Part shown: piece after piece, positions 1 to 64,000 of the stretch | Layout of the letters: the number at the start of each line of letters is the position of its first letter | Numbering within the stretch: the first letter of the stretch is position 1 | NCBI GenBank assembly: GCA_001443005.1 | Contig: LEKQ01000001.1 | Coordinates: 62,001 to 126,000 of the forward strand | DNA from: a bacterium GBS-1 | GTDB lineage: Bacteria > Synergistota > GBS-1 | Length of the DNA: 64,000 nucleotides | Direction of reading: 5' to 3' | Translations under genes and position numbers: made by a program | Notes under the pieces: model-generated | Told to the model about the DNA's origin: nothing | What the model saw: only the letters and a program-made list of their open reading frames with translations | Databases searched by the model: none

Positions 1-101
1 ACGATATGTGTAAGGGTGTAGATATGGGGATAATTATAAAGGAGATATGCCTGCTAGCCAAAAGAGGGGGTAAAAGCGGTGAGTATTATAGGGAAGGGTA
101 A
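1..101 (+). CDS. moaC: Cyclic pyranopterin monophosphate synthase MoaC, C-terminal fragment
   Basis: Reading from base 3, an open frame of 32 codons ends at TAA 99-101. It starts [10 protein letters not shown] and continues through [13 protein letters not shown]. This matches the C-terminal end of MoaC (YDMCKA..., then LL.K.GGKSG), which helps convert GTP to cyclic pyranopterin monophosphate in molybdenum cofactor synthesis. The rest of the gene lies to the left of the window. It overlaps the next gene by 23 bases in another frame. That gene carries a MogA-type domain, so the two probably form a molybdopterin operon. The identification rests on a short but characteristic tail. Confidence 0.8.
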
Positions 102-951
102 AGTTCTATCTGTTAATGTTAATTCCTACCGTTCTTCAAGGAAAATGCCTGCCCTTGAAGCCAACTTTCTGAAAGGAGATGAGTTGTTGGTCTTCCCTAT
201 AGAGTTTATTCCTCAAGAGTTTCCTTTCCCTTCAGAGTTTAAAAGCTTTTTTGAGGATTTAACCATCAAAGGTATAACAGCTGTTGAGGTGGGTGATTTT
301 TTGAAGATTGGAGAGGTTGTAAGTAGAGTGAAATCAACAGGTGATAGAGAAGCTAGCTTACCTAAAGATCGTTCTTCACTTGTGAAGATATACGGATGGA
401 AGTGCGAGGTCGTTAAGGATGGTAAGATAAAGATAGGAGATAAGGTTATGAGATTCCTACCTATAAAGGTAGGTATAATTATAGCGAGTGATAAAGGAGC
501 ACGGGGAGAAAGGGAGGACTTAAGCGGTAAAGTTATAGAGGAGAAGATCTTAGAAATAGGAGGAGAGATTAAAAGGTACATTATCATTCCAGATGAGATT
601 GATTTGATAGCTGAGAAGATAAGAGAGTTTGCTTCTGACGGATGCGATATAATCTTCACGAGTGGGGGAACTGGCTGGAGCAAGAGAGATGTGACACCAG
701 AAGCAACTTTAAGGGTTATTGAGAGAGGGGTTCCAGGGTTACCCGAGATAATGAGGCTTGAAGGGTATAAGTTCACACCTGAGGCTGTTTTGTCTCGAGG
801 GGTTGCTGGTATATTAGGGGAGACCCTTGTAGTTAACTTGCCTGGTAGCCCAAAAGGGGTTAGAGAGAGTTTAGATATAATTTTACCTGTTCTTGCACAT
901 GGAATTAATATCTTAAAAGGATGGGAGAAAGAATGTGGGAGAATTCGATAA
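79..951 (+). CDS. MOSC-like / MogA (MoaB-type) molybdopterin adenylyltransferase fusion
   Basis: The 290-residue protein has two parts. Residues 1-125 resemble a degenerate MOSC domain: GKVLSVNVN at the start and [18 protein letters not shown] near residues 106-123. Residues 128-285 form a MogA/MoaB domain with [16 protein letters not shown] (195-210) and LPGSPKGV near 256, which bind and adenylylate molybdopterin. MOSC-MogA fusions are known in anaerobes. The GTG start at 79 has a G-rich Shine-Dalgarno about 9 bases upstream and lies inside the end of moaC. The likely role is the molybdopterin-AMP step before Mo or W insertion. The MOSC part is weak enough that its activity is uncertain. Confidence 0.85.
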
Positions 952-1751
952 AATTGGTTGTAGTTGACTTGGATGGGACACTTCTTTCACGAGATGGAAT
1001 CCTTGAACCTCAGGTAGTAGGGGAGTTTAGAAAATTAAGAGAGTTGGGTATAAGATCTATTGTAGCTACGGGAAGGTTAACTATGGCAGCACGTGAGTTT
1101 GCAAAGAGCATAGGTAGTGATCTTCCAATAATAGCATGCAACGGGGCTTTAATAGAAAGTATTGATGGCCGTATTCTTTATACCACACCGCTTAAGAAAG
1201 AGGTCTTGGTAGACGTGCTAAACGTTTTGAAGTTAGTACCTGGTTTTCACCCTCACTTCTTCACACCTTACAAGATGCTAGCCCTTAGGATGAGCGAAGT
1301 TTTAAGATTCTATATGAATTATGTCAAGGAAGAAGTTATGGTGGCCAGAAGTTTGGAAGAAATTTTTAAGGAAAGGCTGATCCTTAAAGTTCTTCTCTTG
1401 GCTGAAACGTCTAGACTTGTAGATAGATTCTTACCCTTTATAAAGAACTTCTTGAAGGGGAAAGCTCATGTAGCCAGATCTTTCCCCACCTACGTTGAGA
1501 TAGTAGATCCCAAGGCTAACAAAGGCAATGCCCTGGAAAGACTTCTTACGATGTTAGGATACGATCTTAAAAGCGTATTAGCTTTTGGAGACAGCGAAAA
1601 CGACATTGAGATCTTCAAAAAAGTGGGTTTTTCTGTAGCTGTGTCTAATGCTGATCCTTCACTAAAAAAGCATGCTACTTACGTTTCTCGCGCCTCCTTT
1701 GGTGATGGTGTAATAGAAGGTCTAAAGCTATTCTTAGGGCAATGCAGTTAG
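933..1751 (+). CDS. Cof-type HAD-superfamily phosphatase
   Basis: HAD hydrolase of about 272 residues. Motif I is VVDLDGTLL at the N-terminus, motif II is in IVATGR, and the C-terminal motif is LAFGDSENDIEIF. NKGNAL before it is typical of the Cof/IIB class, which removes phosphate from sugar phosphates, nucleotides or pyridoxal phosphate. ATG 933 is chosen because GGGAG lies 5 bases upstream; ATG 921 has its Shine-Dalgarno directly against it. The gene overlaps the end of the MogA fusion by 19 bases and the start of rapZ by 10, so it is in the same transcript. The substrate cannot be read from the sequence. Confidence 0.88.
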   Translation: MWENSIKLVVVDLDGTLLSRDGILEPQVVGEFRKLRELGIRSIVATGRLTMAAREFAKSIGSDLPIIACNGALIESIDGRILYTTPLKKEVLVDVLNVLKLVPGFHPHFFTPYKMLALRMSEVLRFYMNYVKEEVMVARSLEEIFKERLILKVLLLAETSRLVDRFLPFIKNFLKGKAHVARSFPTYVEIVDPKANKGNALERLLTMLGYDLKSVLAFGDSENDIEIFKKVGFSVAVSNADPSLKKHATYVSRASFGDGVIEGLKLFLGQCS

Positions 1752-2605
1752 TTATAGTAACTGGTTTATCAGGAGCTGGGAAATCCTTAGCCTTAAGAAG
1801 CCTTGAAGATAGTGGATACTTCTGTATCGATAACCTTCCCCCGGTTTTAATACCTAAGCTTGTGGAGTTATCCCTTCTCTCTAGAGGGTTGGAGAGAATA
1901 GCCTTAGTTATAGATATAAGGGGTAGAGACTTTCTTGATGACATAAGAAGCAGTTTGTCCTTTTTAAAGGAAAGGGGTATAGCCTTCAGAGTGATATTTC
2001 TCGAAGCTAGTGACGAGGTCATTATAAGGCGCTTTGAGGAGACTCGCAGACCCCACCCTTTACAGACAGATTTTATTACCTTAAGGGAGGCCATAGATAA
2101 GGAGAAGGAGCTTCTTAAACCCTTAAGGGAAATTGCAGATGTAGTTATAGATACATCCAATACTCCTCCCTTAGCCTTAAGAAACACCATAAAAGGTATA
2201 GTTCTAAAAGAGAAGTTTGCTCCCTCAATTTTACTTATCTCAATATACTCCTTTGGCTTCAAGTATGGCTTGCCTTTAGAGTCAGATCTTGTTTTCGACC
2301 TGAGATTTTTACCTAATCCCTATTATTCTGAGGAGCTCAGGGGATTAAGCGGCTTAGACAAAAAGGTAAGAAATTTCGTCCTCTCTAGCGAAGTATCTCA
2401 GGCTTTTCTTAAAAAACTATTTGATCTTCTAGCTTTCGTTCTCCCGAAATATGCTGAAGAGGGAAAGAGCTACGTTAACATAGCTTTCGGATGCACTGGG
2501 GGGAGACATCGCTCCGTAGTAATCGCTGAGGAGGTGGCAAGTTATCTTCTTGAAGAAGGTTATTCAAATCTAAAGGTAATTCACAGAGATATAGAAAAAG
2601 GATGA
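1742..2605 (+). CDS. rapZ: RapZ/YvcJ-family nucleotide-binding protein
   Basis: 287 residues. Walker A is GLSGAGKS (8-15), followed by the family-typical GYFCIDNLPP. The C-terminal domain ends GCTGGRHRSV (about 250-259) and HRDIEKG. In Gammaproteobacteria RapZ senses GlcN6P and directs decay of the GlmZ RNA; in Firmicutes the homologue YvcJ is a GTPase/ATPase encoded beside yvcK and whiA. The same trio occurs here, with a 4-base ATGA overlap into yvcK, so coupled translation is likely. No GlmZ-like RNA was recognised, so the role is inferred from the conserved neighbourhood. Confidence 0.95.
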   Translation: MQLVIVTGLSGAGKSLALRSLEDSGYFCIDNLPPVLIPKLVELSLLSRGLERIALVIDIRGRDFLDDIRSSLSFLKERGIAFRVIFLEASDEVIIRRFEETRRPHPLQTDFITLREAIDKEKELLKPLREIADVVIDTSNTPPLALRNTIKGIVLKEKFAPSILLISIYSFGFKYGLPLESDLVFDLRFLPNPYYSEELRGLSGLDKKVRNFVLSSEVSQAFLKKLFDLLAFVLPKYAEEGKSYVNIAFGCTGGRHRSVVIAEEVASYLLEEGYSNLKVIHRDIEKG

Positions 2606-3789
2606 AGGGTTGGTTTTTGCCAGGATATGGATTAAAGAGATGGATAGGCGTCATAGTCATGGGTTCTTTCTTGGGAGGGCTTGCTCTCGGACATCCAAAG
2701 GGAGGAAGCTTGGAGTTTTCTATCCTGTCTCTTGGATTTCTTTTAGTTGGCTTGGGGATTTATAAGCTAATTACAGTTATAGATAGTATACTCCGAAAGA
2801 GAGGAACAAGCATAGGAGAACTTTATCTTGAATTAGAGAAGAAAAGGGGGCCTAAGGTGACGGCCATAGGTGGTGGAACTGGTCTTTCTACCCTTTTAAG
2901 AGGCTTAAGGAAATATACAGGCAATATTACAGCGATAGTTACGGTAAGCGATGAGGGTGGATCTACAGGAAGGATAAGAAAAGATTGGGGAGGTATAGCT
3001 ATAGGGGATATAAGAAACTGCATACTTTCGCTTGCTGAAGATGATAACATATGGGCTTCTGTTCTTAAATATAGATTCGAAAGAGGGGAATTAAAAGGAC
3101 ATTCCTTAGGGAATCTTTTGCTTTTAGCTCTTTCTGAAATGGAGGGAGATTTCCTATCAGGTCTTCAGAAGTTTAAGGAGATGCTGGGTGTGACCGCGGA
3201 AGTTTTTCCGATAACCTTAAGTGATGTAAAGCTTAGAGCCACATTTGAAGATGGAAGTATGGTAGAAGGGGAGACCGAAATCCCAAAGACGGGTAAGAGA
3301 ATCACCAAACTTGAGGTTATACCTTCTAAGGCCTCTCTTTCCCCAAAAGTTCGGGATTCTATTATGAAAGCTGATATTATAGCTATAGGACCTGGTAGTC
3401 TATATACTAGCATCATACCTAACCTGGTATTTAGCGAGATAGTTGAGGCCATCAAAACGTCAAAAGCGCTCAAAGTCTACATTTGTAACATAATGACCCA
3501 ACCAGGAGAGACAGATGGCTTTACTGTCCTTGACCACTTAAGGGAGATAGAGAAGTATATAGGTGCTGAAGTGATAGATTATGTTATAGTTAATACTGGT
3601 TCCTTTTCTGAGTCCGTTCTTAAAAGATACGAGAGCGAAGGGGCTACACCTGTAAGGTTGGATATACCGCTTGACTGTAAGCGTCCCATATTCATATGCT
3701 CTGATCTCGTTTTAGAGAGAGATGGAATCGTTAGACACCATCCCTACAAGCTTGCGGAAGTGATTTTAGGCTTAGTCAAAGAGGGGTGA
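2602..3789 (+). CDS. yvcK: YvcK/GlmR (CofD-like) UDP-GlcNAc-binding regulator with membrane anchor
   Basis: 395 residues. Two hydrophobic segments (about 13-30 and 40-62) precede the CofD-like Rossmann domain, which opens with VTAIGGGTGLS (86-96) and SDEGGSTGRIR. In Bacillus this protein binds UDP-GlcNAc, stimulates GlmS and is needed for cell shape on gluconeogenic carbon. The Bacillus protein is soluble and shorter; membrane-anchored versions with an N-terminal extension are known elsewhere. The gene starts inside the rapZ stop and its own stop overlaps the whiA start, so the three genes are translationally coupled. Confidence 0.95.
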   Translation: MKGWFLPGYGLKRWIGVIVMGSFLGGLALGHPKGGSLEFSILSLGFLLVGLGIYKLITVIDSILRKRGTSIGELYLELEKKRGPKVTAIGGGTGLSTLLRGLRKYTGNITAIVTVSDEGGSTGRIRKDWGGIAIGDIRNCILSLAEDDNIWASVLKYRFERGELKGHSLGNLLLLALSEMEGDFLSGLQKFKEMLGVTAEVFPITLSDVKLRATFEDGSMVEGETEIPKTGKRITKLEVIPSKASLSPKVRDSIMKADIIAIGPGSLYTSIIPNLVFSEIVEAIKTSKALKVYICNIMTQPGETDGFTVLDHLREIEKYIGAEVIDYVIVNTGSFSESVLKRYESEGATPVRLDIPLDCKRPIFICSDLVLERDGIVRHHPYKLAEVILGLVKEG

Positions 3790-4670
3790 GGGAAGTGTCT
3801 CTTTACACTTCCTTAAGAGAAGAGGTTATGGAGAAGTTAGTTTTAGACAAGGAGGCTATCAAAGCAGAGCTCGCTGGGTTCCTTTTAACTAAGTTAAGGG
3901 ACTCTCTTGTCGTGAAAGTTGACACTCCCTCCGATGCTAGAAAGCTGTGTAAATATCTTGATACATTAAAGGAAAAGTATGCATTGGTTTCTGGGATAAA
4001 GGGGCATTACGAAGTTCAACTGAAGGGTTTCCCAGATTTTCTGAGGGACCCAAAGGTTTATCTTAACGATGATCTTCACTGGGGAGATTTCCTAAGAGGA
4101 CTTTTTTGGAGCTGTGGAAGCATGGTTAAACCATGGAAGGGTTATCATCTTGAGATTGGAATTAGTAATAACGATCTTGCTTCACTTATAGAGAGCTCTT
4201 TGAGAGAGAGGGGGATAAGCTTCGGCACGAGGGATAAGAAAGGTAGGCATTATCTTACCTTCAGAAACCTCTTGAGCATAAAGCAGCTCTTAAGGGCAAT
4301 GGGAGCAGAAAGGTCGCTAAAGAGATTAGATGAAATAAGAACTGTTAAAAAGATCAGGGAAAAAGCTAACAGAGAAGCGAATTGTGATACCGCTAACGCC
4401 GAGAGGATAGTATCAGCTTCCCTTAGAGATCTATTTTTAATAAACCTTATAGGGGAAAAATTAGACAAGCTTCCACCTAAGCTAAGGGAAGTTGCAGAAC
4501 TAAGGATTAAACATCCATCTTTAAGTTTAAAGGAGCTCGGAGCTATGCTTTCACCCCCATTATCTAAGATGGGAGTTTATAGAGCCTTGAGAAAGATAAG
4601 AGATTATTTTAACAATTGGAAGGAGGGAAAGGATTTTGTTTCTAGGAAAGGCGAAAATAAACAGCTTTGA
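3786..4670 (+). CDS. whiA: WhiA-family DNA-binding regulator
   Basis: 294 residues. The N-terminal half has the LAGLIDADG-like fold of WhiA (DLHWGDFLRGLFWSCGSM; LEIGISNNDLASLI). The C-terminal helix-turn-helix part contains ANCDTANAERIVSASLRDL and LSLKELGAMLSPPLSKMGVYRALRKI. WhiA controls sporulation in Streptomyces and affects division and chromosome segregation in Bacillus. Crystal structures exist from Thermotoga. The GTG start at 3786 overlaps the yvcK stop. The 3' end overlaps the next gene by 35 bases, and that gene's Shine-Dalgarno lies inside whiA. Confidence 0.95.
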   Translation: MREVSLYTSLREEVMEKLVLDKEAIKAELAGFLLTKLRDSLVVKVDTPSDARKLCKYLDTLKEKYALVSGIKGHYEVQLKGFPDFLRDPKVYLNDDLHWGDFLRGLFWSCGSMVKPWKGYHLEIGISNNDLASLIESSLRERGISFGTRDKKGRHYLTFRNLLSIKQLLRAMGAERSLKRLDEIRTVKKIREKANREANCDTANAERIVSASLRDLFLINLIGEKLDKLPPKLREVAELRIKHPSLSLKELGAMLSPPLSKMGVYRALRKIRDYFNNWKEGKDFVSRKGENKQL

Positions 4671-6507
4671 GAAAGGGGTTTCAAGGGAATGGATCTTGGC
4701 TGACGGGAAGGGCAACTTCTCCGCTACCACCCTAATCGACGTTCCCACAAGGGAGCTGCATGCCATCTTCTCAGTTATTAACGAGCCGATGTTAGTTAAA
4801 CTCGAAGAGAAGGTCAGCATAGGGAAAAAGGAATGCTTTTTATCGACTAATAGATATTCTAGTATGGTTTATCCTGATGGATACAGGTACATAACAAGTG
4901 TTAGCTTCAACCCCTTCCCAACTTACATTTTTTCAGTTAATGAGAGCCTGATTAAGAAAAGAGTTTTAATAGAAAGCGGTAAGCTATTTATCAACTACTA
5001 TGTGATATCCACTTCAGAACCGGTTAACTTTGAGGTTTCTCCTCTTTTACCCTCAGACTCTAATTCCATTCCTTACCAGCATGGCATAGAGCTTGGCACT
5101 ATAGTTAATGTTAAAGATAATAAGCTGATGATCAGAGTAACATCGGGAGAGTATAATCCTCGTCCTCGTTTCTATGAAAATATAGAGTATCTAGGGAGCG
5201 GATCTAAAAAAGTTTTCTGGAGTCCTGGAGCTTTTTCTTTCTCCCTTAAAGAGGGGGAAAGTGTTACTCTCGAGGTTTCAGCTTATACCAATATAGTAGA
5301 TATGGACTTTAATAGATTATGGGGGATGAAAGAACGGTTTTATAAAACGATTACGAATTCTATGCCATGTAAAGAGGACTTCCTTTACCTTCTTATGGCT
5401 GTTGGAGACACACTACTTATAGAAAGAGGCGAACTCAGGGGTATTATCTCTGGATATTTCTCCTTAAAAGAAAGGGGAAGGGAGACCTTCATCTCTCTAC
5501 CAGGATTACTTATTGCTACAAGGAGGATAGATGATGCGAAACTTTGCTTGTTTAGGTGGTTGGAGTACTTTAGCGATAGAGGCTTGCCCTATGAAATAGA
5601 TGGTCAAAATCCGATTTATCAGGGGGAGGAATCCACCCTTTGGTTCGCCTACGCTTTAACTAAGTTCTTAGCCTATACCAACGATCTTAACTTGGCGGAG
5701 GAATTCTTCCCAAAGCTTAGAACCTACGTCAATTACCTGCTGGAAAGCAAAAAGGTTGACAAGGATGGTCTTATAGTTGAGGATGACCCCGCAAACAACT
5801 GGATGGGAATAAGACTAAAGGATGAATTTATAGTTGAGAGAAAAGGAAAATTGGTAGACCTTAATGCCCTCTGGTATAATATGATTTCCCTGTTGTCTCG
5901 CCTATCTGACGCTTTAAACGTTAGGCACTCCTATGATAAGCTGCTTTCAGGGATCAGAGAAAGCTTCCTTCGCACATTTTGGCTTGAGGAGGAAGGATAC
6001 TTTAAGGATACAGATGAAGGAAAGGAGCTGCGTCCTAATCAGGTATTAGCTATGTCCTTGCCCTTTACGCCTGTTCCAAAAGATATAGGGAGGATAGCCA
6101 TTAATAATATCTGGAAGCACCTTTATACAACCTATGGTTTAAGAACATTATCACCCTTCGAGAAAAAATACAAGGGTAGAGAGGAAGGCGACGAAACTCA
6201 GAAACTTAAAGCCCGATGGAGAGGAATGGCTTGGCCATGGCTCTTAGGGCACTTCTTCTCCGCTTTTAGGAGATATCTTCCTGAGAAAGGCCATATCTTG
6301 GAGCTTATGTGGATGCCCTTCCTTGCTCACATGGAAGAGGGGTGCATCGGGGGGATAGCGGAGGTTTTCGATGGAAGCATGCCCTATGAACCCCATGGAG
6401 ATATCTTGTACGCCCCAAGCCAGGGAGAGATAATAAGATCTTTCATTGAAGATGTAAAGGGAATTAGACCTAACTATGAAAAAGCTTGGAGCGATAGCCC
6501 CTTCTAG
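4636..6507 (+). CDS. Glycogen debranching enzyme-like amylo-alpha-1,6-glucosidase
   Basis: 623 residues. The N-terminal domain has the bacterial debranching pattern SREWILADGKGNFS...PTRELHAIF (about 15-43). The C-terminal (alpha/alpha)6 glucosidase domain contains SLPGLLIATRRIDDAKL, GLPYEIDGQNP, ESTLWFAYALTKF, DANALW-like VDLNALWYN, and YGLRTLSPFEKKYKG near the end. It probably removes alpha-1,6-linked glucose stubs from limit-dextrin or related oligosaccharides in the cytoplasm; there is no signal peptide. The TTG start at 4636 is supported by AGGAGG at 4621-4626. It is cotranscribed with whiA. The N-terminal motifs diverge from well-studied enzymes, so the exact glucan is uncertain. Confidence 0.85.
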   Translation: MFLGKAKINSFEKGVSREWILADGKGNFSATTLIDVPTRELHAIFSVINEPMLVKLEEKVSIGKKECFLSTNRYSSMVYPDGYRYITSVSFNPFPTYIFSVNESLIKKRVLIESGKLFINYYVISTSEPVNFEVSPLLPSDSNSIPYQHGIELGTIVNVKDNKLMIRVTSGEYNPRPRFYENIEYLGSGSKKVFWSPGAFSFSLKEGESVTLEVSAYTNIVDMDFNRLWGMKERFYKTITNSMPCKEDFLYLLMAVGDTLLIERGELRGIISGYFSLKERGRETFISLPGLLIATRRIDDAKLCLFRWLEYFSDRGLPYEIDGQNPIYQGEESTLWFAYALTKFLAYTNDLNLAEEFFPKLRTYVNYLLESKKVDKDGLIVEDDPANNWMGIRLKDEFIVERKGKLVDLNALWYNMISLLSRLSDALNVRHSYDKLLSGIRESFLRTFWLEEEGYFKDTDEGKELRPNQVLAMSLPFTPVPKDIGRIAINNIWKHLYTTYGLRTLSPFEKKYKGREEGDETQKLKARWRGMAWPWLLGHFFSAFRRYLPEKGHILELMWMPFLAHMEEGCIGGIAEVFDGSMPYEPHGDILYAPSQGEIIRSFIEDVKGIRPNYEKAWSDSPF

Positions 6508-7691
6508 AGAGATCTGAACCTGAGAAACCTCCTCCAAAGAAAGCTAACGAGGAGAATAATAGGCAATAGCAACAAGGATATAAACTTAAAGGAATAGCTT
6601 ATATCCCTAGTTGAAGAAGTAAAACCTATTATTAAAGGGGCTAGTATGTAGCCCAAATCCATCATTATCCATGCTACGGCAGATGCCTTAGGGCGTAAGC
6701 TTATGGGGGTTATGTCCGAAGCGATAGCTAACAGAAATGGAAAGCTTATGGCCATTCCACTTCCATATGTCAGAGATAATAGAACTAAATGAATGCTATT
6801 ACTAGAGTAACCTAGAAGGAAAGTAGAAATCGCCATTGAGAGGAGGGATATTCCCAACCATCTATATCTATTAAGTTGGTTCATTATCCTATTTCCAGCT
6901 ATTCTTATCATCAAGGCTACTGAGGCATTGGTGCTTAGGAAGAGAGAAGGATTTAAACCTTTTTCGTTAGATAGACTTGATACATACATCAGAATGGTTC
7001 CGTTTATCATCGAGAAAGCCAGGATAGATATTATATAAGTGAATATTCCCCTGACCCTAAAAAGCTCTCTATAACTTCCCCAGACGATAGAGTTCTTACT
7101 ATTATCATCCTCTATCTTTATGTTTTTTATGTCGGTAAGAAAGAGAGCCGTCAATAAAAACAGGATAGAGAATAGGGAAAACATGAGAAGGTAGAGAACA
7201 TCTCTGTTGGTTTTGAGGAAATAGCTCGCTATGGGAACGAAAAGAAGCTGTGGGGAAACGTAAAAAACCGAAATCCAAGCAAAGGCCCCACCTCTTATTC
7301 TCTCCGGGACTATAAGGGACTGATAAGCTGTCAGCGAAACCGTACCTATACCGTATCCTAATCCTCCTAGGAGGCGACACAGACCTATTAATTTTGGATC
7401 AATGGAGAAGGTTAGACCTATGGAGCTTATAAGGAGCAGTAAAAAGGTTAACCAAGCAGCCTTCCTAATGCTCAGGATCTCAAGAATAGTGCTTCCTACA
7501 GGTCTTACGGCCATGTTCGCCAAATAAAAGAGACTCATCAGCATACCTATATAAATAGGATTGATGCCTATCTTAGTGAGATAAATAGGGTAAATGAGAA
7601 ACATGGCCAAGTAGGAGTTCACCATCAATGTAGAGATTAGGGATACTAAAAAGGGTCTCTTCCAGCTTACAAGGCTATGAGTAGATCCCAT
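6504..7691 (-). CDS. Major facilitator superfamily permease
   Basis: 395 residues with about twelve hydrophobic segments and a short basic cytoplasmic N-terminus. The loop after helix 2 reads GSTILEILSIRKAAW, a loose version of the MFS A-motif, and GLGYGIGTVSLTAYQSL resembles helix 4-5 of drug/sugar efflux members. It most resembles the YfcJ/arabinose-efflux-like group, with no clear substrate residues. Its stop shares the four bases CTAG (6504-6507) with the debranching enzyme stop on the other strand. Only a weak Shine-Dalgarno is visible upstream of ATG 7691. It may export or import an oligosaccharide linked to its neighbour, but this is only proximity. Confidence 0.85.
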   Translation of the reverse strand: MGSTHSLVSWKRPFLVSLISTLMVNSYLAMFLIYPIYLTKIGINPIYIGMLMSLFYLANMAVRPVGSTILEILSIRKAAWLTFLLLLISSIGLTFSIDPKLIGLCRLLGGLGYGIGTVSLTAYQSLIVPERIRGGAFAWISVFYVSPQLLFVPIASYFLKTNRDVLYLLMFSLFSILFLLTALFLTDIKNIKIEDDNSKNSIVWGSYRELFRVRGIFTYIISILAFSMINGTILMYVSSLSNEKGLNPSLFLSTNASVALMIRIAGNRIMNQLNRYRWLGISLLSMAISTFLLGYSSNSIHLVLLSLTYGSGMAISFPFLLAIASDITPISLRPKASAVAWIMMDLGYILAPLIIGFTSSTRDISYSFKFISLLLLPIILLVSFLWRRFLRFRSL

Positions 7692-7720
7692 TTCAGCTTT
7701 AAATTATAGCGTTAGGAAGA

Positions 7721-7749
7721 TTGCTTTGTAAAGAAAAGCTTTGTATAAT
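7721..7749 (+). promoter_or_regulatory. Sigma-70-type promoter for the P-type ATPase
   Basis: TTGCTT (7721-7726), a 17-base spacer and a perfect TATAAT (7744-7749) lie 32 bases before the ATPase start. This is the only promoter-like sequence in the 90-base gap between the divergent permease and ATPase genes. Confidence 0.7.
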
Positions 7750-7781
7750 ATCGGAAGCATATTAAAGAAAGGGAGTTCCTG

Positions 7782-10373
7782 ATGCTGGATAAAATGGGAC
7801 TTGAGAAGATAACCTCAGAAGTTTATAAGCTTTCGAAAAGGGAAGTTCTCTCAATTTTAGCCACAGATGAGAACTACGGCCTTTCCGAGGAGGAAGCCGA
7901 AAAGAGACTTAAAGAGTTTGGGCCTAATAGACTTAAGGAGGAGAAGAAAAAGAGCCCTATAGCCATATTTATAGCTCAATTTAGAAACGCCATGAGCTAT
8001 CTTCTAATGATAGCAGCATTTATAAGCTTTATCATTGGAGAAAATCTCGATGCTTTAGCCATCCTAGTAGTTCTCTTGGTAAACGCACTTATAGGTTTTC
8101 TCATGGAATACAGAGCAGAAAGGGCGATCGAGAGCCTTAAAAAGATGGTTTCAGTAAATGCCCTTGTTCTAAGGAATGGAAAGCTTAAAAAGACGTCGGC
8201 AGAAAGCCTTATTCCAGGAGACATAGTTATATTAGAAGCAGGTGATGTTGTCCCTGCAGATATAAGGATTTTGAACGCTGACAACCTTGAGGCTAATGAG
8301 AGCATACTTACAGGAGAAGCTCTTCCTGTTCCTAAAACGTCTGATCCTATTGAGAGTGAAGTGCCAATACATGACAGAAGCAACATACTTTTCGCAGGCA
8401 CTCATGTAGTGAGAGGCAGATGCAAGGGAGTGATTTACGCTACGGGTATGAGCACGGAATTCGGTAAAATATCTAAGGCCCTACAATCCGTTGAACCTCC
8501 TAAAACTCCAATGGAAAGAAGACTCGAAGCTTTAAGCGTTTTTATGTTGAAGCTTGTCGTTGCTATAGGCCTCTTAGTTTTCCTAATAGGTTGGTTAAAA
8601 GGCTATTCCTTACTTAGGATGCTTGAGACTTCTATAGCGCTCGCTGTTGCGGTTGTGCCAGAAGGACTTCCTATAGTTGTCACAATAACCCTCGCTATAG
8701 GAGTGCATAAAATGGCAAAGAGAAACGCCCTCATGAGAAACCTGGCTGCTGTTGAAACTCTGGGTAGCTCCAATATGATCTGCACGGATAAAACCGGAAC
8801 CCTAACCCAGAACAAAATGAAAGTTTCAAGTGAATTTTTCCCTAACGACTTTTCTAAGCGTGAGGCATTAAAGGTTGGAGCCTTGTGTAATAACGCTTAT
8901 ATTTCAGGAGATGATGTTATAGGAGATCCTATGGAAGTTGCTCTCCTTCAATGGATTTTAGACAGTGGCCTTAATCCTAACGAGATAAGAAGTAGTTTCC
9001 CTAGGATCAAAGAAATTCCCTTTGACTCCAAGATTATGAAAATGACAACTATCCACGAAGGTTTCGTAGCTATCAAAGGAGCTCCTGAAAAGCTACTTTT
9101 GGAGTGCAGATACATCTATGACGAAAATGGCAATCTGACCGTGTTAAGCCCGGATTTTAAGGAAAAAGTGCTTAGATCCATTGAAGAAGCTGCGTCACAA
9201 GCTATGAGAACGCTTGGCTTTGCCATTGGAAAGAGCGAAGAAGAACTGGTCTTTTTAGGCTTTGTGGGAATAAAGGATCCTCTCAGGCCAGAAGCTAAAG
9301 AAGCGGTTCAAAAGTGTAAAAATGCAGGGATAGATGTGGTGATGCTAACTGGTGATCATGTCTTAACGGCCTCCTCTATAGCTAAAGAAGTAGGCATAGC
9401 CGAGGAAAACTTACATCCACTCGAAGGCAAGGATATAGAAAAGCTATCAGATGAGGAGCTTTTTGAAGCCATAATTAAAAAGCGCGTAGGAGCAAGGGTA
9501 CTACCAGAGCACAAGCTAAGGATAGTTGATGTCCTTCAGAAAAAGGGTTATATCGTTGCTATGACGGGGGATGGAATCAATGACGTTATAGCCTTGAAGA
9601 AGGCTGATATCGGTATAGCGATGGGAATAGCTGGAACCGAGGTTACCAAGGAAGCCTCTGATATGATTCTTCAGGACGATAGATTCGCAACCATAGTTGA
9701 TGCTATTGAAGCCGGAAGAACTATCTTCGATAACATAAGGAAAGTTATATTTTACTTGCTCTCTTGTAACATAAGTGAAGTAATATTAATCCTATTTAGC
9801 ATACTTTGGGTAAAAGACCTCCTTCTCCTGCCCCTCCAGATACTTTGGATTAACTTAGTTACCGATGTTCTTCCTGCTTTAGGAATAGCATTCGATCCAC
9901 CTGAGGAAGGAGTGATGAAGAGACCACCAAGGAGGATTAATGAAAACCTTCTGCTTAAGAATCACTACCTAGGCATAACTATCTATGGATTAAGCTTCGC
10001 TTTTCTCTCTCTTATTACGGGCGTTATAGCCCTATCTTTTTCTGGTTTGGATACCCTTAAAGCTCGAAGTTATGTGTTTCATACTCTTGTCTTTTGTCAG
10101 ATAGCTCATCCCCTCACTTTAAGGGACAAGCCGGTGCTTTCAAACCCTAGGACGATTTTTTTAAATAAGGTGCTTTTAGTTGGAATTTTCGTCTCGGTTT
10201 TGTTGCAGATTTTAACCGCCTATGTTCCCTTGCTCCAGGAGGTTCTAAGAGTTACTCCTTTAAGCCCTAGGGAATGGTTAATGATTACGGGGGTAGCAAC
10301 TTTGCCACTCATTTTCAACAACTTCTACCGGATTTTTGTAAAAGAATCATTTAGAGGGTTGACAAGATCTTAA
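7782..10373 (+). CDS. P2-type cation (Ca2+-like) transporting ATPase
   Basis: 863 residues. Domains in order: cation ATPase N-domain; actuator with LTGEALPV (176-183; Ala in place of the usual Ser of TGES); phosphorylation site DKTGTLT with Asp336; MLTGDH; and hinge MTGDGINDV. Calcium-site residues of SERCA-type pumps are present: Glu in VPEGLP (292-297), Asn and Glu in helix 5 (SCNISEV), and Asn, Thr and Asp in helix 6 (INLVTDVLPA). It therefore probably exports Ca2+ (or Mn2+) from the cytoplasm using ATP. The ATG at 7782 follows GGGAG. It stands alone behind its own promoter. The last bases of the gene contain the -35 box of the trp promoter. Confidence 0.92.
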   Translation: MLDKMGLEKITSEVYKLSKREVLSILATDENYGLSEEEAEKRLKEFGPNRLKEEKKKSPIAIFIAQFRNAMSYLLMIAAFISFIIGENLDALAILVVLLVNALIGFLMEYRAERAIESLKKMVSVNALVLRNGKLKKTSAESLIPGDIVILEAGDVVPADIRILNADNLEANESILTGEALPVPKTSDPIESEVPIHDRSNILFAGTHVVRGRCKGVIYATGMSTEFGKISKALQSVEPPKTPMERRLEALSVFMLKLVVAIGLLVFLIGWLKGYSLLRMLETSIALAVAVVPEGLPIVVTITLAIGVHKMAKRNALMRNLAAVETLGSSNMICTDKTGTLTQNKMKVSSEFFPNDFSKREALKVGALCNNAYISGDDVIGDPMEVALLQWILDSGLNPNEIRSSFPRIKEIPFDSKIMKMTTIHEGFVAIKGAPEKLLLECRYIYDENGNLTVLSPDFKEKVLRSIEEAASQAMRTLGFAIGKSEEELVFLGFVGIKDPLRPEAKEAVQKCKNAGIDVVMLTGDHVLTASSIAKEVGIAEENLHPLEGKDIEKLSDEELFEAIIKKRVGARVLPEHKLRIVDVLQKKGYIVAMTGDGINDVIALKKADIGIAMGIAGTEVTKEASDMILQDDRFATIVDAIEAGRTIFDNIRKVIFYLLSCNISEVILILFSILWVKDLLLLPLQILWINLVTDVLPALGIAFDPPEEGVMKRPPRRINENLLLKNHYLGITIYGLSFAFLSLITGVIALSFSGLDTLKARSYVFHTLVFCQIAHPLTLRDKPVLSNPRTIFLNKVLLVGIFVSVLLQILTAYVPLLQEVLRVTPLSPREWLMITGVATLPLIFNNFYRIFVKESFRGLTRS

Positions 10374-10387
10374 AAGGACCTTATAAT
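10359..10387 (+). promoter_or_regulatory. trp operon promoter (perfect sigma-70 consensus)
   Basis: TTGACA (10359-10364), a 17-base spacer and TATAAT (10382-10387) match the consensus at all twelve positions. The -35 box and most of the spacer lie inside the last codons of the ATPase gene. Transcription would begin near 10394, leaving only about 20 bases before the leader-peptide start. No operator palindrome is evident, which fits control by attenuation. Confidence 0.88.
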
Positions 10388-10412
10388 TCTTATAAAAGGT
10401 GGGAATATAGGG

Positions 10413-10499
10413 ATGTTTAAGAAAAAGGAGAAAACCTTAAGCTTAAGTAATCATATAATGAATTGGTGGTGGCAGGCTTATAAGCCTGCCGCGGCATAA
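10413..10499 (+). CDS. trpL: trp leader peptide with three consecutive Trp codons
   Basis: A 28-codon frame starts at ATG 10413 with AGGTGGG at 10397-10403 (9-base spacing). It begins MFKKKEKT, contains NWWWQAY with TGG TGG TGG at 10464-10472, and stops at TAA 10497. An in-frame ATG at 10458 would give a 13-residue version but has no Shine-Dalgarno nearby. The Trp codons overlap segment 1 of the attenuator, as expected for a peptide whose translation senses charged tRNA-Trp. The stop codon lies just after segment 2, as in the enteric trp leaders. It lies directly between the trp promoter and trpE. Confidence 0.9.
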   Translation: MFKKKEKTLSLSNHIMNWWWQAYKPAAA

Positions 10500-10522
10500 A
10501 TTATAGGTTTTCTTTTAGTTAG

Positions 10523-10565
10523 AAAGGGCCGCGGCATGGTAAAGTGTCGCGGCCCTTTATTTTTA
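10523..10565 (+). terminator. trp attenuator terminator 1
   Basis: A 14-bp stem, 10523-10536 with 10545-10558 (one G-U pair), with an 8-base loop, followed by TTTATTTTT. It lies after the leader-peptide stop and before trpE. Its left arm is the same sequence that segment 2 can capture. Confidence 0.88.
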
Positions 10566-10570
10566 AAAAA

Positions 10571-10619
10571 GGGGCCGCTTCTTCAGATCAATCTGAAGTG
10601 GGCGGCCCCTCTCTTTTTA
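10571..10619 (+). terminator. trp attenuator terminator 2
   Basis: Outer stem GGGGCCGC (10571-10578) with GCGGCCCC (10602-10609). Inner stem CTTCAGA (10581-10587) with TCTGAAG (10592-10598). TCTCTTTTT follows. It ends about 11 bases before the trpE Shine-Dalgarno. The left arm can instead pair with the right arm of terminator 1. Confidence 0.82.
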
Positions 10620-10644
10620 GTTTAGTCTGAGGAGGTGAGCTTAT

Positions 10645-12138
10645 GTGGAGTTGAGGGAAGGCAAGTTTATCACATCTTATCTTGCTTTACCTATCCCTCC
10701 TGGTCTATTGGAGCATGAGGGCATTCGAAGGTTACTCCATGACAAAACTCACTCCTTTATCATGACCATTGACACAACTTATAGAGGAGGTAAGAAGCAT
10801 ACCTACATAGGTTTAGAGCCTCAGAGAACTTTTAAGCTACTTAAGCACCAGAGAAACTTCATCTTTGAAGTAAACGATAAGGAAAGCTCCAACCTCTCAT
10901 ATGATGTTGAAAAGTTCCTCGAGAAGAACCTGTTACTTGATCAACAACGCCCAAGTGGGCTCCCGCCTTTCTATGGAGGGTTATTCGGTTATATTGGTTA
11001 CGAGATGGTAGAAAGATGGGAAGAATTATATCACAACGATCGAGACAAAGGACTTAAAACAACCGAAGGGCTTCCAATCCTATATATGGGACTATTTGAT
11101 GAGCTCCTATGCATAGATCATGAAGACGGTAAGCTCTTTCTAATCAAAACTTTTCCTGAAGAGGAAATCGAAAATGCCTTAGCCTCTTTATTCAGAAAAG
11201 CATCCTCTTTAACCAGAAGCTTATCTAAAAATACGCCCCTTAAAGTAGAACGAGAAAGCCTGTACCTTAAGGGCTTTTCGTCTAACGTTTCTAAGAAAGA
11301 GTTCTTAAGTATGGTTGAACAGGCCAAAGAGCATATTAAAGCTGGAGAAGCTTTCCAGATAGTCATTTCACAAAGGTTTTCCTTTGAAAGTAACATTGAT
11401 CCACTGGATCTTTTCTTTTCTTTAATGGAAAAGAATCCATCCCCTTACATGTTTTTCATCAACTTTCCTGAGATAAAACTTATAGGAGCTTCGCCAGAAG
11501 TTTTGGTTGAAGTGAAAGGGAATAGGGTCATAACAAGACCCCTTGCAGGAACAAGAAGGAAAGGTAAAAGCCCCGAGGAAAATGAAAGATTAAAAGAGGA
11601 GCTCATTAAGGATGTAAAAGAACGTGCGGAACATGTCATGTTAGTAGACCTGGGAAGAAACGATCTTGGAAAGATATGTGAGCCTGGGAGTGTTACTGTT
11701 TCTGAGTTAATGAAAGTAGAGAGCTATCCTCATGTAATGCACATAGCTTCACAGGTAGAGGGAAAGCTGTCTAAAGGGGTTGCTCCTTTTGATGTCTTAA
11801 GGGCTGTATTTCCCGCCGGAACAGTTACAGGTGCTCCTAAGGTCAGAGCGATGGAGCTAATAAATGATATGGAAAGGGATCCTAGAGGTCCATATGCTGG
11901 TTCTGTCGGTTATATAAGCTTCTGCGGTGACATGGAGATGTGTATAACTATAAGAACCATATATTTCTACGATGGAAGGTTTCACATTCAAGTTGGAGCG
12001 GGCATTGTATCTGACTCCAATCCTGAGACCGAATATAGAGAAACGATCTACAAGGCAATGGGACTATTTAAAGCGGTAAAGGCACTCTTTAAAAATGTCC
12101 AACAAGTTAAGGAAAGTCTCTTTTTAAAGGAGGGATAA
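10645..12138 (+). CDS. trpE: Anthranilate synthase component I
   Basis: 497 residues. The chorismate-binding domain contains GEAFQIVISQRF, NPSPYMFFINF, IGASPEVLV, RPLAGTRRKG, LVDLGRNDLGKI and FPAGTVTGAPKVRAMELI. With TrpG it makes anthranilate from chorismate and glutamine. The N-terminal region has SFIMTIDTT where the Trp-feedback motif LLES is usual, so the tryptophan site may be altered; NPSPYMFF, also part of that site in E. coli, is intact. GTG 10645 follows GAGGAGGTGAG (10630-10638). An ATG two bases earlier (10643) is out of frame and reads Met-Trp-Ser-stop. It is the first structural gene of the trp operon, 4 bases before trpG. Confidence 0.95.
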   Translation: MELREGKFITSYLALPIPPGLLEHEGIRRLLHDKTHSFIMTIDTTYRGGKKHTYIGLEPQRTFKLLKHQRNFIFEVNDKESSNLSYDVEKFLEKNLLLDQQRPSGLPPFYGGLFGYIGYEMVERWEELYHNDRDKGLKTTEGLPILYMGLFDELLCIDHEDGKLFLIKTFPEEEIENALASLFRKASSLTRSLSKNTPLKVERESLYLKGFSSNVSKKEFLSMVEQAKEHIKAGEAFQIVISQRFSFESNIDPLDLFFSLMEKNPSPYMFFINFPEIKLIGASPEVLVEVKGNRVITRPLAGTRRKGKSPEENERLKEELIKDVKERAEHVMLVDLGRNDLGKICEPGSVTVSELMKVESYPHVMHIASQVEGKLSKGVAPFDVLRAVFPAGTVTGAPKVRAMELINDMERDPRGPYAGSVGYISFCGDMEMCITIRTIYFYDGRFHIQVGAGIVSDSNPETEYRETIYKAMGLFKAVKALFKNVQQVKESLFLKEG

Positions 12139-12141
12139 AAA

Positions 12142-12747
12142 ATGATATTAGTGATAGATAATTATGACTCGTTTACTTATAACCTCGTTCAATATCTTTC
12201 AGAGTTTGATGATGTAAGGGTGGTTAGAAATGACAAGATAACCCTAATGGATATAGAAGTTCTATCCCCTTCTCACATAGTAATCTCTCCCGGGCCAGGT
12301 ACCCCCGATGATGCAGGTATATCCAACGAGGCAATAAAGCATTTCGCCGGTCGCATTCCTATCTTAGGAATATGTCTAGGGCATCAGTGCATTGGAAGTG
12401 TTTTCGGTGGAAAGGTAGTTAGAGCCCGAGAACCCGTTCATGGTAAGGTCTCCCTGATTTACCACACAGGAAAGGGAATCCTAAAAGGATTACCATCTCC
12501 CTTTCTAGCTACAAGATACCATTCTCTAATAGTTCAAAGAGAAACACTTCCCTCCGATCTTGAAATAGTAGCTGAAACCGATGAAGGTGAAATTATGGGA
12601 ATAATGCATGTAAAGTTTCCCATCTTTGGGCTCCAATTTCATCCAGAATCTGTCCTAACCACTGAGGGAAAGAGGATACTTAAAAACTTCCTAGCCATTG
12701 GGTCAACATCGAGGAGGGAATACAGCTATGTCAGCAGAGCTATATAA
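12142..12747 (+). CDS. trpG: Anthranilate synthase component II (glutamine amidotransferase)
   Basis: 201 residues, a class I glutamine amidotransferase. It has VISPGPGTPDDAG for the oxyanion region, the nucleophile Cys in ILGICLGHQ (about residue 79) and the His-Glu pair in LQFHPESVLT. It supplies ammonia to TrpE. It is a free-standing subunit, not fused to trpE or trpD, and AAAGGAGGG lies just before ATG 12142. The 3' end overlaps trpD by 20 bases. With no separate pabA/pabB visible, it might also serve folate synthesis, but that is speculative. Confidence 0.95.
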   Translation: MILVIDNYDSFTYNLVQYLSEFDDVRVVRNDKITLMDIEVLSPSHIVISPGPGTPDDAGISNEAIKHFAGRIPILGICLGHQCIGSVFGGKVVRAREPVHGKVSLIYHTGKGILKGLPSPFLATRYHSLIVQRETLPSDLEIVAETDEGEIMGIMHVKFPIFGLQFHPESVLTTEGKRILKNFLAIGSTSRREYSYVSRAI

Positions 12748-13756
12748 GGCTTTCTTAGAAGCATTATTGAGCGGAAAGGGGCTCTCAGCAAAAGAAGCAG
12801 AAATCCTCATGGATGCGATTACTGAGAAAGCCTTTACCGATATTCAAACGGCAGCCTTACTCATAGCATTAAGAGCTAAAGGGGAAAACTCAGAGGAGAT
12901 CAGTGGAGCAGCTAAGGCACTGCTTAAAAAAGCATGCAAAATAGAAGTTAATGGGGATATCTTAGTTGATACCTGTGGAACGGGAGGAGATATGCTTCAA
13001 ACTTTTAACGTTTCTACAACTGTTGCAATTGTCTGCGCAGCAGGGGGAATCCCCGTAGCTAAACATGGGAATAAGTCTGTCTCAAGCAAAAGCGGAAGCG
13101 CTGACCTTCTCTTAGAGATGGGTGCTAAAGTAGAGCTTACACCGGAGGGAATAAAACGCTGTATCGAAGGTTTAAAGTTGGGTTTCATCTTCGCTCCAGC
13201 TTACCATCAAGCTCTTAAGAACGCTGCTCTCATAAGAAGGGAGCTTGGCACAAAGACTATATTCAACCTCTTGGGTCCCCTTATAAACCCAGCTTTTCCC
13301 ACACATCAGCTGGTAGGAGTTTTCGACGAAAGGTTTCTTAAACCAATAGCTGAAACCCTCAGGAAGCTTGGAAGAAAAAGGGCGATGGTAGTCCACGGGT
13401 GTGGAGCTGACGAGCTTTGCGTCTGGGGAGAAAACAAAGTTGCCTTCTTAAAGGAGGATGGCAGTATAGATGAGTTTTCCTTCTTTCCTGAGGATGTAGG
13501 GATAAAAAGGAGTTCCATTGAAGAGGTAAAAGGCGGGCTTCCTCACGATAATGCTCTTATATCGCTTAGGATACTTAGCGGTGAAAGGGGTGCGAAACGC
13601 GACATGGTTCTTCTTAATGCAGGGGCGGTTTTCCTATTAGTGGGATGGGCAAGAGACCTAAGGGAGGGGATTTCAATCGCCTCCGAAATTATCGACAGTG
13701 GAAAGGCAAAGGAAAAGCTTAACGAGTTTATAAGATTTACTAAGGAGCTGATCTAA
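12728..13756 (+). CDS. trpD: Anthranilate phosphoribosyltransferase
   Basis: 342 residues. It has DTCGTGGDMLQTFNVST for phosphoribosyl pyrophosphate binding, KHGNKSVSSKSGSADLLLEMG for the Mg/anthranilate site and IFNLLGPLINP. It joins anthranilate to PRPP. ATG 12728 is preferred over the longer frame from 12698 because AGGAGG lies at 12712-12717, the usual distance upstream, and homologues start near here. It overlaps trpG by 20 bases and ends 2 bases before trpC. Confidence 0.95.
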   Translation: MSAELYKAFLEALLSGKGLSAKEAEILMDAITEKAFTDIQTAALLIALRAKGENSEEISGAAKALLKKACKIEVNGDILVDTCGTGGDMLQTFNVSTTVAIVCAAGGIPVAKHGNKSVSSKSGSADLLLEMGAKVELTPEGIKRCIEGLKLGFIFAPAYHQALKNAALIRRELGTKTIFNLLGPLINPAFPTHQLVGVFDERFLKPIAETLRKLGRKRAMVVHGCGADELCVWGENKVAFLKEDGSIDEFSFFPEDVGIKRSSIEEVKGGLPHDNALISLRILSGERGAKRDMVLLNAGAVFLLVGWARDLREGISIASEIIDSGKAKEKLNEFIRFTKELI

Positions 13757-13758
13757 AA

Positions 13759-14535
13759 ATGGGGTTAAATGTTCTATTCGAGATAGTAAATAGAAAAAAG
13801 CAAACGCTTGAGGCCTCAAAGAGAAAAGGGAGAGAACTATTTGAACTTCTTAAGAAGAAAGATTTCTTCTTGATAGGAGAAATAAAGATTTCATCCCCAA
13901 GCGCAGGGGTGATAAAAGGGGATATCGATGTAGTAAAACAAGTTAAGGCCTATGAGAAGGGAGGGGCAAGTGCCATTTCCGTAGTCACAGAAGAAAGCTT
14001 CTTTAAAGGAAGCATAGATCTTTTGAGAGAGGTTAGAAAGAACACGGAACTTCCCGTATTAAGAAAGGATTTCATAATCGATCCTATTCAAGTTTACGAA
14101 AGCTTTTTCAATGGAGCGGACCTTTTACTGCTTATAAGCAGGATACTTTCTTTAAGGGAGCTTAAGTACTTCATTGATCTTTGTGAAACTTTAGGGATTA
14201 TTCCTTTAGTAGAGGTTCATTCGCACAAGGATATATATAAAGCCTACAAAGCTGGAGCTTATTTCATAGGAATAAACAACAGGGACCTTAGAACCTTCAA
14301 GGTTTCCGTGGAGCATACTGTGAGACTTCTACCAATCATAAGGAAGGTCTTTAACGATAGAGAAATTATAGTGATATCTGAAAGTGGTATATCTACCCCT
14401 GAACACACACACCTGCTGAAGAGCCATAGGGTTGACGGAATTCTTGTAGGATATTCCTTGCTTACAAGCGATAACCCTGCAGAGAAAATCAAGGAGCTCC
14501 TACTTAGGGAGGGTGATACCGTTGATCGAAGTTAA
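13759..14535 (+). CDS. trpC: Indole-3-glycerol phosphate synthase
   Basis: 258 residues, a TIM barrel. The signatures are GEIKISSPSAGVI (catalytic Lys), LRKDFIIDPIQVYE, ADLLLLISRIL, LVEVHSHKD, IGINNRDLRTF and VISESGIS. It closes the ring of carboxyphenylaminodeoxyribulose phosphate to indole-glycerol phosphate. AAGGAG lies 11 bases before ATG 13759, inside trpD. It is monofunctional: trpF follows as a separate gene, overlapping by about 14 bases. Confidence 0.95.
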   Translation: MGLNVLFEIVNRKKQTLEASKRKGRELFELLKKKDFFLIGEIKISSPSAGVIKGDIDVVKQVKAYEKGGASAISVVTEESFFKGSIDLLREVRKNTELPVLRKDFIIDPIQVYESFFNGADLLLLISRILSLRELKYFIDLCETLGIIPLVEVHSHKDIYKAYKAGAYFIGINNRDLRTFKVSVEHTVRLLPIIRKVFNDREIIVISESGISTPEHTHLLKSHRVDGILVGYSLLTSDNPAEKIKELLLREGDTVDRS

Positions 14536-15145
14536 AATCTGTGGAATTACAAGGGAAGAGGATCTTAAAAAGGCAATAGAATTGGGTTTTGACGCTGTTG
14601 GGTTCATCTTGTGTGAAAGTAAAAGACAGATTACTCTTCCGAAGGTTAAGTCATTTCTGAATCTAATACCTCCATTCATGTCAGTTGTAGCAGTTGTCAA
14701 AGATCCATCAATAGAAACCCTCACGGAAATAGTCAGAGCGAAAGTTTTCACCCATGTTCAATTCCACGGTATGGAACCACCTGAAATGCTTGTAGACTTC
14801 CCCTTAAAAAGGATAAAGGCAATTCCCATAGAGGGAGAGGAGAGTTTAAATCTAACCAGTGTATATTTTAACGTCGCTGATTACTTTCTATTCGATACAA
14901 AAGTCGGAAATAGTTTTGGTGGAACAGGAAAGAGTTTCAACTGGTCTATTCTGAAAAAGTATGATAGATCTAAGCCCTTTATACTATCAGGTGGCATTAA
15001 CGTTAACAATTTAGAAATGGCAATTAAAGAGCTCTCTCCTCATGGGATAGATGTCAATAGCTCCCTGGAAAGGGAGCCTGGAGTTAAGGACCACAAGAAA
15101 ATGGAAGAGTTTATGGGTTTACTTAGATCTCTAAGAGGAAGGTGA
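14522..15145 (+). CDS. trpF: Phosphoribosylanthranilate isomerase
   Basis: About 207 residues, a TIM barrel. [26 protein letters not shown] carries the catalytic Cys, VAVVKDPS and [18 protein letters not shown] the Asp and phosphate-binding loop, and [11 protein letters not shown] the other phosphate contact. TTG 14522 is chosen because GGAGG (14508-14512) ends 9 bases upstream; GTG 14513 has the Shine-Dalgarno directly against it. A separate trpF beside hisA argues against a shared PriA-type isomerase. Confidence 0.93.
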
Positions 15146-15150
15146 ATGCC

Positions 15151-16347
15151 ATGGTTGTTGGAAGAGAGGCCCCTGGCTATTTTGGTCCCTTCGGGGGGAG
15201 GTTCGTTCCCGAAACGCTCATACCCGCACTAGAAGAGCTTGAAAGAACATATCTAACGCTTAAAGATGACCCCTCCTTCAAAGAGGAATTGAGCCTAATT
15301 CTAAGAGATTACTGCGGAAGGCCCACTCCTCTCTATTATGCAGAAAGGCTATCTAAGGAAAATGGAAGAGCAAAGATCTACCTAAAGAGAGAGGATCTCG
15401 CTCACACAGGTGCTCATAAGATAAACAACGCTGTGGGACAGATACTTCTTGCCAAGTATATGGGAAAGAGGAGAATAATAGCTGAAACTGGGGCTGGTCA
15501 ACATGGTGTCGCAGTTGCAACAGTCTGTGCGAAGTTTAACATGGAATGTTGCATATACATGGGAGAAGAAGATATAAAGAGACAGAAACTCAACGTATAT
15601 AGGATGAAGATGCTAGGGGCTGAGGTCATTCCAGTATCATCGGGAAGCAAAACCTTAAAAGATGCTACAAACGAGGCTATCAGAGATTGGGTTTCAAACG
15701 TAGATACAACTTATTATCTCATCGGTTCCGTTGTTGGACCTCACCCCTACCCTACCATAGTCAGAGACTTTCAGAGGATCATCGGTGAGGAGACGAGGGA
15801 ACAAATTTTAGCTAAAGAAGGGCGCTTGCCAGACTACATTATAGCTTGTGTTGGTGGAGGAAGTAACGCAATTGGGATATTCCATCCCTTTCTGGAGTAT
15901 TCTCAGGTCAAGCTTATAGGAGTTGAAGCTGGAGGGAAAGGTTTAACGTCGGGGCTTCACGCTGCATCGCTTAATGCAGGTAGAATTGGAGTGCTACATG
16001 GCTGTAAATCGTATGTTCTTCAGGATGAAGACGGTCAGATAGTTAATCCCTATTCCATTTCTGCAGGTCTGGATTACCCAGGCGTTGGACCTGAACACGC
16101 CTTTCTTAAGGAAATTGGCAGAGCTACCTATGTGACGGTTACGGATGAGGAGGCTCTTGAAGCCGTTATGATCCTCGCAAGAAGCGAGGGAATAATAGCT
16201 GCTTTAGAAAGCGCCCATGCTGTTGCCTATGCCCTTAGGCTGTCCAAAACTGTGGATGAGGAAAGTATAGTAATTGTGAATCTCTCTGGCAGAGGGGATA
16301 AGGATATGTCAACTTTAATAGACCATTTCAGAATGGGGGTAGAATAA
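15151..16347 (+). CDS. trpB: Tryptophan synthase beta chain
   Basis: 398 residues, TrpB1 type. [13 protein letters not shown] is at the N-terminus, the pyridoxal phosphate lysine is in [13 protein letters not shown], phosphate is bound by [10 protein letters not shown], and GRGDKD is at the end. It makes tryptophan from indole and serine in complex with TrpA, encoded one base downstream. ATG 15151 is chosen, with AGAGGAAGG about 8 bases upstream; a GTG at 15142 overlaps the trpF stop and is the alternative. Confidence 0.96.
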
Positions 16348-16348
16348 T

Positions 16349-17158
16349 ATGAGACACGAAAACCCCTTTGTAAAGGCATTTTCTGGTAAAAAAGCTTTGA
16401 TTCCCTTTATCACGGTAGGTTATCCATATTGGGATGTATTTGAAAGATTGGTCGAAGGGATGGTTCAGGCCGGAGCAGACATTATAGAGATAGGAATTCC
16501 ATTCTCAGACCCATTGGCTGACGGGATAACCATACAGAAGTCTAGCCAAATTGCTATTGAACATGGCGCAACCCTCAAGAGGGCTCTTAAAGTCATTGAG
16601 TCGCTTTCCCCCAAAGTTAAAGTCCCCATAGTTATAATGAGTTATTATAACCCTATTCTTTCCTATGGGATCGAAAGCTTCGTTAAAGATGCAAAATGCG
16701 CTGGTGTATCAGGTGTAATAATTCCGGACCTTCCTTTTGATGAAAGAGAACCATTTTACCACCTCTGCAAGGAGAGGGGAATAAGCCCCATACTTATGAT
16801 TACCCCCGTCACCCCTCACGAGAGGCTTGAAAGGATTATTAAAGACGCTGATGGCTTTATTTATTGCGTTTCGCTTGTAGGGCTTACGGGAGATAGTAAA
16901 AAGCCGATATTCCAATGGATATCAAGGGAGCTCCCAAAGATAAGGGAAGTTTCTCCAGTTCCAATAGTGCTCGGCTTTGGTATCGACTCTACTGACACAG
17001 CAATGAGAGTTTCTCCTTTCACCGACGGGATTGTTGTGGGAAGTGCCTTGATAAAGATGATCGAAAGAGAAATATCCCTGAGCTCTTGGACAGAAGATGA
17101 CCTTCTCGATAAGGTGAAAAACTTTATAAAATCTTTTAAAAAATCACTGAAAGACTAG
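16349..17158 (+). CDS. trpA: Tryptophan synthase alpha chain
   Basis: 269 residues, a TIM barrel. Catalytic Glu is in AGADIIEIGIPFSDPLADG and catalytic Asp in GVIIPDLPFDE; YCVSLVGLTG and LGFGIDS bind the phosphate. It splits indole-glycerol phosphate and passes indole to TrpB. It is the last gene of the trp operon; no clear terminator follows in the 79 bases before gntR. Confidence 0.96.
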   Translation: MRHENPFVKAFSGKKALIPFITVGYPYWDVFERLVEGMVQAGADIIEIGIPFSDPLADGITIQKSSQIAIEHGATLKRALKVIESLSPKVKVPIVIMSYYNPILSYGIESFVKDAKCAGVSGVIIPDLPFDEREPFYHLCKERGISPILMITPVTPHERLERIIKDADGFIYCVSLVGLTGDSKKPIFQWISRELPKIREVSPVPIVLGFGIDSTDTAMRVSPFTDGIVVGSALIKMIEREISLSSWTEDDLLDKVKNFIKSFKKSLKD

Positions 17159-17188
17159 CACGCTTAAATAGCCTAATCCCAAGACATA

Positions 17189-17217
17189 TTGACAAAAGCA
17201 TATTAGTATGGTAGTAT
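17189..17217 (+). promoter_or_regulatory. Promoter of the gntR-TRAP operon with possible operator
   Basis: TTGACA (17189-17194), a 17-base spacer and TAGTAT (17212-17217). The -10 region holds a repeated TAGTAT-GG-TAGTATAC arrangement (17204-17219) and GTATACAAA, which resembles half-sites bound by FCD-type GntR regulators. The following gene is such a regulator, so autoregulation is likely but only inferred. Confidence 0.7.
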
Positions 17218-17237
17218 ACAAACGGAGGTAGGGAAGA

Positions 17238-17918
17238 ATGATGTTATTGTTTCCTCAGAGAAAAAACTCATCCACGCGGGATTACATTTATGAGACTCTT
17301 AAGAAAAACATAATTTTACTTCATTTGAAGCCTGGTCAAGTTATCACCGAAAATGAAATTGCAGAACTTTTCTGTGTAAGTCGGACTCCTGTTAGGGAAG
17401 CTTTTGTCAGGCTCGTTCAAGAAGGACTTCTTGAAACTTATCCTCAAAAAGGGACCACGGTTTCTCTGATCGATCTGGAGAGGGTAGATGAAGCAAGATT
17501 TATGCGCAGAACCCTTGAAAAAGCGGTATTACAAATGGCCTGCAATAATTTTCCACAAGAGCTATTTTTTGAACTTCGCTCAAATTTAGCGCTACAAGAG
17601 CTCTGCATCCAAGAAAAGAACTTCATTAAGCTCTTTGAACTCGACGAAGATTTTCACAGATTGATCTATAGGGGGTGTAGGAAGGAGCGTATATGGGAGT
17701 TAATATCTCAAATCAATGCAGACTTTAGACGCATTAGAGTTCTAAAACTTTCCTTGGGTATAGGTGTTGGAGAGGTTGTGAAGCAACATCATAGAATAGC
17801 AGAGCTAATCTTCTCTAAGGATGTAACCAACGTTGACAAGGTCATCGAAGAACACCTTCCTCAAAATGACCCAGATTTTGAAAATCTACAAAAGCTATAT
17901 TCACAATACTTTAAATAG
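17238..17918 (+). CDS. GntR-family (FadR/FCD) transcriptional regulator
   Basis: 226 residues. The winged helix at about 14-72 contains LKPGQVITENEIAELFCVSRTPVREAFVRLVQEGLLE. The C-terminal all-helical FCD domain keeps the metal/ligand residues Asp and His in DEDFHRL, His in QHHRI and His in EEHL. Such regulators sense organic acids such as lactate, gluconate or dicarboxylates. It lies 15 bases before dctP of a TRAP transporter and probably controls that operon in response to its substrate. GGAGG lies 10 bases before ATG 17238; a second ATG follows at 17241. Confidence 0.92.
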   Translation: MMLLFPQRKNSSTRDYIYETLKKNIILLHLKPGQVITENEIAELFCVSRTPVREAFVRLVQEGLLETYPQKGTTVSLIDLERVDEARFMRRTLEKAVLQMACNNFPQELFFELRSNLALQELCIQEKNFIKLFELDEDFHRLIYRGCRKERIWELISQINADFRRIRVLKLSLGIGVGEVVKQHHRIAELIFSKDVTNVDKVIEEHLPQNDPDFENLQKLYSQYFK

Positions 17919-17933
17919 GGAGGTGTTAAGCTC

Positions 17934-18929
17934 GTGTGGAGGTCATGGAAGAAGGTTATCATGTGGATGGTTGTAGGATTTCTCATCGTAACATCCATCG
18001 GAACTAGTATGGCTCAAGAGAAAACCTATACTTTGAGGGTATCGATGGTGATCACTAAGGGTGATAACATCTATGAAGGTTATGAGAAATTCAAAGAGGG
18101 CATCGAAGTTAGAACTCAAGGGAAAATCAAAGTAGAGTTGTATCCAGGTGGAGTCCTAGGAAGAGATGAAGAGATGCTCGAGCAAGCGGTTATGGGGGGA
18201 GATGTATGTGTAAACACTGATGCAGGACGTTTAGGCGTATGGGTTAAGGAAATAGGAATTTTGCTCTGTCCTTATTTAACTGATAGCATTGACGATTGGA
18301 TGAAGCTCTTAAAGTCTGACTTAGCTAAAGAGTGGTACGATAAGGTTCGTAAGGAAAAGGGGCTCGTTGTTCTTGCATTCAACTGGTATGCAGGGGCACG
18401 CCATTTCCTAACGAAGAAGCCTATATCGAAGCCAGAAGATCTTCAAGGGCTTAAGATTCGCACGCCTGGTGCCCCCGTATGGCAGGAGACCATAAGGGCT
18501 TTGGGAGCTACTCCTGTCGCTCTTCCATGGACGGAGGTATACATGGCTCTTCAGCAGGGCGTAATTGATGGAGCTGAGGCTCAGCACCCAGCCACATACG
18601 GTTCAAAGCTTTATGAGGTTGCCAAATATATCACGAGGACAGGGCACATTCAGCTGTGGAACTCTCCGGTGGTAGGTGATAAATGGCTTAAGAAGCTTCC
18701 GTCCGATTATCAGAATATACTCCTTGAGGAAGCCGATAAGGCAGGAGACTATGCTACCAACTTGCTTCTTAAAATGTTAACCGAGCTTGAGGAAAAAATG
18801 AAGAAAGAAGGAGCTATCATAAACGATGTAGATATAACACCATTCAAGAAGCGCGCTGAAGCGGTGTATGAGAAGCTCGGCTATCAAGAGGTTCTTAAGA
18901 AGGTTCAGGAGCTTTTGAGCAAGAAGTAA
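17934..18929 (+). CDS. dctP: TRAP transporter solute-binding protein (DctP family), system 1
   Basis: 331 residues with an N-terminal signal sequence (about 1-27, ending SMAQE). The mature part is DctP-type: GDNIYEGYEKFKEGIE, LYPGGVLGRDEEML, DLQGLKIRTPGAPVWQETIRALGATPVALPWTEVYMALQQGVIDGAEAQ. The Arg in KIRTP usually salt-bridges a carboxylate, so an organic acid is the likely ligand. GTG 17934 follows GGAGGTG. A hairpin separates it from the membrane subunits, probably so the binding protein is made in excess. Confidence 0.93.
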   Translation: MWRSWKKVIMWMVVGFLIVTSIGTSMAQEKTYTLRVSMVITKGDNIYEGYEKFKEGIEVRTQGKIKVELYPGGVLGRDEEMLEQAVMGGDVCVNTDAGRLGVWVKEIGILLCPYLTDSIDDWMKLLKSDLAKEWYDKVRKEKGLVVLAFNWYAGARHFLTKKPISKPEDLQGLKIRTPGAPVWQETIRALGATPVALPWTEVYMALQQGVIDGAEAQHPATYGSKLYEVAKYITRTGHIQLWNSPVVGDKWLKKLPSDYQNILLEEADKAGDYATNLLLKMLTELEEKMKKEGAIINDVDITPFKKRAEAVYEKLGYQEVLKKVQELLSKK

Positions 18930-18955
18930 TTTTGACCCCTTAGTTTACAGAGGTG

Positions 18956-18990
18956 GGGGGCGATTTTTCGAAATCGCCCCCTGCTTTTTA
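18956..18990 (+). terminator. Strong hairpin with T-tract between dctP and dctQ (system 1)
   Basis: A perfect 11-bp stem, GGGGGCGATTT (18956-18966) with AAATCGCCCCC (18971-18981), capped by TTCG and followed by TGCTTTTTA. It could act as a partial terminator or protect the dctP mRNA 3' end, lowering permease relative to binding protein. Confidence 0.8.
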
Positions 18991-19003
18991 CGGGGGTGAT
19001 GGA

Positions 19004-19471
19004 ATGAAACGGCTTTTTGAGATAATAGACATAATTGAAGTTAAGGTTTGCCAATTTCTTTTAGCCCTTATAGTTAGCCTCGTTTTCTTTTCCGCCTTGC
19101 TACGCTACATAGGCTATCCGATAAATTGGACTAACGCACTAGCCTCAGGACTATTCGTCTGGCTGATCTACATAGGAGCTGACAGAGCTCTGCGAAAAAG
19201 AAGACACATTGGCATGGGGTTCTTCATTGAGCGCCTTCCAGATAAACCGAGGTTTATACTGAGTATAGTTACCGACATTTCAATCCTGATGTTTCTCATA
19301 TATGTTTGCTACCTCGGGATAAAAATGACCACAGCTAACACTGGTAGAGTATTTGAAGAGCTCTTTTTCTTAAGCTACGCTGTAGTCATAGCAGCTATTC
19401 CTGTAGGAACATTTCTCATGTGTTTTACTCTATTATATCAGATAGCTTTAAAGCTTAAGCATAGGGGGTGA
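19004..19471 (+). CDS. dctQ: TRAP transporter small permease (DctQ family), system 1
   Basis: About 155 residues with four hydrophobic segments, typical of DctQ. IYIGADRALRKRRHIGMGFF is the family's conserved cytoplasmic loop. ATG 19004 is used because GGGGGTGAT lies just upstream. An in-frame extension back to 18953 would run through the hairpin and adds no conserved sequence. It forms the membrane complex with DctM, 9 bases downstream. Confidence 0.92.
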   Translation: MKRLFEIIDIIEVKVCQFLLALIVSLVFFSALLRYIGYPINWTNALASGLFVWLIYIGADRALRKRRHIGMGFFIERLPDKPRFILSIVTDISILMFLIYVCYLGIKMTTANTGRVFEELFFLSYAVVIAAIPVGTFLMCFTLLYQIALKLKHRG

Positions 19472-19480
19472 GTCATAGAT

Positions 19481-20767
19481 ATGTCCTTTCTCTACGCTTC
19501 AATAGCGTTTTTAATTCTGCTTTTGCTAAACGTTCCAATAGCCTTCACCCTGGGAATCTCAGGAATTATTTACTTCATAACCCAATCAACCATACCAATT
19601 CCTATAGTCGCTCAGAGGCTTGCGGCAGGAACGCAGTCCTTTCCTTTACTTGCAGTTCCATTCTTCGTACTTGCGGGACATTTAATGAACGTCTCAGGGA
19701 TTACCTCTCGCTTTATACGACTCGCTGACTCTTTAGTGGGACATCTACCTGGTTCTCTGGCTCAGGTGAGCTGTGTCTTGAGTATGCTAATGGGCGGCAT
19801 ATCAGGTTCTTCCAACGCTGATGCTGCTATGGAAACTAGAATACTACTTCCTGAGATGCGTAAAAGGGGATATGATGACGGATTTTCTGCAGCTGTTTTG
19901 GCATGTAGTTCCCTAAGCACCGCTATTATCCCTCCAAGCATAGGGCTGGTTCTTTATGGCTATGTCGGGCAAGTGTCTATAGGTAAGCTCTTCGTCGCTG
20001 GGGTAATCCCTGGCATACTGATGGGAGTCACCATAATGATCGTAACACATTGGAAAGCTATTCGTAAGGGATATGACCTTGAAAGGAGAGATCAGAAAAA
20101 GAGTCTCAAAGAAATATACGAGGCTTTTCGAGAGGCCATATGGGCTTTAATGTTTCCCATATTCCTAATCGTTACCCTTAGGTTTGGCATATTCGCACCT
20201 GTGGAGGCTGCGGCTTTCGCGGTAGTTTATGCAATATTTGTGGGAAAGGTGATCCATCGCGAGCTTACATGGGAAAAGTTTCTTGAAGCTTTACTTGATA
20301 CCGCTGAGGATAACGCTGTAATCATGTTTATAGTTTCTATGGCAGCTATTCCCATGTATGCCTTGGCCTTTGAAAAGGTTCCTGTCAAAATGTCATCCCT
20401 CATTATAAATCTCACAAATAACCCTATACTGATCATGCTTGCAATTATGGTTCTTCTTCTCTTAGCTGGCATGATTATGGAGGGAACAGTAAACACTCTT
20501 CTTCTCACTCCTATACTTCTTCCAATAGTTAGAGAAGCTGGGTTTGACCCCGTACATTTTGGTATCATCTTTGCGATCTTAATACAGCTAGGGGGAGTTA
20601 CTCCCCCCGTAGGAGTAAACATGTATACCGTTTGCTCCTTGGGAGGGATTCCTGTGGAAAGCTTTATCCGCGAAAGCATAGCTTACATTTTAGCTCTGTT
20701 AGCCTTAGTCATATTGCTTATATTCGTACCTCAGTTGAGCCTATTACTTGTCGGGTTAATGAAGTAA
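19481..20767 (+). CDS. dctM: TRAP transporter large permease (DctM family), system 1
   Basis: 428 residues, about twelve membrane segments. Family features include LLLNVPIAFTLGISG at the N-terminus, PFFVLAGHLMN, MGGISGSSNADAAMETRILLPEM, SSLSTAIIPPSIGLVLYGYV and GGVTPPVGVNMY. It couples inward Na+ or H+ flow to uptake of the solute delivered by DctP. GGGGGTGAG precedes ATG 19481. It ends the operon, 13 bases before the -35 box of the gap promoter. Confidence 0.95.
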   Translation: MSFLYASIAFLILLLLNVPIAFTLGISGIIYFITQSTIPIPIVAQRLAAGTQSFPLLAVPFFVLAGHLMNVSGITSRFIRLADSLVGHLPGSLAQVSCVLSMLMGGISGSSNADAAMETRILLPEMRKRGYDDGFSAAVLACSSLSTAIIPPSIGLVLYGYVGQVSIGKLFVAGVIPGILMGVTIMIVTHWKAIRKGYDLERRDQKKSLKEIYEAFREAIWALMFPIFLIVTLRFGIFAPVEAAAFAVVYAIFVGKVIHRELTWEKFLEALLDTAEDNAVIMFIVSMAAIPMYALAFEKVPVKMSSLIINLTNNPILIMLAIMVLLLLAGMIMEGTVNTLLLTPILLPIVREAGFDPVHFGIIFAILIQLGGVTPPVGVNMYTVCSLGGIPVESFIRESIAYILALLALVILLIFVPQLSLLLVGLMK

Positions 20768-20780
20768 AATATCTTTGCAC

Positions 20781-20809
20781 TTGACTTTTTTAGCAACATT
20801 TGCTATTCT
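20781..20809 (+). promoter_or_regulatory. Promoter of the gap-pgk-tpiA leader
   Basis: TTGACT (20781-20786), a 17-base spacer and TATTCT (20804-20809), just after the dctM stop. The expected start near 20816 gives a leader of about 118 bases before gap. Confidence 0.7.
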
Positions 20810-20860
20810 CAAAATAGGTTAAACATAGATGCTGCGGAGCCCAAGTGGCAGAGGGGGGAG

Positions 20861-20897
20861 AAAGCCACATCTCAGTTTGAGGTGTGGCTTTTTATTT
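20861..20897 (+). terminator. Terminator-like hairpin inside the gap leader (possible attenuator)
   Basis: AAAGCCACATCTC (20861-20873) pairs with GAGGTGTGGCTTT (20879-20891): 13 bp, one G-U, 5-base loop, followed by TTATTT. It lies downstream of the gap promoter and upstream of gap. GTGGC at 20845-20849 can pair with GCCAC at 20864-20868 and would compete with the stem. This is either an attenuator for gap or the end of a short RNA of about 80 bases. Confidence 0.75.
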
Positions 20898-20909
20898 AAC
20901 CTCAGGTAA

Positions 20910-21944
<1,035 letters not shown>

Positions 21945-21957
21945 GAGGTGAATAGCC

Positions 21958-23142
21958 TTGATAAACAAGAAGACCATCAGGGACATAGACGTAAGAGGAA
22001 AGAGGGTATTGGTAAGGGTTGACTTTAACGTTCCTTTGGATAAAAAGGGGAACATAGAAGATGATTACAGGATAAGAGCCACTTTACCAACAATAGAGTA
22101 CCTAATAAAGGAAGGTGCTAAAACTATACTTATTTCTCATCTGGGAAGACCAAAAGGCGTTGATGACTCTCTTAGGATGAACCCAATAGCCAAGCGTCTA
22201 AGTGAGCTGTTGGGAAAAGAGGTTTTCAAACTTGATGATTGTATAGGAGATGGGGTTGAAGCTTTTGTTAAAAATATGAGAGAAGGAGATGTAGTTCTCC
22301 TTGAAAACGTAAGGTTTCATCCAGAGGAGGAAAAAAATGACGCAGAGTTCGCTAAAAAGCTCGCTTCACTAGCTGAGATATTTGTAAACGATGCTTTTGG
22401 AGCAGCTCACAGAGCTCATGCTTCTACCCATGGTGTAGCCAAGTACCTTCCTGCTGTTGCTGGATTCCTAATGGAAAAGGAGATCAAGTTTCTCTCAACG
22501 GTAAGAGATAATCCTCAGAAACCCTACTTCATAATCCTTGGTGGCGCAAAGATAAGCGATAAAATCACAATGATAGAAAATCTTTTGGATAAGGTTGATA
22601 TTTTCTTAATAGGAGGTGGCATGGCAAACACCTTCCTGAAAGCGCTAGGTGGAAGCCTGGGTAACTCATTATGTGAAAATGACAAGCTTGAGCTTGCAAG
22701 AGAGCTTTTGAAGAAAGCAGAGGAGAAGAAGGTAAAGGTATTGCTCCCCACAGACCTTAAGATCGCTGAAAAGCCAGAGGCTAAAGAAGTTAAAGTTGTA
22801 CCTTCTAGAGAGGTCCCAGAAGGATATGCTGCCTTCGATATAGGACCTAAGACCGTAGAGCTTTTCAAAGGTGAGATAAAGTCAGCTAAAACCATATTCT
22901 GGAACGGTCCACTAGGAATGTTTGAAAAAGAACCCTTTGATGAAGGAACGAACGAGATAGCTAAGTTTGTGGCATCCTTAAGCGACGTTACCTCAGTTGC
23001 AGGTGGTGGGGATACAGCTTCTGCTCTAAAGAAAGCAGGTGTTGACGAAAAGTTCACTCATGTTTCAACTGGCGGAGGGGCATCGCTTGAGTTCATGGAA
23101 GGAAGAACCCTACCCGGCATAGAGGTTCTTCTCGATAAGTGA
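21958..23142 (+). CDS. pgk: Phosphoglycerate kinase
   Basis: 394 residues, full length. N-terminal substrate domain with [23 protein letters not shown] and [15 protein letters not shown]; nucleotide domain with [21 protein letters not shown] and [15 protein letters not shown]. It transfers phosphate from 1,3-bisphosphoglycerate to ADP. TTG 21958 is the start, with AGAGGTGA at 21945-21952. It is 13 bases after gap. Confidence 0.97.
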
Positions 23143-23157
23143 AAGAAGGGGATTAAC

Positions 23158-23922
23158 TTGAGAAAGGTGCTTATAGCCGGAAACTGGAAAATGCATAAAA
23201 CTAATGAAGAAGCAGAAGCACTAGCTAAGGAAATTCTTAGGGGCTTAGCCGAAACAAAAGGGGTAGAAGTAGCCTTATGCCCTCCTTTCACGGCTTTAGA
23301 GAGGGTTAAGAAAGTTATAGAGGGTTCAGAGATAGCCTTGGGAGCGCAAAATGTCTTTTGGGAAGAAGAAGGTGCTTTTACAGGTGAAATATCCCCTAAA
23401 ATGCTTATAGCCATAGGTTGTAAGTACGTTATCATTGGACATTCTGAGAGAAGAAAATACTTTAAGGAAAGTGATGAACAGGTTAATAGGAAGCTATCTA
23501 AAGCCATTAAAATGGGATTGATTCCTATATTATGCGTAGGAGAGACCCTAGAAGAGAGAAAGGCTAATAAAACCTGGAGTGTGGTAGAAAGACAGCTTAC
23601 CTCAGCATTAAATGGCTTCCAAGGTGAAGGAGAAATAGTAGTGGCTTACGAGCCTGTGTGGGCTATAGGAACAGGGATCCCAGCTACGGGAGAGGATGCC
23701 TTGGAGGTAATCCTAAAGATAAGAGAAAGATTATCTGAGCTTCTTAACGAAAGCTTTGCATCTTCCACGAGAATACTTTACGGGGGGAGTGTAACTCCAG
23801 ATAATATAATGGAGTTTCTAAAATTCAAGGAGATAGATGGAGCTCTAGTCGGTGGTGCTAGTGTCAAATCAGAAAGCTTTATAGGAATAGTAAAAAAAGC
23901 AGCTTTAAGAGGAGAAACTTAA
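23158..23922 (+). CDS. tpiA: Triosephosphate isomerase
   Basis: 254 residues. AGNWKMHKT holds catalytic Lys, VIIGHSERR the His, VAYEPVWAIGTG the Glu, and YGGSVTPDN the phosphate loop. It interconverts dihydroxyacetone phosphate and glyceraldehyde 3-phosphate. The TTG start at 23158 gives the conserved N-terminus MRKVLIAGNWKMHKT. It ends the glycolytic operon. The tRNA-Leu promoter begins only 8 bases after its stop. Confidence 0.97.
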   Translation: MRKVLIAGNWKMHKTNEEAEALAKEILRGLAETKGVEVALCPPFTALERVKKVIEGSEIALGAQNVFWEEEGAFTGEISPKMLIAIGCKYVIIGHSERRKYFKESDEQVNRKLSKAIKMGLIPILCVGETLEERKANKTWSVVERQLTSALNGFQGEGEIVVAYEPVWAIGTGIPATGEDALEVILKIRERLSELLNESFASSTRILYGGSVTPDNIMEFLKFKEIDGALVGGASVKSESFIGIVKKAALRGET

Positions 23923-23930
23923 CGATGCGC

Positions 23931-23959
23931 TTGAACTTATAGACTCCCTCTGATATAAT
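23931..23959 (+). promoter_or_regulatory. tRNA-Leu promoter
   Basis: TTGAAC (23931-23936), a 17-base spacer and a perfect TATAAT (23954-23959), 11 bases before the tRNA. The position gives a very short 5' leader. Confidence 0.8.
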
Positions 23960-23970
23960 ATTCGTTAGGT

Positions 23971-24060
23971 GCCGGGATGGCGGAACTGGGAGACGCATCG
24001 GACTTAAAATCCGATGGGCTTTATGAGCCCGTGCGGGTTCGATTCCCGCTCCCGGCACCA
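23971..24060 (+). tRNA. tRNA-Leu (anticodon TAA)
   Basis: A 90-base class II tRNA with encoded CCA. The acceptor GCCGGGA pairs with TCCCGGC. The anticodon stem TCGGA/TCCGA holds loop CTTAAAA, giving anticodon TAA for UUA codons. A long variable arm (GGGCTTTATGAGCCC region) and T-loop GTTCGATTC follow. T6 directly after CCA (24061-24066) may end transcription. Confidence 0.96.
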
Positions 24061-24133
24061 TTTTTTATTCCTAATTAGAGCTTCCTCGATAGACCCCTTA
24101 ATTTTTTCCTCAAGAAGTCACACTTCAATCCAT

Positions 24134-24162
24134 TCTTACGTATATATGTTTTGGAGTATAAT
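24134..24162 (+). promoter_or_regulatory. Possible promoter for the tolC efflux operon
   Basis: A perfect TATAAT at 24157-24162, 60 bases before tolC. The -35 region (TCTTAC at 24134) is poor. The rest of 24067-24221 shows nothing else apart from the ribosome-site hairpin. Confidence 0.45.
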
Positions 24163-24206
24163 AGTCATACAAAACTGCTTCGAACAGCAATCCCATTTTA
24201 AAAAAG

Positions 24207-24220
24207 AGGAGGTGCCTCCT
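24207..24220 (+). promoter_or_regulatory. Self-complementary Shine-Dalgarno of tolC
   Basis: AGGAGG (24207-24212) is followed after TG by its exact complement CCTCCT (24215-24220), directly before the TTG start at 24222. A 5-bp stem with a GTGC loop would hide the ribosome site. This may hold down translation of the efflux operon, together with the weak TTG start. Confidence 0.5.
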
Positions 24221-24221
24221 A

Positions 24222-25685
24222 TTGAGATCAAAGCTTGTTCTCCTACTGGTATTCTTATTATTTAGCACTATAAGGAGCGTAGAAGCTCTAAATATAGACT
24301 TAAACAAGGCCATTGAACTTGCTCTGGAAAAAAATGCGAAGTTGAAACAAGCTCTTGCTTCGGTTGAGGCAGCTAAAGCAAAAGTCATGCAAGCAGAAAA
24401 AATACTTTATCCTACCATAGATTTTCAGACCACCAAGACAGAGCGAGGCGGAGCAAGCAAGTCATTCCCCGAGTTTCCCTCGAGCTTAAACCCAACCCCT
24501 GAAGATATATTTCTATATAATTTTATGAAAAGCTTACTGGGAACCTTAAGTTCTTCCTCTACTTCAGAATATCAAACGAAGATCAGCCTAACTTATCCTC
24601 TATACCTTGGAGGGAAGAAGAGTTCCACAATAAAAAGTGCCAAAGAATCACTCTTTGCCGAACTGGAGAACCTAAGACAAGTTAAAAACGAGGTCCTTTA
24701 CTCTGTAGCTGAAGCTTACTATAACCTCCTTAAGGCGAAAAGTGCCTATTCCATAGCCATAGATGGCAAAAAGCTTCTGGAAGCACACCTTGAGGAGGTC
24801 AAGGCTAGATTCAATGTAGGTATGACGACAAGAAGCGACCTTATAAGAGCGGAGGTCGCTGTAGCAAGCGCTGAGCTTGATGTCATAAAAGCGGAAAACG
24901 CCCTTCGAGTTGCAGAACTCAACCTTAAGTTCTCCATAGGACTTAATAGAGATGATGAAATAGAGGTGAAAGAGGAACTAGCTTACTCCCCATTAAGGGG
25001 AGAGCTCAAAGAGTTTCTTGAAGAAGCCTTTTCTAAAAGACCTGAGATCCTAAGCATATCTCACTTAGTAGAAGCGCTCAAGGCAAACGAGAAATCGGTT
25101 TTGGCAGAATATAAACCTCAAATTTATCTCTCTGGCAGTTATCAATGGAGTGGAGATTCCTTCCCTCCAGATAGGAACAGCTGGAGCGTAGCTTTAATCT
25201 TAAGCCTTAACATTTTTGACGGAGGAGAAAAGGAAAGCAAGCTTAGGGAGATCAAAGCTAACATTAAAAAGCTCGAAGCAACCCTCGAGAACCTGAAGAA
25301 ATCTATAGCCCTTCAGGTTGAATCCGCTTATCTTTCGGTTAAGGAAGCGGAAAAGAGAATAAAAGTAGCAGGTGCGCAGGTGGAAAAAGCATACGAGGAC
25401 TTCAAAATGTCCGAGGAGGAATATAAGGCTGGCGTCGGAACCAATTTAGATGTTCTTGATGCTCAAACAGCCTGGAAAGAAATGAAAAACAGTTATGTTC
25501 AGGCCCTTTATGATTTTAACGTAGCAGTTGCTAAGCTAATCTTAGCTATAGGGAGGGATCGATTTGAAAGCCCTTTTAAGGAGAATCATCTTGTCAAGCT
25601 TGTTTCTTTTAATTGGATGGAGCAGTTTTGCTCAGGAACAGCTTCCATCGGTCAAAGTTGTAGAAGTCAAGATATGGGAGTTTAA
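24222..25685 (+). CDS. TolC-family outer-membrane efflux protein
   Basis: 487 residues as read. The signal peptide is at about 1-23 (ending SVEA), followed by two repeats of the TolC helical barrel: LNKAIELALEKNAKLKQAL, TYPLYLGGKKSSTI, VAEAYYNLL, LNIFDGGEKESKL and LDVLDAQTAWKEMKNSYVQALYDFNVAVAKLILAIG. It forms the outer-membrane duct for the RND pump encoded next and implies an outer membrane. The TTG start at 24222 has AGGAGG upstream. The last 41 residues, after ILAIGRD, are unlike the family and overlap the next gene by 122 bases. A single-base shift near 25556 would instead end the frame at TGA 25565, overlapping the next start. Confidence 0.9.
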   Translation: MRSKLVLLLVFLLFSTIRSVEALNIDLNKAIELALEKNAKLKQALASVEAAKAKVMQAEKILYPTIDFQTTKTERGGASKSFPEFPSSLNPTPEDIFLYNFMKSLLGTLSSSSTSEYQTKISLTYPLYLGGKKSSTIKSAKESLFAELENLRQVKNEVLYSVAEAYYNLLKAKSAYSIAIDGKKLLEAHLEEVKARFNVGMTTRSDLIRAEVAVASAELDVIKAENALRVAELNLKFSIGLNRDDEIEVKEELAYSPLRGELKEFLEEAFSKRPEILSISHLVEALKANEKSVLAEYKPQIYLSGSYQWSGDSFPPDRNSWSVALILSLNIFDGGEKESKLREIKANIKKLEATLENLKKSIALQVESAYLSVKEAEKRIKVAGAQVEKAYEDFKMSEEEYKAGVGTNLDVLDAQTAWKEMKNSYVQALYDFNVAVAKLILAIGRDRFESPFKENHLVKLVSFNWMEQFCSGTASIGQSCRSQDMGV

Positions 25686-26652
25686 AAAGACCTTCACCTT
25701 TACTGCCGATGCCGTAGCATTTAAGACTATAGATATATATCCCCGAGTTCAAAACAAGATCCTTAAGAAGCTCTATGTAGACGTGGGAGAACGGGTAAAG
25801 GAAGGACAGATTCTTGCTTTTCTGGATGACGAATATGCAAGGATAAGTTATCAAGCAGCCCTAGCTGGGGTTATGCAAGCCGAAGCCTCCCTGGAGCAAG
25901 CGCGTGTCATAGCAGAGAATGCAAAGGAGAACTATCATAGAATAAAGGAGCTTTACGAGAAAAAGGTAGTCTCTAAACAGGCCTTTGATAACACCAAGGC
26001 TCAATATGAGCAAGCGATGGCGGGTTTAAAGCTAGCTGAAGAAAAGCTAAAATCTGCTAAAGTCTCTCTATCAGAGGCAGAGTTATTGCTATCTTATCAC
26101 AAGATATCTTCACCTATAAATGGAGTTGTCGTGAGGAAGTTTGTAGATGAAGGAACGATGCTTTTAGGAGGAAGTCCAATCTTACGCCTCATGCAGGACA
26201 ACCCGATTAAGATTCAAGGGGCTTTACCTCAGGAAGCCCTGGCTTACATAAGGATCGGAGATGAGATAGAAGCATACTCTGATGTTTACCCTGATAAGGT
26301 CTTCAAGGGGAGGATAAAGATAATCTCTCCTATTATAGATCCTTCCACGAGGACCTTCTCAATTGAGGCCTGGATAGATAACCCAGAGAATATTTTAAAA
26401 GTAGGTATGTTCTTAAGAGTAAAGCTTTCCGCAGGTAGTAGAAGAGCTCTTGCTATTCCTCTGGAGTGTGTAACCTCCTTAAATCAGGTCTTCGTTTACT
26501 CTGACGGTGTGGTTTTTGAAAAGAAGCTCACTCTTGGGGAGTCTCAAGATAATTATGTAGAGGTGCTCAGCGGGCTAAAGGAAGGTGATAAGGTGGTACT
26601 TCAACCCACCACCTGGCTCAAAAATGGCATGAAAGTAAGGGTGGTGGAATAA
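25564..26652 (+). CDS. RND efflux membrane-fusion (periplasmic adaptor) protein
   Basis: 362 residues. A signal sequence (about 1-23, ending SFAQ) leads into the HlyD/AcrA arrangement: lipoyl half KKLYVDVGERVKEGQILAFLDD, a helical hairpin (ASLEQARVIAENAKENY...ALKLAEEKLKSAKVSL), second lipoyl half YHKISSPINGVVVRKFVDEG, then the beta-barrel and membrane-proximal domains. It links TolC to the inner-membrane pump. There is no lipobox Cys, so it is not an obvious lipoprotein. TTG 25564 follows GGGAGGG, and the gene ends 1 base before the pump gene. Confidence 0.93.
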   Translation: MKALLRRIILSSLFLLIGWSSFAQEQLPSVKVVEVKIWEFKKTFTFTADAVAFKTIDIYPRVQNKILKKLYVDVGERVKEGQILAFLDDEYARISYQAALAGVMQAEASLEQARVIAENAKENYHRIKELYEKKVVSKQAFDNTKAQYEQAMAGLKLAEEKLKSAKVSLSEAELLLSYHKISSPINGVVVRKFVDEGTMLLGGSPILRLMQDNPIKIQGALPQEALAYIRIGDEIEAYSDVYPDKVFKGRIKIISPIIDPSTRTFSIEAWIDNPENILKVGMFLRVKLSAGSRRALAIPLECVTSLNQVFVYSDGVVFEKKLTLGESQDNYVEVLSGLKEGDKVVLQPTTWLKNGMKVRVVE

Positions 26653-26653
26653 A

Positions 26654-29600
26654 ATGCTTAAGCTTGCCCGATTTTCAGTTAATAGACCTGTCACGGTCTT
26701 AATGATCTTCTTTGGAGTTTTAGTCTTGGGGGTATTTTCTCTTACCTATCTTAGGATCGATCTTCTCCCAGAGGTGGAACCTCCTGTGGTAAATGTCATA
26801 ACTACATGGTCGGGAGCAAGTGCAGCAGATGTAGAATCTGAGATTACTAAGGTTATGGAAAATTACCTATCGACAATATCCGGATTAGATGAGCTTCAGT
26901 CCCGTTCCGTCGATGGTGTTTCTGTCGTTTCCTGTATATTCAAGTGGGGGAGGGATCTTGTGGATGCTACAAACGATATACGAGACCAAGTAGACAGGGT
27001 TAAGAGACTTTTGCCTGAGGACGCGGATGACCCTCGGATTTTAAAATTTTCCACCTCTATGTCTCCAATTATAGTGCTTGTCTTTACAGCTAAAGAAAGC
27101 TACCCTCAGCTTTATCGAATAGTTGATAAATATGTTAAAGATGTCGTAGAAAGGGTCCCTGGCGTTGGAACCACATCGGTCTTCGGAGGATTAGAGCGCC
27201 AGATAAACGTGACTTTAGATGTAACTAGGCTTGAAGCCTATAATATACCTCTCTCTCAGGTTAAAAACGCCCTAAAGGTAGGAAATGTCACTACACCTGC
27301 AGGTACGATAGAAGTAGGAACAAGAGAGTTCAACTTAAGAGTGCCTGGAAAGTATAACAGCATTGACGAGATAGCTAATACCATCGTAGGCGTTTATAAC
27401 GGTAGACCGGTTTACCTAAAGGATATAGCCAAGATCGAAGACGGATTTGCTGATGAAAACGTAAAGTCTTTTGGAAACGGTAAGAGGGCAGTTATATTAG
27501 TGGTTAGAAAGCAAACCGATGCAAATACGGTAGATGTAGCGAATGGGGTTAGAAATAAGCTTCCTTACATTAAAGGTCTTCTTCCCAAAGATGCAGATGT
27601 TTACATAGCTATGGATTCATCTGAGTTTATAGTGCTTTCCATAAAGAACCTAACTAGAACCCTCCTTCAAGGTTTAGGGCTAGTGATGTTTATCACCATC
27701 ATCTTTTTGAGAAGGGTAGGAGCAAGTTTAATAATAGGTCTATCTATCCCGTTTTCGCTTATAATAACTTTCATCCTTATGTTTGCTGGAAAGTATACAA
27801 TAAACTTAATATCTTTGTCCTCCCTGGCTATAGCTTCTGGTATGGTCGTTGATAACTCTATAGTCATCCTAGAGAACGTGACAAGATATATAGAGAAAGG
27901 GGTCAGACCCTCAGTCGCAGCTACAGTAGGAACTGCGGAGGTAGGTTCATCCGTCTTAGCTTCCACGCTAACCACCCTCGCAGTATTCATCCCACTTATG
28001 TTTATAACTGGGTTTTCGGGAGTCATGTTTAAGCAGCTTGCCTTCGTTATGTCTGCTGCTGTTACTGCTTCTCTCTTTATAGCTCTAACTCTTATCCCAT
28101 CTATGGCAGCAAGAAGGCTAAAATCCCAGATTAATAGAGGCTTGTTTTACAAGCTGGGAGAGGTCGCTTTGGTCAGGCTTGAAAGTTTTTATAAATGGGT
28201 TTTAAGCTTAGCCCTAAAGACGCGCTGGCTCATTATAGGATTAGCTATTATGGGAATGGTATTTACCGGCCTTCTCTTTAAACATATAGGATTGGAGCTT
28301 GTTTCATCTGCAGACATGGGAGAAATCCGTATAAACCTTTACCTTCCCGAGGGAACACGCCTCGAAGTTGCTGAAGATTACATGATGAAAATCGTAAAGT
28401 TCGTAGAAGAAAAGGTTCCGGAAAAGGTGAGCTACTATAGCCGCTGCGGTTCTGGCGGCGGAGGAGCAGTGGCCTTTGGGTCAAGGGTAGGGTCAAATAC
28501 CATAGAAATTGGGATAAAGTTGGTTCCAAAAGGGCAGAGAACGAAAAGCGATAAAGAAATAGCAAGACTTCTAAGAAGATACATTATGAGCTTACCTGGT
28601 ATAGAGAGCTATAGCGTTAAAACGTCTTCTTTCCTAACATCCATGCTCTCGGGTAGAGGCTCGAGTTCTCTTCAAATTGATGTTGCTGGGGATAACCTTG
28701 AGGTTTTAAGAAGCGTTGCTTACCGAGTTAAAGAGGTCGTCGAAAAGGTTAAAGGAGCAGTTGATGTCTCAATAGCCCAAGGCGAACCCAGACCCGAACT
28801 ATGGATTGAAGTCGATAGGGAAAAAGCATCCCTGCTAGGCATAAACATGAGCCTACTTGGAGATACTATAAGGACCTACTTTGAAGGAACCTCTCCCACA
28901 AGCTATAGCGAGGGTGGAGAAGAGTACGATATAGTTCTCCGCCTCAGAGAGGATCAGAGGAACAATCTGGAGCTTCTCTCCCAACTGCCTATCCCAACCG
29001 CAAATGGAAACTTAGTCAAGCTTGGAAGCATCGCTAAAATAGAAAGAAGGCTTGGCCCCATTGAAATAGCGAGAAAAGAAAGAATGAGAGTATTTACAGT
29101 TGAAGCAAGCGTATTAGATAGGCCACTAAGCGAGGTTGAAAAAGAAATAAGAGATAGGTTATCTTCCATCGAGCTTCCAAGTGGTGTAACCATATTCTTC
29201 AGAGGGGAAGCAAAACAAATGAGAGAAACATTTTCAGACTTGCTAAAGGTACTAGTCCTTGGTATTATACTTGTATACATGGTTATGGCATCTCAGTTTG
29301 AGGCCTTCCTTGATCCTTTTGTTATAATGTTCTCGGTTCCCTTTGCTTTCACCGGCGTAGCATTAGGGCTTTATACGTTTAAGCAACCTTTAAGCACACA
29401 TGCTTTCTTAGGAATTATAATGCTTGTAGGTATAGTGGTTAATAACGCTATAGTTCTCGTAGATTACATAAACTTAATGAGAGCAAGGGGCTACAAGCTG
29501 TTTGATGCAGTACTGGAAAGTGGAGTTAGGAGACTTAGACCTGTTCTTATGACCACTTTAACTACTGTAGGTGGGATGATACCGATGTTGATCTCCAGAG

Positions 29601-29812
29601 GAGAAGGGGCAGAAATATGGAAACCATTGGCTGCAGTCATAACAGCAGGTTTAACGTTCTCCACACTTGTCACATTGATTCTCGTTCCTGTCGTTTATAC
29701 TGTTATTGAGCAATATATTAGAAGAAAGAAGAGGTTTGTAGAAAGTGGAGAAACGGAGTTTGTGGAAAGAATTACTGGGGAAGCTCAGGAGATTTTACCT
29801 CGCTCACTTTAG
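26654..29812 (+). CDS. RND-family efflux transporter (HAE1/SwrC-like)
   Basis: 1052 residues with twelve expected membrane segments and two large periplasmic loops. The N-terminus is FSVNRPVTVLMIFFGVLVLG. Helix 4 has SGMVVDNSIVILENV: one Asp is kept where AcrB has two, with Asn next to it. Helix 10 has MLVGIVVNNAIVLVDYINLM where AcrB has a Lys. This pattern is typical of SwrC-like members. It uses the proton gradient to expel hydrophobic compounds or lipids through TolC. It is 1 base after the adaptor gene, and its end overlaps the next gene by 68 bases. Confidence 0.93.
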   Translation: MLKLARFSVNRPVTVLMIFFGVLVLGVFSLTYLRIDLLPEVEPPVVNVITTWSGASAADVESEITKVMENYLSTISGLDELQSRSVDGVSVVSCIFKWGRDLVDATNDIRDQVDRVKRLLPEDADDPRILKFSTSMSPIIVLVFTAKESYPQLYRIVDKYVKDVVERVPGVGTTSVFGGLERQINVTLDVTRLEAYNIPLSQVKNALKVGNVTTPAGTIEVGTREFNLRVPGKYNSIDEIANTIVGVYNGRPVYLKDIAKIEDGFADENVKSFGNGKRAVILVVRKQTDANTVDVANGVRNKLPYIKGLLPKDADVYIAMDSSEFIVLSIKNLTRTLLQGLGLVMFITIIFLRRVGASLIIGLSIPFSLIITFILMFAGKYTINLISLSSLAIASGMVVDNSIVILENVTRYIEKGVRPSVAATVGTAEVGSSVLASTLTTLAVFIPLMFITGFSGVMFKQLAFVMSAAVTASLFIALTLIPSMAARRLKSQINRGLFYKLGEVALVRLESFYKWVLSLALKTRWLIIGLAIMGMVFTGLLFKHIGLELVSSADMGEIRINLYLPEGTRLEVAEDYMMKIVKFVEEKVPEKVSYYSRCGSGGGGAVAFGSRVGSNTIEIGIKLVPKGQRTKSDKEIARLLRRYIMSLPGIESYSVKTSSFLTSMLSGRGSSSLQIDVAGDNLEVLRSVAYRVKEVVEKVKGAVDVSIAQGEPRPELWIEVDREKASLLGINMSLLGDTIRTYFEGTSPTSYSEGGEEYDIVLRLREDQRNNLELLSQLPIPTANGNLVKLGSIAKIERRLGPIEIARKERMRVFTVEASVLDRPLSEVEKEIRDRLSSIELPSGVTIFFRGEAKQMRETFSDLLKVLVLGIILVYMVMASQFEAFLDPFVIMFSVPFAFTGVALGLYTFKQPLSTHAFLGIIMLVGIVVNNAIVLVDYINLMRARGYKLFDAVLESGVRRLRPVLMTTLTTVGGMIPMLISRGEGAEIWKPLAAVITAGLTFSTLVTLILVPVVYTVIEQYIRRKKRFVESGETEFVERITGEAQEILPRSL

Positions 29813-30038
29813 GATATCTTATGTTAACGAGCAGCTTTCCAAAAGAAGGGGAAGTTGCCTTCAATGTGGGAAATGCTGCAAGTTCTTCATAAGGTGTCCT
29901 CATCTTACAAGGGACAATAAATGCAGAATTTACAACAAAAAGCGTCCTAAACAATGCATTTACTTTCCTATAGATGAAAGAGATTTGGCTGATGTAAAGT
30001 TTGAGTGTGGTTATTACTTTACAGAAGAAAAAGACTAG
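29745..30038 (+). CDS. YkgJ-family cysteine-cluster protein
   Basis: 97 residues. The family signature is SCLQCGKCCKFF, then RCPHL, NKCRIYNKKRPKQCIYFPID and ECGYYF: about eight Cys, thought to bind zinc or an iron-sulphur cluster. The function of the family is unknown. The GTG start at 29745 lies inside the RND gene (68-base overlap); TTG 29760 is a possible alternative. Its stop shares CTAG with the ccdA stop on the other strand. Confidence 0.85.
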   Translation: MEKRSLWKELLGKLRRFYLAHFRISYVNEQLSKRRGSCLQCGKCCKFFIRCPHLTRDNKCRIYNKKRPKQCIYFPIDERDLADVKFECGYYFTEEKD

Positions 30039-30694
30039 GTAATGAACATATGTATACCTATAGCTAAGAAAGCTACACCTGAAAGAATCCTGATCAAACC
30101 TAAATAGGGAGTTAATCTAGTAAAGAAACTGAAAGCGCTCTTCAGAGTTAAACCTGTTATGAATAGGGGAATACCAAAACCCAAAGCATAGCTTAGAAGC
30201 AAAATTCCTCCTTTCAATCCACTTCCAGTCAATGCAGCGTAAACTAAGATCGTTGCAAGCATAGGACCAACGCAGGGAGACCAGCCAAGTCCGAAGGAAA
30301 AACCTATCATGAAAGAACCAATAAGGGGTATGTTTTTCTTTCTAATAGTAGGATGGCCCTTGAAGCCCAAGCTAAGCAAGTATTTATCCATGATGAACTG
30401 TACTCCTAAAATTATCGCAAGGGCTCCTCCTACATATCTGATAATGTGCCTATGCTTTATGATTAAACCTCCCAGACTCCCTGCACTGTATCCTAAAAGC
30501 ACAAATATCGAAGATATACCTAAAACGAAAGCCAAGATCTCTAAGATGGAGTAAAGGGGCTTTTGATCCCTCGCCCCGCTCGTGGTCAAGCCTGCCACAA
30601 AAGCTAAAAAAACAGGTATAATAGGAAATATGCAGGGGGTGAAAAAGGTAACCACTCCTGCAAAAAAAGCGGTTGAGATATCTATGTTTTTCAT
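30035..30694 (-). CDS. CcdA-type thiol:disulfide membrane transporter
   Basis: 219 residues with six hydrophobic segments. The two redox Cys sit in FFTPCIFPIIPVFLAF (near residue 21) and GLGWSPCVGPML, both hallmarks of CcdA/DsbD beta domains. It passes reducing power from cytoplasmic thioredoxin across the inner membrane. The divergent neighbour 56 bases away encodes a secreted TlpA-like thioredoxin, its probable electron acceptor. GGGAGGAG lies upstream of ATG 30694. Confidence 0.93.
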   Translation of the reverse strand: MKNIDISTAFFAGVVTFFTPCIFPIIPVFLAFVAGLTTSGARDQKPLYSILEILAFVLGISSIFVLLGYSAGSLGGLIIKHRHIIRYVGGALAIILGVQFIMDKYLLSLGFKGHPTIRKKNIPLIGSFMIGFSFGLGWSPCVGPMLATILVYAALTGSGLKGGILLLSYALGFGIPLFITGLTLKSAFSFFTRLTPYLGLIRILSGVAFLAIGIHMFIT

Positions 30695-30750
30695 AGCTCA
30701 AGTTCTCCTCCCTTCTAGATTTAGATAGATTAGAGTGGGGGTGAAAAAAC

Positions 30751-31230
30751 ATGAAGGGAAAGATCTTAGCATCATTACTTTTAATAATCCTGCTGCTCCC
30801 GTCCGAGAGTAAATCTCTCCAAGATTTCAGTCTACCATCGCTAATGGACCCAGCAAAACGCTTCTCTCTCTCAGAGTTCAAGGGGAAGCTAATCCTTCTT
30901 AACTTTTGGACCATAGGGTGCCCTTATTGTAGAGAAGAACTGACTATCTTAGACAAAGTTCAATCGCTTTACCCTGAAGATGTGAAAGTCATAGCCGTGC
31001 TTTACGCTACTCCAAAGGAAATTAAAATCGTGAAAGCATGGATACAGCAAGCTAACATAAGGAATATACTAGTTTTGTTGGATTCTGAGGGAAGCATTTT
31101 CAATTCCTATGGTGTCATCGCCGTTCCTTACACGGTTGTTATAAGCCGTAACGGAGAGAAGCTAACGGAGTTCCGTGGAGCTCTGCCTGAAGAGATCATA
31201 ATCTCGATAGTCGAAAAGTCTTTAAAGTAG
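30751..31230 (+). CDS. TlpA/ResA-like extracytoplasmic thioredoxin
   Basis: 159 residues with a signal or anchor sequence (about 1-22). The thioredoxin fold follows: FSLPSLMDPAKRFSLSEFKGKLILLNFWTIGCPYCREEL with the CPYC redox pair at about 59-62, and YGVIAVPYTVVISRNGE with the cis-Pro loop. It probably reduces disulphides outside the cytoplasm, fed by the divergently encoded CcdA-like protein. The two promoters must share 56 bases. The 3' end overlaps the convergent HAD gene by 35 bases. Confidence 0.9.
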   Translation: MKGKILASLLLIILLLPSESKSLQDFSLPSLMDPAKRFSLSEFKGKLILLNFWTIGCPYCREELTILDKVQSLYPEDVKVIAVLYATPKEIKIVKAWIQQANIRNILVLLDSEGSIFNSYGVIAVPYTVVISRNGEKLTEFRGALPEEIIISIVEKSLK

Positions 31231-32020
31231 ACGTATCTCTTACGCTGACAAACTCTACAAAGGGATAGTAAAACTTTCTTCTATAGTTTAATACCGTAAG
31301 TCTATCATCTTCAGAATCGCCAATAAATACAGCATGTTTTACCTTCATCTCGTTAACTAACTTGAAAAGCCCCCTTGGATCAGGCTTTAAAAAATCTCCA
31401 GCGTTTATAACATAACCTTCGGGTAGATTAAGCTTAAGAATCCTAAGAGCCAGTGAAGTTTCCCTTGGGTTTCTTCCAGTATATATACCTATTTTGAAGA
31501 TTTTTTGGACTTCAGATAGATCAAAGAGTGGCCTTTCCCTCTTCCACAATCCATCTCCCTTCCAAAAGGTAGGCTTAAAACCATAAAGAAACTCACATTC
31601 CCGTCCACCGTACATCTCCATACATATTTTTCTAATGAAACTCTTATCCTCTTGAGGAAGAGAAAGATTAAGCTTTTCCTCCAAGCCACTTAAACCAATA
31701 GGGGAAAGAGAATCTATAACCTCCAATGGTTTTCCACCCCTAACGTTCACCCACTTTTGGAGCAAGATAATAGCCATCGTAAGCTCCCAATCATCGTTGA
31801 AACCAGGGCAGGCCTTTAACCTCTCTATCAAAGCCATGTCTACCTTAAAGGGAGGTAAGCTCTTTTCGATTAGCTCCCACCAAACCTCAGAAGCTCTTAT
31901 GGTAGTGGCATAAAAGGAGTTCCTAACGTCGAGTAAAGTTCCATCTATATCAAATATCAGAGCTTCCGGAAGATGTCTCCTCTTTGGTTTCTTCACCGGA
32001 TTTTTTCTTAAGCCTATCAA
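31196..32020 (-). CDS. HAD-superfamily phosphatase linked to histidine genes
   Basis: 274 residues. Motif I is [18 protein letters not shown] (about 20-37), motif II is in IYTGRNPRET, a Lys is in FLKPDP, and motif IV is AVFIGDSEDDRL. The helical cap lies between motifs I and II (subfamily IA), resembling the TIGR01548 group. It is the last gene of a minus-strand unit with hisIE and the yerC-like regulator. The window has every other histidine gene but no hisN, so it is a candidate histidinol-phosphate phosphatase; this is inference. The TTG start at 32020 has AGGAGG 13 bases upstream; GTG 31996 is an alternative. Confidence 0.85.
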   Translation of the reverse strand: MIGLRKNPVKKPKRRHLPEALIFDIDGTLLDVRNSFYATTIRASEVWWELIEKSLPPFKVDMALIERLKACPGFNDDWELTMAIILLQKWVNVRGGKPLEVIDSLSPIGLSGLEEKLNLSLPQEDKSFIRKICMEMYGGRECEFLYGFKPTFWKGDGLWKRERPLFDLSEVQKIFKIGIYTGRNPRETSLALRILKLNLPEGYVINAGDFLKPDPRGLFKLVNEMKVKHAVFIGDSEDDRLTVLNYRRKFYYPFVEFVSVRDTSTLKTFRLSRL

Positions 32021-32351
32021 TTACTAATGAATACCCTCCTGCACCGTATTCAAGAGCTCTCTTAACCCTACTTATGGTTGCAGAACTTGCTCCCGTCTTC
32101 TCAGCTACCTTAGCGTAAGTATACCCTTCAGCAAGAAGCTTTGCAACCTCAAACCGCTGGGCGAGAGCCTTGATTTCAGCGATTGTAGCTATATCCTCTA
32201 GGAAAGCGTAACACTCCTCCATAGTTTCTAAGCAAAGGATGGCTTCGCATAGTTGATCCGTCGAGGTGTTCCTCCATTTCTCCCAATTCCCCCTAAGAGT
32301 TTTCTTTCTGCGACCTTTTTCTCCTCCTTTCAAGTTCCTTCCAGACCTCAT
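31950..32351 (-). CDS. TrpR/YerC-family regulator (HisR-like)
   Basis: 133 residues. The core matches YerC/Yec[73 protein letters not shown], ending with the TrpR-type helix-turn-helix. In Firmicutes this family sits with histidine genes and is predicted to repress them (HisR). Here it directly follows hisIE, in the same arrangement. ATG 32351 is chosen because AAGGAGGTG lies 7 bases upstream, although this adds about 25 basic residues before the usual start. It overlaps hisIE by 59 bases and the HAD gene by 71. Confidence 0.88.
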
Positions 32352-32925
32352 CCAGTTTCACCTCCTTGTAGGCTAAAGTTACAAGTAAATGATACAATAA
32401 ATCTGCAGTTTCTGCAATAAGCTCTTTATTGTTTTTATTCTTAAATGCTAAAATTACCTCAACAGATTCCTCTCCAATCTTACGAATAACTTCGTCCTCT
32501 CCACTTTTTACCAAAGAGGCAGTGTAAGATCCATTAGGCAATCTTTTAATTCTATCCTCTATTACTCCATAAAGTTCATCAAGAATCTTCGAAGATGCAG
32601 GCATCTCTTCCTTCATAGAGTACATGACTCTGTAAAAACAAGAGTAATTCCCTGTGTGGCAAGCCGCTCCCTTTTGTTCCACCTCTATCAAAAGAGCATC
32701 CTCATCACAGTCATACCTTATATTGATGACCCTTTGAGTGTTTCCAGATGTTTCTCCTTTCTTCCATATCTTGCCCCTTGATCTACTCCAATAGTGAACG
32801 TAACCAGTCTCCAAGGTTTTTTTAAGAGCCTCCTCATTCATGTAGGCTAACATTAAAACTTCTTTTGTCTTATAATCTTGAGTGACAACTGGTATTAATC
32901 CCTTTTCGTCAAATCTAAGATTCAT
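32293..32925 (-). CDS. hisIE: Bifunctional phosphoribosyl-AMP cyclohydrolase / phosphoribosyl-ATP pyrophosphatase
   Basis: 210 residues. The HisI part (1-about 110) contains [29 protein letters not shown] and zinc/metal Cys residues in [10 protein letters not shown] and [12 protein letters not shown]. The HisE part (about 118-210) contains [21 protein letters not shown] and [11 protein letters not shown]. It carries out steps 2 and 3 of histidine synthesis. It is separated from hisF by a ROK gene on the other strand and has its own promoter. GGAGGG lies upstream of ATG 32925. Confidence 0.96.
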
Positions 32926-32950
32926 TAACGTTTCCCTCCTTTCTTATTAC

Positions 32951-32978
32951 ATTTTATCACTCATGTAGACTAAATCAA
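32951..32978 (-). promoter_or_regulatory. Promoter of hisIE-yerC-HAD unit
   Basis: On the minus strand TTGATT (32973-32978), a 16-base spacer and TAAAAT (32951-32956). The -10 sits in TGATAAAATGTAA (32947-32959), which matches 11 of 13 bases of the hisZ promoter's -10 region. Confidence 0.65.
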
Positions 32979-32996
32979 GTAAAGGAGGGTAGATAA

Positions 32997-33902
32997 ATGA
33001 GAGTATCTTTGGGGATAGACATAGGGGGAACCTTTATAAAGGGCGGTGTTGTACTTGATGATGGAAAACTATTAGAATTCACTAAGATTAAAACTCCGGA
33101 AACCAGAGGAGTAGAGGAAACTATAGAAGCGGTATTAGAGCTTATCAAGCTTTTATCGAAGGGAAGGAAAATAAACTCGGTCGGTATAGCCTCCGCTGGC
33201 TGCGTTTCTAAGGATGGAGTTATAATTTTTTCCCCTAACTTTCCTTCTTGGAGAAGTATCCCTTTAAAAGCCATCCTCGAACAGGAACTTGGGATAAAGG
33301 TTATTGTAGACAATGATGCAAACGCTCATGCTTTCGGTGAACACGAAGTAGGCCATGCTAAAGGAGTAGATGATTTCATTCTCTTAACTTTAGGCACTGG
33401 CGTAGGGGGAGCAGTGTTCTCGGAAGGTAGACTGATCAGGGGATCCATGGGAATAGGAGGAGAGTTGGGGCACATACTTGTGGGGGAGGAAGGGCCAACC
33501 TGTGGATGCGGAAATATAGGATGCTTGGAGACTTATGCTTCCATAAGTGGCTTATCTAAGCTAATGAAGATGGAAGGGCTAAATGAGGCAACCGAAAGAG
33601 TATCCGAACTAGCAAAGCTCTATAAGAAGGGAGAGAAAAGAGCACTTACCATAATAGAACAGTTTAAAAAATATCTGAGGAGAGCACTCATCAGCTATGT
33701 CCATATCTTTAATCCAAAGCTCATAATTTTAGGAGGAGGATTATCCAAAGATTTTAGGGAAATCTTAGAAGGACTTGAGGAAGAGGTCAATGAAAGAGTA
33801 ATGCCCAGCTTTAGAGGAAGCTTTAGGATCGCTTTTTCCTTCTTATATGAGGAAGCAGGAGTTTTAGGGATCGCTCTCATTGCACTTAAAGACGAACGTT
33901 AA
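32997..33902 (+). CDS. ROK-family sugar kinase (glucokinase-like)
   Basis: 301 residues. ATP-binding [13 protein letters not shown]; catalytic Asp in [22 protein letters not shown]; and the ROK zinc motif [12 protein letters not shown]...[14 protein letters not shown]. It probably phosphorylates glucose or a related hexose at C6, feeding glycolysis. There is no N-terminal DNA-binding domain, so it is an enzyme, not a repressor. AAAGGAGGG precedes ATG 32997. It lies on the opposite strand between hisF and hisIE and overlaps the hisF end by 17 bases. Confidence 0.92.
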
Positions 33903-34650
33903 CCCCATTCTCCTTAAGATAGAACTTCAAATCCCTTATCCTTATCTTTCCGTAGTGGAAAAGAGTTGCAGCTAAGGCCGCATCAGCCCTAGCTATAGAA
34001 AAGACCTTAAGAAAATCTTCCTTTTTACCAGCACCACCAGAAGCTATAACTGGAATGCTTACGCTTTCCGTAATAGCGCGTGTAAGCTCTATGTCATATC
34101 CATCCTCTGTTCCATCCCTATCCATGCTGGTTAAGAGTATCTCGCCAGCTCCCAAGGCTTCCACTGTTTTTGCCCACCTCACAGCATCCATACCTGTAGG
34201 CTGTGTTCCACTTTTTATGAATACTTCCCAAGAACTTTCCGTTTTATTCGTCTTTTTAGCATCTATCGCAACTACTATACACTGTCTCCCAAATAGCGTC
34301 GCCGCTTCCCTTATGATATCAGGATTCATAACAGCAGCGGTATTTATAGAAACCTTGTCAGCACCAGCCAATAGAGCATTTCTCACGTCATTTATACTTC
34401 TTATTCCTCCTCCAACAGCTAAGGGAATGAAAAGCTTCTCCGATACACGTTCTATGACCCTGAGCATGGTCTCCCTACCCTCAAGGGAAGCTGTAATATC
34501 AAGGAAAACAAGTTCATCAGCTCCTTCGTCATTGTATACTCTCGCAAGCTCAACAGGATCACCGGCATCTCTTAGATTAAGGAAGTTTATCCCCTTTACC
34601 ACTCTTCCATCTTTAACATCCAAGCAAGGGATTATCCTTTTGGCTAACAT
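33886..34650 (-). CDS. hisF: Imidazole glycerol phosphate synthase, cyclase subunit
   Basis: 254 residues, a TIM barrel. Catalytic Asp11 is in [16 protein letters not shown] and the second Asp in [16 protein letters not shown] and [12 protein letters not shown] bind phosphates. With HisH it makes IGP and AICAR. Its start overlaps the hisA end by 7 bases. It is the last gene of the hisZGDCBHAF run. Confidence 0.97.
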
Positions 34651-35336
34651 TCACTTATCACCTCAAGAGGGATCTTCTCCTCATAAAGGGCTCTTCCTAT
34701 TACCACTCCATAAGCCCCTGCTTTCCTTGCTATCTCTATATCCTTAAGAGAAGAGATACCTCCAGCGAATATAACGCTCGCTTCAGAATAAGATGTAAAT
34801 CTCCATAGTAGAGAGAAGTCCAAACCGCTTAATGTTCCATCTTTATGAGTAAATGTTACTATGAATGACTTAAAGCCCAGCTTTAACGCCATTTCTAAAG
34901 CTTCCCACCCCTTAACACTAGAGCTCTTCTGCCAACCATGAGTTTTAACCCTACCCTCTTCATCTATATCTATCGAAAGAATAAGCCTGCTTTTATCCTC
35001 TATTCTACTTCCTTTCTCAAAAAAAAGCGTTCCCACTATTACATAGTCTATACCGAGAGATAGGATCTTTTCCAACAAAGATAGGCTCCTTATCCCTCCC
35101 CCAAACTCTAACTCTAGGTTCGTTTTCTCCTTAATCTTCAAAACCGTCTCTATATTCTTGGGCTCTCCAGTCTTAGCCCCATCTAAGTCTACAATGTGCA
35201 ATCTCTTAGCCCCAGCATTCTTAAATAACATGGCCATCTCTATAGCATCTCTCTCAAAAAGTTCCTTATCAAACTGCCCCTTATAAAGTCTCACACATCT
35301 TCCTTCCTTTAAATCTATCGCAGGTATGATTAGCAC
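34644..35336 (-). CDS. hisA: ProFAR isomerase
   Basis: 230 residues, a TIM barrel homologous to HisF. Catalytic Asp in [60 protein letters not shown]. It opens the ribose ring of ProFAR in the fourth step. THKDGTLSG replaces the more usual TDI.RDGTL.G but keeps the DGT core. It overlaps both neighbours by 7 bases. Confidence 0.95.
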
Positions 35337-35953
35337 CTTCCCTCAACTCTCTCTAAAACAAACTCCAGAAGCCTTAGCCCCCATTCTCCTGACTTCTCAG
35401 GGTGAAACTGAAATCCGATAATATTTTTTCCTCTACCAATTATAGATGGAAAACTTATGCCATATAGGGTTTCACCAATCACCACACCCTCATCCTCGGG
35501 AAAAGGACAATAGGAGTGAGCAAAGTAAAAATACTTAGGAAATGGAAAGCCCTCTAATAGACTACTGTTCCTCTTAAGAATGACCTCGTTCCACCCCATA
35601 TGTGGTATAGGCAAGTTCCCTTTAGGAAGCTTTCTAACCCACCCCTTAAAGACACCGAGTCCTTCAAAGACGCCCTCCTCTTCACTATACTCAAACAAAA
35701 GTTGCATGCCAAGGCATATACCAATCAAAGGTTTCTCAGCTTCCAACCATTTATAAATCTCCTCTATCCATCCGTAATTTCTCAACTTTTCCATGGCACT
35801 TCCAAAGGCGCCAACTCCCGGCAAAATTAAAACGGAAATGCCCTTTGTTTCCGCTCTTTCCATAACCCTGATCTCTCTATTTAACGACCTTATAGCATTT
35901 ACTAAGCTCCTTAAGTTCCCAGCACCATAATCTATAACCCCTATCAAGCTCAC
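35330..35953 (-). CDS. hisH: Imidazole glycerol phosphate synthase, glutamine amidotransferase subunit
   Basis: 207 residues. IDYGAGNLRSLVNAI at the start, ILPGVGAFGSAM, nucleophile Cys in LIGICLGMQLLFE, and His-Glu in GFQFHPEKSG. It supplies ammonia to HisF. The ATG overlaps the hisB stop by 4 bases. Confidence 0.96.
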   Translation of the reverse strand: MSLIGVIDYGAGNLRSLVNAIRSLNREIRVMERAETKGISVLILPGVGAFGSAMEKLRNYGWIEEIYKWLEAEKPLIGICLGMQLLFEYSEEEGVFEGLGVFKGWVRKLPKGNLPIPHMGWNEVILKRNSSLLEGFPFPKYFYFAHSYCPFPEDEGVVIGETLYGISFPSIIGRGKNIIGFQFHPEKSGEWGLRLLEFVLERVEGRC

Positions 35954-36519
35954 ATCATCCCCTTTGTCGAAGGAATTCCCTTGTCTTCCTCTAAGGCCAT
36001 CCTTAAAGCCTTAGCTACGCCTTTGAATATAGCTTCAGATATATGGTGAGCATTTTCACCCCTTCTTTTAGATATATGAAGGGTTAAAAAGGCGTTATAA
36101 CTGAAGCTTCTCCAAAACTCTCTTATAAGCTCCACGTCGAAAGTTCCTATCTTTTCCTTATCAAAATCAACATCAAAGAAGAAAAACGCCCTCTCAACCA
36201 GATCTAATGCCACTTCAATAAGAGCATCATCCATCGGCATAAGGAAGAAACCGAATCGCTTAATATTATCTCTCTTACCAAGGGCTCTTCTGAAAGCTTC
36301 TCCTAAAGTTATTCCCACATCCTCAACCAAATGATGATAATCCACATCTATATCTCCAGAAGCATGAATCTCTAAATCAAACTTTCCATGAAAGGCAAAC
36401 AGACTCAACATATGATTTAGGAAACCAATAGGGGAATCTATCAAGGCTTCTCCTTTCCCATTTATATCAAGCTTCACTTTAACCACAGTTTCTCTTGTAG
36501 ATCTTTCAATAACGACCAG
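35950..36519 (-). CDS. hisB: Imidazoleglycerol-phosphate dehydratase
   Basis: Monofunctional HisB. Metal-binding motifs are GFLNHML (Asn replaces the usual Asp), DVDYHHLVEDVGI and, near the end, AHHISEAIFKGVAKAL. The first ordinary start, GTG 36486, gives 178 residues but cuts off the conserved N-terminal strand. The frame stays open upstream and encodes VVIERSTRETVVKVKLDIN, matching the family's R.T.ET pattern. The only codons available there are CTG 36519-36517 (7 bases after AGGAGGTGG) and ATT 36510. I therefore place the start at CTG 36519 (189 residues). That would overlap hisC by 46 bases. Confidence 0.88.
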   Translation of the reverse strand: MVVIERSTRETVVKVKLDINGKGEALIDSPIGFLNHMLSLFAFHGKFDLEIHASGDIDVDYHHLVEDVGITLGEAFRRALGKRDNIKRFGFFLMPMDDALIEVALDLVERAFFFFDVDFDKEKIGTFDVELIREFWRSFSYNAFLTLHISKRRGENAHHISEAIFKGVAKALRMALEEDKGIPSTKGMM

Positions 36520-37475
36520 ATCCTTTCCACCTCCTCCCTTTTTCCCACACTTATCCTTATATAGTTACCATCAATGTCAGGTTTCCTTATCTCTATATTC
36601 CTCTCCTTGAAAAAGGTCAAAAGGTCAAGCCTTTCATCTAAAACCTTACATAATATGAAGTTAGTTTCAGAGGGGTAAACTTTAAGGAAATCTAAACCCT
36701 TAAGATTCTCGATAAGCCAATCTCTGTTTTCAACTATATGAGCAACTTTTTCTTTAACCCAAAAGTCCTTTTCAAGCATTAGAAGTGCCATTTTTTCTGA
36801 AAAAAGGTTCAGATTAAAGGGGAGCCTCACTTCATCTATCCTCTCTATAATCCGTTTATGAGATATGGCATATCCAACTCTTGCTCCAGCCATACCGAAA
36901 GCTTTAGAGAAAGTCCTGAGTATAATCAAATTGTCCCTTTCAAAAATAAGGTCGAGCATAGTCTTGCCAGAAAACTCGTGATAAGCTTCATCTACAACTG
37001 TTATACCAGGATTTATCTCGATGATACTCCTAAGCTCTTCTTTGGGCCAACAGTTAGCAGTTGGATTATTGGGATATCCTAAAAACAATATGGCTCCCTT
37101 TGAGACAAGCTTCATCAAACTCTCAATAGGGAGATCCCAATTCTCATCAAGATAGACCTTCTCCACCCTCATGCCCAAAAGGAAGGCAGTTTTCTCATAC
37201 ATACCAAAGGTAGGGTAGGGGATTACCACAGGTAAACCTTTACTACGAAAGGCAAGTAATATATAAAGTATCAGTTCATCAGACCCATTTCCTACAGCTA
37301 TGTTTTCATAACTTAAGCCAAACTTCTTGCCTATAGCTGATTTCAGATCTCTATAGCTTTGGTCCGGGTATCTGTTTATCTCTATGCTTTCTAAAACCCT
37401 TAAAAATTCATCCTTGAGTTCGCTTATAGGATTAAAAGGATTCTCATTTAAGTTAGCTTTTAGTGTCCCATCCAT
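36474..37475 (-). CDS. hisC: Histidinol-phosphate aminotransferase
   Basis: 333 residues, class I/II fold. LNENPFNP at the N-terminus, VGNGSDELILYIL, YPNNPTANCW, VVDEAYHEFSG with the pyridoxal Asp, RTFSKAFGMAGARVGYA with the Schiff-base Lys, and a C-terminal Arg in NYIRISVGKREE. The N-terminus is short but includes the conserved core. The ATG lies inside the end of hisD (16-base overlap). Its last codons carry the Shine-Dalgarno used by hisB. Confidence 0.95.
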   Translation of the reverse strand: MDGTLKANLNENPFNPISELKDEFLRVLESIEINRYPDQSYRDLKSAIGKKFGLSYENIAVGNGSDELILYILLAFRSKGLPVVIPYPTFGMYEKTAFLLGMRVEKVYLDENWDLPIESLMKLVSKGAILFLGYPNNPTANCWPKEELRSIIEINPGITVVDEAYHEFSGKTMLDLIFERDNLIILRTFSKAFGMAGARVGYAISHKRIIERIDEVRLPFNLNLFSEKMALLMLEKDFWVKEKVAHIVENRDWLIENLKGLDFLKVYPSETNFILCKVLDERLDLLTFFKERNIEIRKPDIDGNYIRISVGKREEVERIWSLLKDLQEKLWLK

Positions 37476-38785
37476 TTTGGTTTTACCTCTTTAAATAAAG
37501 TTTCTCTCCTTACCCTTACCGATAAAGCGTGACCATGAAGTTCTTCTGCTTCAGCGAAAGTTATCGTGATATCTGAAAGCTCCTTGAAACCCTCTTCCGA
37601 TAAAGCTAGGAAGTTAACGACTTTGATAAAATCTTTCACCCCAAGCGTTGAAAAGAATCTCGCTGTTCCAGAAGTAGGTAAAATGTGATTAGGACCTCCC
37701 ACATAGTCACCTATAACCTCCGACGAATAATCACCTAAAAAGACAGTTCCAGCGTTTTTAATCTTCGGAAGGACTGAAAAAGGATTCCTCGTTTGGATCT
37801 CTAAATGCTCCGGAGCGATGAAGTTCACAAGCCTAACCCCATCTTCAAGATCGTTGACTATCACTATAGCACCATAATTTTGCAAGGACTCCCTTATTAT
37901 CTCATTGCGAGGAAGATCTTGAGCAAGATGATATATAATAGAATGAACCCTTTCCGCAAGGTTATTAGAATCCGTAATCAGTATCGCTGAAGATAATGGG
38001 TCATGTTCAGCTTGAGATATAAGATCTGCTGCTACCCAAGAGGGATTGGCAGTTTCATCAGCTAAAACACAAATCTCGCTTGGTCCCGCTAGGGAATCTA
38101 TTCCAACTTCCCCCACAAGAAGCTTTTTAGCCACGGTAACATAAACGTTCCCAGGTCCCACTATCTTATCAACCTTAGGGATCGTCTCAGTTCCTAATGC
38201 CATCGATGCTATAGCCGTTGCTCCTCCCACCCTGTAAATCTCCCTTATTCCTAGCTCTCTTGCTGCAAACAATATAACAGTATTAACCCTACCATCAGAC
38301 GACGGAGGGGTACATACGATTATTCTCTCAACACCGGCTATCTTTGCGGGAATTGCCGCCATAAGTAAGGATGAAGGATAAGGCGCTCTTCCCCCGGGAA
38401 CGTAAATACCAACCTTCTCTAATGGGATAACTCTTTGACCAGATATGTTCCCATTCTCCTCCTCCATAATCCAAGATGGCGCTTTTTGCTTCTCATGAAA
38501 CCTCCAAATCCTATCTATAGCTCTTCTAATAGCATCCTTAATCTCCGAACTTACGAAACTAACGGAACCATCAATTTCTTCTTGACTCACCTTTATTCCC
38601 ACTTTTTCCAAATCCACTCCGTGAAATCTTTTAATATCATCTACTATCGCTCTATCCCCGAAAGATTTAACTCTTTGAAGGATCTCCTTCACTCGCGTTT
38701 CTATTTCCTCACTCACACGAACCCTTTCTGAAAGCATCGCATCCAATAACGATTTAGCTTCATGGAAACCCCTAACGATTTTCAC
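37460..38785 (-). CDS. hisD: Histidinol dehydrogenase
   Basis: 441 residues. GGRAPYPSSLLMAAIPAKIAGV, ATAIASMALGTETIPKVDKIVGPGNVYVT, DSLAGPSEICVLAD, ISQAEHDPLSSAILIT and IAPEHLEI contain the zinc and catalytic residues. It oxidises histidinol to histidine in the last two steps with NAD. It overlaps the hisG stop by 4 bases (ATGA). Confidence 0.97.
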   Translation of the reverse strand: MKIVRGFHEAKSLLDAMLSERVRVSEEIETRVKEILQRVKSFGDRAIVDDIKRFHGVDLEKVGIKVSQEEIDGSVSFVSSEIKDAIRRAIDRIWRFHEKQKAPSWIMEEENGNISGQRVIPLEKVGIYVPGGRAPYPSSLLMAAIPAKIAGVERIIVCTPPSSDGRVNTVILFAARELGIREIYRVGGATAIASMALGTETIPKVDKIVGPGNVYVTVAKKLLVGEVGIDSLAGPSEICVLADETANPSWVAADLISQAEHDPLSSAILITDSNNLAERVHSIIYHLAQDLPRNEIIRESLQNYGAIVIVNDLEDGVRLVNFIAPEHLEIQTRNPFSVLPKIKNAGTVFLGDYSSEVIGDYVGGPNHILPTSGTARFFSTLGVKDFIKVVNFLALSEEGFKELSDITITFAEAEELHGHALSVRVRRETLFKEVKPKWMGH

Positions 38786-39426
38786 CCCTCTTCACCCCCC
38801 TCTAAAATAGAGGCCATCTTTAAAACCTCATCCGTCCTGTTCTTGTAGCAGACGGGATTGACGATAAGCCTTGCGCTTACTTGAGCAACATCCTTTATCA
38901 CAACCATATCGTTTTCCTTTAAGGTCCTTCCAGTTTCTTTAAGGTCGAGTATAACATCAACCAAACCTATGAGAGGCGCAATCTCAACCGAACCGTAAAG
39001 CTTCACTATATCCATTTGAATCCCCTGATAGCTCAAGAAGTCTTCTGCTATCTTAGGATACTTGGTTCCAAGTTTTTTCCCCCAAAGAATCTCTTTCTTA
39101 AAGGATAGTCCCTTGCTTCTTGGAGAAGCTATCACCAATTCACACCTTCCCACTCCTAAGTCAGCTATCTCATACACCTCTTCGTTTCTCTCCCAAATAA
39201 CATCGTTACCAACTATTCCCAAGTCCGCCGCCCTTCTTGAAACGTATACGGGAATATCAAAGGGCTTCGCCAAGATAATCTTAAAGCCGTTTTTTTCTAT
39301 TATCAGTTTTCTACTCCTCGATAGCTCCTCCGCTGATTCCTCTATAATCCCTTTCCTGTTAAGCAAGTTAACTATTTCCTTGAATAGCCTTCCCGTTGGT
39401 AATGCGATCGATAAGCTCTCTTTCAT
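38782..39426 (-). CDS. hisG: ATP phosphoribosyltransferase, short-form catalytic subunit
   Basis: 214 residues, the short HisG lacking the C-terminal regulatory domain. ALPTGRLFKEIVNLL, ADLGIVGNDVIWE, LGVGRCELVIASP and the PRPP-binding stretch ending in DVILDLKETGRTLKENDM. Short HisG needs HisZ, encoded just upstream and overlapping by about 59 bases. ATG 39426 and the adjoining TTG 39429 are both possible; GGAGGGG lies upstream. This is the committed, feedback-controlled step. Confidence 0.94.
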   Translation of the reverse strand: MKESLSIALPTGRLFKEIVNLLNRKGIIEESAEELSRSRKLIIEKNGFKIILAKPFDIPVYVSRRAADLGIVGNDVIWERNEEVYEIADLGVGRCELVIASPRSKGLSFKKEILWGKKLGTKYPKIAEDFLSYQGIQMDIVKLYGSVEIAPLIGLVDVILDLKETGRTLKENDMVVIKDVAQVSARLIVNPVCYKNRTDEVLKMASILEGGEEG

Positions 39427-40534
39427 CAATCTCTTTCCCCTCCAGCTTCAAGAAAACCTTCGGTTTTTTCCTATTTATAAACAGATCTTCATTCGCATGA
39501 GGAGGAATAACCATCACCCTAAACCCTTTTTCTCTAAGTCCTTTAGATAGCCTCATGGCAGCCTTGAGATCCCTGTTAATATCTAAAATCTTTATTATGA
39601 CATCGAGGCTTTTATTATTGTGGAGGGAAGGTAAGCTCTTTAAAGAGAGAGCAAAACCCACAGCCGGAACATCAAAAAGCTTATCGTATCTTCCTCCCCC
39701 TCCGAAAACCTTTCCTTCTTTAGGATTACTAAGCTCAAATATTATTCCATTATAATACTCAAACGTCCTTACCATTCCTAGATCAACCGTAATAAACTCG
39801 AAGTCTATACTTTCTAAGATACTCAGGATTTCTTCCAAGGCTTCTCCTATAAGTGGAGAATCAAAAGGAATCTTAATGTCCTTGAGCATATTTTTCTTAA
39901 CCCGGAGTAAGGGCAGCTTTGATAAAAACCTTTTTTGTTTCTCTGGAAGATCAGCAAAAGCTATTATTTCCCTATAAAGAACGAAATTCCTAGAAGCTAA
40001 AGCGCCTTTGATCAGAGTCCTGTAACTTTCTTCGATAGATCCTAATATACCGTCTACCAATTTCACATGGTTTAAATCCACAATAGGTTCTTTAATCCCC
40101 AAATTCTTCATGGACTCTATCGCTAAGCTTAAGACTTCTATATCCGCACATATGGTAGGATCTCCAAATATCTCAAGACCTATCTGAGGGAACTCCACGG
40201 GGTCCTCACGCGAGAAAACCATACCCCTATAGTAAAGCCTCAGAGGAAAGGGCTCTTCTGCAAGATGCGTTAAAGCTATTCGCGCCGTAGGCTTAGTAAG
40301 CTCAGGCCTTAAGGATAGTATCTCACCTTCTCTATCCACAAGCTTATAAACCTTCTTCTTATAATCTTTACCAAGACCTTCCGTCAAAAACTCATAATAT
40401 TCAAAGCTGGGAGGAATAACCTCTTCATACCCCCAACTTTCAAACAGAGAAGACAATCTTCTCTCTATCTCCCTTAGTGCTTTCGCCTCACTTGGTAAAT
40501 AATCTTTACATCCTTTGGGTTTAATCAAATCCAT
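39368..40534 (-). CDS. hisZ: ATP phosphoribosyltransferase regulatory subunit
   Basis: 388 residues, a paralogue of histidyl-tRNA synthetase. KPKGCKDYLPSEAKALREIERRL opens the fold and SLRPELTKPTARI matches motif 2 surroundings. The histidine-binding stretch GMVRTFEYYNGIIFEL and FGGGGRYDKLF are present. The Arg residues needed for aminoacylation are not kept in FSREDPVEFPQIGLEIFG. It assembles with short HisG and carries the histidine feedback site. It is the first gene of the his operon, behind its own promoter. Confidence 0.92.
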   Translation of the reverse strand: MDLIKPKGCKDYLPSEAKALREIERRLSSLFESWGYEEVIPPSFEYYEFLTEGLGKDYKKKVYKLVDREGEILSLRPELTKPTARIALTHLAEEPFPLRLYYRGMVFSREDPVEFPQIGLEIFGDPTICADIEVLSLAIESMKNLGIKEPIVDLNHVKLVDGILGSIEESYRTLIKGALASRNFVLYREIIAFADLPEKQKRFLSKLPLLRVKKNMLKDIKIPFDSPLIGEALEEILSILESIDFEFITVDLGMVRTFEYYNGIIFELSNPKEGKVFGGGGRYDKLFDVPAVGFALSLKSLPSLHNNKSLDVIIKILDINRDLKAAMRLSKGLREKGFRVMVIPPHANEDLFINRKKPKVFLKLEGKEIDERELIDRITNGKAIQGNS

Positions 40535-40583
40535 TCTGCTCTCTATCGATTTATTTAGATAAATTAAAATAACTAACGCTTAT

Positions 40584-40612
40584 AATTTATCATAACTTAA
40601 ATACAATGTCAA
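40584..40612 (-). promoter_or_regulatory. his operon promoter
   Basis: On the minus strand TTGACA (40607-40612), a 17-base spacer and TAAATT (40584-40589), extended by TGA before the -10. It lies about 50 bases before hisZ. No His-rich leader peptide or attenuator hairpin is visible. Together with the divergent TRAP promoter it accounts for the 304-base gap 40535-40838; nothing else was recognised there. Confidence 0.75.
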
Positions 40613-40770
40613 GGGCATAACAAAAGGAGTAGAGGAACAAGCTGACATAAAGGTTAGTTTTCAAAAAAAGAAAATGTATTCAGCCATAGAGAAAAAGAGA
40701 TTTTACACACAAAAGCAAAATAAGTGGGAATTCTTGAAGAGTTTCTGTTTCTCATTAAGAAAAATAAAGA

Positions 40771-40799
40771 TTGAGGCTGAAAGGGGATTTTGTTATTCT
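40771..40799 (+). promoter_or_regulatory. Promoter of TRAP system 2
   Basis: TTGAGG (40771-40776), a 17-base spacer and TATTCT (40794-40799), 39 bases before dctP. The region upstream to the his promoter is A-rich without a clear operator. Confidence 0.6.
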
Positions 40800-40838
40800 A
40801 AACCTAGCTGAAAAACTCATTAAAAGGAGGGAAGGAGT

Positions 40839-41810
40839 ATGGGAAAAAGGAGTGTGATATGGGGTGTTATTATCGCCTTGGTTTTCCTCTCCATCCCTGT
40901 TGACGCAAAGGTAGTTTGGAAGTTTGGACATCTAGCCAATGAACAACACATTTGGCATCGCACGGCTTTGAAGTTCGCTGAACTTGTTAAACAGAAGACC
41001 AACGGAGAAATTGAAATTGCTATCTACCCCAATGAACAGCTTGGAAAAGAGATAGAAAACTTGAACATGATTCAAGCTGGAACAGCAGAACTGACTATAT
41101 CTGGAGAGTCTATGCAAAACTGGGCTCCGAAAGCTGCACTAATTGCCGTACCATATGCTTTCAGAAGCATAGATCATATGGTTAAAGCCCTTACAGGAGA
41201 AATTGGTCAAGAGATAGCCAAAGAGATTACTGAAAAGATAGGCGTTATCCCCATTATCTATCATATCAGAGCTCCAAGAAACCTCACTTCAAATAAGCCA
41301 GTTTACAAGCCCGAGGATGTGAAAGGTTTAAGATTGCGCTTACCAAACGTCCCCCTCTTCGTTGAAGCGTGGAAAGCTGTGGGAGCGATACCTGTAGTAA
41401 TGGCATTTAGTGAAGTCTTCACAGCGCTTCAACAAGGGGTTATTGATGCTCAGGAAAACCCCTATGATCTGATTTACAGTGCAAGCTTCTATGAGGTACA
41501 AAAGTATGTAAACGAAACGGAACACGTTATAGGTTGGGTCTGGACAGTGCTTGGAAAAAAGCAGTTTGAATCTCTTCCTAAAGAACAACAAAAAGCTGTC
41601 TTAGAGGCTGCTCAGGAAGCCCAAAAGTACGCAGATTCCTTATTCTATCAAGAAATACCTCCTATCAAACAAAAGCTGATCGAAAAAGGTATGACCATCA
41701 ACTCCAACGTAGATAAACCAGCTTTCCAGAAAATAATGTCCCAAGCTGTTGAAAAAGTTTTAAAACCTGAACAAGCGGATCTTTACAGAAGAATCCAAGA
41801 GGTTAAATAA
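40839..41810 (+). CDS. dctP: TRAP transporter solute-binding protein (DctP family), system 2
   Basis: 323 residues with a signal peptide (about 1-23, ending PVDA). The mature sequence WKFGHLANEQHIWHRTALKFAELV, IYPNEQLGKEIENLNMIQAGTAEL and DVKGLRLRLPNVPLFVEAWKAVGAIPVVMAFSEVFTALQQGVIDAQENP is DctP-type. The Arg in RLRLP is the usual carboxylate contact. The downstream zinc dehydrogenase suggests a sugar-acid or polyol-acid ligand. AAGGAGGGAAGGAG lies before ATG 40839. It is distinct from system 1, sharing only family-level similarity. Confidence 0.93.
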   Translation: MGKRSVIWGVIIALVFLSIPVDAKVVWKFGHLANEQHIWHRTALKFAELVKQKTNGEIEIAIYPNEQLGKEIENLNMIQAGTAELTISGESMQNWAPKAALIAVPYAFRSIDHMVKALTGEIGQEIAKEITEKIGVIPIIYHIRAPRNLTSNKPVYKPEDVKGLRLRLPNVPLFVEAWKAVGAIPVVMAFSEVFTALQQGVIDAQENPYDLIYSASFYEVQKYVNETEHVIGWVWTVLGKKQFESLPKEQQKAVLEAAQEAQKYADSLFYQEIPPIKQKLIEKGMTINSNVDKPAFQKIMSQAVEKVLKPEQADLYRRIQEVK

Positions 41811-41832
41811 TATATTAAAAACTTTAAAAATC

Positions 41833-41865
41833 GGAGGTCTCGGCCAACTACTCACCGGGACCTCC
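41833..41865 (+). other. Hairpin between dctP and dctQ (system 2)
   Basis: GGAGGTCTCGG (41833-41843) pairs with CCGGGACCTCC (41855-41865): 11 bp with one G-U and an 11-base loop, followed by ATTATTAT. The T-tract is poor, so it may be an mRNA-stability or processing element and not a true terminator. It takes the same place as the hairpin in system 1. Confidence 0.7.
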
Positions 41866-41882
41866 ATTATTATAGGGTGATG

Positions 41883-42368
41883 ATGATGCTGCTACTGAAA
41901 GAGAAAGACCCTTTGGAATGCATATTAGAATGGGGGATGTTTATATCCTTCACGATATTAATAGTAGTTGTGACCCTTAGCGTTATCACAAGATTCCTAT
42001 TGCCCTTCATTGTACTCTCGTGGGCTGAGGAAGCATCAAGATTTTTCTTCATATACACAGTAGCTCTAGGAGCCCCCTGTTCTTTTAAAAGAAGGGAGTT
42101 TGCAACTGTTGATTTTCTTTTTAACAGGCTGTCCTTAAAAACACAGAAAAAGCTGAATATTATATTTGATGGCATGATTATGATATTAAGCTTCTTAATC
42201 TTTCTATATAGCCTTCAATTTGCTAAGCTTGGATTGATACAGTTTTCCCCTACAATGGGTATTCCAATGGTCTTTGCTTTCTCAAGTATGCCAATAACAT
42301 CGTTTTTTATAACTTTATATAGCACTTTAAACTTCTTCAAAGCGATTGGAAAAAGGAGTGAAATATAG
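41883..42368 (+). CDS. dctQ: TRAP transporter small permease (DctQ family), system 2
   Basis: About 161 residues with four hydrophobic segments. SWAEEASRFFFIYTVALGAPCSFKRREFATVDFLF is the conserved DctQ loop. Four possible starts follow each other (GTG 41877, ATG 41880, 41883, 41886); AGGG at 41873 best suits 41883 or 41886. It is translated together with dctM, whose start is the base after its stop. Confidence 0.9.
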   Translation: MMLLLKEKDPLECILEWGMFISFTILIVVVTLSVITRFLLPFIVLSWAEEASRFFFIYTVALGAPCSFKRREFATVDFLFNRLSLKTQKKLNIIFDGMIMILSFLIFLYSLQFAKLGLIQFSPTMGIPMVFAFSSMPITSFFITLYSTLNFFKAIGKRSEI

Positions 42369-43649
42369 ATGATGGCACTGATTTTGTTTCTTTCCTTTGT
42401 TCTTCTCCTCATAATAGGCTTTCCCGTTGCTTTTTCCTTGGGCGTATCATCACTAATCTATATTGTGATAAAAGGCATCCCCTTGAACATCATTCCCCAG
42501 AAAATGTATTCAGGGATTGATTCATTCGTCCTACTATGTATCCCTGCTTTCGTTCTGGCTGGTAATTTAATGAACACCGCTGGTATAACTCGAAGGATCA
42601 TAAATCTATCGAATGCCCTTGTTGGATTCATACGTGGCGGATTAGCTTTGGCTAACGTCGCAGCTTCAATGATCTTTGCTGGAATCTCTGGAACAGCGCT
42701 CGCTGATACAGCAAGCATAGGTGCTATCCTAATACCAGCTATGAAGGAGGAAGGATATGACGCTGACTTCTCAGCTGCAGTTACCGCTTCATCTTCTACA
42801 GTAGGCCCTATAATTCCACCAAGCGTTCCCATGATTATAGTGGGAACTCTTACGGGTCTTTCTATTACTCGCCTCTTCTTAGCTGGAGCCATCCCAGGAA
42901 TTATGCTAGGATTTGCTTTAATGGGGATCACTTACTACATCTCGGCTAAGAGAAACTACCCCAAGGAAGAGAACTTCTCCCTTAAAAGAGCGTTTAAGGC
43001 CCTTTACGAAGCCTTTTGGGCTATAGGGATGATAGCTATAATTCTTGGGGGAATTCTCGGAGGGGTTTTCACACCAACGGAGGCCTCGGTAATCGCAGTA
43101 ATATACGCAATAATTGTAGGAACTCTTATACACAGAGAGCTTAAGTTTAGGGATATACCAAGGATTGCCATAGAATCCATAAGAATGACAACATCAATAA
43201 TGCTTCTTGTTGGTTTCGCCCGCCTTTTCGCCTGGATTATAACAACTGAAAAGATCCCTCAGCTTGTCGCACAATGGATATTGAACATTTCAACAAACCC
43301 CATAATAGTAATCTTACTTATTAACTTAGTTTTACTCTTCGTTGGATGCTTTATGGAAACCATAGCTGCATTGGTAATTTTTGTACCAGTTTTAATGCCC
43401 GTAGCGATGAAGGTCGGCATGGATCCCATTCACTTTTCGGTGATGGTGGTTTTAAACCTTGTGATAGGGCTCTGCACCCCTCCCTTCGGTGTTTGCCTAT
43501 TCGTGGCAGCAAGTATAGCTAAAATATCTCTTGGGGAACTGGTTAAAACCATATTTCCATTTCTTATGGTTCTTATAGCTGTCCTGATGTTGGTCAGCTA
43601 CTTCCCGGCCATAAGTTTAACCCTACCAAACATATTTCTTGGAAGGTGA
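42369..43649 (+). CDS. dctM: TRAP transporter large permease (DctM family), system 2
   Basis: 426 residues with about twelve membrane segments. LIIGFPVAFSLGVSSLIY, CIPAFVLAGNLMNTAGIT, MIFAGISGTALADTASIGAILIPAM, SSTVGPIIPPSVPMIIVG and GLCTPPFGVCLFV are DctM hallmarks. It is the ion-coupled translocating subunit. AAAGGAGTGA precedes ATG 42369. The zinc dehydrogenase gene starts 7 bases downstream, suggesting uptake and first oxidation of the same compound. Confidence 0.95.
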   Translation: MMALILFLSFVLLLIIGFPVAFSLGVSSLIYIVIKGIPLNIIPQKMYSGIDSFVLLCIPAFVLAGNLMNTAGITRRIINLSNALVGFIRGGLALANVAASMIFAGISGTALADTASIGAILIPAMKEEGYDADFSAAVTASSSTVGPIIPPSVPMIIVGTLTGLSITRLFLAGAIPGIMLGFALMGITYYISAKRNYPKEENFSLKRAFKALYEAFWAIGMIAIILGGILGGVFTPTEASVIAVIYAIIVGTLIHRELKFRDIPRIAIESIRMTTSIMLLVGFARLFAWIITTEKIPQLVAQWILNISTNPIIVILLINLVLLFVGCFMETIAALVIFVPVLMPVAMKVGMDPIHFSVMVVLNLVIGLCTPPFGVCLFVAASIAKISLGELVKTIFPFLMVLIAVLMLVSYFPAISLTLPNIFLGR

Positions 43650-43656
43650 TCGGGCT

Positions 43657-44670
43657 ATGAAAGCAGCCGTGATACCCAAACCAGGCATTATATACATAGA
43701 GGAGAGGGATATACCGGAAATTAGAAACGAAGACGATATATTGATTAAGGTAAAAGCCGCTGGAATATGCGGTTCTGATCTGCATATATATCATGGAAAG
43801 TCACCAGTTGCAACTTATCCCAGAGTTATAGGACACGAATTCGTAGGGGAAGTTGTGGATAAAGGGAAAGGCGTAAAAAAGCTAAATATAGGGGATAGGG
43901 TCGCCGTTGAACCAATCTTATACTGTGGAGAATGTTATCCATGTCGCAAGGGTAGACACAACGTATGCGAAAAGCTTGAGGTTTTAGGGGTTCACAGAGA
44001 TGGGGGGTTCCAAGAATACATTGTAGTCTCAGAAAAGAACGCCTATCCCTTTGGGGATCAAATTCCATGGGAAGAAGCAGCTCTTATAGAACCCTTTACC
44101 ATTGCTGCTCAGGTTAGAGAACGCGGATTAGTTCAGGAGAGGGATAATGTATTTATAATTGGAGCTGGCCCAATAGGATTATGTATACTTCAATACCTAC
44201 TCCTCTTTAACGTCAGGTGTGGTATATCAGATATCTGTGAAAATCGACTAAACTTAGCCCGAGAAATTGGGGCTCATTTCACGATAAACGCTAAGCTATC
44301 TGATACCGAAAAGGAAGTTTTTAGTTACTTCCCAAAGGGGGCAAATGTAGTTATAGATGCAGTTGGGTTACCTGAGACTTTTGAGCAGGCAATAAAACTT
44401 GCCTCTTCCGCTGGAAGAGTTGTCTTGCTGGGCTTCGATAGAAACCCATCTTCAATACCTCAGGCCCCCCTAACGCTTAAGGAACTCACCATATCCGGTT
44501 CAAGACTCCAAGCTAATAAGTTTCCAGAAATTATAAAGCTCTTTGAAAAGGGTAAGATTAAGGCTAGTAAACTTATAAGCCACATATTTCCCTTCGAAAA
44601 AATTGTTGATGCCCTTAACCTTATTGAAAGAGAAAGAGACAGAGTCTGCAAGGTCATTCTTATCTTTTAA
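43657..44670 (+). CDS. Zinc-dependent medium-chain alcohol/polyol dehydrogenase
   Basis: 337 residues. The catalytic zinc site has Cys38 (GICGSDLHIYHGK) and His60-Glu61 (IGHEFVGEVV). The structural zinc site has Cys90, 93, 96 and 104 (CGECYPCRKGRHNVC). The Rossmann motif is GAGPIGLCILQ. It resembles sorbitol, threonine and L-gulonate/L-galactonate 5-dehydrogenases. As the last gene of the TRAP 2 operon, it probably oxidises the imported sugar acid or polyol; the substrate is inferred from context only. ATG 43657 follows GGAAGGTGA; the in-frame GTG at 43639 is rejected as it falls on that Shine-Dalgarno. Confidence 0.9.
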   Translation: MKAAVIPKPGIIYIEERDIPEIRNEDDILIKVKAAGICGSDLHIYHGKSPVATYPRVIGHEFVGEVVDKGKGVKKLNIGDRVAVEPILYCGECYPCRKGRHNVCEKLEVLGVHRDGGFQEYIVVSEKNAYPFGDQIPWEEAALIEPFTIAAQVRERGLVQERDNVFIIGAGPIGLCILQYLLLFNVRCGISDICENRLNLAREIGAHFTINAKLSDTEKEVFSYFPKGANVVIDAVGLPETFEQAIKLASSAGRVVLLGFDRNPSSIPQAPLTLKELTISGSRLQANKFPEIIKLFEKGKIKASKLISHIFPFEKIVDALNLIERERDRVCKVILIF

Positions 44671-44671
44671 A

Positions 44672-44680
44672 TGCTATAAT
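44672..44680 (+). promoter_or_regulatory. Extended -10 promoter element before the rubrerythrin-VIT gene
   Basis: TGC directly before a perfect TATAAT (44675-44680) forms an extended -10; no good -35 is seen. It starts just after the dehydrogenase stop and lies 34 bases before the next gene. Confidence 0.55.
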
Positions 44681-44713
44681 ATACACAGAAACTTTTAAAA
44701 GGGAGGAATTAAG

Positions 44714-45583
44714 GTGCTTTCTGAAAAGCTAAGGAAAGCTATCTTGGAATTTCAAAAAAACGAATTAACGGAGAGTATATTTTATGAAAAGGTAGCCAAA
44801 AAGCTGAAGGGGAAAAACAAGGATACCCTCGAGATGATATCTAAAGATGAAAGAAAACATTACGAAAAGTGGAAGGAAATTACCCAACAGGAAACCTCCC
44901 CTTCAATCTGGAATATAGTAAAATATTTTATACTCTGGAGAATATTTGGGCTGACCTTTATACTAAAACTTTTGGAAAGGGGAGAAGAAAAGGCCGAGGA
45001 AAGTTATAGAGAGATGTTAATGTATATACCAGAGGCTAAGGAGATTCTAGAAGACGAAGAAAAGCACGAAAAAGAGCTTATGGAAATGATAGACGAAAAG
45101 AGGCTACAGTATATAAGCTCGATGATCCTAGGAGTCAGCGATGCCATCGTAGAGCTTACAGGAACGATAGCAGGTTTAACCTTCGCTTTTCAAAACTCAA
45201 GGCTTGTAGGAATCGCAGGAATAATAACAGGTATAGCTGCGACTCTATCTATGTCTGTATCAGAATATCTCTCCCAAAAAAGCGAGCTAGAAAAAGGGAA
45301 AAGTCCATTGAGTGCGGCACTTTATACAGGCTTCGCTTATATTACAGCTGTGACTTTTCTTGTCCTTCCTTTCTTTCTGGTCAATAGGGTCTTCATCGCT
45401 TTATCCCTATCCTTGCTAAGCGCCTTAATTATAATAGCCATTTTTGCTTCATTCATCTCTGTCATAAAGGAAGAACCCTTTAAGAAGTTCTTCTTTGAAA
45501 TGACAATACTAAGTTTTTCAGTTGCGGGAGTTTCTTTCTTGATAGGAGCCATAGCTAGAAGAGCCTTAGGAATAGAAATATGA
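44714..45583 (+). CDS. Rubrerythrin-like / VIT1-CCC1 fusion membrane protein (MbfA-like)
   Basis: 289 residues. The N-terminal part (about 1-130) is a ferritin-like four-helix domain with di-iron ligands in EFQKNELTESIFYEK, KDERKHYEKW, EEKAEESY and EDEEKHEKEL. The C-terminal part (about 135-289) is a VIT1/CCC1 transporter domain with ILGVSDAIVELTGTIAGL and MSVSEYLSQKSE, and about five membrane segments. Similar proteins (MbfA) export iron and protect against peroxide. GTG 44714 has GGGAGG 7 bases upstream. It is a single gene, probably for iron or manganese efflux. Confidence 0.9.
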   Translation: MLSEKLRKAILEFQKNELTESIFYEKVAKKLKGKNKDTLEMISKDERKHYEKWKEITQQETSPSIWNIVKYFILWRIFGLTFILKLLERGEEKAEESYREMLMYIPEAKEILEDEEKHEKELMEMIDEKRLQYISSMILGVSDAIVELTGTIAGLTFAFQNSRLVGIAGIITGIAATLSMSVSEYLSQKSELEKGKSPLSAALYTGFAYITAVTFLVLPFFLVNRVFIALSLSLLSALIIIAIFASFISVIKEEPFKKFFFEMTILSFSVAGVSFLIGAIARRALGIEI

Positions 45584-45636
45584 TAATTATCAGAAAACTG
45601 CTATCATAGTATAAAGACACTTTCAAGACATGGTGT

Positions 45637-45666
45637 GTGACTTACATAAGTCAAATAGTAAGTCAC
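45637..45666. repeat. Inverted repeat with three TGACTTA/TAAGTCA copies
   Basis: GTGACTTAC (45637-45645) and GTAAGTCAC (45658-45666) are perfect inverted copies with a 12-base centre. The centre holds another TAAGTCA (45647-45653), so the first arm could pair with either. No T-tract follows. It lies in the 188-base gap between the VIT fusion and the tRNA-Met genes, about 65 bases before the tRNA promoter. It may be a regulator site or an RNA hairpin. Confidence 0.6.
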
Positions 45667-45731
45667 GCTAAAGATATGGTTAAAATGTTTGATAGGTATT
45701 AAAAAACTTGAGGTTAGATTATGTATGTTGC

Positions 45732-45760
45732 TTGACTTTTATCTGGAAGATCACTATAAT
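45732..45760 (+). promoter_or_regulatory. Promoter of the tRNA-fMet/tRNA-Met/tilS unit
   Basis: TTGACT (45732-45737), a 17-base spacer and a perfect TATAAT (45755-45760), 11 bases before the initiator tRNA. This matches the strong tRNA-Leu promoter in layout. Confidence 0.85.
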
Positions 45761-45771
45761 ATAAGCGGGAT

Positions 45772-45847
<76 letters not shown>

Positions 45848-45881
45848 TTTCTATTTATCTTTAGGTTATTTTACAACGCGT

Positions 45882-45958
45882 GGCGGTGTAGCTCAGCTGG
45901 CGAGAGCATACGGCTCATACCCGTAAGGTCCAGGGTTCGAGCCCCTGCACCGCCACCA
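45882..45958 (+). tRNA. Elongator tRNA-Met (anticodon CAT)
   Basis: A 77-base tRNA with encoded CCA. The acceptor GGCGGTG pairs with CACCGCC; the anticodon stem TACGG/CCGTA encloses CTCATAC. It closely resembles the Bacillus elongator tRNA-Met, which argues against tRNA-Ile2 (also CAT before lysidine modification). It is 34 bases after tRNA-fMet and 12 bases before tilS. Confidence 0.93.
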
Positions 45959-45970
45959 ATTTATTTTTTT

Positions 45971-47323
45971 ATGATCTTAGAGAAGGTAAAAGGGCTTATT
46001 GAAGAGTACAACCTTTTTGAAAAAGGAGAGAGGGTTCTTGTTGCTGTTTCTGGAGGAGTGGATTCGGTAACTTTACTCCACGTTCTTGTCGAGCTATCCC
46101 CACTTTATAAACTTAATCTACACGTCATCCACTTGGATCATAAAATAAGAGGCATCGATTCCTATGAGGATTCTCTTTTTGTTCAAGATTTGGCTTTAAA
46201 ATATGGCCTTAACTTTACCATCGGAAGAAAAGATGCCAAAGCCGAAAGAAAAGGAGAATCCCCAGAGGAATCAGCCAGAAGAGTCAGATATGATTTCTTC
46301 AGGCGTTGCTTGGAAAGCCTGAAAGCTGACAAGATAGCTCTCGCTCATAACGCTGACGATCAAGTAGAAACAATACTAATGAGGCTACTAAGGGGAACCG
46401 GACCAGCAGGACTGTGTGGAATGCGACCTAAATCTCCTCCTTACGTTAGACCTTTGCTAAAGGTTTGGCGTTCAGAAATAGAAAAGTACGCTTCAGAAAA
46501 GGGATTATCCTACAGAACAGACCTAACGAATTATGATCTACGCTACTTTAGAAATAGGATAAGGCATCTTTTAATTCCCACGTTAAGGGAGTATAATCCC
46601 CATTTTAAAGAAGCTTTACTTAGGCTTTCAGAACTCATGTGGCTTGAGAGGGAGTTTATAGACGCCCTCATTGAGGAAAGCTTCGAGAAAGAAGCCGTAA
46701 TTGAGAGAAAAGGTTATTGTTTTAAGTCTAGCACACTAAGAAAGAATCGCTTCCTTTTCCTTGAGACGATCAGAAAAGCAATCGAAAAGCTTCGTGGAAA
46801 TCTATTTGGTTTCTCTAAAGAGGATCTTGAAAAAATCTGGAAAAACGGGATAGGAGTTTATATCCTTCCTAAAGAAATAGAGATTAGGGATGACGGTAAT
46901 AAAATTTGTATCAAACTAAAGGAGCAAAAGAAAAGCTTTAAGAATATGTGGCTCTTTGAGCTTCAGGTTCCAGGCGATACTGAAATCCCAAGTGGTATAA
47001 TTAAAGCAAATTACGTTTCGCAATTTAAGAAACCAACAAGCGAAAACGAGGCTTTCATCGATGCAGATAAGGTTAAGTTCCCCCTTTTCGTTAGAAATCG
47101 AAGAGAAGGTGATAGAATCCAACCTATAGGCATGAAAGGAATGAAGAAGCTAAAAAAGCTTTTGGCGGAAGCTCATATACCCCAAGAGGAAAAAGATAAC
47201 ATCCCTATAGTAGTAGACAGCAACGGAGACATCATATGGATTGCAGGGGTGAAGCTATCTGAAAAAGCTAAAGTAGATCAAAAAAGCGAAAGGATATTAC
47301 ATCTAATTTACGTTAGGGAGTGA
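45971..47323 (+). CDS. tilS: tRNA(Ile)-lysidine synthetase
   Basis: 450 residues. PP-loop SGGVDSVTLLHVL (27-39), HLDHKIRG, AHNADDQVETILMRLLRGTG and the C-terminal TilS domain with FVRNRREGDRIQPIG. It converts C34 of tRNA-Ile2 to lysidine so that it reads AUA. ATG 45971 has no Shine-Dalgarno; only an A/T-rich stretch separates it from the tRNA-Met CCA. It is probably made from the transcript released by tRNA processing. The order tRNA-Met, tilS, hpt, ftsH is like that of Bacillus. Confidence 0.95.
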   Translation: MILEKVKGLIEEYNLFEKGERVLVAVSGGVDSVTLLHVLVELSPLYKLNLHVIHLDHKIRGIDSYEDSLFVQDLALKYGLNFTIGRKDAKAERKGESPEESARRVRYDFFRRCLESLKADKIALAHNADDQVETILMRLLRGTGPAGLCGMRPKSPPYVRPLLKVWRSEIEKYASEKGLSYRTDLTNYDLRYFRNRIRHLLIPTLREYNPHFKEALLRLSELMWLEREFIDALIEESFEKEAVIERKGYCFKSSTLRKNRFLFLETIRKAIEKLRGNLFGFSKEDLEKIWKNGIGVYILPKEIEIRDDGNKICIKLKEQKKSFKNMWLFELQVPGDTEIPSGIIKANYVSQFKKPTSENEAFIDADKVKFPLFVRNRREGDRIQPIGMKGMKKLKKLLAEAHIPQEEKDNIPIVVDSNGDIIWIAGVKLSEKAKVDQKSERILHLIYVRE

Positions 47324-47328
47324 GTGGA

Positions 47329-47880
47329 ATGAAAGCATCACTAGGAGAGATATTAATACCGAATGCCGAAATCCAAAGGAGGGTAAAAGAGCTTGCAGAA
47401 GCCATAAGCAGGGATTATTATGAAAAGGATCCCATATTCATAGGCGTCTTGAAGGGGGCATTTATATTTATGGCAGATTTACTAAGAAGCATCCCTTTTA
47501 GTGTCTACATAGACTTCATGGCAGTTTCAAGTTACGGAGATTCAACTGAAACAAGCGGAATCGTCAAGATAGACAAAGACCTTGACATGGATATAAGAAA
47601 TAGACATGTTTTAATAGTTGAAGACATCATAGATTCGGGACTAACCCTCCACTATTTGCTTAGGATCCTTTACTCACGAGGACCAGCAAGCTTGGAAGTT
47701 TGCACTTTGCTTAACAAGCCTACAAGGCGTAAGGTAAACATTCCAATTAAGTATCTTGGATTTGATATCCCCCCTGAATTTGTGGTGGGATATGGGTTAG
47801 ATTTTGCAGGAAAGTATAGAAACTTGCCGGACATATACATTCTAAAGATTGAAGAAACCCAAGTTGGTAGTGTGATATAA
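47329..47880 (+). CDS. hpt: Hypoxanthine phosphoribosyltransferase
   Basis: 183 residues. PRPP motif HVLIVEDIIDSGLTL, GVLKGAFIFMADL, and VVGYGLDFAGKYRNLPDI near the end. It salvages hypoxanthine and guanine to IMP and GMP. ATG 47329 follows AGGGAG by 9 bases; the GTG at 47320 overlaps the tilS stop and is less likely. It sits between tilS and ftsH, as in Firmicutes. Confidence 0.95.
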   Translation: MKASLGEILIPNAEIQRRVKELAEAISRDYYEKDPIFIGVLKGAFIFMADLLRSIPFSVYIDFMAVSSYGDSTETSGIVKIDKDLDMDIRNRHVLIVEDIIDSGLTLHYLLRILYSRGPASLEVCTLLNKPTRRKVNIPIKYLGFDIPPEFVVGYGLDFAGKYRNLPDIYILKIEETQVGSVI

Positions 47881-47911
47881 TTTTCATAGGAGGTGTATAA
47901 AGGGATAAACG

Positions 47912-49813
47912 ATGAATAGACTCCTAAAAAACTTAGGTTTATATTTAATATTCATAGTACTAGTAATCTCTATGGTTAATACCTTCTTTTCACCTCAAGA
48001 GGGTATAAAGGTATCCCAGAGACTTAGCTTTAGCAGCTTTCTAAACGCCGTTGAAAGCGGGTTAGTAAAGGAAGTAATCATTGAGGAGAATTTAGTTAAA
48101 GGCGTAATGAAAGATGGAACTGTTTTTACCGTTAATATAGTAAACGATCCTTCGCTTCCCCAGATGCTTGCGAAAAAGGGCATAAAAGTGGATGTGGAAC
48201 CTCCTGTTAAAACACCTTGGTGGGCCCAATTCTTCTCTTCACTATTTCCCACACTGCTTCTAATAGGAGCGTGGATATTTATCCTCTATCACATGCAGGG
48301 TGGCGGTGGAAAAGTTATGTCCTTTGGGAAAAGTAGAGCCAAACTGTTTTTAGATAACAGACCACGCGTGACCTTCAGGGATGTAGCAGGCATAGATGAG
48401 GCTAAAGAGGAACTCAGAGAAGTTATAGACTATCTCAAGAATCCTAAAAAATACCAAAGAATGGGCGCGAGAGTTCCTAAAGGCATTCTTCTTTTAGGAC
48501 CACCGGGAACTGGTAAAACTCTTCTAGCTAGGGCAGTCGCAGGAGAAGCAGAGGTCCCCTTCTTTTCCGTAAGCGGCTCCGACTTCGTGGAAATGTTTGT
48601 AGGGGTAGGTGCTGCAAGGGTAAGGGACCTATTCGATCAAGCTAGAAGACATGCTCCCTGCATCATCTTCATAGATGAAATAGATGCCGTGGGAAGACAT
48701 CGCGGCGCAGGCTTAGGAGGGGGACACGACGAGAGGGAGCAAACCCTAAATCAGCTACTGGTCGAAATGGACGGTTTCGATATTAACCAAGGAATAATAC
48801 TTATAGCTGCTACAAATAGACCAGATATCCTTGACCCCGCTTTGCTTCGCCCTGGCAGGTTTGATAGGCACATCGTCGTTGACAAACCAGACCTCAAAGG
48901 GAGAGAAGAGATCCTTAAGGTTCACGCCAGGGATAAACCTATCGCTCCCGATGTAGACCTTAAAGTCATAGCAAGGAGAACACCTGGCTTCGTAGGAGCA
49001 GATTTAGCCAACTTGGTCAATGAGGCAGCTCTTCTTGCAGCAAGAAGAAACAAAGATAAGATAACCATGGAGGAATTCGAAGAAGCCATAGATAGAGTTT
49101 TAGCGGGACCAGAACGCAAGTCAAGGCTTATAAGCGAAAAGGAAAAAAGGATTATAGCCTATCATGAAGCTGGTCATGCTCTTGTTGCCAAGATGCTTCC
49201 GGGCGTGGATCCCGTTCACAGAATATCAATAATACCAAGGGGGCATGCAGCGCTTGGTTACACGCTCCAGCTTCCAACAGAAGATAGATACTTGACCACC
49301 AAAACAGAGCTATTAAATAGAATAGCTGTGCTCTTGGGCGGAAGAGTCGCTGAGAAAATCGTTTTCGGTGACGTCACAACAGGAGCCCAAAACGACCTAG
49401 AAAGAGCCACTGCTATAGCTAGAGAGATGATATGCGAATATGGAATGAGTGAGAGACTAGGGCCCTTAACTTTAGGCAAGAAGCATCGTCAAATCTTCCT
49501 AGGTAAAGATATCGTTGAAGATAGAAACTATAGTGAAGAAGTCGCTTATGCGATAGATCAAGAGATAAGACAGTTAATAGATAAGTGTTACTCCATCGCT
49601 GAGAAGATAATAGTCGAAAACATGGACAAATTGGAAAGATTAGCCAAGACCTTGCTTGAGCGAGAAGTTTTAGAAGGAGACGAAATAGACAAGATAATCG
49701 AGGGTGCTAACTGGGGTGAAACAAAGGAAGTTTCTCCACTAGGGGAAAAGAAGGAAACGACCATCGAAAAGGAACTGTTAAAACACCCAAATATCTTCCC
49801 AAAGCCTGCATAA
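47912..49813 (+). CDS. ftsH: ATP-dependent zinc metalloprotease FtsH
   Basis: 633 residues. Two membrane segments (about 8-28 and 109-128) flank a periplasmic domain. The AAA domain has [33 protein letters not shown] and [11 protein letters not shown]. The protease zinc site is HEAGH (in [15 protein letters not shown]) with a distal Asp in [13 protein letters not shown]. It degrades unneeded membrane and soluble proteins. AGGAGGTG lies 17 bases upstream with AAGGG closer to ATG 47912. It ends the tRNA-tilS-hpt-ftsH cluster. Confidence 0.97.
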
Positions 49814-49831
49814 CCCAAAAAAGGGGGGGTA

Positions 49832-50254
49832 ATGATGATAAACCCTGTTGCTAATCTTAAGAAGGGGATGAAAGGCACGGCTCAAATAGTGGTAGATAAA
49901 AAGCATCTCGCCACAGAGTTCATCCAACCTACGGTGGAATCGCTTGGGACCCCCGTTTTAATAAACCTTATGAATCTTGCTGCCTTCAACGCTGTTAAGG
50001 ATTTCTTACCATCAGGTTTTACCACAGTATGTACCTCAGTTGATGTAAAGCATCTCGCTGCCACTCCCCTTGGGATGAGCGTTACAGCAGAAGCTGTGCT
50101 CGAGGAGATAGATGGATACAGGCTAGTTTTCAAGGTAAGCGCCTATGATGAGCTTGAGAAGGTTGGAGAGGGAACCATCGAAAGATGGGTAGTAGATCAT
50201 GAAAAGTTCATTAAAAAGATCCATGAGAGAAAGAAAAGGCTCTCTAGTGGCTAA
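49832..50254 (+). CDS. FlK-like hotdog thioesterase family protein
   Basis: 140 residues. The sequence [75 protein letters not shown] matches the FlK thioesterase family. The Thr and His of the FlK active site appear present, but the Glu position seems to be Asn (LMNLA) and the usual GEGTHER reads GEGTIER. It may hydrolyse an acyl-CoA; FlK-type fluoroacetyl-CoA specificity should not be assumed. ATG 49832 and 49835 are both possible. It follows ftsH by 18 bases. Confidence 0.85.
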
Positions 50255-50292
50255 TTAAACTCCTCAGGTTGGCTTTAAATGGGGGTGTTAAG

Positions 50293-50490
50293 ATGACAGA
50301 ATGCGTAAATAAAAGTGTAAACTTACAAAGTTGTCCGTGCACATATGAGCCTTGCTCTAAGAAAGGAATATGTTGTGAGTGTTTGAGATATCATTTAAGA
50401 AATAAAGAACTCCCAGCATGCTTTTTCCCTCCAGAGATTGAAAAAACTTACGATAGGTCAATAAAGAGACTTCTATCTCTATACAAATAG
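50293..50490 (+). CDS. Small Cys-rich protein (DUF6485-like)
   Basis: 65 residues. [48 protein letters not shown] has seven Cys in a zinc- or cluster-binding pattern. It resembles a widespread uncharacterised family of anaerobic bacteria (DUF6485, from memory). ATG 50293 follows GGGGGTG; the frame could be extended to 50269 but without conserved sequence. It lies 11 bases before uvrB, probably in the same transcript. The function is unknown. Confidence 0.82.
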
Positions 50491-50501
50491 GTAAAGAGGA
50501 A

Positions 50502-52568
50502 ATGGCCAAGTTTAGGTTGATATCTCCTTACCCACCTCAAGGAGATCAACCCCAAGCTATAGAAAAGTTGGTCGAAGGAATAAAAAAGGGATATAGGTTT
50601 CAAACGCTTTTAGGAGTTACTGGCTCTGGAAAAACCTTTACAATGGCCAACGTTATAGAAAGGGTTGGCCTTCCAACTTTAGTAATAGCTCACAATAAAA
50701 CTCTTGCAGCCCAACTTTATAGCGAGTTTAGAGAGTTCTTTCCCTATAACGCCGTAAGATACTTCGTAAGTTATTATGATTACTACCAACCAGAGGCCTA
50801 TGTCCCAGAAACTGACACATACATAGAAAAAGATGCTTCGATAAACGAAGAGATAGAAAAGCTTAGACTTTCAACAACTAAAGCACTTTTAGAGAGAGAC
50901 GATGTTATAGTTGTAGCTACTGTATCTTGCATATATGGCATAGGCTCAAGAAGAGAATATGAAAGGGTTATCCTCTGTCTCGAGAGAGGAATGCAAATCG
51001 GACGGAGAAAGCTGATAGAAAAGCTCATAGAGCTATATTATGAGAGAAATGATCTTATGCTTGAGCGAGGTAAGTTTCGTGTCAGGGGAGACGTTATAGA
51101 GATATATCCACCTTATGAAGAGTTAGGCCTGAGAATAGAACTATTCGGGGATGAGATAGATAGGATTTCGGAGTTCCACCTGATAAGCGGTAAGACCACC
51201 CAAGAGAAAGAAAAGGTATGCTTATATCCAGCCAAGCACTTTGTGACTTCTGAAGATATAATCAACAAAGCAATTAAGCTAATAGAAATGGAGCTTGAGG
51301 AGAGAGTAAAATGGTTTAAAGAGAAGGGAAAGTATCTTGAGGCGGAAAGGCTTGAATTAAGAACAAGGTATGATTTAGAACTACTTAAAGAGGTAGGTTA
51401 TTGTCCTGGAATAGAAAACTACTCAAGGTACCTAAGCGGAAGAGAACCAGGAGAACCACCAGGTACTCTTCTCGACTTCTTCCCGGAAGATTTTTTGATG
51501 TTCATAGACGAATCCCATATGACCGTCCCCCAAATTCGTGGAATGTATAACGGTGATAGATCAAGAAAGGAGACATTGGTTGAGTATGGATTCAGGCTTC
51601 CATCAGCACTTGACAATAGACCCTTAAAATGGGAGGAGTTTGAAAACTACATGAAAAGAGTCATCTTCGTCTCAGCTACACCAGGCGACTATGAGCTCGA
51701 TGTCAGTTCTCAGGTTGTTGAACAGTTGGTTAGACCTACTGGAATCGTTGACCCTGAAGTTGAAATAAGACCAGCTAAAACTCAAGTTGATGATCTTCTT
51801 AAGGAAATCTCCAATACTGTCAGCAGGGGAGAGAGGGTACTTGTAAATACTCTTACTAAAAAGATGGCAGAAGACTTGGCGGCCTTCCTCGCAGATATAG
51901 GTATCCGTGTAAAGTATTTGCACTCAGAGATAGACACTATAGAGAGGGCAGATATATTAAAAGGCTTAAGATTAGGGGAATTTGACGTCCTCGTTGGAGT
52001 CAACCTTTTGAGAGAGGGGTTGGATCTTCCAGAAGTTTCTCTTGTTGCTATTCTCGATGCTGATAGGCAGGGTTTCCTGAGAAGCGAAAGGTCTCTTATA
52101 CAAATGATAGGAAGAGCAGCTCGTAACGTGAGAGGAAAGGTTATATTATATGCTGACGAGATTACTGATTCACTAAAGAAAGCAGTTGCAGAAACGGAAA
52201 GAAGAAGGAAAATCCAGATAGAGTTCAACTTGAAACATGGCATAGTTCCAAAAACCATCGTTAAAGAGGTAAGGGATTATCTACCAGAAGTTAGCAAGAG
52301 ATCTAAAAAGGAAGAAGTTTATGAAAAGGTCGCAGAAGAGATCGCACCATACGATATACCTATTGAGGAGAGAGAAGCTCTCATTGCTTCTCTGGAAAAA
52401 GAGATGTGGCGTGCGGTAGAGCGCCTGGACTTCGAAAAGGCCGCTGAAATAAGAGATATTATATCAACACTAAAGGGAGGAAAAGTTATTGAAGGAAAGG
52501 CTGAGAAATCTAATATGGCAGGCGTTTCTAGGCGCAAGACTAATAACTCTCGTATCAGTGATCTTTAG
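50502..52568 (+). CDS. uvrB: Excinuclease ABC subunit B
   Basis: 688 residues. Walker A GVTGSGKT (38-45), the DNA-clamping beta-hairpin [25 protein letters not shown]-like [12 protein letters not shown], helicase motifs ending in QMIGRAARN, and the C-terminal UVR domain ([21 protein letters not shown]). It verifies damage delivered by UvrA. The last 27 residues after the UVR domain are not family-like and overlap the next gene by 80 bases. uvrA follows after one small gene. Confidence 0.97.
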
Positions 52569-52998
52569 CATTATAGGAGCGGTCTTCGTTTATATAATTG
52601 GAGCTCTATATGTCATTGACATCATCTCTTTAACCTGGAACTCAAAGGAGATGCCCTCTCCTAAAATATTAACGGCTGACCTCCTGATAGCGATAGATCT
52701 CTTCCTTTGCGGAAGTTTACTTTTGATATTCTCATATGGAACCTATGATTTATTTATCCAAAAAACATTCACAGATTCAGAAAAGGACATGGTAATTATG
52801 AGTTGTCCCTTTTGGCTTAGAATAAGAAGTGTAGACGATCTAAAAAGTCTCCTTTTGGGATATATACTTATAATGCTTAGCATTACCTTTTTGAAGCAAG
52901 CTGTCACTATAGATTACACATCAGCAGTGTCTCTCTTCCTATTTGCTGGAGGTATATTCTTAATAGGATTAACTTACTACCTAACTCATAAAAGATAA
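52489..52998 (+). CDS. YqhA/UPF0114-family membrane protein
   Basis: 169 residues with four hydrophobic segments. LWQ-like [33 protein letters not shown] and [26 protein letters not shown] are characteristic of UPF0114. The function of the family is unknown. The TTG start at 52489 follows GGGAGG (52473-52478) by 10 bases and lies inside uvrB. It sits between uvrB and uvrA; whether it takes part in repair is unknown. Confidence 0.85.
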
Positions 52999-53004
52999 AA
53001 AGCA

Positions 53005-55845
53005 ATGGTACACGACAGAATCATAATAAGAGGAGCAAGAGAACATAACTTAAAGAATATAGATTTGGAAATACCAAAGAACAAGTTAGTGGTTATAACA
53101 GGAGTCTCAGGCTCAGGCAAGTCCTCCTTGGCATTCGATACAATTTACGCTGAAGGTCAGAGAAGATATGTGGAATCGCTTTCGGCATACGCTCGACAGT
53201 TTTTAGGTAGGATGGAGAAGCCAGATGTTGACTCTATAGAAGGGCTTTCTCCCGCAATATCTATAGACCAAAGGGGCATACCCAAAAACCCAAGGTCTAC
53301 CGTCGGAACCATAACAGAAATATACGATTATCTTAGACTTCTATTCGCGAGAATAGGGGTTCCTCATTGTCCTAAATGTGGCAGAAAAATAGAGAAGCAA
53401 ACCATAGACCAAATGGTGGAAAAGATTCTCTCTATACCTGGAAAAACAAAAATTCAAATTTTGTCCCCAATAGTTAGAGGAAGAAAGGGAGAGTTCAAAA
53501 ACCTATTTATAGAGCTCAGAAAGGAAGGTTTCTTAAGAGTTAGAGTAGATGATGCGATCCTCTGGCTTGAAGATGAAATAGCCTTAGATAAAACTAAGAA
53601 GCATGATATAGATGTAGTCATAGATAGGCTCGAAATAAGTAAGGAAAATGAAGGTAGAATCTATGACTCGTTAGAGCAAGCCTTGAGGCTTTCAAAAGGG
53701 CTTGCCTTGATCATTACAGAAGAGGGAAAGGAAATCCTTTTTTCAGAAAGATTCGCTTGTCCTTACTGTGACGTAAGCTTGCCAGAAATTGAACCCAGGT
53801 TATTTTCCTTCAACAGCCCATATGGAGCTTGTCCCGAATGTGAAGGGTTGGGATTCAAAATAGAATTCGCTCCCGATCTTATAGTAGATGAGGAGTTTTC
53901 TATCCTTGAAGGAGCCATAAGGCCCTGGCGAAACAGCAGATACGAAGAATTTTATATTCGTAAGCTTGAATCTATAGCGAAGAAATACAGCTTCTCCTTA
54001 AGCACGCCCTTCAAGGATCTTCCACAGCAAGTGAAAGACCTTATACTTTATGGCTCAAATGAAGTCTTTTCCTTTAAATACTACTCCTATGATAGAGTTC
54101 ACGATTATGAGGGATATTTTGAAGGTGTTATCCCTTATCTTAAGAGAAAATACGAGGAGACAGAATCTGAAACAACCAAAGAAGAGCTAGAAAAGTTCAT
54201 GAGATTTAACCCCTGTCCAGCTTGCAAAGGAACGAAGTTAAAAGAAGAAGCTCTTTCTATTAAGATAGGAAATAAAAATATCTATGAGTTAACTTGCATG
54301 TCAATAAGAGATCTTAAAAGCTTTCTGGAAGGACTTGAACTTAACGAACGAGATAGAACCATCGCCCACCTTCCCATAAAGGAAATCTTATCCAGGTTAG
54401 AGTTTCTGATAAATGTTGGTGTAGACTATCTCACCTTAGCAAGACCGGGTTATACACTATCAGGTGGAGAAGCTCAAAGGATAAGATTAGCTACCCAGAT
54501 AGGATCAGGGCTAACTGGTGTTCTCTATGTACTTGATGAACCTACAGTTGGACTCCATCCAAGAGACACCGAAAAGCTACTTAACATGCTTGAGAAGCTT
54601 AGGGATATAGGTAATACCTTAATAGTAGTTGAACACGACGAAAGCACTATAAGAAGAGCAGATTATGTAATAGAGCTAGGACCAGGTGCAGGAATTCATG
54701 GCGGCGAAGTTGTATATCAAGGCCCCATTGATGGGTTATTAAACCATGAAAGATCTATCACCGGAGCTTATCTTTCCGGCAGAAAAAGGATACCAATCCC
54801 ATCCTATAGAAGGAGACCTTCAAAGAAAAAGTTAATCATAAGGGGTGCTCGTCACTACAATCTGAAAAACATAGACGTAATGATTCCCCTCGGCTTATTC
54901 GTATGTGTAACAGGTGTATCCGGAGCAGGGAAAAGCACCTTAGTGTACGAGATACTTTATAAAGCTCTCGCACGAAAGCTTTACCGCTCACCTGAGCTAC
55001 CTGGAGAACACGACTCAATAGAAGGTCTAGAGAACATAGACAAGGTTGTAGTCATTGATCAAAGTCCTATAGGGAGAACACCCAGGTCTAACCCAGCTAC
55101 ATATACTGGTGCCTTTACACCAATAAGAGAGTTTTTTGCATCACTCCCCGAAGCAAAGATTAGAGGATACGAACCTGGAAGGTTCAGCTTCAATGTTAAA
55201 GGTGGAAGGTGTGAAGCTTGTCAAGGCCAAGGTATCATAAAGATAGAGATGCAGTTCCTCCCTGATGTCTACATAACTTGTGAAGTCTGCAAAGGAAAGA
55301 GGTATAACAAGGAGACGCTAGAGGTTAAATATAAGGGAAAGGATATCAATGATGTGTTGGAAATGAGCGTAGATGAAGCCATGGGGTTCTTCTCCAACAT
55401 ACCATCTATAGTTAGAAAGCTTAGACTATTAAGCGACGTAGGGTTGGGTTACATAAAGCTTGGGCAACCAGCCCCAACCCTATCTGGGGGAGAAGCTCAA
55501 AGGGTCAAGCTCGCTGCAGAGCTATCTAAAAAGCCCACAGGAAAGACCCTTTATATACTCGATGAACCCACAACAGGGTTACACTTCGCAGATGTAGAAA
55601 GGCTCATCAAAGTCTTACAGAGATTGGTAGAAGGTGGAAATACGGTTCTAGTTATAGAGCATAATTTAGAGGTAATTAAGGTTGCAGATTACGTAATAGA
55701 TCTTGGTCCTGAGGGAGGAGAGAAGGGGGGATATCTTGTAGCCTGTGGCTCCCCGGAAGAGATAGCCATGTGCGAGCATTCCTACACAGGTAGATTTTTA
55801 AAAAAGATCTTAGGAAATGAAAGGTTATGTAAAGAAAGCGCTTAA
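53005..55845 (+). CDS. uvrA: Excinuclease ABC subunit A
   Basis: 946 residues. Two ABC ATPase halves: Walker [10 protein letters not shown] (33-41) and GVSGAGKST, and two LSGGEAQR signatures. Zinc-finger Cys pairs occur in [18 protein letters not shown] and CEACQGQG...[23 protein letters not shown] lies in the UvrB-binding region. It finds bulky DNA lesions and loads UvrB. ATG 53005 has only a weak A-rich upstream region. No uvrC is in the window. Confidence 0.97.
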
Positions 55846-55864
55846 GGAGGCTTAATTTTCCTGA

Positions 55865-56575
55865 ATGATAAAGGAAGAAATAATATACGGATTACATGCA
55901 GTTGAAGAGTTTGTATCCTCCTATCCTGAAAAGGTTAATAAGGTTCTCCTATCCTCGCCAAGACCTAACCTTGAAAGGCTATTGAGAACCTTAGGGGTTC
56001 CTTTCCAAAAGGCTCCTCTATCGAGAATAGAAAGCTTGTGCCCTAAGGTAAACCATCAGGGTGTAATAGCTCTAGTTTCACCCTTACCCTACCATGATAT
56101 TGAAGACATATCCTCAGAGGAAAAAATAATTTTAGCCTTAGATGGTATCGAAGACCCTCAAAACGTAGGAGCCATCCTTAGAACAGCGGAAGCCGCCGGA
56201 ATAAAAAGCGTAATAATACCTTCCCGTCGATCCGCTCCCATAACATCCACCGCCATAAAGGCATCTAGCGGTGCAGCGATTAGACTAAAAGTAATAAGAA
56301 CCAATAGCCTTCCATCTACACTAGAAAAGCTTAAAGGAAAAGGTTTTTGGATAGTTGGAAGCGAGATAAACGGGGCGCTCAGATATGATACAGTGGATTA
56401 CCCATTCCCATCAATATTAGTTTTAGGGAGCGAAGGGAAAGGAATACATCGCACTATCCAAAAACTCTGCGATCTAACGGTTTTTATACCTATATATGGA
56501 AAGGTTCAGTCCTTAAACGTATCAGTTGCAGCTGGTATAATACTTTATGAGATGCTAAAAAAGATTAAGAATTAA
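55865..56575 (+). CDS. rlmB: 23S rRNA 2'-O-methyltransferase, RlmB/TrmH (SPOUT) family
   Basis: 236 residues. N-terminal L30e-like substrate domain (IIYGLHAVEEFV, VNHQGVIALVSP). SPOUT domain with ALDGIEDPQNVGAILRTAEAAGI, ILVLGSEGKGIHR and IPIYGKVQSLNVSVAAGIILYE (knot and SAM site). It probably methylates the Gm2251-equivalent base of 23S rRNA. It ends overlapping the polX stop by 11 bases. Confidence 0.9.
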   Translation: MIKEEIIYGLHAVEEFVSSYPEKVNKVLLSSPRPNLERLLRTLGVPFQKAPLSRIESLCPKVNHQGVIALVSPLPYHDIEDISSEEKIILALDGIEDPQNVGAILRTAEAAGIKSVIIPSRRSAPITSTAIKASSGAAIRLKVIRTNSLPSTLEKLKGKGFWIVGSEINGALRYDTVDYPFPSILVLGSEGKGIHRTIQKLCDLTVFIPIYGKVQSLNVSVAAGIILYEMLKKIKN

Positions 56576-58280
56576 GCCACTTAATAAGCTCATCAACTTC
56601 CCATGCGTTTATAACATCCTCTTTTTCTATCCATCCTCTTCGCGCAGTCGCAACCCCAAAGACCATAAAGTCCAGCTGCCCAAAAGTATGAGCATCAGTG
56701 TTTATGGCTAACTTAACTCCTGACTCCTTTGCTATCTTTGCGTTCACATCGTTCAAATCCAACCTTTGAGGATAGGCGTTTATCTCCAGGGCTACACCTT
56801 CTTCCCTAGCCTTTTGAATTACAGTCATTATATCCACAGGATAGCCATTCCTCTCCTCCAATAATCGCCCTGTGGGATGACCAAGTATATCAACATAAGG
56901 ATTGGAAAGGGCCTTACAGATTCTATGGGTCATCTCTTCCTGAGACATGTTAAAGCCCGAGTGAACGGAAGCAATGACGATATCAAGCTTCGAGAGAATT
57001 TCATTTGGAAGGTCAAGGCTCCCATCTTGGAGTATATCAACTTCTATCCCTGCAAAAATCTTTATACTATTATAGCGTTGTTGAATACTCCTTATCTCCT
57101 CTATTTGACTCAACAATCGTTCTTCATCTAAACCCCGAGCAACTCCAAGAGATTTAGAATGATCCGTTATAGCAATATATTTATAACCCTTCTCTATAGC
57201 CTTTTGAATGAGCTCTTCTACTGTATGAGCTCCGTCGCTCCATTTAGAGTGGATGTGAAGATCCCCCTTGATATCGCTTAGTTCTAAAAGCTTGGGAAGT
57301 CTCCCCTCAAGCGCAGCCTCTATTTCTCCTCTATCTTCTCTTAACTCCGGTGGTATCCAAACTAATCCTAAAGCTTCATAAACTTCCTCTTCGGTATAAC
57401 CAGCTATCTTTTCATTACTGCTCTCTTTAAAAACCCCATATTCACTAACCTTAAGTCCCCTTTTCACAGCTATTTGTCTTAGGTGAATGTTATGATTCTT
57501 AGAACCAGTAAAATATTGAAGCGCAGCACCAAAGCTTTCTTCAGGAACTACCCTTAAATCTATCTGAAATGCATCCTTAGTCAAGATGCTCGACTTTGTA
57601 GGACCCATGCCAAGGACTTCCATAACAAAAGGAAAAGATACAAATCTCTCCATCACATCCATAGGTTCAGTTGAAACCACAAGTATATCAAGATCCTTAA
57701 CGGTGTCCTTCATTCGCCTTAAAGAGCCAGCAGGACTTATCCTCCTGACAGAAGGGGACTCCTTAAGCCTATTAATTATCTCTTGTGCTAAAGGAAGGAT
57801 TCTTCCCAGGGATCTCCGCTCCCTACTTTTCCTCCAAAGAAGGATTCCCTTTAAGATCTTCTCTTCAGTTTTAGCTCCCACACCTGGGAGTCCTGCCAAC
57901 ATCCCCTTTCGCGCCGCTTCCTCCAAATCTCCTATACTCTTTACCCCTAATCTCTCATAAAACAGCTTCGCCTTCTTCGGACCTACACCGGGGATGGAAA
58001 GCAACTCAAGAAGACCTAAGGGTACCTCCTTTTTGAGCTTCTCATGATCTGATATCCTACCTGTTTCGATGAACTCCATTATCTTAGAAGCTAAGTCCTT
58101 ACCTATACCTGGAATTTCCGTGAGTCTACCCTTCCTGGTTAGCTCCTCTATATCCTCGCTTAAGGCTTCTAGATTCTGAGCTGCCTTTCTATAAGCTCTT
58201 ATTTTGAAAGGGTTTTCTCCTTTTATCTCAAGAATATCAGCTATTTCATTAAATACCTTTGCTATCTCTATATTCTTCAG
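56565..58280 (-). CDS. polX: Family X DNA polymerase with PHP nuclease domain
   Basis: 571 residues from a CTG start. The N-terminal 8-kDa domain has EIKGENPFKIRAYRKAAQNLEAL and the helix-hairpin-helix IPGIGKDLASKI; the nucleotidyltransferase region has PAGSLRRMKDTVKDLDILV. The C-terminal PHP domain has GDLHIHSKWSDG, AITDHSKS, HPTGRLL and NTDAHTFG. It fills gaps in base-excision repair and trims 3' ends. The first ordinary start, ATG 58079, would remove the first 67 residues. Upstream the frame is open to a TGA at 58286, and CTG 58280 sits 6 bases after AGGAGGGG exactly where the family's first Met aligns. Confidence 0.92.
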   Translation of the reverse strand: MKNIEIAKVFNEIADILEIKGENPFKIRAYRKAAQNLEALSEDIEELTRKGRLTEIPGIGKDLASKIMEFIETGRISDHEKLKKEVPLGLLELLSIPGVGPKKAKLFYERLGVKSIGDLEEAARKGMLAGLPGVGAKTEEKILKGILLWRKSRERRSLGRILPLAQEIINRLKESPSVRRISPAGSLRRMKDTVKDLDILVVSTEPMDVMERFVSFPFVMEVLGMGPTKSSILTKDAFQIDLRVVPEESFGAALQYFTGSKNHNIHLRQIAVKRGLKVSEYGVFKESSNEKIAGYTEEEVYEALGLVWIPPELREDRGEIEAALEGRLPKLLELSDIKGDLHIHSKWSDGAHTVEELIQKAIEKGYKYIAITDHSKSLGVARGLDEERLLSQIEEIRSIQQRYNSIKIFAGIEVDILQDGSLDLPNEILSKLDIVIASVHSGFNMSQEEMTHRICKALSNPYVDILGHPTGRLLEERNGYPVDIMTVIQKAREEGVALEINAYPQRLDLNDVNAKIAKESGVKLAINTDAHTFGQLDFMVFGVATARRGWIEKEDVINAWEVDELIKWLNS

Positions 58281-58283
58281 GCT

Positions 58284-59078
58284 TCACCCCTCCTTCAAAA
58301 GTATCTCTATAATCCTTAAAAAGGCCTTAGAAGCCTCGCTCTGAGGGTCAAGCCTAAGAATAGTTCTTCCGCTATCGCTCCACTCCACTATCCTCGGGTC
58401 GAAAGGGATTCTCCCCAGAAATCTCAAACCCCACTCCTTAGCAGCCTTTTCTCCACCTCCCTTACCAAAAAGATCGATCTCATTCCCACAGTGAGGACAC
58501 CTGAACCCACTCATATTTTCCACTATTCCCATTATAGGTATATTAAGCTCCTTAGCAAAGTTCACGGCTTTCTCAACATCCAATAAAGCAACCTCTTGTG
58601 GAGTCGTCACTACTATCATTCCATCAAGTTTCCCAAGAATATAAGCTAAACTCAAGGCTTCGTCTCCCGTTCCAGGAGGAAGATCTATGATGAAAAAGTC
58701 GCATTTTCCCCAATCTACATCCCCTAAAAACTGTTCTATAGCTTTCATCTTGAGGGGACCTCTCCATATAACAGGAGTCCCCCTGTCTTTAAGAAGAAAT
58801 GCCATAGATACTACCTTAAGGTTTTCTCCCACACTAACCGGCTTTATTTTATCCCTCTCGAGGCTTAAAAGACCACTCTCCACACCAATTATCTTAGGAA
58901 TATCTGGACCATGAATATCAAGGTCAAGCAAACTAACCTTCTTACCTTCCATAGCTAGACCAAGAGCGATATTTGCTGCTACCGTGCTCTTCCCCACGCC
59001 TCCCTTTCCACTTATTATGGCTATTTTTTTACCAACTTCCTTTAGGTTCTCCGCAACCTTTTTCTGATAATCCTCCAT
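58284..59078 (-). CDS. mrp: Mrp/ApbC-family iron-sulphur carrier ATPase
   Basis: 264 residues. Deviant Walker A SGKGGVGKST (23-32), LDLDIHGPDIPKI, DLPPGTGDEALS and the cluster-binding pair CPHC in GFRCPHCGNEIDLFG. It carries 4Fe-4S clusters to target enzymes. The N-terminal DUF59 domain of some Mrp proteins is absent. AAGGAGG lies 11 bases before ATG 59078. Its last codons form the Shine-Dalgarno of polX, so the two are coupled. Confidence 0.94.
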   Translation of the reverse strand: MEDYQKKVAENLKEVGKKIAIISGKGGVGKSTVAANIALGLAMEGKKVSLLDLDIHGPDIPKIIGVESGLLSLERDKIKPVSVGENLKVVSMAFLLKDRGTPVIWRGPLKMKAIEQFLGDVDWGKCDFFIIDLPPGTGDEALSLAYILGKLDGMIVVTTPQEVALLDVEKAVNFAKELNIPIMGIVENMSGFRCPHCGNEIDLFGKGGGEKAAKEWGLRFLGRIPFDPRIVEWSDSGRTILRLDPQSEASKAFLRIIEILLKEG

Positions 59079-59097
59079 CGTCTCGTTTACCTCCTTA

Positions 59098-61224
59098 TCA
59101 GCTTTTAATCTTGTACTTCTTCAGTAACTCCTGGAATTTTTTCTCTATCTCATCCATTTCCTCATTTTTACCTTTCTGATTCCCTTCATTCTTAGGCTTA
59201 ATGGACTGAGGAGGAACTTTGTCCTGAGGGTAGAGGAAAGTATTATCCTGAGGGCTTCTTCCCCCACCGTGAATATCACAGCTCTCCATAGGTTCGGTTC
59301 CCCTTATAAAGGCCTGTTCTATAACATTTGGGCAAGAGAAGGTAGGAAGCTTACCAGATTGAGCACAAACCTTAACGAAAGTTATATTTTCAGGTATAGG
59401 AAAATCACTCGGAGGAACATTCTTAAGAGCTTTCTCCATGAAATCCTTCCATATAGGAGCAGCTATCCTTCCTCCCGTAGCTTCATTCTTACCTAAAGGG
59501 GTACAATCATCATTTCCAATGTAAACTGCCGCAACTAAATCAGGAGTAAACCCTACAAACCAAGCATCTATGAAGTTATCCGTTGTTCCAGTTTTTCCAC
59601 CACAAGGTCTGTTTAATCTCGCTCTTACGCCTGTACCTCTAGTCACAACGTGCCTCATCATGTCTACCATAAGATAAGCAGTCTCTTCCTTAATAGCTCT
59701 TTCGAAAGTAGGGGAGTTCTTTTCAAGGAGCTTCCCATCCTTATCTCTTACTTCAAGTATAGCTATTGGCTTAACTCTATAACCACCATTGGCAATACAA
59801 GCATAGGCAACTGCCATCTCCAAAGGTGTAACACTCGCTGACCCCAAAGCTATAGACAAATCATTGGGAAGAGAACTCTCTATCCCCATCTTTTTAGCAT
59901 AATCTATTATAGTTCGAGGTTTTATCTCTTGAGCCACCTTAACAGCTACAACGTTATAGGAGAACTCAAAAGCTTCTCTCAAGGTGACCCACCCATGAAA
60001 CTTGCCGTCATAATTAACCGGCTTCCATCCGTTGGGAAACTCTATCGGTGAGTCCTCCACGAGGGTGCTCTCTGTAAATCCATTTTCAAAGGCAGCTGTA
60101 TAAACTATAGCTTTAAAGGATGAACCAGGTTGCCTTCGCGCCTGAACCGCTCTATTAAACTGGCTTCTCTTGAAATCCTTACCACCAACCATGGCTTTTA
60201 TAAAGCCAGTTTTAGGATCCAAAGCTACCAAAGCAGCTTCTGCTGGAGCTTTGCTGATCGCTTCTTCTGCGTAAGCTTGAAGATCAAGATCCAAGGTAGT
60301 GTAAACTCTAAGCCCTCCTCTATAAACCTGTTTAGCTCCATAATCTTCCAAGAGCTTCTTAAGAACGAAACTAACAAAATAAGGGGCTTTCCAATCTCTA
60401 ATTTCCTTAGTTCCTGAAAAGATGAGATTCTCGCTTAAAGCCTTCTCTGCCTCTTCTTTAGATATGTACCCCAGCAGTTCCATCCTTCTTATCACATATC
60501 TCATCCTTGAAAGAGCCCTATCCAGGTTTCTGTAAGGGGAGTATATTTCTGGAGCCTTAATCAACGCTGCTAAAAGGGCACACTCCGCTGTTGAAAGCTC
60601 CCAAACGTTTTTACCAAAGTAGGTTTTCGCAGCCGCCTGTACACCATAGGCACCATGTCCCAAATATATCTCATTTAAGTAAAGTTCTAATATCTCATCT
60701 TTAGAATAACTATTTTCTATCTTAAAAGCAAGCATCATCTCTTTAATCTTTCTTTCCAAAGTCTTACTCGGTGTTAAAAAGAGATTCTTCGCAAGCTGCT
60801 GAGTTATAGTGCTTCCTCCCTCAACTATCTTGCCGCTTTTAAGATTAGACCATAGGGCTCTCAATATACCTCTAACGTTGATCCCCTCATGATAGTAAAA
60901 TTCGCTATCTTCAGAAGCTAAAACCGCGTAAATTAAATTTTTAGGAACTTTGTCTAACGGAACCCATATCCTGTTTTCTTCAAAAAGATTAGCTATCACC
61001 ACTCCTTTACAATCGTATATGTGTGTTGTAAGGCTAGGTTCATACCTTTTAAGCAACGAAACATCGGGTAAGCTCCGATACCAAAAAACCAATACGCCAC
61101 CTACTACTCCTAAAAACGTGCCTATAACAACCAAAAGTGTGATAACAGCTATCCTTAAAAATCTTCTATAAAAATGGTCTTCTCTAGGCCCTTTTCCTCT
61201 TCTTTCCCTATTATTTCTAGCCAT
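59098..61224 (-). CDS. Class A penicillin-binding protein 1A
   Basis: 708 residues. One membrane anchor (about 23-50); glycosyltransferase domain with SEDSEFYYHEGINVRGI, GGSTITQQLAKNL and EIYLGHGAYGVQAAA; transpeptidase domain with RRQPGSSFKAIVY (active Ser), SYN in EFSYNVVAVK and GKTGTTDN. It polymerises and cross-links peptidoglycan. The tail is Pro/Gln/Lys/Glu-rich and probably unstructured. It leads the minus-strand unit pbp1A-mrp-polX, 19 bases before mrp. Confidence 0.95.
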   Translation of the reverse strand: MARNNRERRGKGPREDHFYRRFLRIAVITLLVVIGTFLGVVGGVLVFWYRSLPDVSLLKRYEPSLTTHIYDCKGVVIANLFEENRIWVPLDKVPKNLIYAVLASEDSEFYYHEGINVRGILRALWSNLKSGKIVEGGSTITQQLAKNLFLTPSKTLERKIKEMMLAFKIENSYSKDEILELYLNEIYLGHGAYGVQAAAKTYFGKNVWELSTAECALLAALIKAPEIYSPYRNLDRALSRMRYVIRRMELLGYISKEEAEKALSENLIFSGTKEIRDWKAPYFVSFVLKKLLEDYGAKQVYRGGLRVYTTLDLDLQAYAEEAISKAPAEAALVALDPKTGFIKAMVGGKDFKRSQFNRAVQARRQPGSSFKAIVYTAAFENGFTESTLVEDSPIEFPNGWKPVNYDGKFHGWVTLREAFEFSYNVVAVKVAQEIKPRTIIDYAKKMGIESSLPNDLSIALGSASVTPLEMAVAYACIANGGYRVKPIAILEVRDKDGKLLEKNSPTFERAIKEETAYLMVDMMRHVVTRGTGVRARLNRPCGGKTGTTDNFIDAWFVGFTPDLVAAVYIGNDDCTPLGKNEATGGRIAAPIWKDFMEKALKNVPPSDFPIPENITFVKVCAQSGKLPTFSCPNVIEQAFIRGTEPMESCDIHGGGRSPQDNTFLYPQDKVPPQSIKPKNEGNQKGKNEEMDEIEKKFQELLKKYKIKS

Positions 61225-61272
61225 AGCTTATCACCGCTTTTAGATTATATCACAATTTACATTAAACCTACC

Positions 61273-61299
61273 TTGACAGAAAAGGAAAAGGAATATAAT
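61273..61299 (+). promoter_or_regulatory. Candidate promoter for the TroA-like gene and glnA
   Basis: TTGACA (61273-61278) and TATAAT (61294-61299) are both perfect, but the spacer is only 15 bases; ATAATC at 61296 would give 17. It is the only promoter-like pair in the gap 61225-61436, which otherwise holds only a possible small frame. Confidence 0.5.
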
Positions 61300-61350
61300 C
61301 TCAGATGGAAAGCTTTAACCAGCAGATGTTATGTTGTGGAAGAAAGGTCA

Positions 61351-61458
61351 ATGGGAAAAGGGTATGATAAAATAGAGAAGTTAGCTATTGAAACTATGCT
61401 CATGAAGTCGTCAAGAGCTAGCCTTAAGAATATAAAATGTTTATTAAATTTGATCTAA
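61351..61458 (+). CDS. Possible small leader ORF (35 residues)
   Basis: An open frame from ATG 61351 encodes a short basic peptide beginning MGKGYDKIEKLAIE and ends at TAA 61458, overlapping the next start. AGAAAGG lies just upstream. There is no recognisable family, and coding is unproven. Confidence 0.2.
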   Translation: MGKGYDKIEKLAIETMLMKSSRASLKNIKCLLNLI

Positions 61459-62219
61459 ACATTAAGTGGAAACTGAAAATAATTGTAAATCTTTTTTTAA
61501 CATTGTGGGCGATCTCTGTCTTTGCTTCACCAAGCGAACCCAATATTAAAGTAGGGGTATCTTGTTCTCTAATAGCTGACATAGTTAAGAACATAGGAGG
61601 TAAAAGGGTAGAAATATCGCTTTTCCCAAATTGGAAAGACTGTAAAGCTATGTTCTGGCTGGGGCCAGAACTTGAACCTAAGATTTTCGAATCGATACAG
61701 AAACTTGGCAACGTCCCACAGGAACGCCTATTAGGCTATATCCCTCGGATCGATGAAAACTACTTTGAGTACTTCGACCCTTTAGCGGTAAAAAGCTTCA
61801 TCTATAGGGTTTCAAAGGTACTTAAATTGTTAGACCCAGCTGGAGAAGGGTATTATCAGAAGAACCTCGCAAGGTACACTACTGCAATAGACGGGAGCTT
61901 TAAGGATGGCAAATGGTCAATATCCAAGTATAAATGTGAAGAAATCTATACTTTATCACCACATTTCTCCTACCTTCTGAGAGCAATCGGTTTAAAGGAG
62001 GTGAGAGTATCCTTAGAAAAGCTCCATTCCTTAAAGGGGATAGTAATTGATGACCCTGATAACCCGATAAAAACGAACATCTCTCCTAAAATCATTTTAG
62101 TAAAGCTTTATTACAACTTAACCCCAGAGATCAAAAGTTATTTAAATCTCTTGAAAGAGAACTTTATATTATTGAGCTTTGCTCTCTCTCACTTAGGAGG
62201 GGAGAAAACAAAAAATTAA
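61437..62219 (+). CDS. TroA/ZnuA-like substrate-binding protein, degenerate
   Basis: 260 residues with a signal peptide (about 1-31, ending VFAS). IKVGVSCSLIADIVKNIGGKRVEISLFPNW matches the start of metal-binding TroA proteins, and FWLGPELEP, FDPLAVKSFIYRVSKVLKLLDP and HFSYLLRAIGL match later parts. The usual DPH metal ligand is replaced by KDCKAM, and the long His-rich loop is missing. No ABC ATPase or permease gene adjoins. It may bind something other than Zn or Mn, or act as a partner protein. It lies 24 bases before glnA. The start at ATG 61437 has a weak Shine-Dalgarno. Confidence 0.7.
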   Translation: MFIKFDLNIKWKLKIIVNLFLTLWAISVFASPSEPNIKVGVSCSLIADIVKNIGGKRVEISLFPNWKDCKAMFWLGPELEPKIFESIQKLGNVPQERLLGYIPRIDENYFEYFDPLAVKSFIYRVSKVLKLLDPAGEGYYQKNLARYTTAIDGSFKDGKWSISKYKCEEIYTLSPHFSYLLRAIGLKEVRVSLEKLHSLKGIVIDDPDNPIKTNISPKIILVKLYYNLTPEIKSYLNLLKENFILLSFALSHLGGEKTKN

Positions 62220-62243
62220 AGATATGTAAGGGAGGGAAAAGGA

Positions 62244-63581
62244 ATGAAAAAAAGCAGAGATGAGTTAATAGAAGCTGTATTAAAAAGGGTTAAGGATGAA
62301 AAGATAAAGTTCATCGAGATATGGTTTACAGACATACTCGGTTTCTTAAAGGGATTTACCATAACAGCTAAGGAGCTGGAAAGGGCTTTCAGGGAAGGAT
62401 TTGGTTTCGATGGATCTTCAATAAAGGGGTTCACGAGAATCGATGAAAGCGATATGTTAGCTTTGCCCGACCCATCAACCTTCGCGAAACTACCCTGGTC
62501 ACCAGAAGAGGATGGAACAGCGCGTATGTTTGCAGATATAATGACACCAGACATGAAGCCCTTTGAGGGAGATCCAAGGTATGTCTTGAAGAAGAACTTA
62601 CAGAAAGCCAGAGATATGGGCTTTGAGTTCTTTGTTGGACCAGAGCTAGAGTACTTTTACATCAAAAGCAACAGAGAGCTAAAGGCATTAGACCATGGTG
62701 GATACTTTGACATGATACCAAGAGATGAAGCCATCGAACTAAGGAAGCAAACGATATTAGCGCTTGAGTCCATGGGAATAGAGGTTGAATATGCTCATCA
62801 TGAAGGAGCTCCCTCCCAACACGAAATAGACTTACGTTACAAAGATGCGCTAACGATGGCAGATTCTGTGATGACCTACAGATTTATAGTCAAGGAAATA
62901 GCCTATCGAAATGGCGTATATGCCACTTTCATGCCCAAACCTATATTCGGTGTAAACGGCTCTGGAATGCATACCCATATGTCACTCTTTAAGGATGGCA
63001 AGAACGCTTTCTATTCACCTACTGGATTATATAATCTTTCAGACATCGCTTTAGGATTCTTAGCTGGACTCTTAAAATACGCCCGCGAGATAACAGCTAT
63101 AACGTGCCAATGGGTTAACTCCTACAAGAGATTAGTCCCAGGATATGAAGCCCCAGTTTATATAACGTGGGCAAGAAAGAATAGATCCGATTTAATAAGG
63201 ATACCTTGGTATAAACCTGGAAAAGAAGAAGCTACAAGAATAGAATATCGATCACCTGATCCAGCATGTAATCCCTACTTAGCCTTCTCAGTAATGCTCG
63301 CAGCTGGCCTGGCCGGTATAAAGGAAGGTCTTACGCCTCCAGAGCCTGTGGAAGAAAACGTATATGAGATGAGCGAAGAGGAAAGAAAGAAGCGCGGTAT
63401 ACAAACCCTTCCCGGAAGCCTATACGAAGCCCTCGTACTTGCAGAAAATAGTGCTCTTGTTAGAGAAGCGTTAGGAGAACATGTATTTACGGAATTCATC
63501 GCCAATAAGAAGAAGGAATGGAATGAGTATCGAATTCAAGTAACAAGTTATGAGATTGAAAGATACCTACCTATCCTTTAG
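62244..63581 (+). CDS. glnA: Glutamine synthetase type I
   Basis: 445 residues. FTDILGFLKGFTI, GFGFDGSSIKGF, FFVGPELEYF, HHEGAPSQHEIDLRY, NGSGMHTHMSLF and YRSPDPACNPYLAF contain the metal, glutamate and ATP residues. The length and lack of the 25-residue insertion suggest the GSI-alpha type, without the adenylylation region of enteric enzymes. It assimilates ammonia into glutamine, which TrpG and HisH use as nitrogen donor. AAGGGAGGGAAAAGGA precedes ATG 62244. Confidence 0.97.
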   Translation: MKKSRDELIEAVLKRVKDEKIKFIEIWFTDILGFLKGFTITAKELERAFREGFGFDGSSIKGFTRIDESDMLALPDPSTFAKLPWSPEEDGTARMFADIMTPDMKPFEGDPRYVLKKNLQKARDMGFEFFVGPELEYFYIKSNRELKALDHGGYFDMIPRDEAIELRKQTILALESMGIEVEYAHHEGAPSQHEIDLRYKDALTMADSVMTYRFIVKEIAYRNGVYATFMPKPIFGVNGSGMHTHMSLFKDGKNAFYSPTGLYNLSDIALGFLAGLLKYAREITAITCQWVNSYKRLVPGYEAPVYITWARKNRSDLIRIPWYKPGKEEATRIEYRSPDPACNPYLAFSVMLAAGLAGIKEGLTPPEPVEENVYEMSEEERKKRGIQTLPGSLYEALVLAENSALVREALGEHVFTEFIANKKKEWNEYRIQVTSYEIERYLPIL

Positions 63582-63582
63582 C

Positions 63583-63969
63583 TTATTGTTCTATATAGGC
63601 TATAGCATCTATCTCTACCAAAGCTCCTTGCCTCGGTAAAGCGCTCACTTCAATGGTTGTGCGGGCTGGGGGATCTTCCTCAAAAAACGACGCATAAGCC
63701 TCATTAAAATCCTTAAATAGGCTAATGTCGGTCAGATAGCAAGTGGTCCTAACGATATCCTTCATGCTCCCACCCGCAGCCTCAACTATAGCTTTAATGT
63801 TTTCTAACACCCTCTTAGTTTGAGTCTTGATGTCTCCCTCTACAAGTTTTCCCGTAGAAGGATCAATGGCAATCTGTCCAGAAACAAAAAGTAGATTTCC
63901 ACACTTTATTCCCTGACTATAAGGACCTATAGCCTGAGGTGCTAAACTTGTTGAAATTCTCCTTTTCAT
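63583..63969 (-). CDS. ridA: RidA-family reactive enamine/imine deaminase
   Basis: 128 residues. AIGPYSQGIKCGNLLFVSGQIAIDP, NIKAIVEAAGGSMKDIVRTTCYL, Arg in PARTTIEVSALPRQGALVEIDAIAYI. The Arg and Glu of the active site are present. It hydrolyses 2-aminoacrylate and related imines released by PLP enzymes. AGGAGGGGTGAAAG precedes ATG 63969. Its stop is one base from the glnA stop. Bases 63970-64000 hold only its Shine-Dalgarno region. Confidence 0.96.
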   Translation of the reverse strand: MKRRISTSLAPQAIGPYSQGIKCGNLLFVSGQIAIDPSTGKLVEGDIKTQTKRVLENIKAIVEAAGGSMKDIVRTTCYLTDISLFKDFNEAYASFFEEDPPARTTIEVSALPRQGALVEIDAIAYIEQ

Positions 63970-64000
63970 CTTTCACCCCTCCTTACCATTCAAATTTAAT

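Follow-up and report, generated by a model that had tools for sequence, protein, structure and literature searches.

The trp operon in the analysed window, a stretch of 64,000 nucleotides from a bacterium GBS-1 (Synergistota), is preceded by a leader with tandem Trp codons and two consecutive terminators, an arrangement that is real and whose conservation extends far past the close relatives. The leader is quite probably a ribosome-mediated tryptophan attenuator that works as a relay over both terminators. Such a chain was proposed in the first-pass annotation, with six RNA segments that can pair 1:2, 2:3, 3:4, 4:5 and 5:6 and with 3:4 (T1) and 5:6 (T2) both acting as terminators. All five pairings are present in the sequence and in the folds, both hairpins are followed by U-tracts, and the leader peptide with its three Trp codons is found at exactly the coordinates given there.

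Read 5' to 3', the locus has the order promoter, leader ORF, hairpin 1:2, T1, T2, the trpE Shine-Dalgarno sequence and trpEGDCFBA (Table 1). The promoter region overlaps the 3' terminal bases of a P-type ATPase gene, and from the placement of the promoter the transcript is predicted to start at about 10393–10395. The short leader ORF contains tandem codons for the product of the operon, as in ribosome-mediated attenuators, and is predicted to be translated. The U-tracts located 3' of the two terminator hairpins are TTTATTTTT and TCTCTTTTT, the second one belonging to T2. A scan of the window against Rfam gave no match to any leader model or T-box.

Table 1. Features of the two-terminator trp leader in the window, and its second copy in the same genome.
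Feature	Position	Strand	Basis
Sigma-70 promoter, TTGACA-17-TATAAT	10359..10387	+	consensus 12/12
Probable RBS of the leader peptide, Shine-Dalgarno-like AAAAGGTGGG	10394..10403	+	sequence
Leader peptide ORF MFKKKEKTLSLSNHIMNWWWQAYKPAAA, 28 codons, TGG TGG TGG at 10464-10472	10413..10499	+	sequence; NWWWQ kept in relatives
Hairpin 1:2; segment 1 (10471-10478) with left part of segment 2 (10483-10490)	10471..10490	+	folding
Segment 2; 10487-10495 pairs with 10528-10536 of segment 3 (antiterminator 2:3, 9 bp)	10482..10496	+	folding P 0.99; phylum-wide z -9.9
Segment 3, T1 left arm; 3:4 is 10526-10535 with 10546-10555, longer T1 stem 10523-10558	10523..10536	+	folding
Segment 4, T1 right arm (to 10558), then U-tract 10556-10564	10545..10564	+	folding
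4:5 anti-T2 helix; 10549-10558 with 10568-10578, 10 pairs, one bulged G	10549..10578	+	folding and comparative support
Terminator T2; 5:6 is 10571-10578 with 10602-10609, whole hairpin 10570-10610, then U-tract TCTCTTTTT	10570..10618	+	folding, relatives
trpE Shine-Dalgarno sequence, outside T2	10629..10638	+	sequence, folding
trpE, trpG, trpD, trpC, trpF, trpB, trpA operon	10645..17158	+	NCBIfam
Second copy, own genome (L077), leader ...SNNWWWQVL, then tiny ORF and sodium/solute symporter	G000:C1:267643-267796	-	

The leader region folds better than its shuffled versions (z -8.8, none of 200 shuffles as good). In computed folding with the ribosome placed at the stop codon, both terminator hairpins form with P(3:4)=1.00 and P(5:6)=1.00. 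Folding with segment 1 masked and unmasked, which the first-pass annotation had put forward as a check, gave P(2:3)=0.99 when segment 1 was masked and segment 4 still unmade, and T1 together with T2 at equilibrium; with 2:3 in place and segment 6 still unmade, 4:5 is the best structure. Helices 2:3 and 3:4 are mutually exclusive, as expected for an antiterminator and an intrinsic terminator, and both are specific to their own partners (z -9.9 and -14.7, see below). At equilibrium T1 is favoured over 2:3 and T2 over 4:5, with -35.3 kcal/mol for the fold containing 5:6 and -24.7 kcal/mol for the 4:5 fold computed before segment 6 is made. A switch cannot be shown by equilibrium folding of the full window, in which T1 and T2 win every time, and since T2 wins at equilibrium the switch must be kinetic.

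When tryptophan is plentiful, the ribosome would pass the three Trp codons, reach the stop codon and cover segment 2, which should allow 3:4 to form as T1. For a polymerase escaping T1, segment 4 would be locked in T1 so that 5:6 forms as T2, and with the stops in series very little might leak through. Under shortage of charged tRNA-Trp, the ribosome should stall on the Trp codons and cover segment 1, whereupon segment 2 would pair with segment 3 and leave segment 4 free; the free segment 4 would pair with segment 5 and leave segment 6 free, neither terminator would be formed in time, and the trp operon would be transcribed. We infer that the ribosome stalls, that the leak is low, that 2:3 prevails kinetically over 3:4 and 4:5 over 5:6, and that 4:5 defeats T2; the relay rests on co-transcriptional kinetics, and this is its main uncertainty. 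Classical attenuators are likewise understood as a race between folding and the polymerase. Without any relief of T2 the operon should hardly be expressible, and the 4:5 relay is the only means of relief seen in the sequence.

The comparison set consisted of 188 genomes (species) from 63 genera of the host phylum, for which the gene content, with a TRAP transporter, a WhiA-like gene and amidohydrolases, also suggests Synergistota. The first-pass annotation had considered leader-peptide control unexpected in this kind of bacterium, an expectation that has to be abandoned, since a covariance model of the element matches 69 of the 188 genomes and 38 of the 63 genera. Absence of the TGG run from close relatives had been named as evidence against the chain; the run is still present in the two same-family relatives having trpE (G001 and G002, of another genus, with TrpE 55–61% identical), as are the whole NWWWQ motif, hairpin 1:2, T1 and T2. 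The trpE loci were gathered by TrpE protein similarity alone, and all 33 trpE leaders bearing a WWW run among the phylum loci examined have both T1 and T2, with T1 ending about 80–140 nt and T2 about 140–195 nt past the first Trp codon. As this set was chosen without regard to T2, the conservation of T2 is not circular. One locus from another phylum (L016, Desulfobacula), where a WWW run lies some 1.2 kb ahead of trpE, was set aside, and about a dozen trpE loci, mostly of families f7 and f10, are without a WWW leader. A U-tract is located behind T1 in 55 of 63 elements and behind T2 in 61 of 63, and the spacer between T1 and T2 is 8–37 nt long and unconserved. Some model matches (L113, L140 and L147) were dropped because they were terminators at gene ends or real elements read in antisense. 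No match to the covariance model was found in 300 genomes from the phylum of Domibacillus (L007), a result that speaks only for close sequence relatives. In the upper part of T1 outside family f1 (for example L021:1224-1272) the sequence GGAGGCRGRTCCY is almost invariant across families, a constancy that exceeds the needs of pairing; it may serve 2:3 or bind something.

The antiterminator pairing 2:3 is classical, and 3:4 and 5:6 are simply hairpins; the new claim is helix 4:5. GCCGCGGC is a palindrome and the arms have GGCC-type motifs in common, so some 3:6 cross-pairing is expected for free, and the claim for 4:5 therefore needed comparative tests, which it passed. A total of 65 elements were segmented by the columns of the covariance model, and duplex energies of own and swapped partners were compared for the 46 elements with less than 80% identity. 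Own partners were strongly preferred in 3:4 (z -14.7), 5:6 (z -19.1) and 2:3 (z -9.9), and the complementarity of segment 4 to the left arm of T2, noted at the outset and amounting to 10 pairs in the window, gave z -5.2 with none of 20000 permutations as good. The control pairs 2:5, 1:4, 2:6, 1:5 and 1:3 had z between -1.1 and +0.9, while the off-chain pairs 3:6 (z -2.4) and 2:4 (z -2.9) also deviate mildly, as chained complementarity would lead one to expect, which lessens the specificity. Of the four helices, 4:5 has the weakest statistics, its own partner being above average in 30 of 46 elements. An earlier test with 17 trpE leaders gave z -3.9 for 4:5, and automatic calling of terminator pairs, in which several elements were mis-registered, gave a weaker z -3.0, for which reason the covariance-model columns were used instead. 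At the sequence level this comparison demonstrates the parts and pairings, their conservation and the own-partner specificity of 2:3, 3:4, 4:5 and 5:6.

In many lineages (for example L022/L023, L034/L041, L039, L040) segment 4 pairs beyond the T2 stem into the T2 loop, with CTCTTCAAGGCC pairing with GGCCTTGAAGAG in L022 and CTTCATGGCC with GGTCATGAAG in L034, and the T2 hairpin itself gains nothing from the loop bases that are contacted. On a core alignment of 18 elements registered by hand, the 4:5 helix beats every slid register, and its contact with the T2 loop has a covariation score of 0.297 versus 0.148 in shuffles (0/500) and 15 doubly changed cells versus 4.6. The covariation in 4:5 and 5:6 that the first-pass annotation had asked for among relatives is accordingly seen across lineages, but in the own family 4:5 of the trp leaders is nearly invariant, and it is in more distant relatives and in the symporter copies described below that the compensatory 4:5 changes occur.

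It could be argued that only T1 is regulated, T2 being a leaky fail-safe of constant modest efficiency and 4:5 a by-product of similar GC-rich arms, as T2 is thermodynamically stronger than 4:5, segments 3 and 6 are also complementary, and the GGCC motifs recur in T1 and T2. This is rather unlikely, as own 4:5 partners beat swapped ones in every permutation, the pairing reaches into the T2 loop and covaries there, segment 5 is more often nearer to segment 4's complement than to segment 3 (11 versus 2 elements at less than 70% identity, 24 versus 12 at less than 80%), and a T2 both strong and constitutive would leave the operon silent. The same comparison of segment 5, together with the 4:5 covariation, led us to reject as the main cause a tandem duplication of T1 into T2, by which segment 5 would resemble segment 3 and pair with segment 4 through descent, without function. 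Arm sequences are indeed shared between T1 and T2 in family f1 (L002–L004), but outside f1 the two hairpins are unlike in size and sequence, the pair is kept across 38 genera, and compensatory 4:5 changes are seen where segments 3 and 5 differ, which makes this origin very improbable. Even less credence is given to a T2 that senses a second signal of its own, be it a protein, a metabolite or another codon; tandem attenuators whose inputs are separate, such as mgtCBR, are known (PMC3641672), but here the spacer is too small for a second ORF or an aptamer, Rfam gives no matches and the genes are Trp-related throughout. Least probable of all is a T2 that acts mainly in translation or in stabilising the 5' end of the trp mRNA and not as a terminator. 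T2 does lie directly 5' of the trpE Shine-Dalgarno sequence (10629), but it does not overlap this sequence, and a U-tract follows T2 in nearly all elements.

Besides trpE, the two-terminator element precedes trpD (L080, L115, L117, L123, L143, L144), trpC (L118, L120) and trpB (L114, L116, L129, L137, L141, L142), and also several transporter genes, namely a sodium/solute symporter (PF00474) in the own genome (L077), G003 (L078) and G002 (L112), an NhaC-like antiporter (L079) and a likely subunit of an energy-coupling transporter (L146). Apart from the symporter and the window's own trp operon, the targets were named by eye from their sequences. T2 of the copy in the own genome has a poor U-tract, and the symporter behind the three copies is predicted to be a tryptophan uptake system. 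In L121 (301-468) and L122 (1743-1915) a two-terminator leader with Phe-Tyr-Tyr-Trp codons replacing the Trp run precedes a membrane protein, which has no Pfam or NCBIfam matches, and an amidohydrolase; this leader is predicted to be a Tyr or aromatic amino acid attenuator. Two further leaders have targets read by eye. The one in L119 (301-449), with the peptide VNLCWWRRL, is located ahead of a phenylacetate-CoA ligase-like gene, where Trp control of aromatic catabolism is possible, and the one in L128 (301-437) is located ahead of genes for a small protein and for a protein like aldehyde ferredoxin oxidoreductase, where a Trp signal might be tied to amino-acid fermentation.

In the phylum of Desulfobacula the covariance model matches 25 of 395 genomes. 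Eleven of these leaders (L155–L165) were read in detail, with segments paired by explicitly named hairpins; all have T1, T2 and a 4:5 helix of about 9–13 bp, but they were found by a model that includes T2 and so do not indicate what share of the trp leaders of that phylum has this layout. They are located ahead of trpE, trpD and a TrpB-like gene, and the leader is typically NNWWWWNL.GR..RR, many ending in the conserved GR..RR. Desulfobacula itself (L016/L148) has one terminator. The eleven are like the leader of the window in their Trp codons, T1 and T2, and 4:5 complementarity, and differ from it in the leader peptide and in the hairpin sequences. We consider it reasonably likely that these elements constitute an attenuator class, present in at least two phyla and ahead of several aromatic amino-acid genes, whereby two serial terminators would be relieved by a single stalled ribosome through 2:3 and then 4:5, and repression would be multiplied with a single sensor.

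Textbook attenuation is drawn with one terminator. The enteric trp attenuator trpL has segments 1–4, a leader peptide with Trp codons, a choice among 1:2, 2:3 and 3:4, and one terminator; it resembles the window in the Trp-codon leader ahead of a trp operon and in this choice, but is without 4:5 or 5:6, whereas the window has six segments and two terminators. The enteric his leader does have six segments, with AB, CD and EF alternating with BC and DE, and a U-run is described after EF only (PMC10989985). As the first-pass annotation had supposed, no trp leader of the present form was found described, but the six-segment relay as such is known. The his leader shares with the window the tandem codons for the product amino acid and the relay of 1:2, 3:4 and 5:6 versus 2:3 and 4:5; it differs in having His codons and a U-run described on its last hairpin only, whereas the middle hairpin 3:4 of the window is also an intrinsic terminator, with a T1 U-tract in the window and in most of the elements. 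The gammaproteobacterial rimP leader has a second terminator in tandem and a possible antiterminator, with NusA as the proposed effector (PMC2965389), and is like the window in its tandem terminators but without an amino-acid leader peptide. Salmonella mgtCBR has two attenuation steps and two ORFs that respond to the independent signals ATP and proline (PMC3641672); it is like the window in having two steps in one leader, one of them with a codon-rich ORF, and unlike it in that the two signals are separate and not one signal relayed through both. No leader-peptide attenuator with two serial terminators was found in the literature, where older subscription papers could contain one, and no report was found of peptide-sensed Trp control in the host phylum; the main text of a motif survey that includes Thermovirga lienii (Synergistetes) is without a trp leader (PMC6429828). 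What is new here, within known ribosome-mediated attenuation, is thus that 3:4, in the middle, is an intrinsic terminator too.

By defeating the first stop, helix 2:3 would also hand the decision on to the second, which would explain a low leak and full induction together, and the design would amount to a natural cascade whose order of events can be tested. The element would extend peptide-sensed Trp control to the host phylum, across which a small Trp regulon of biosynthesis and uptake genes is predicted.
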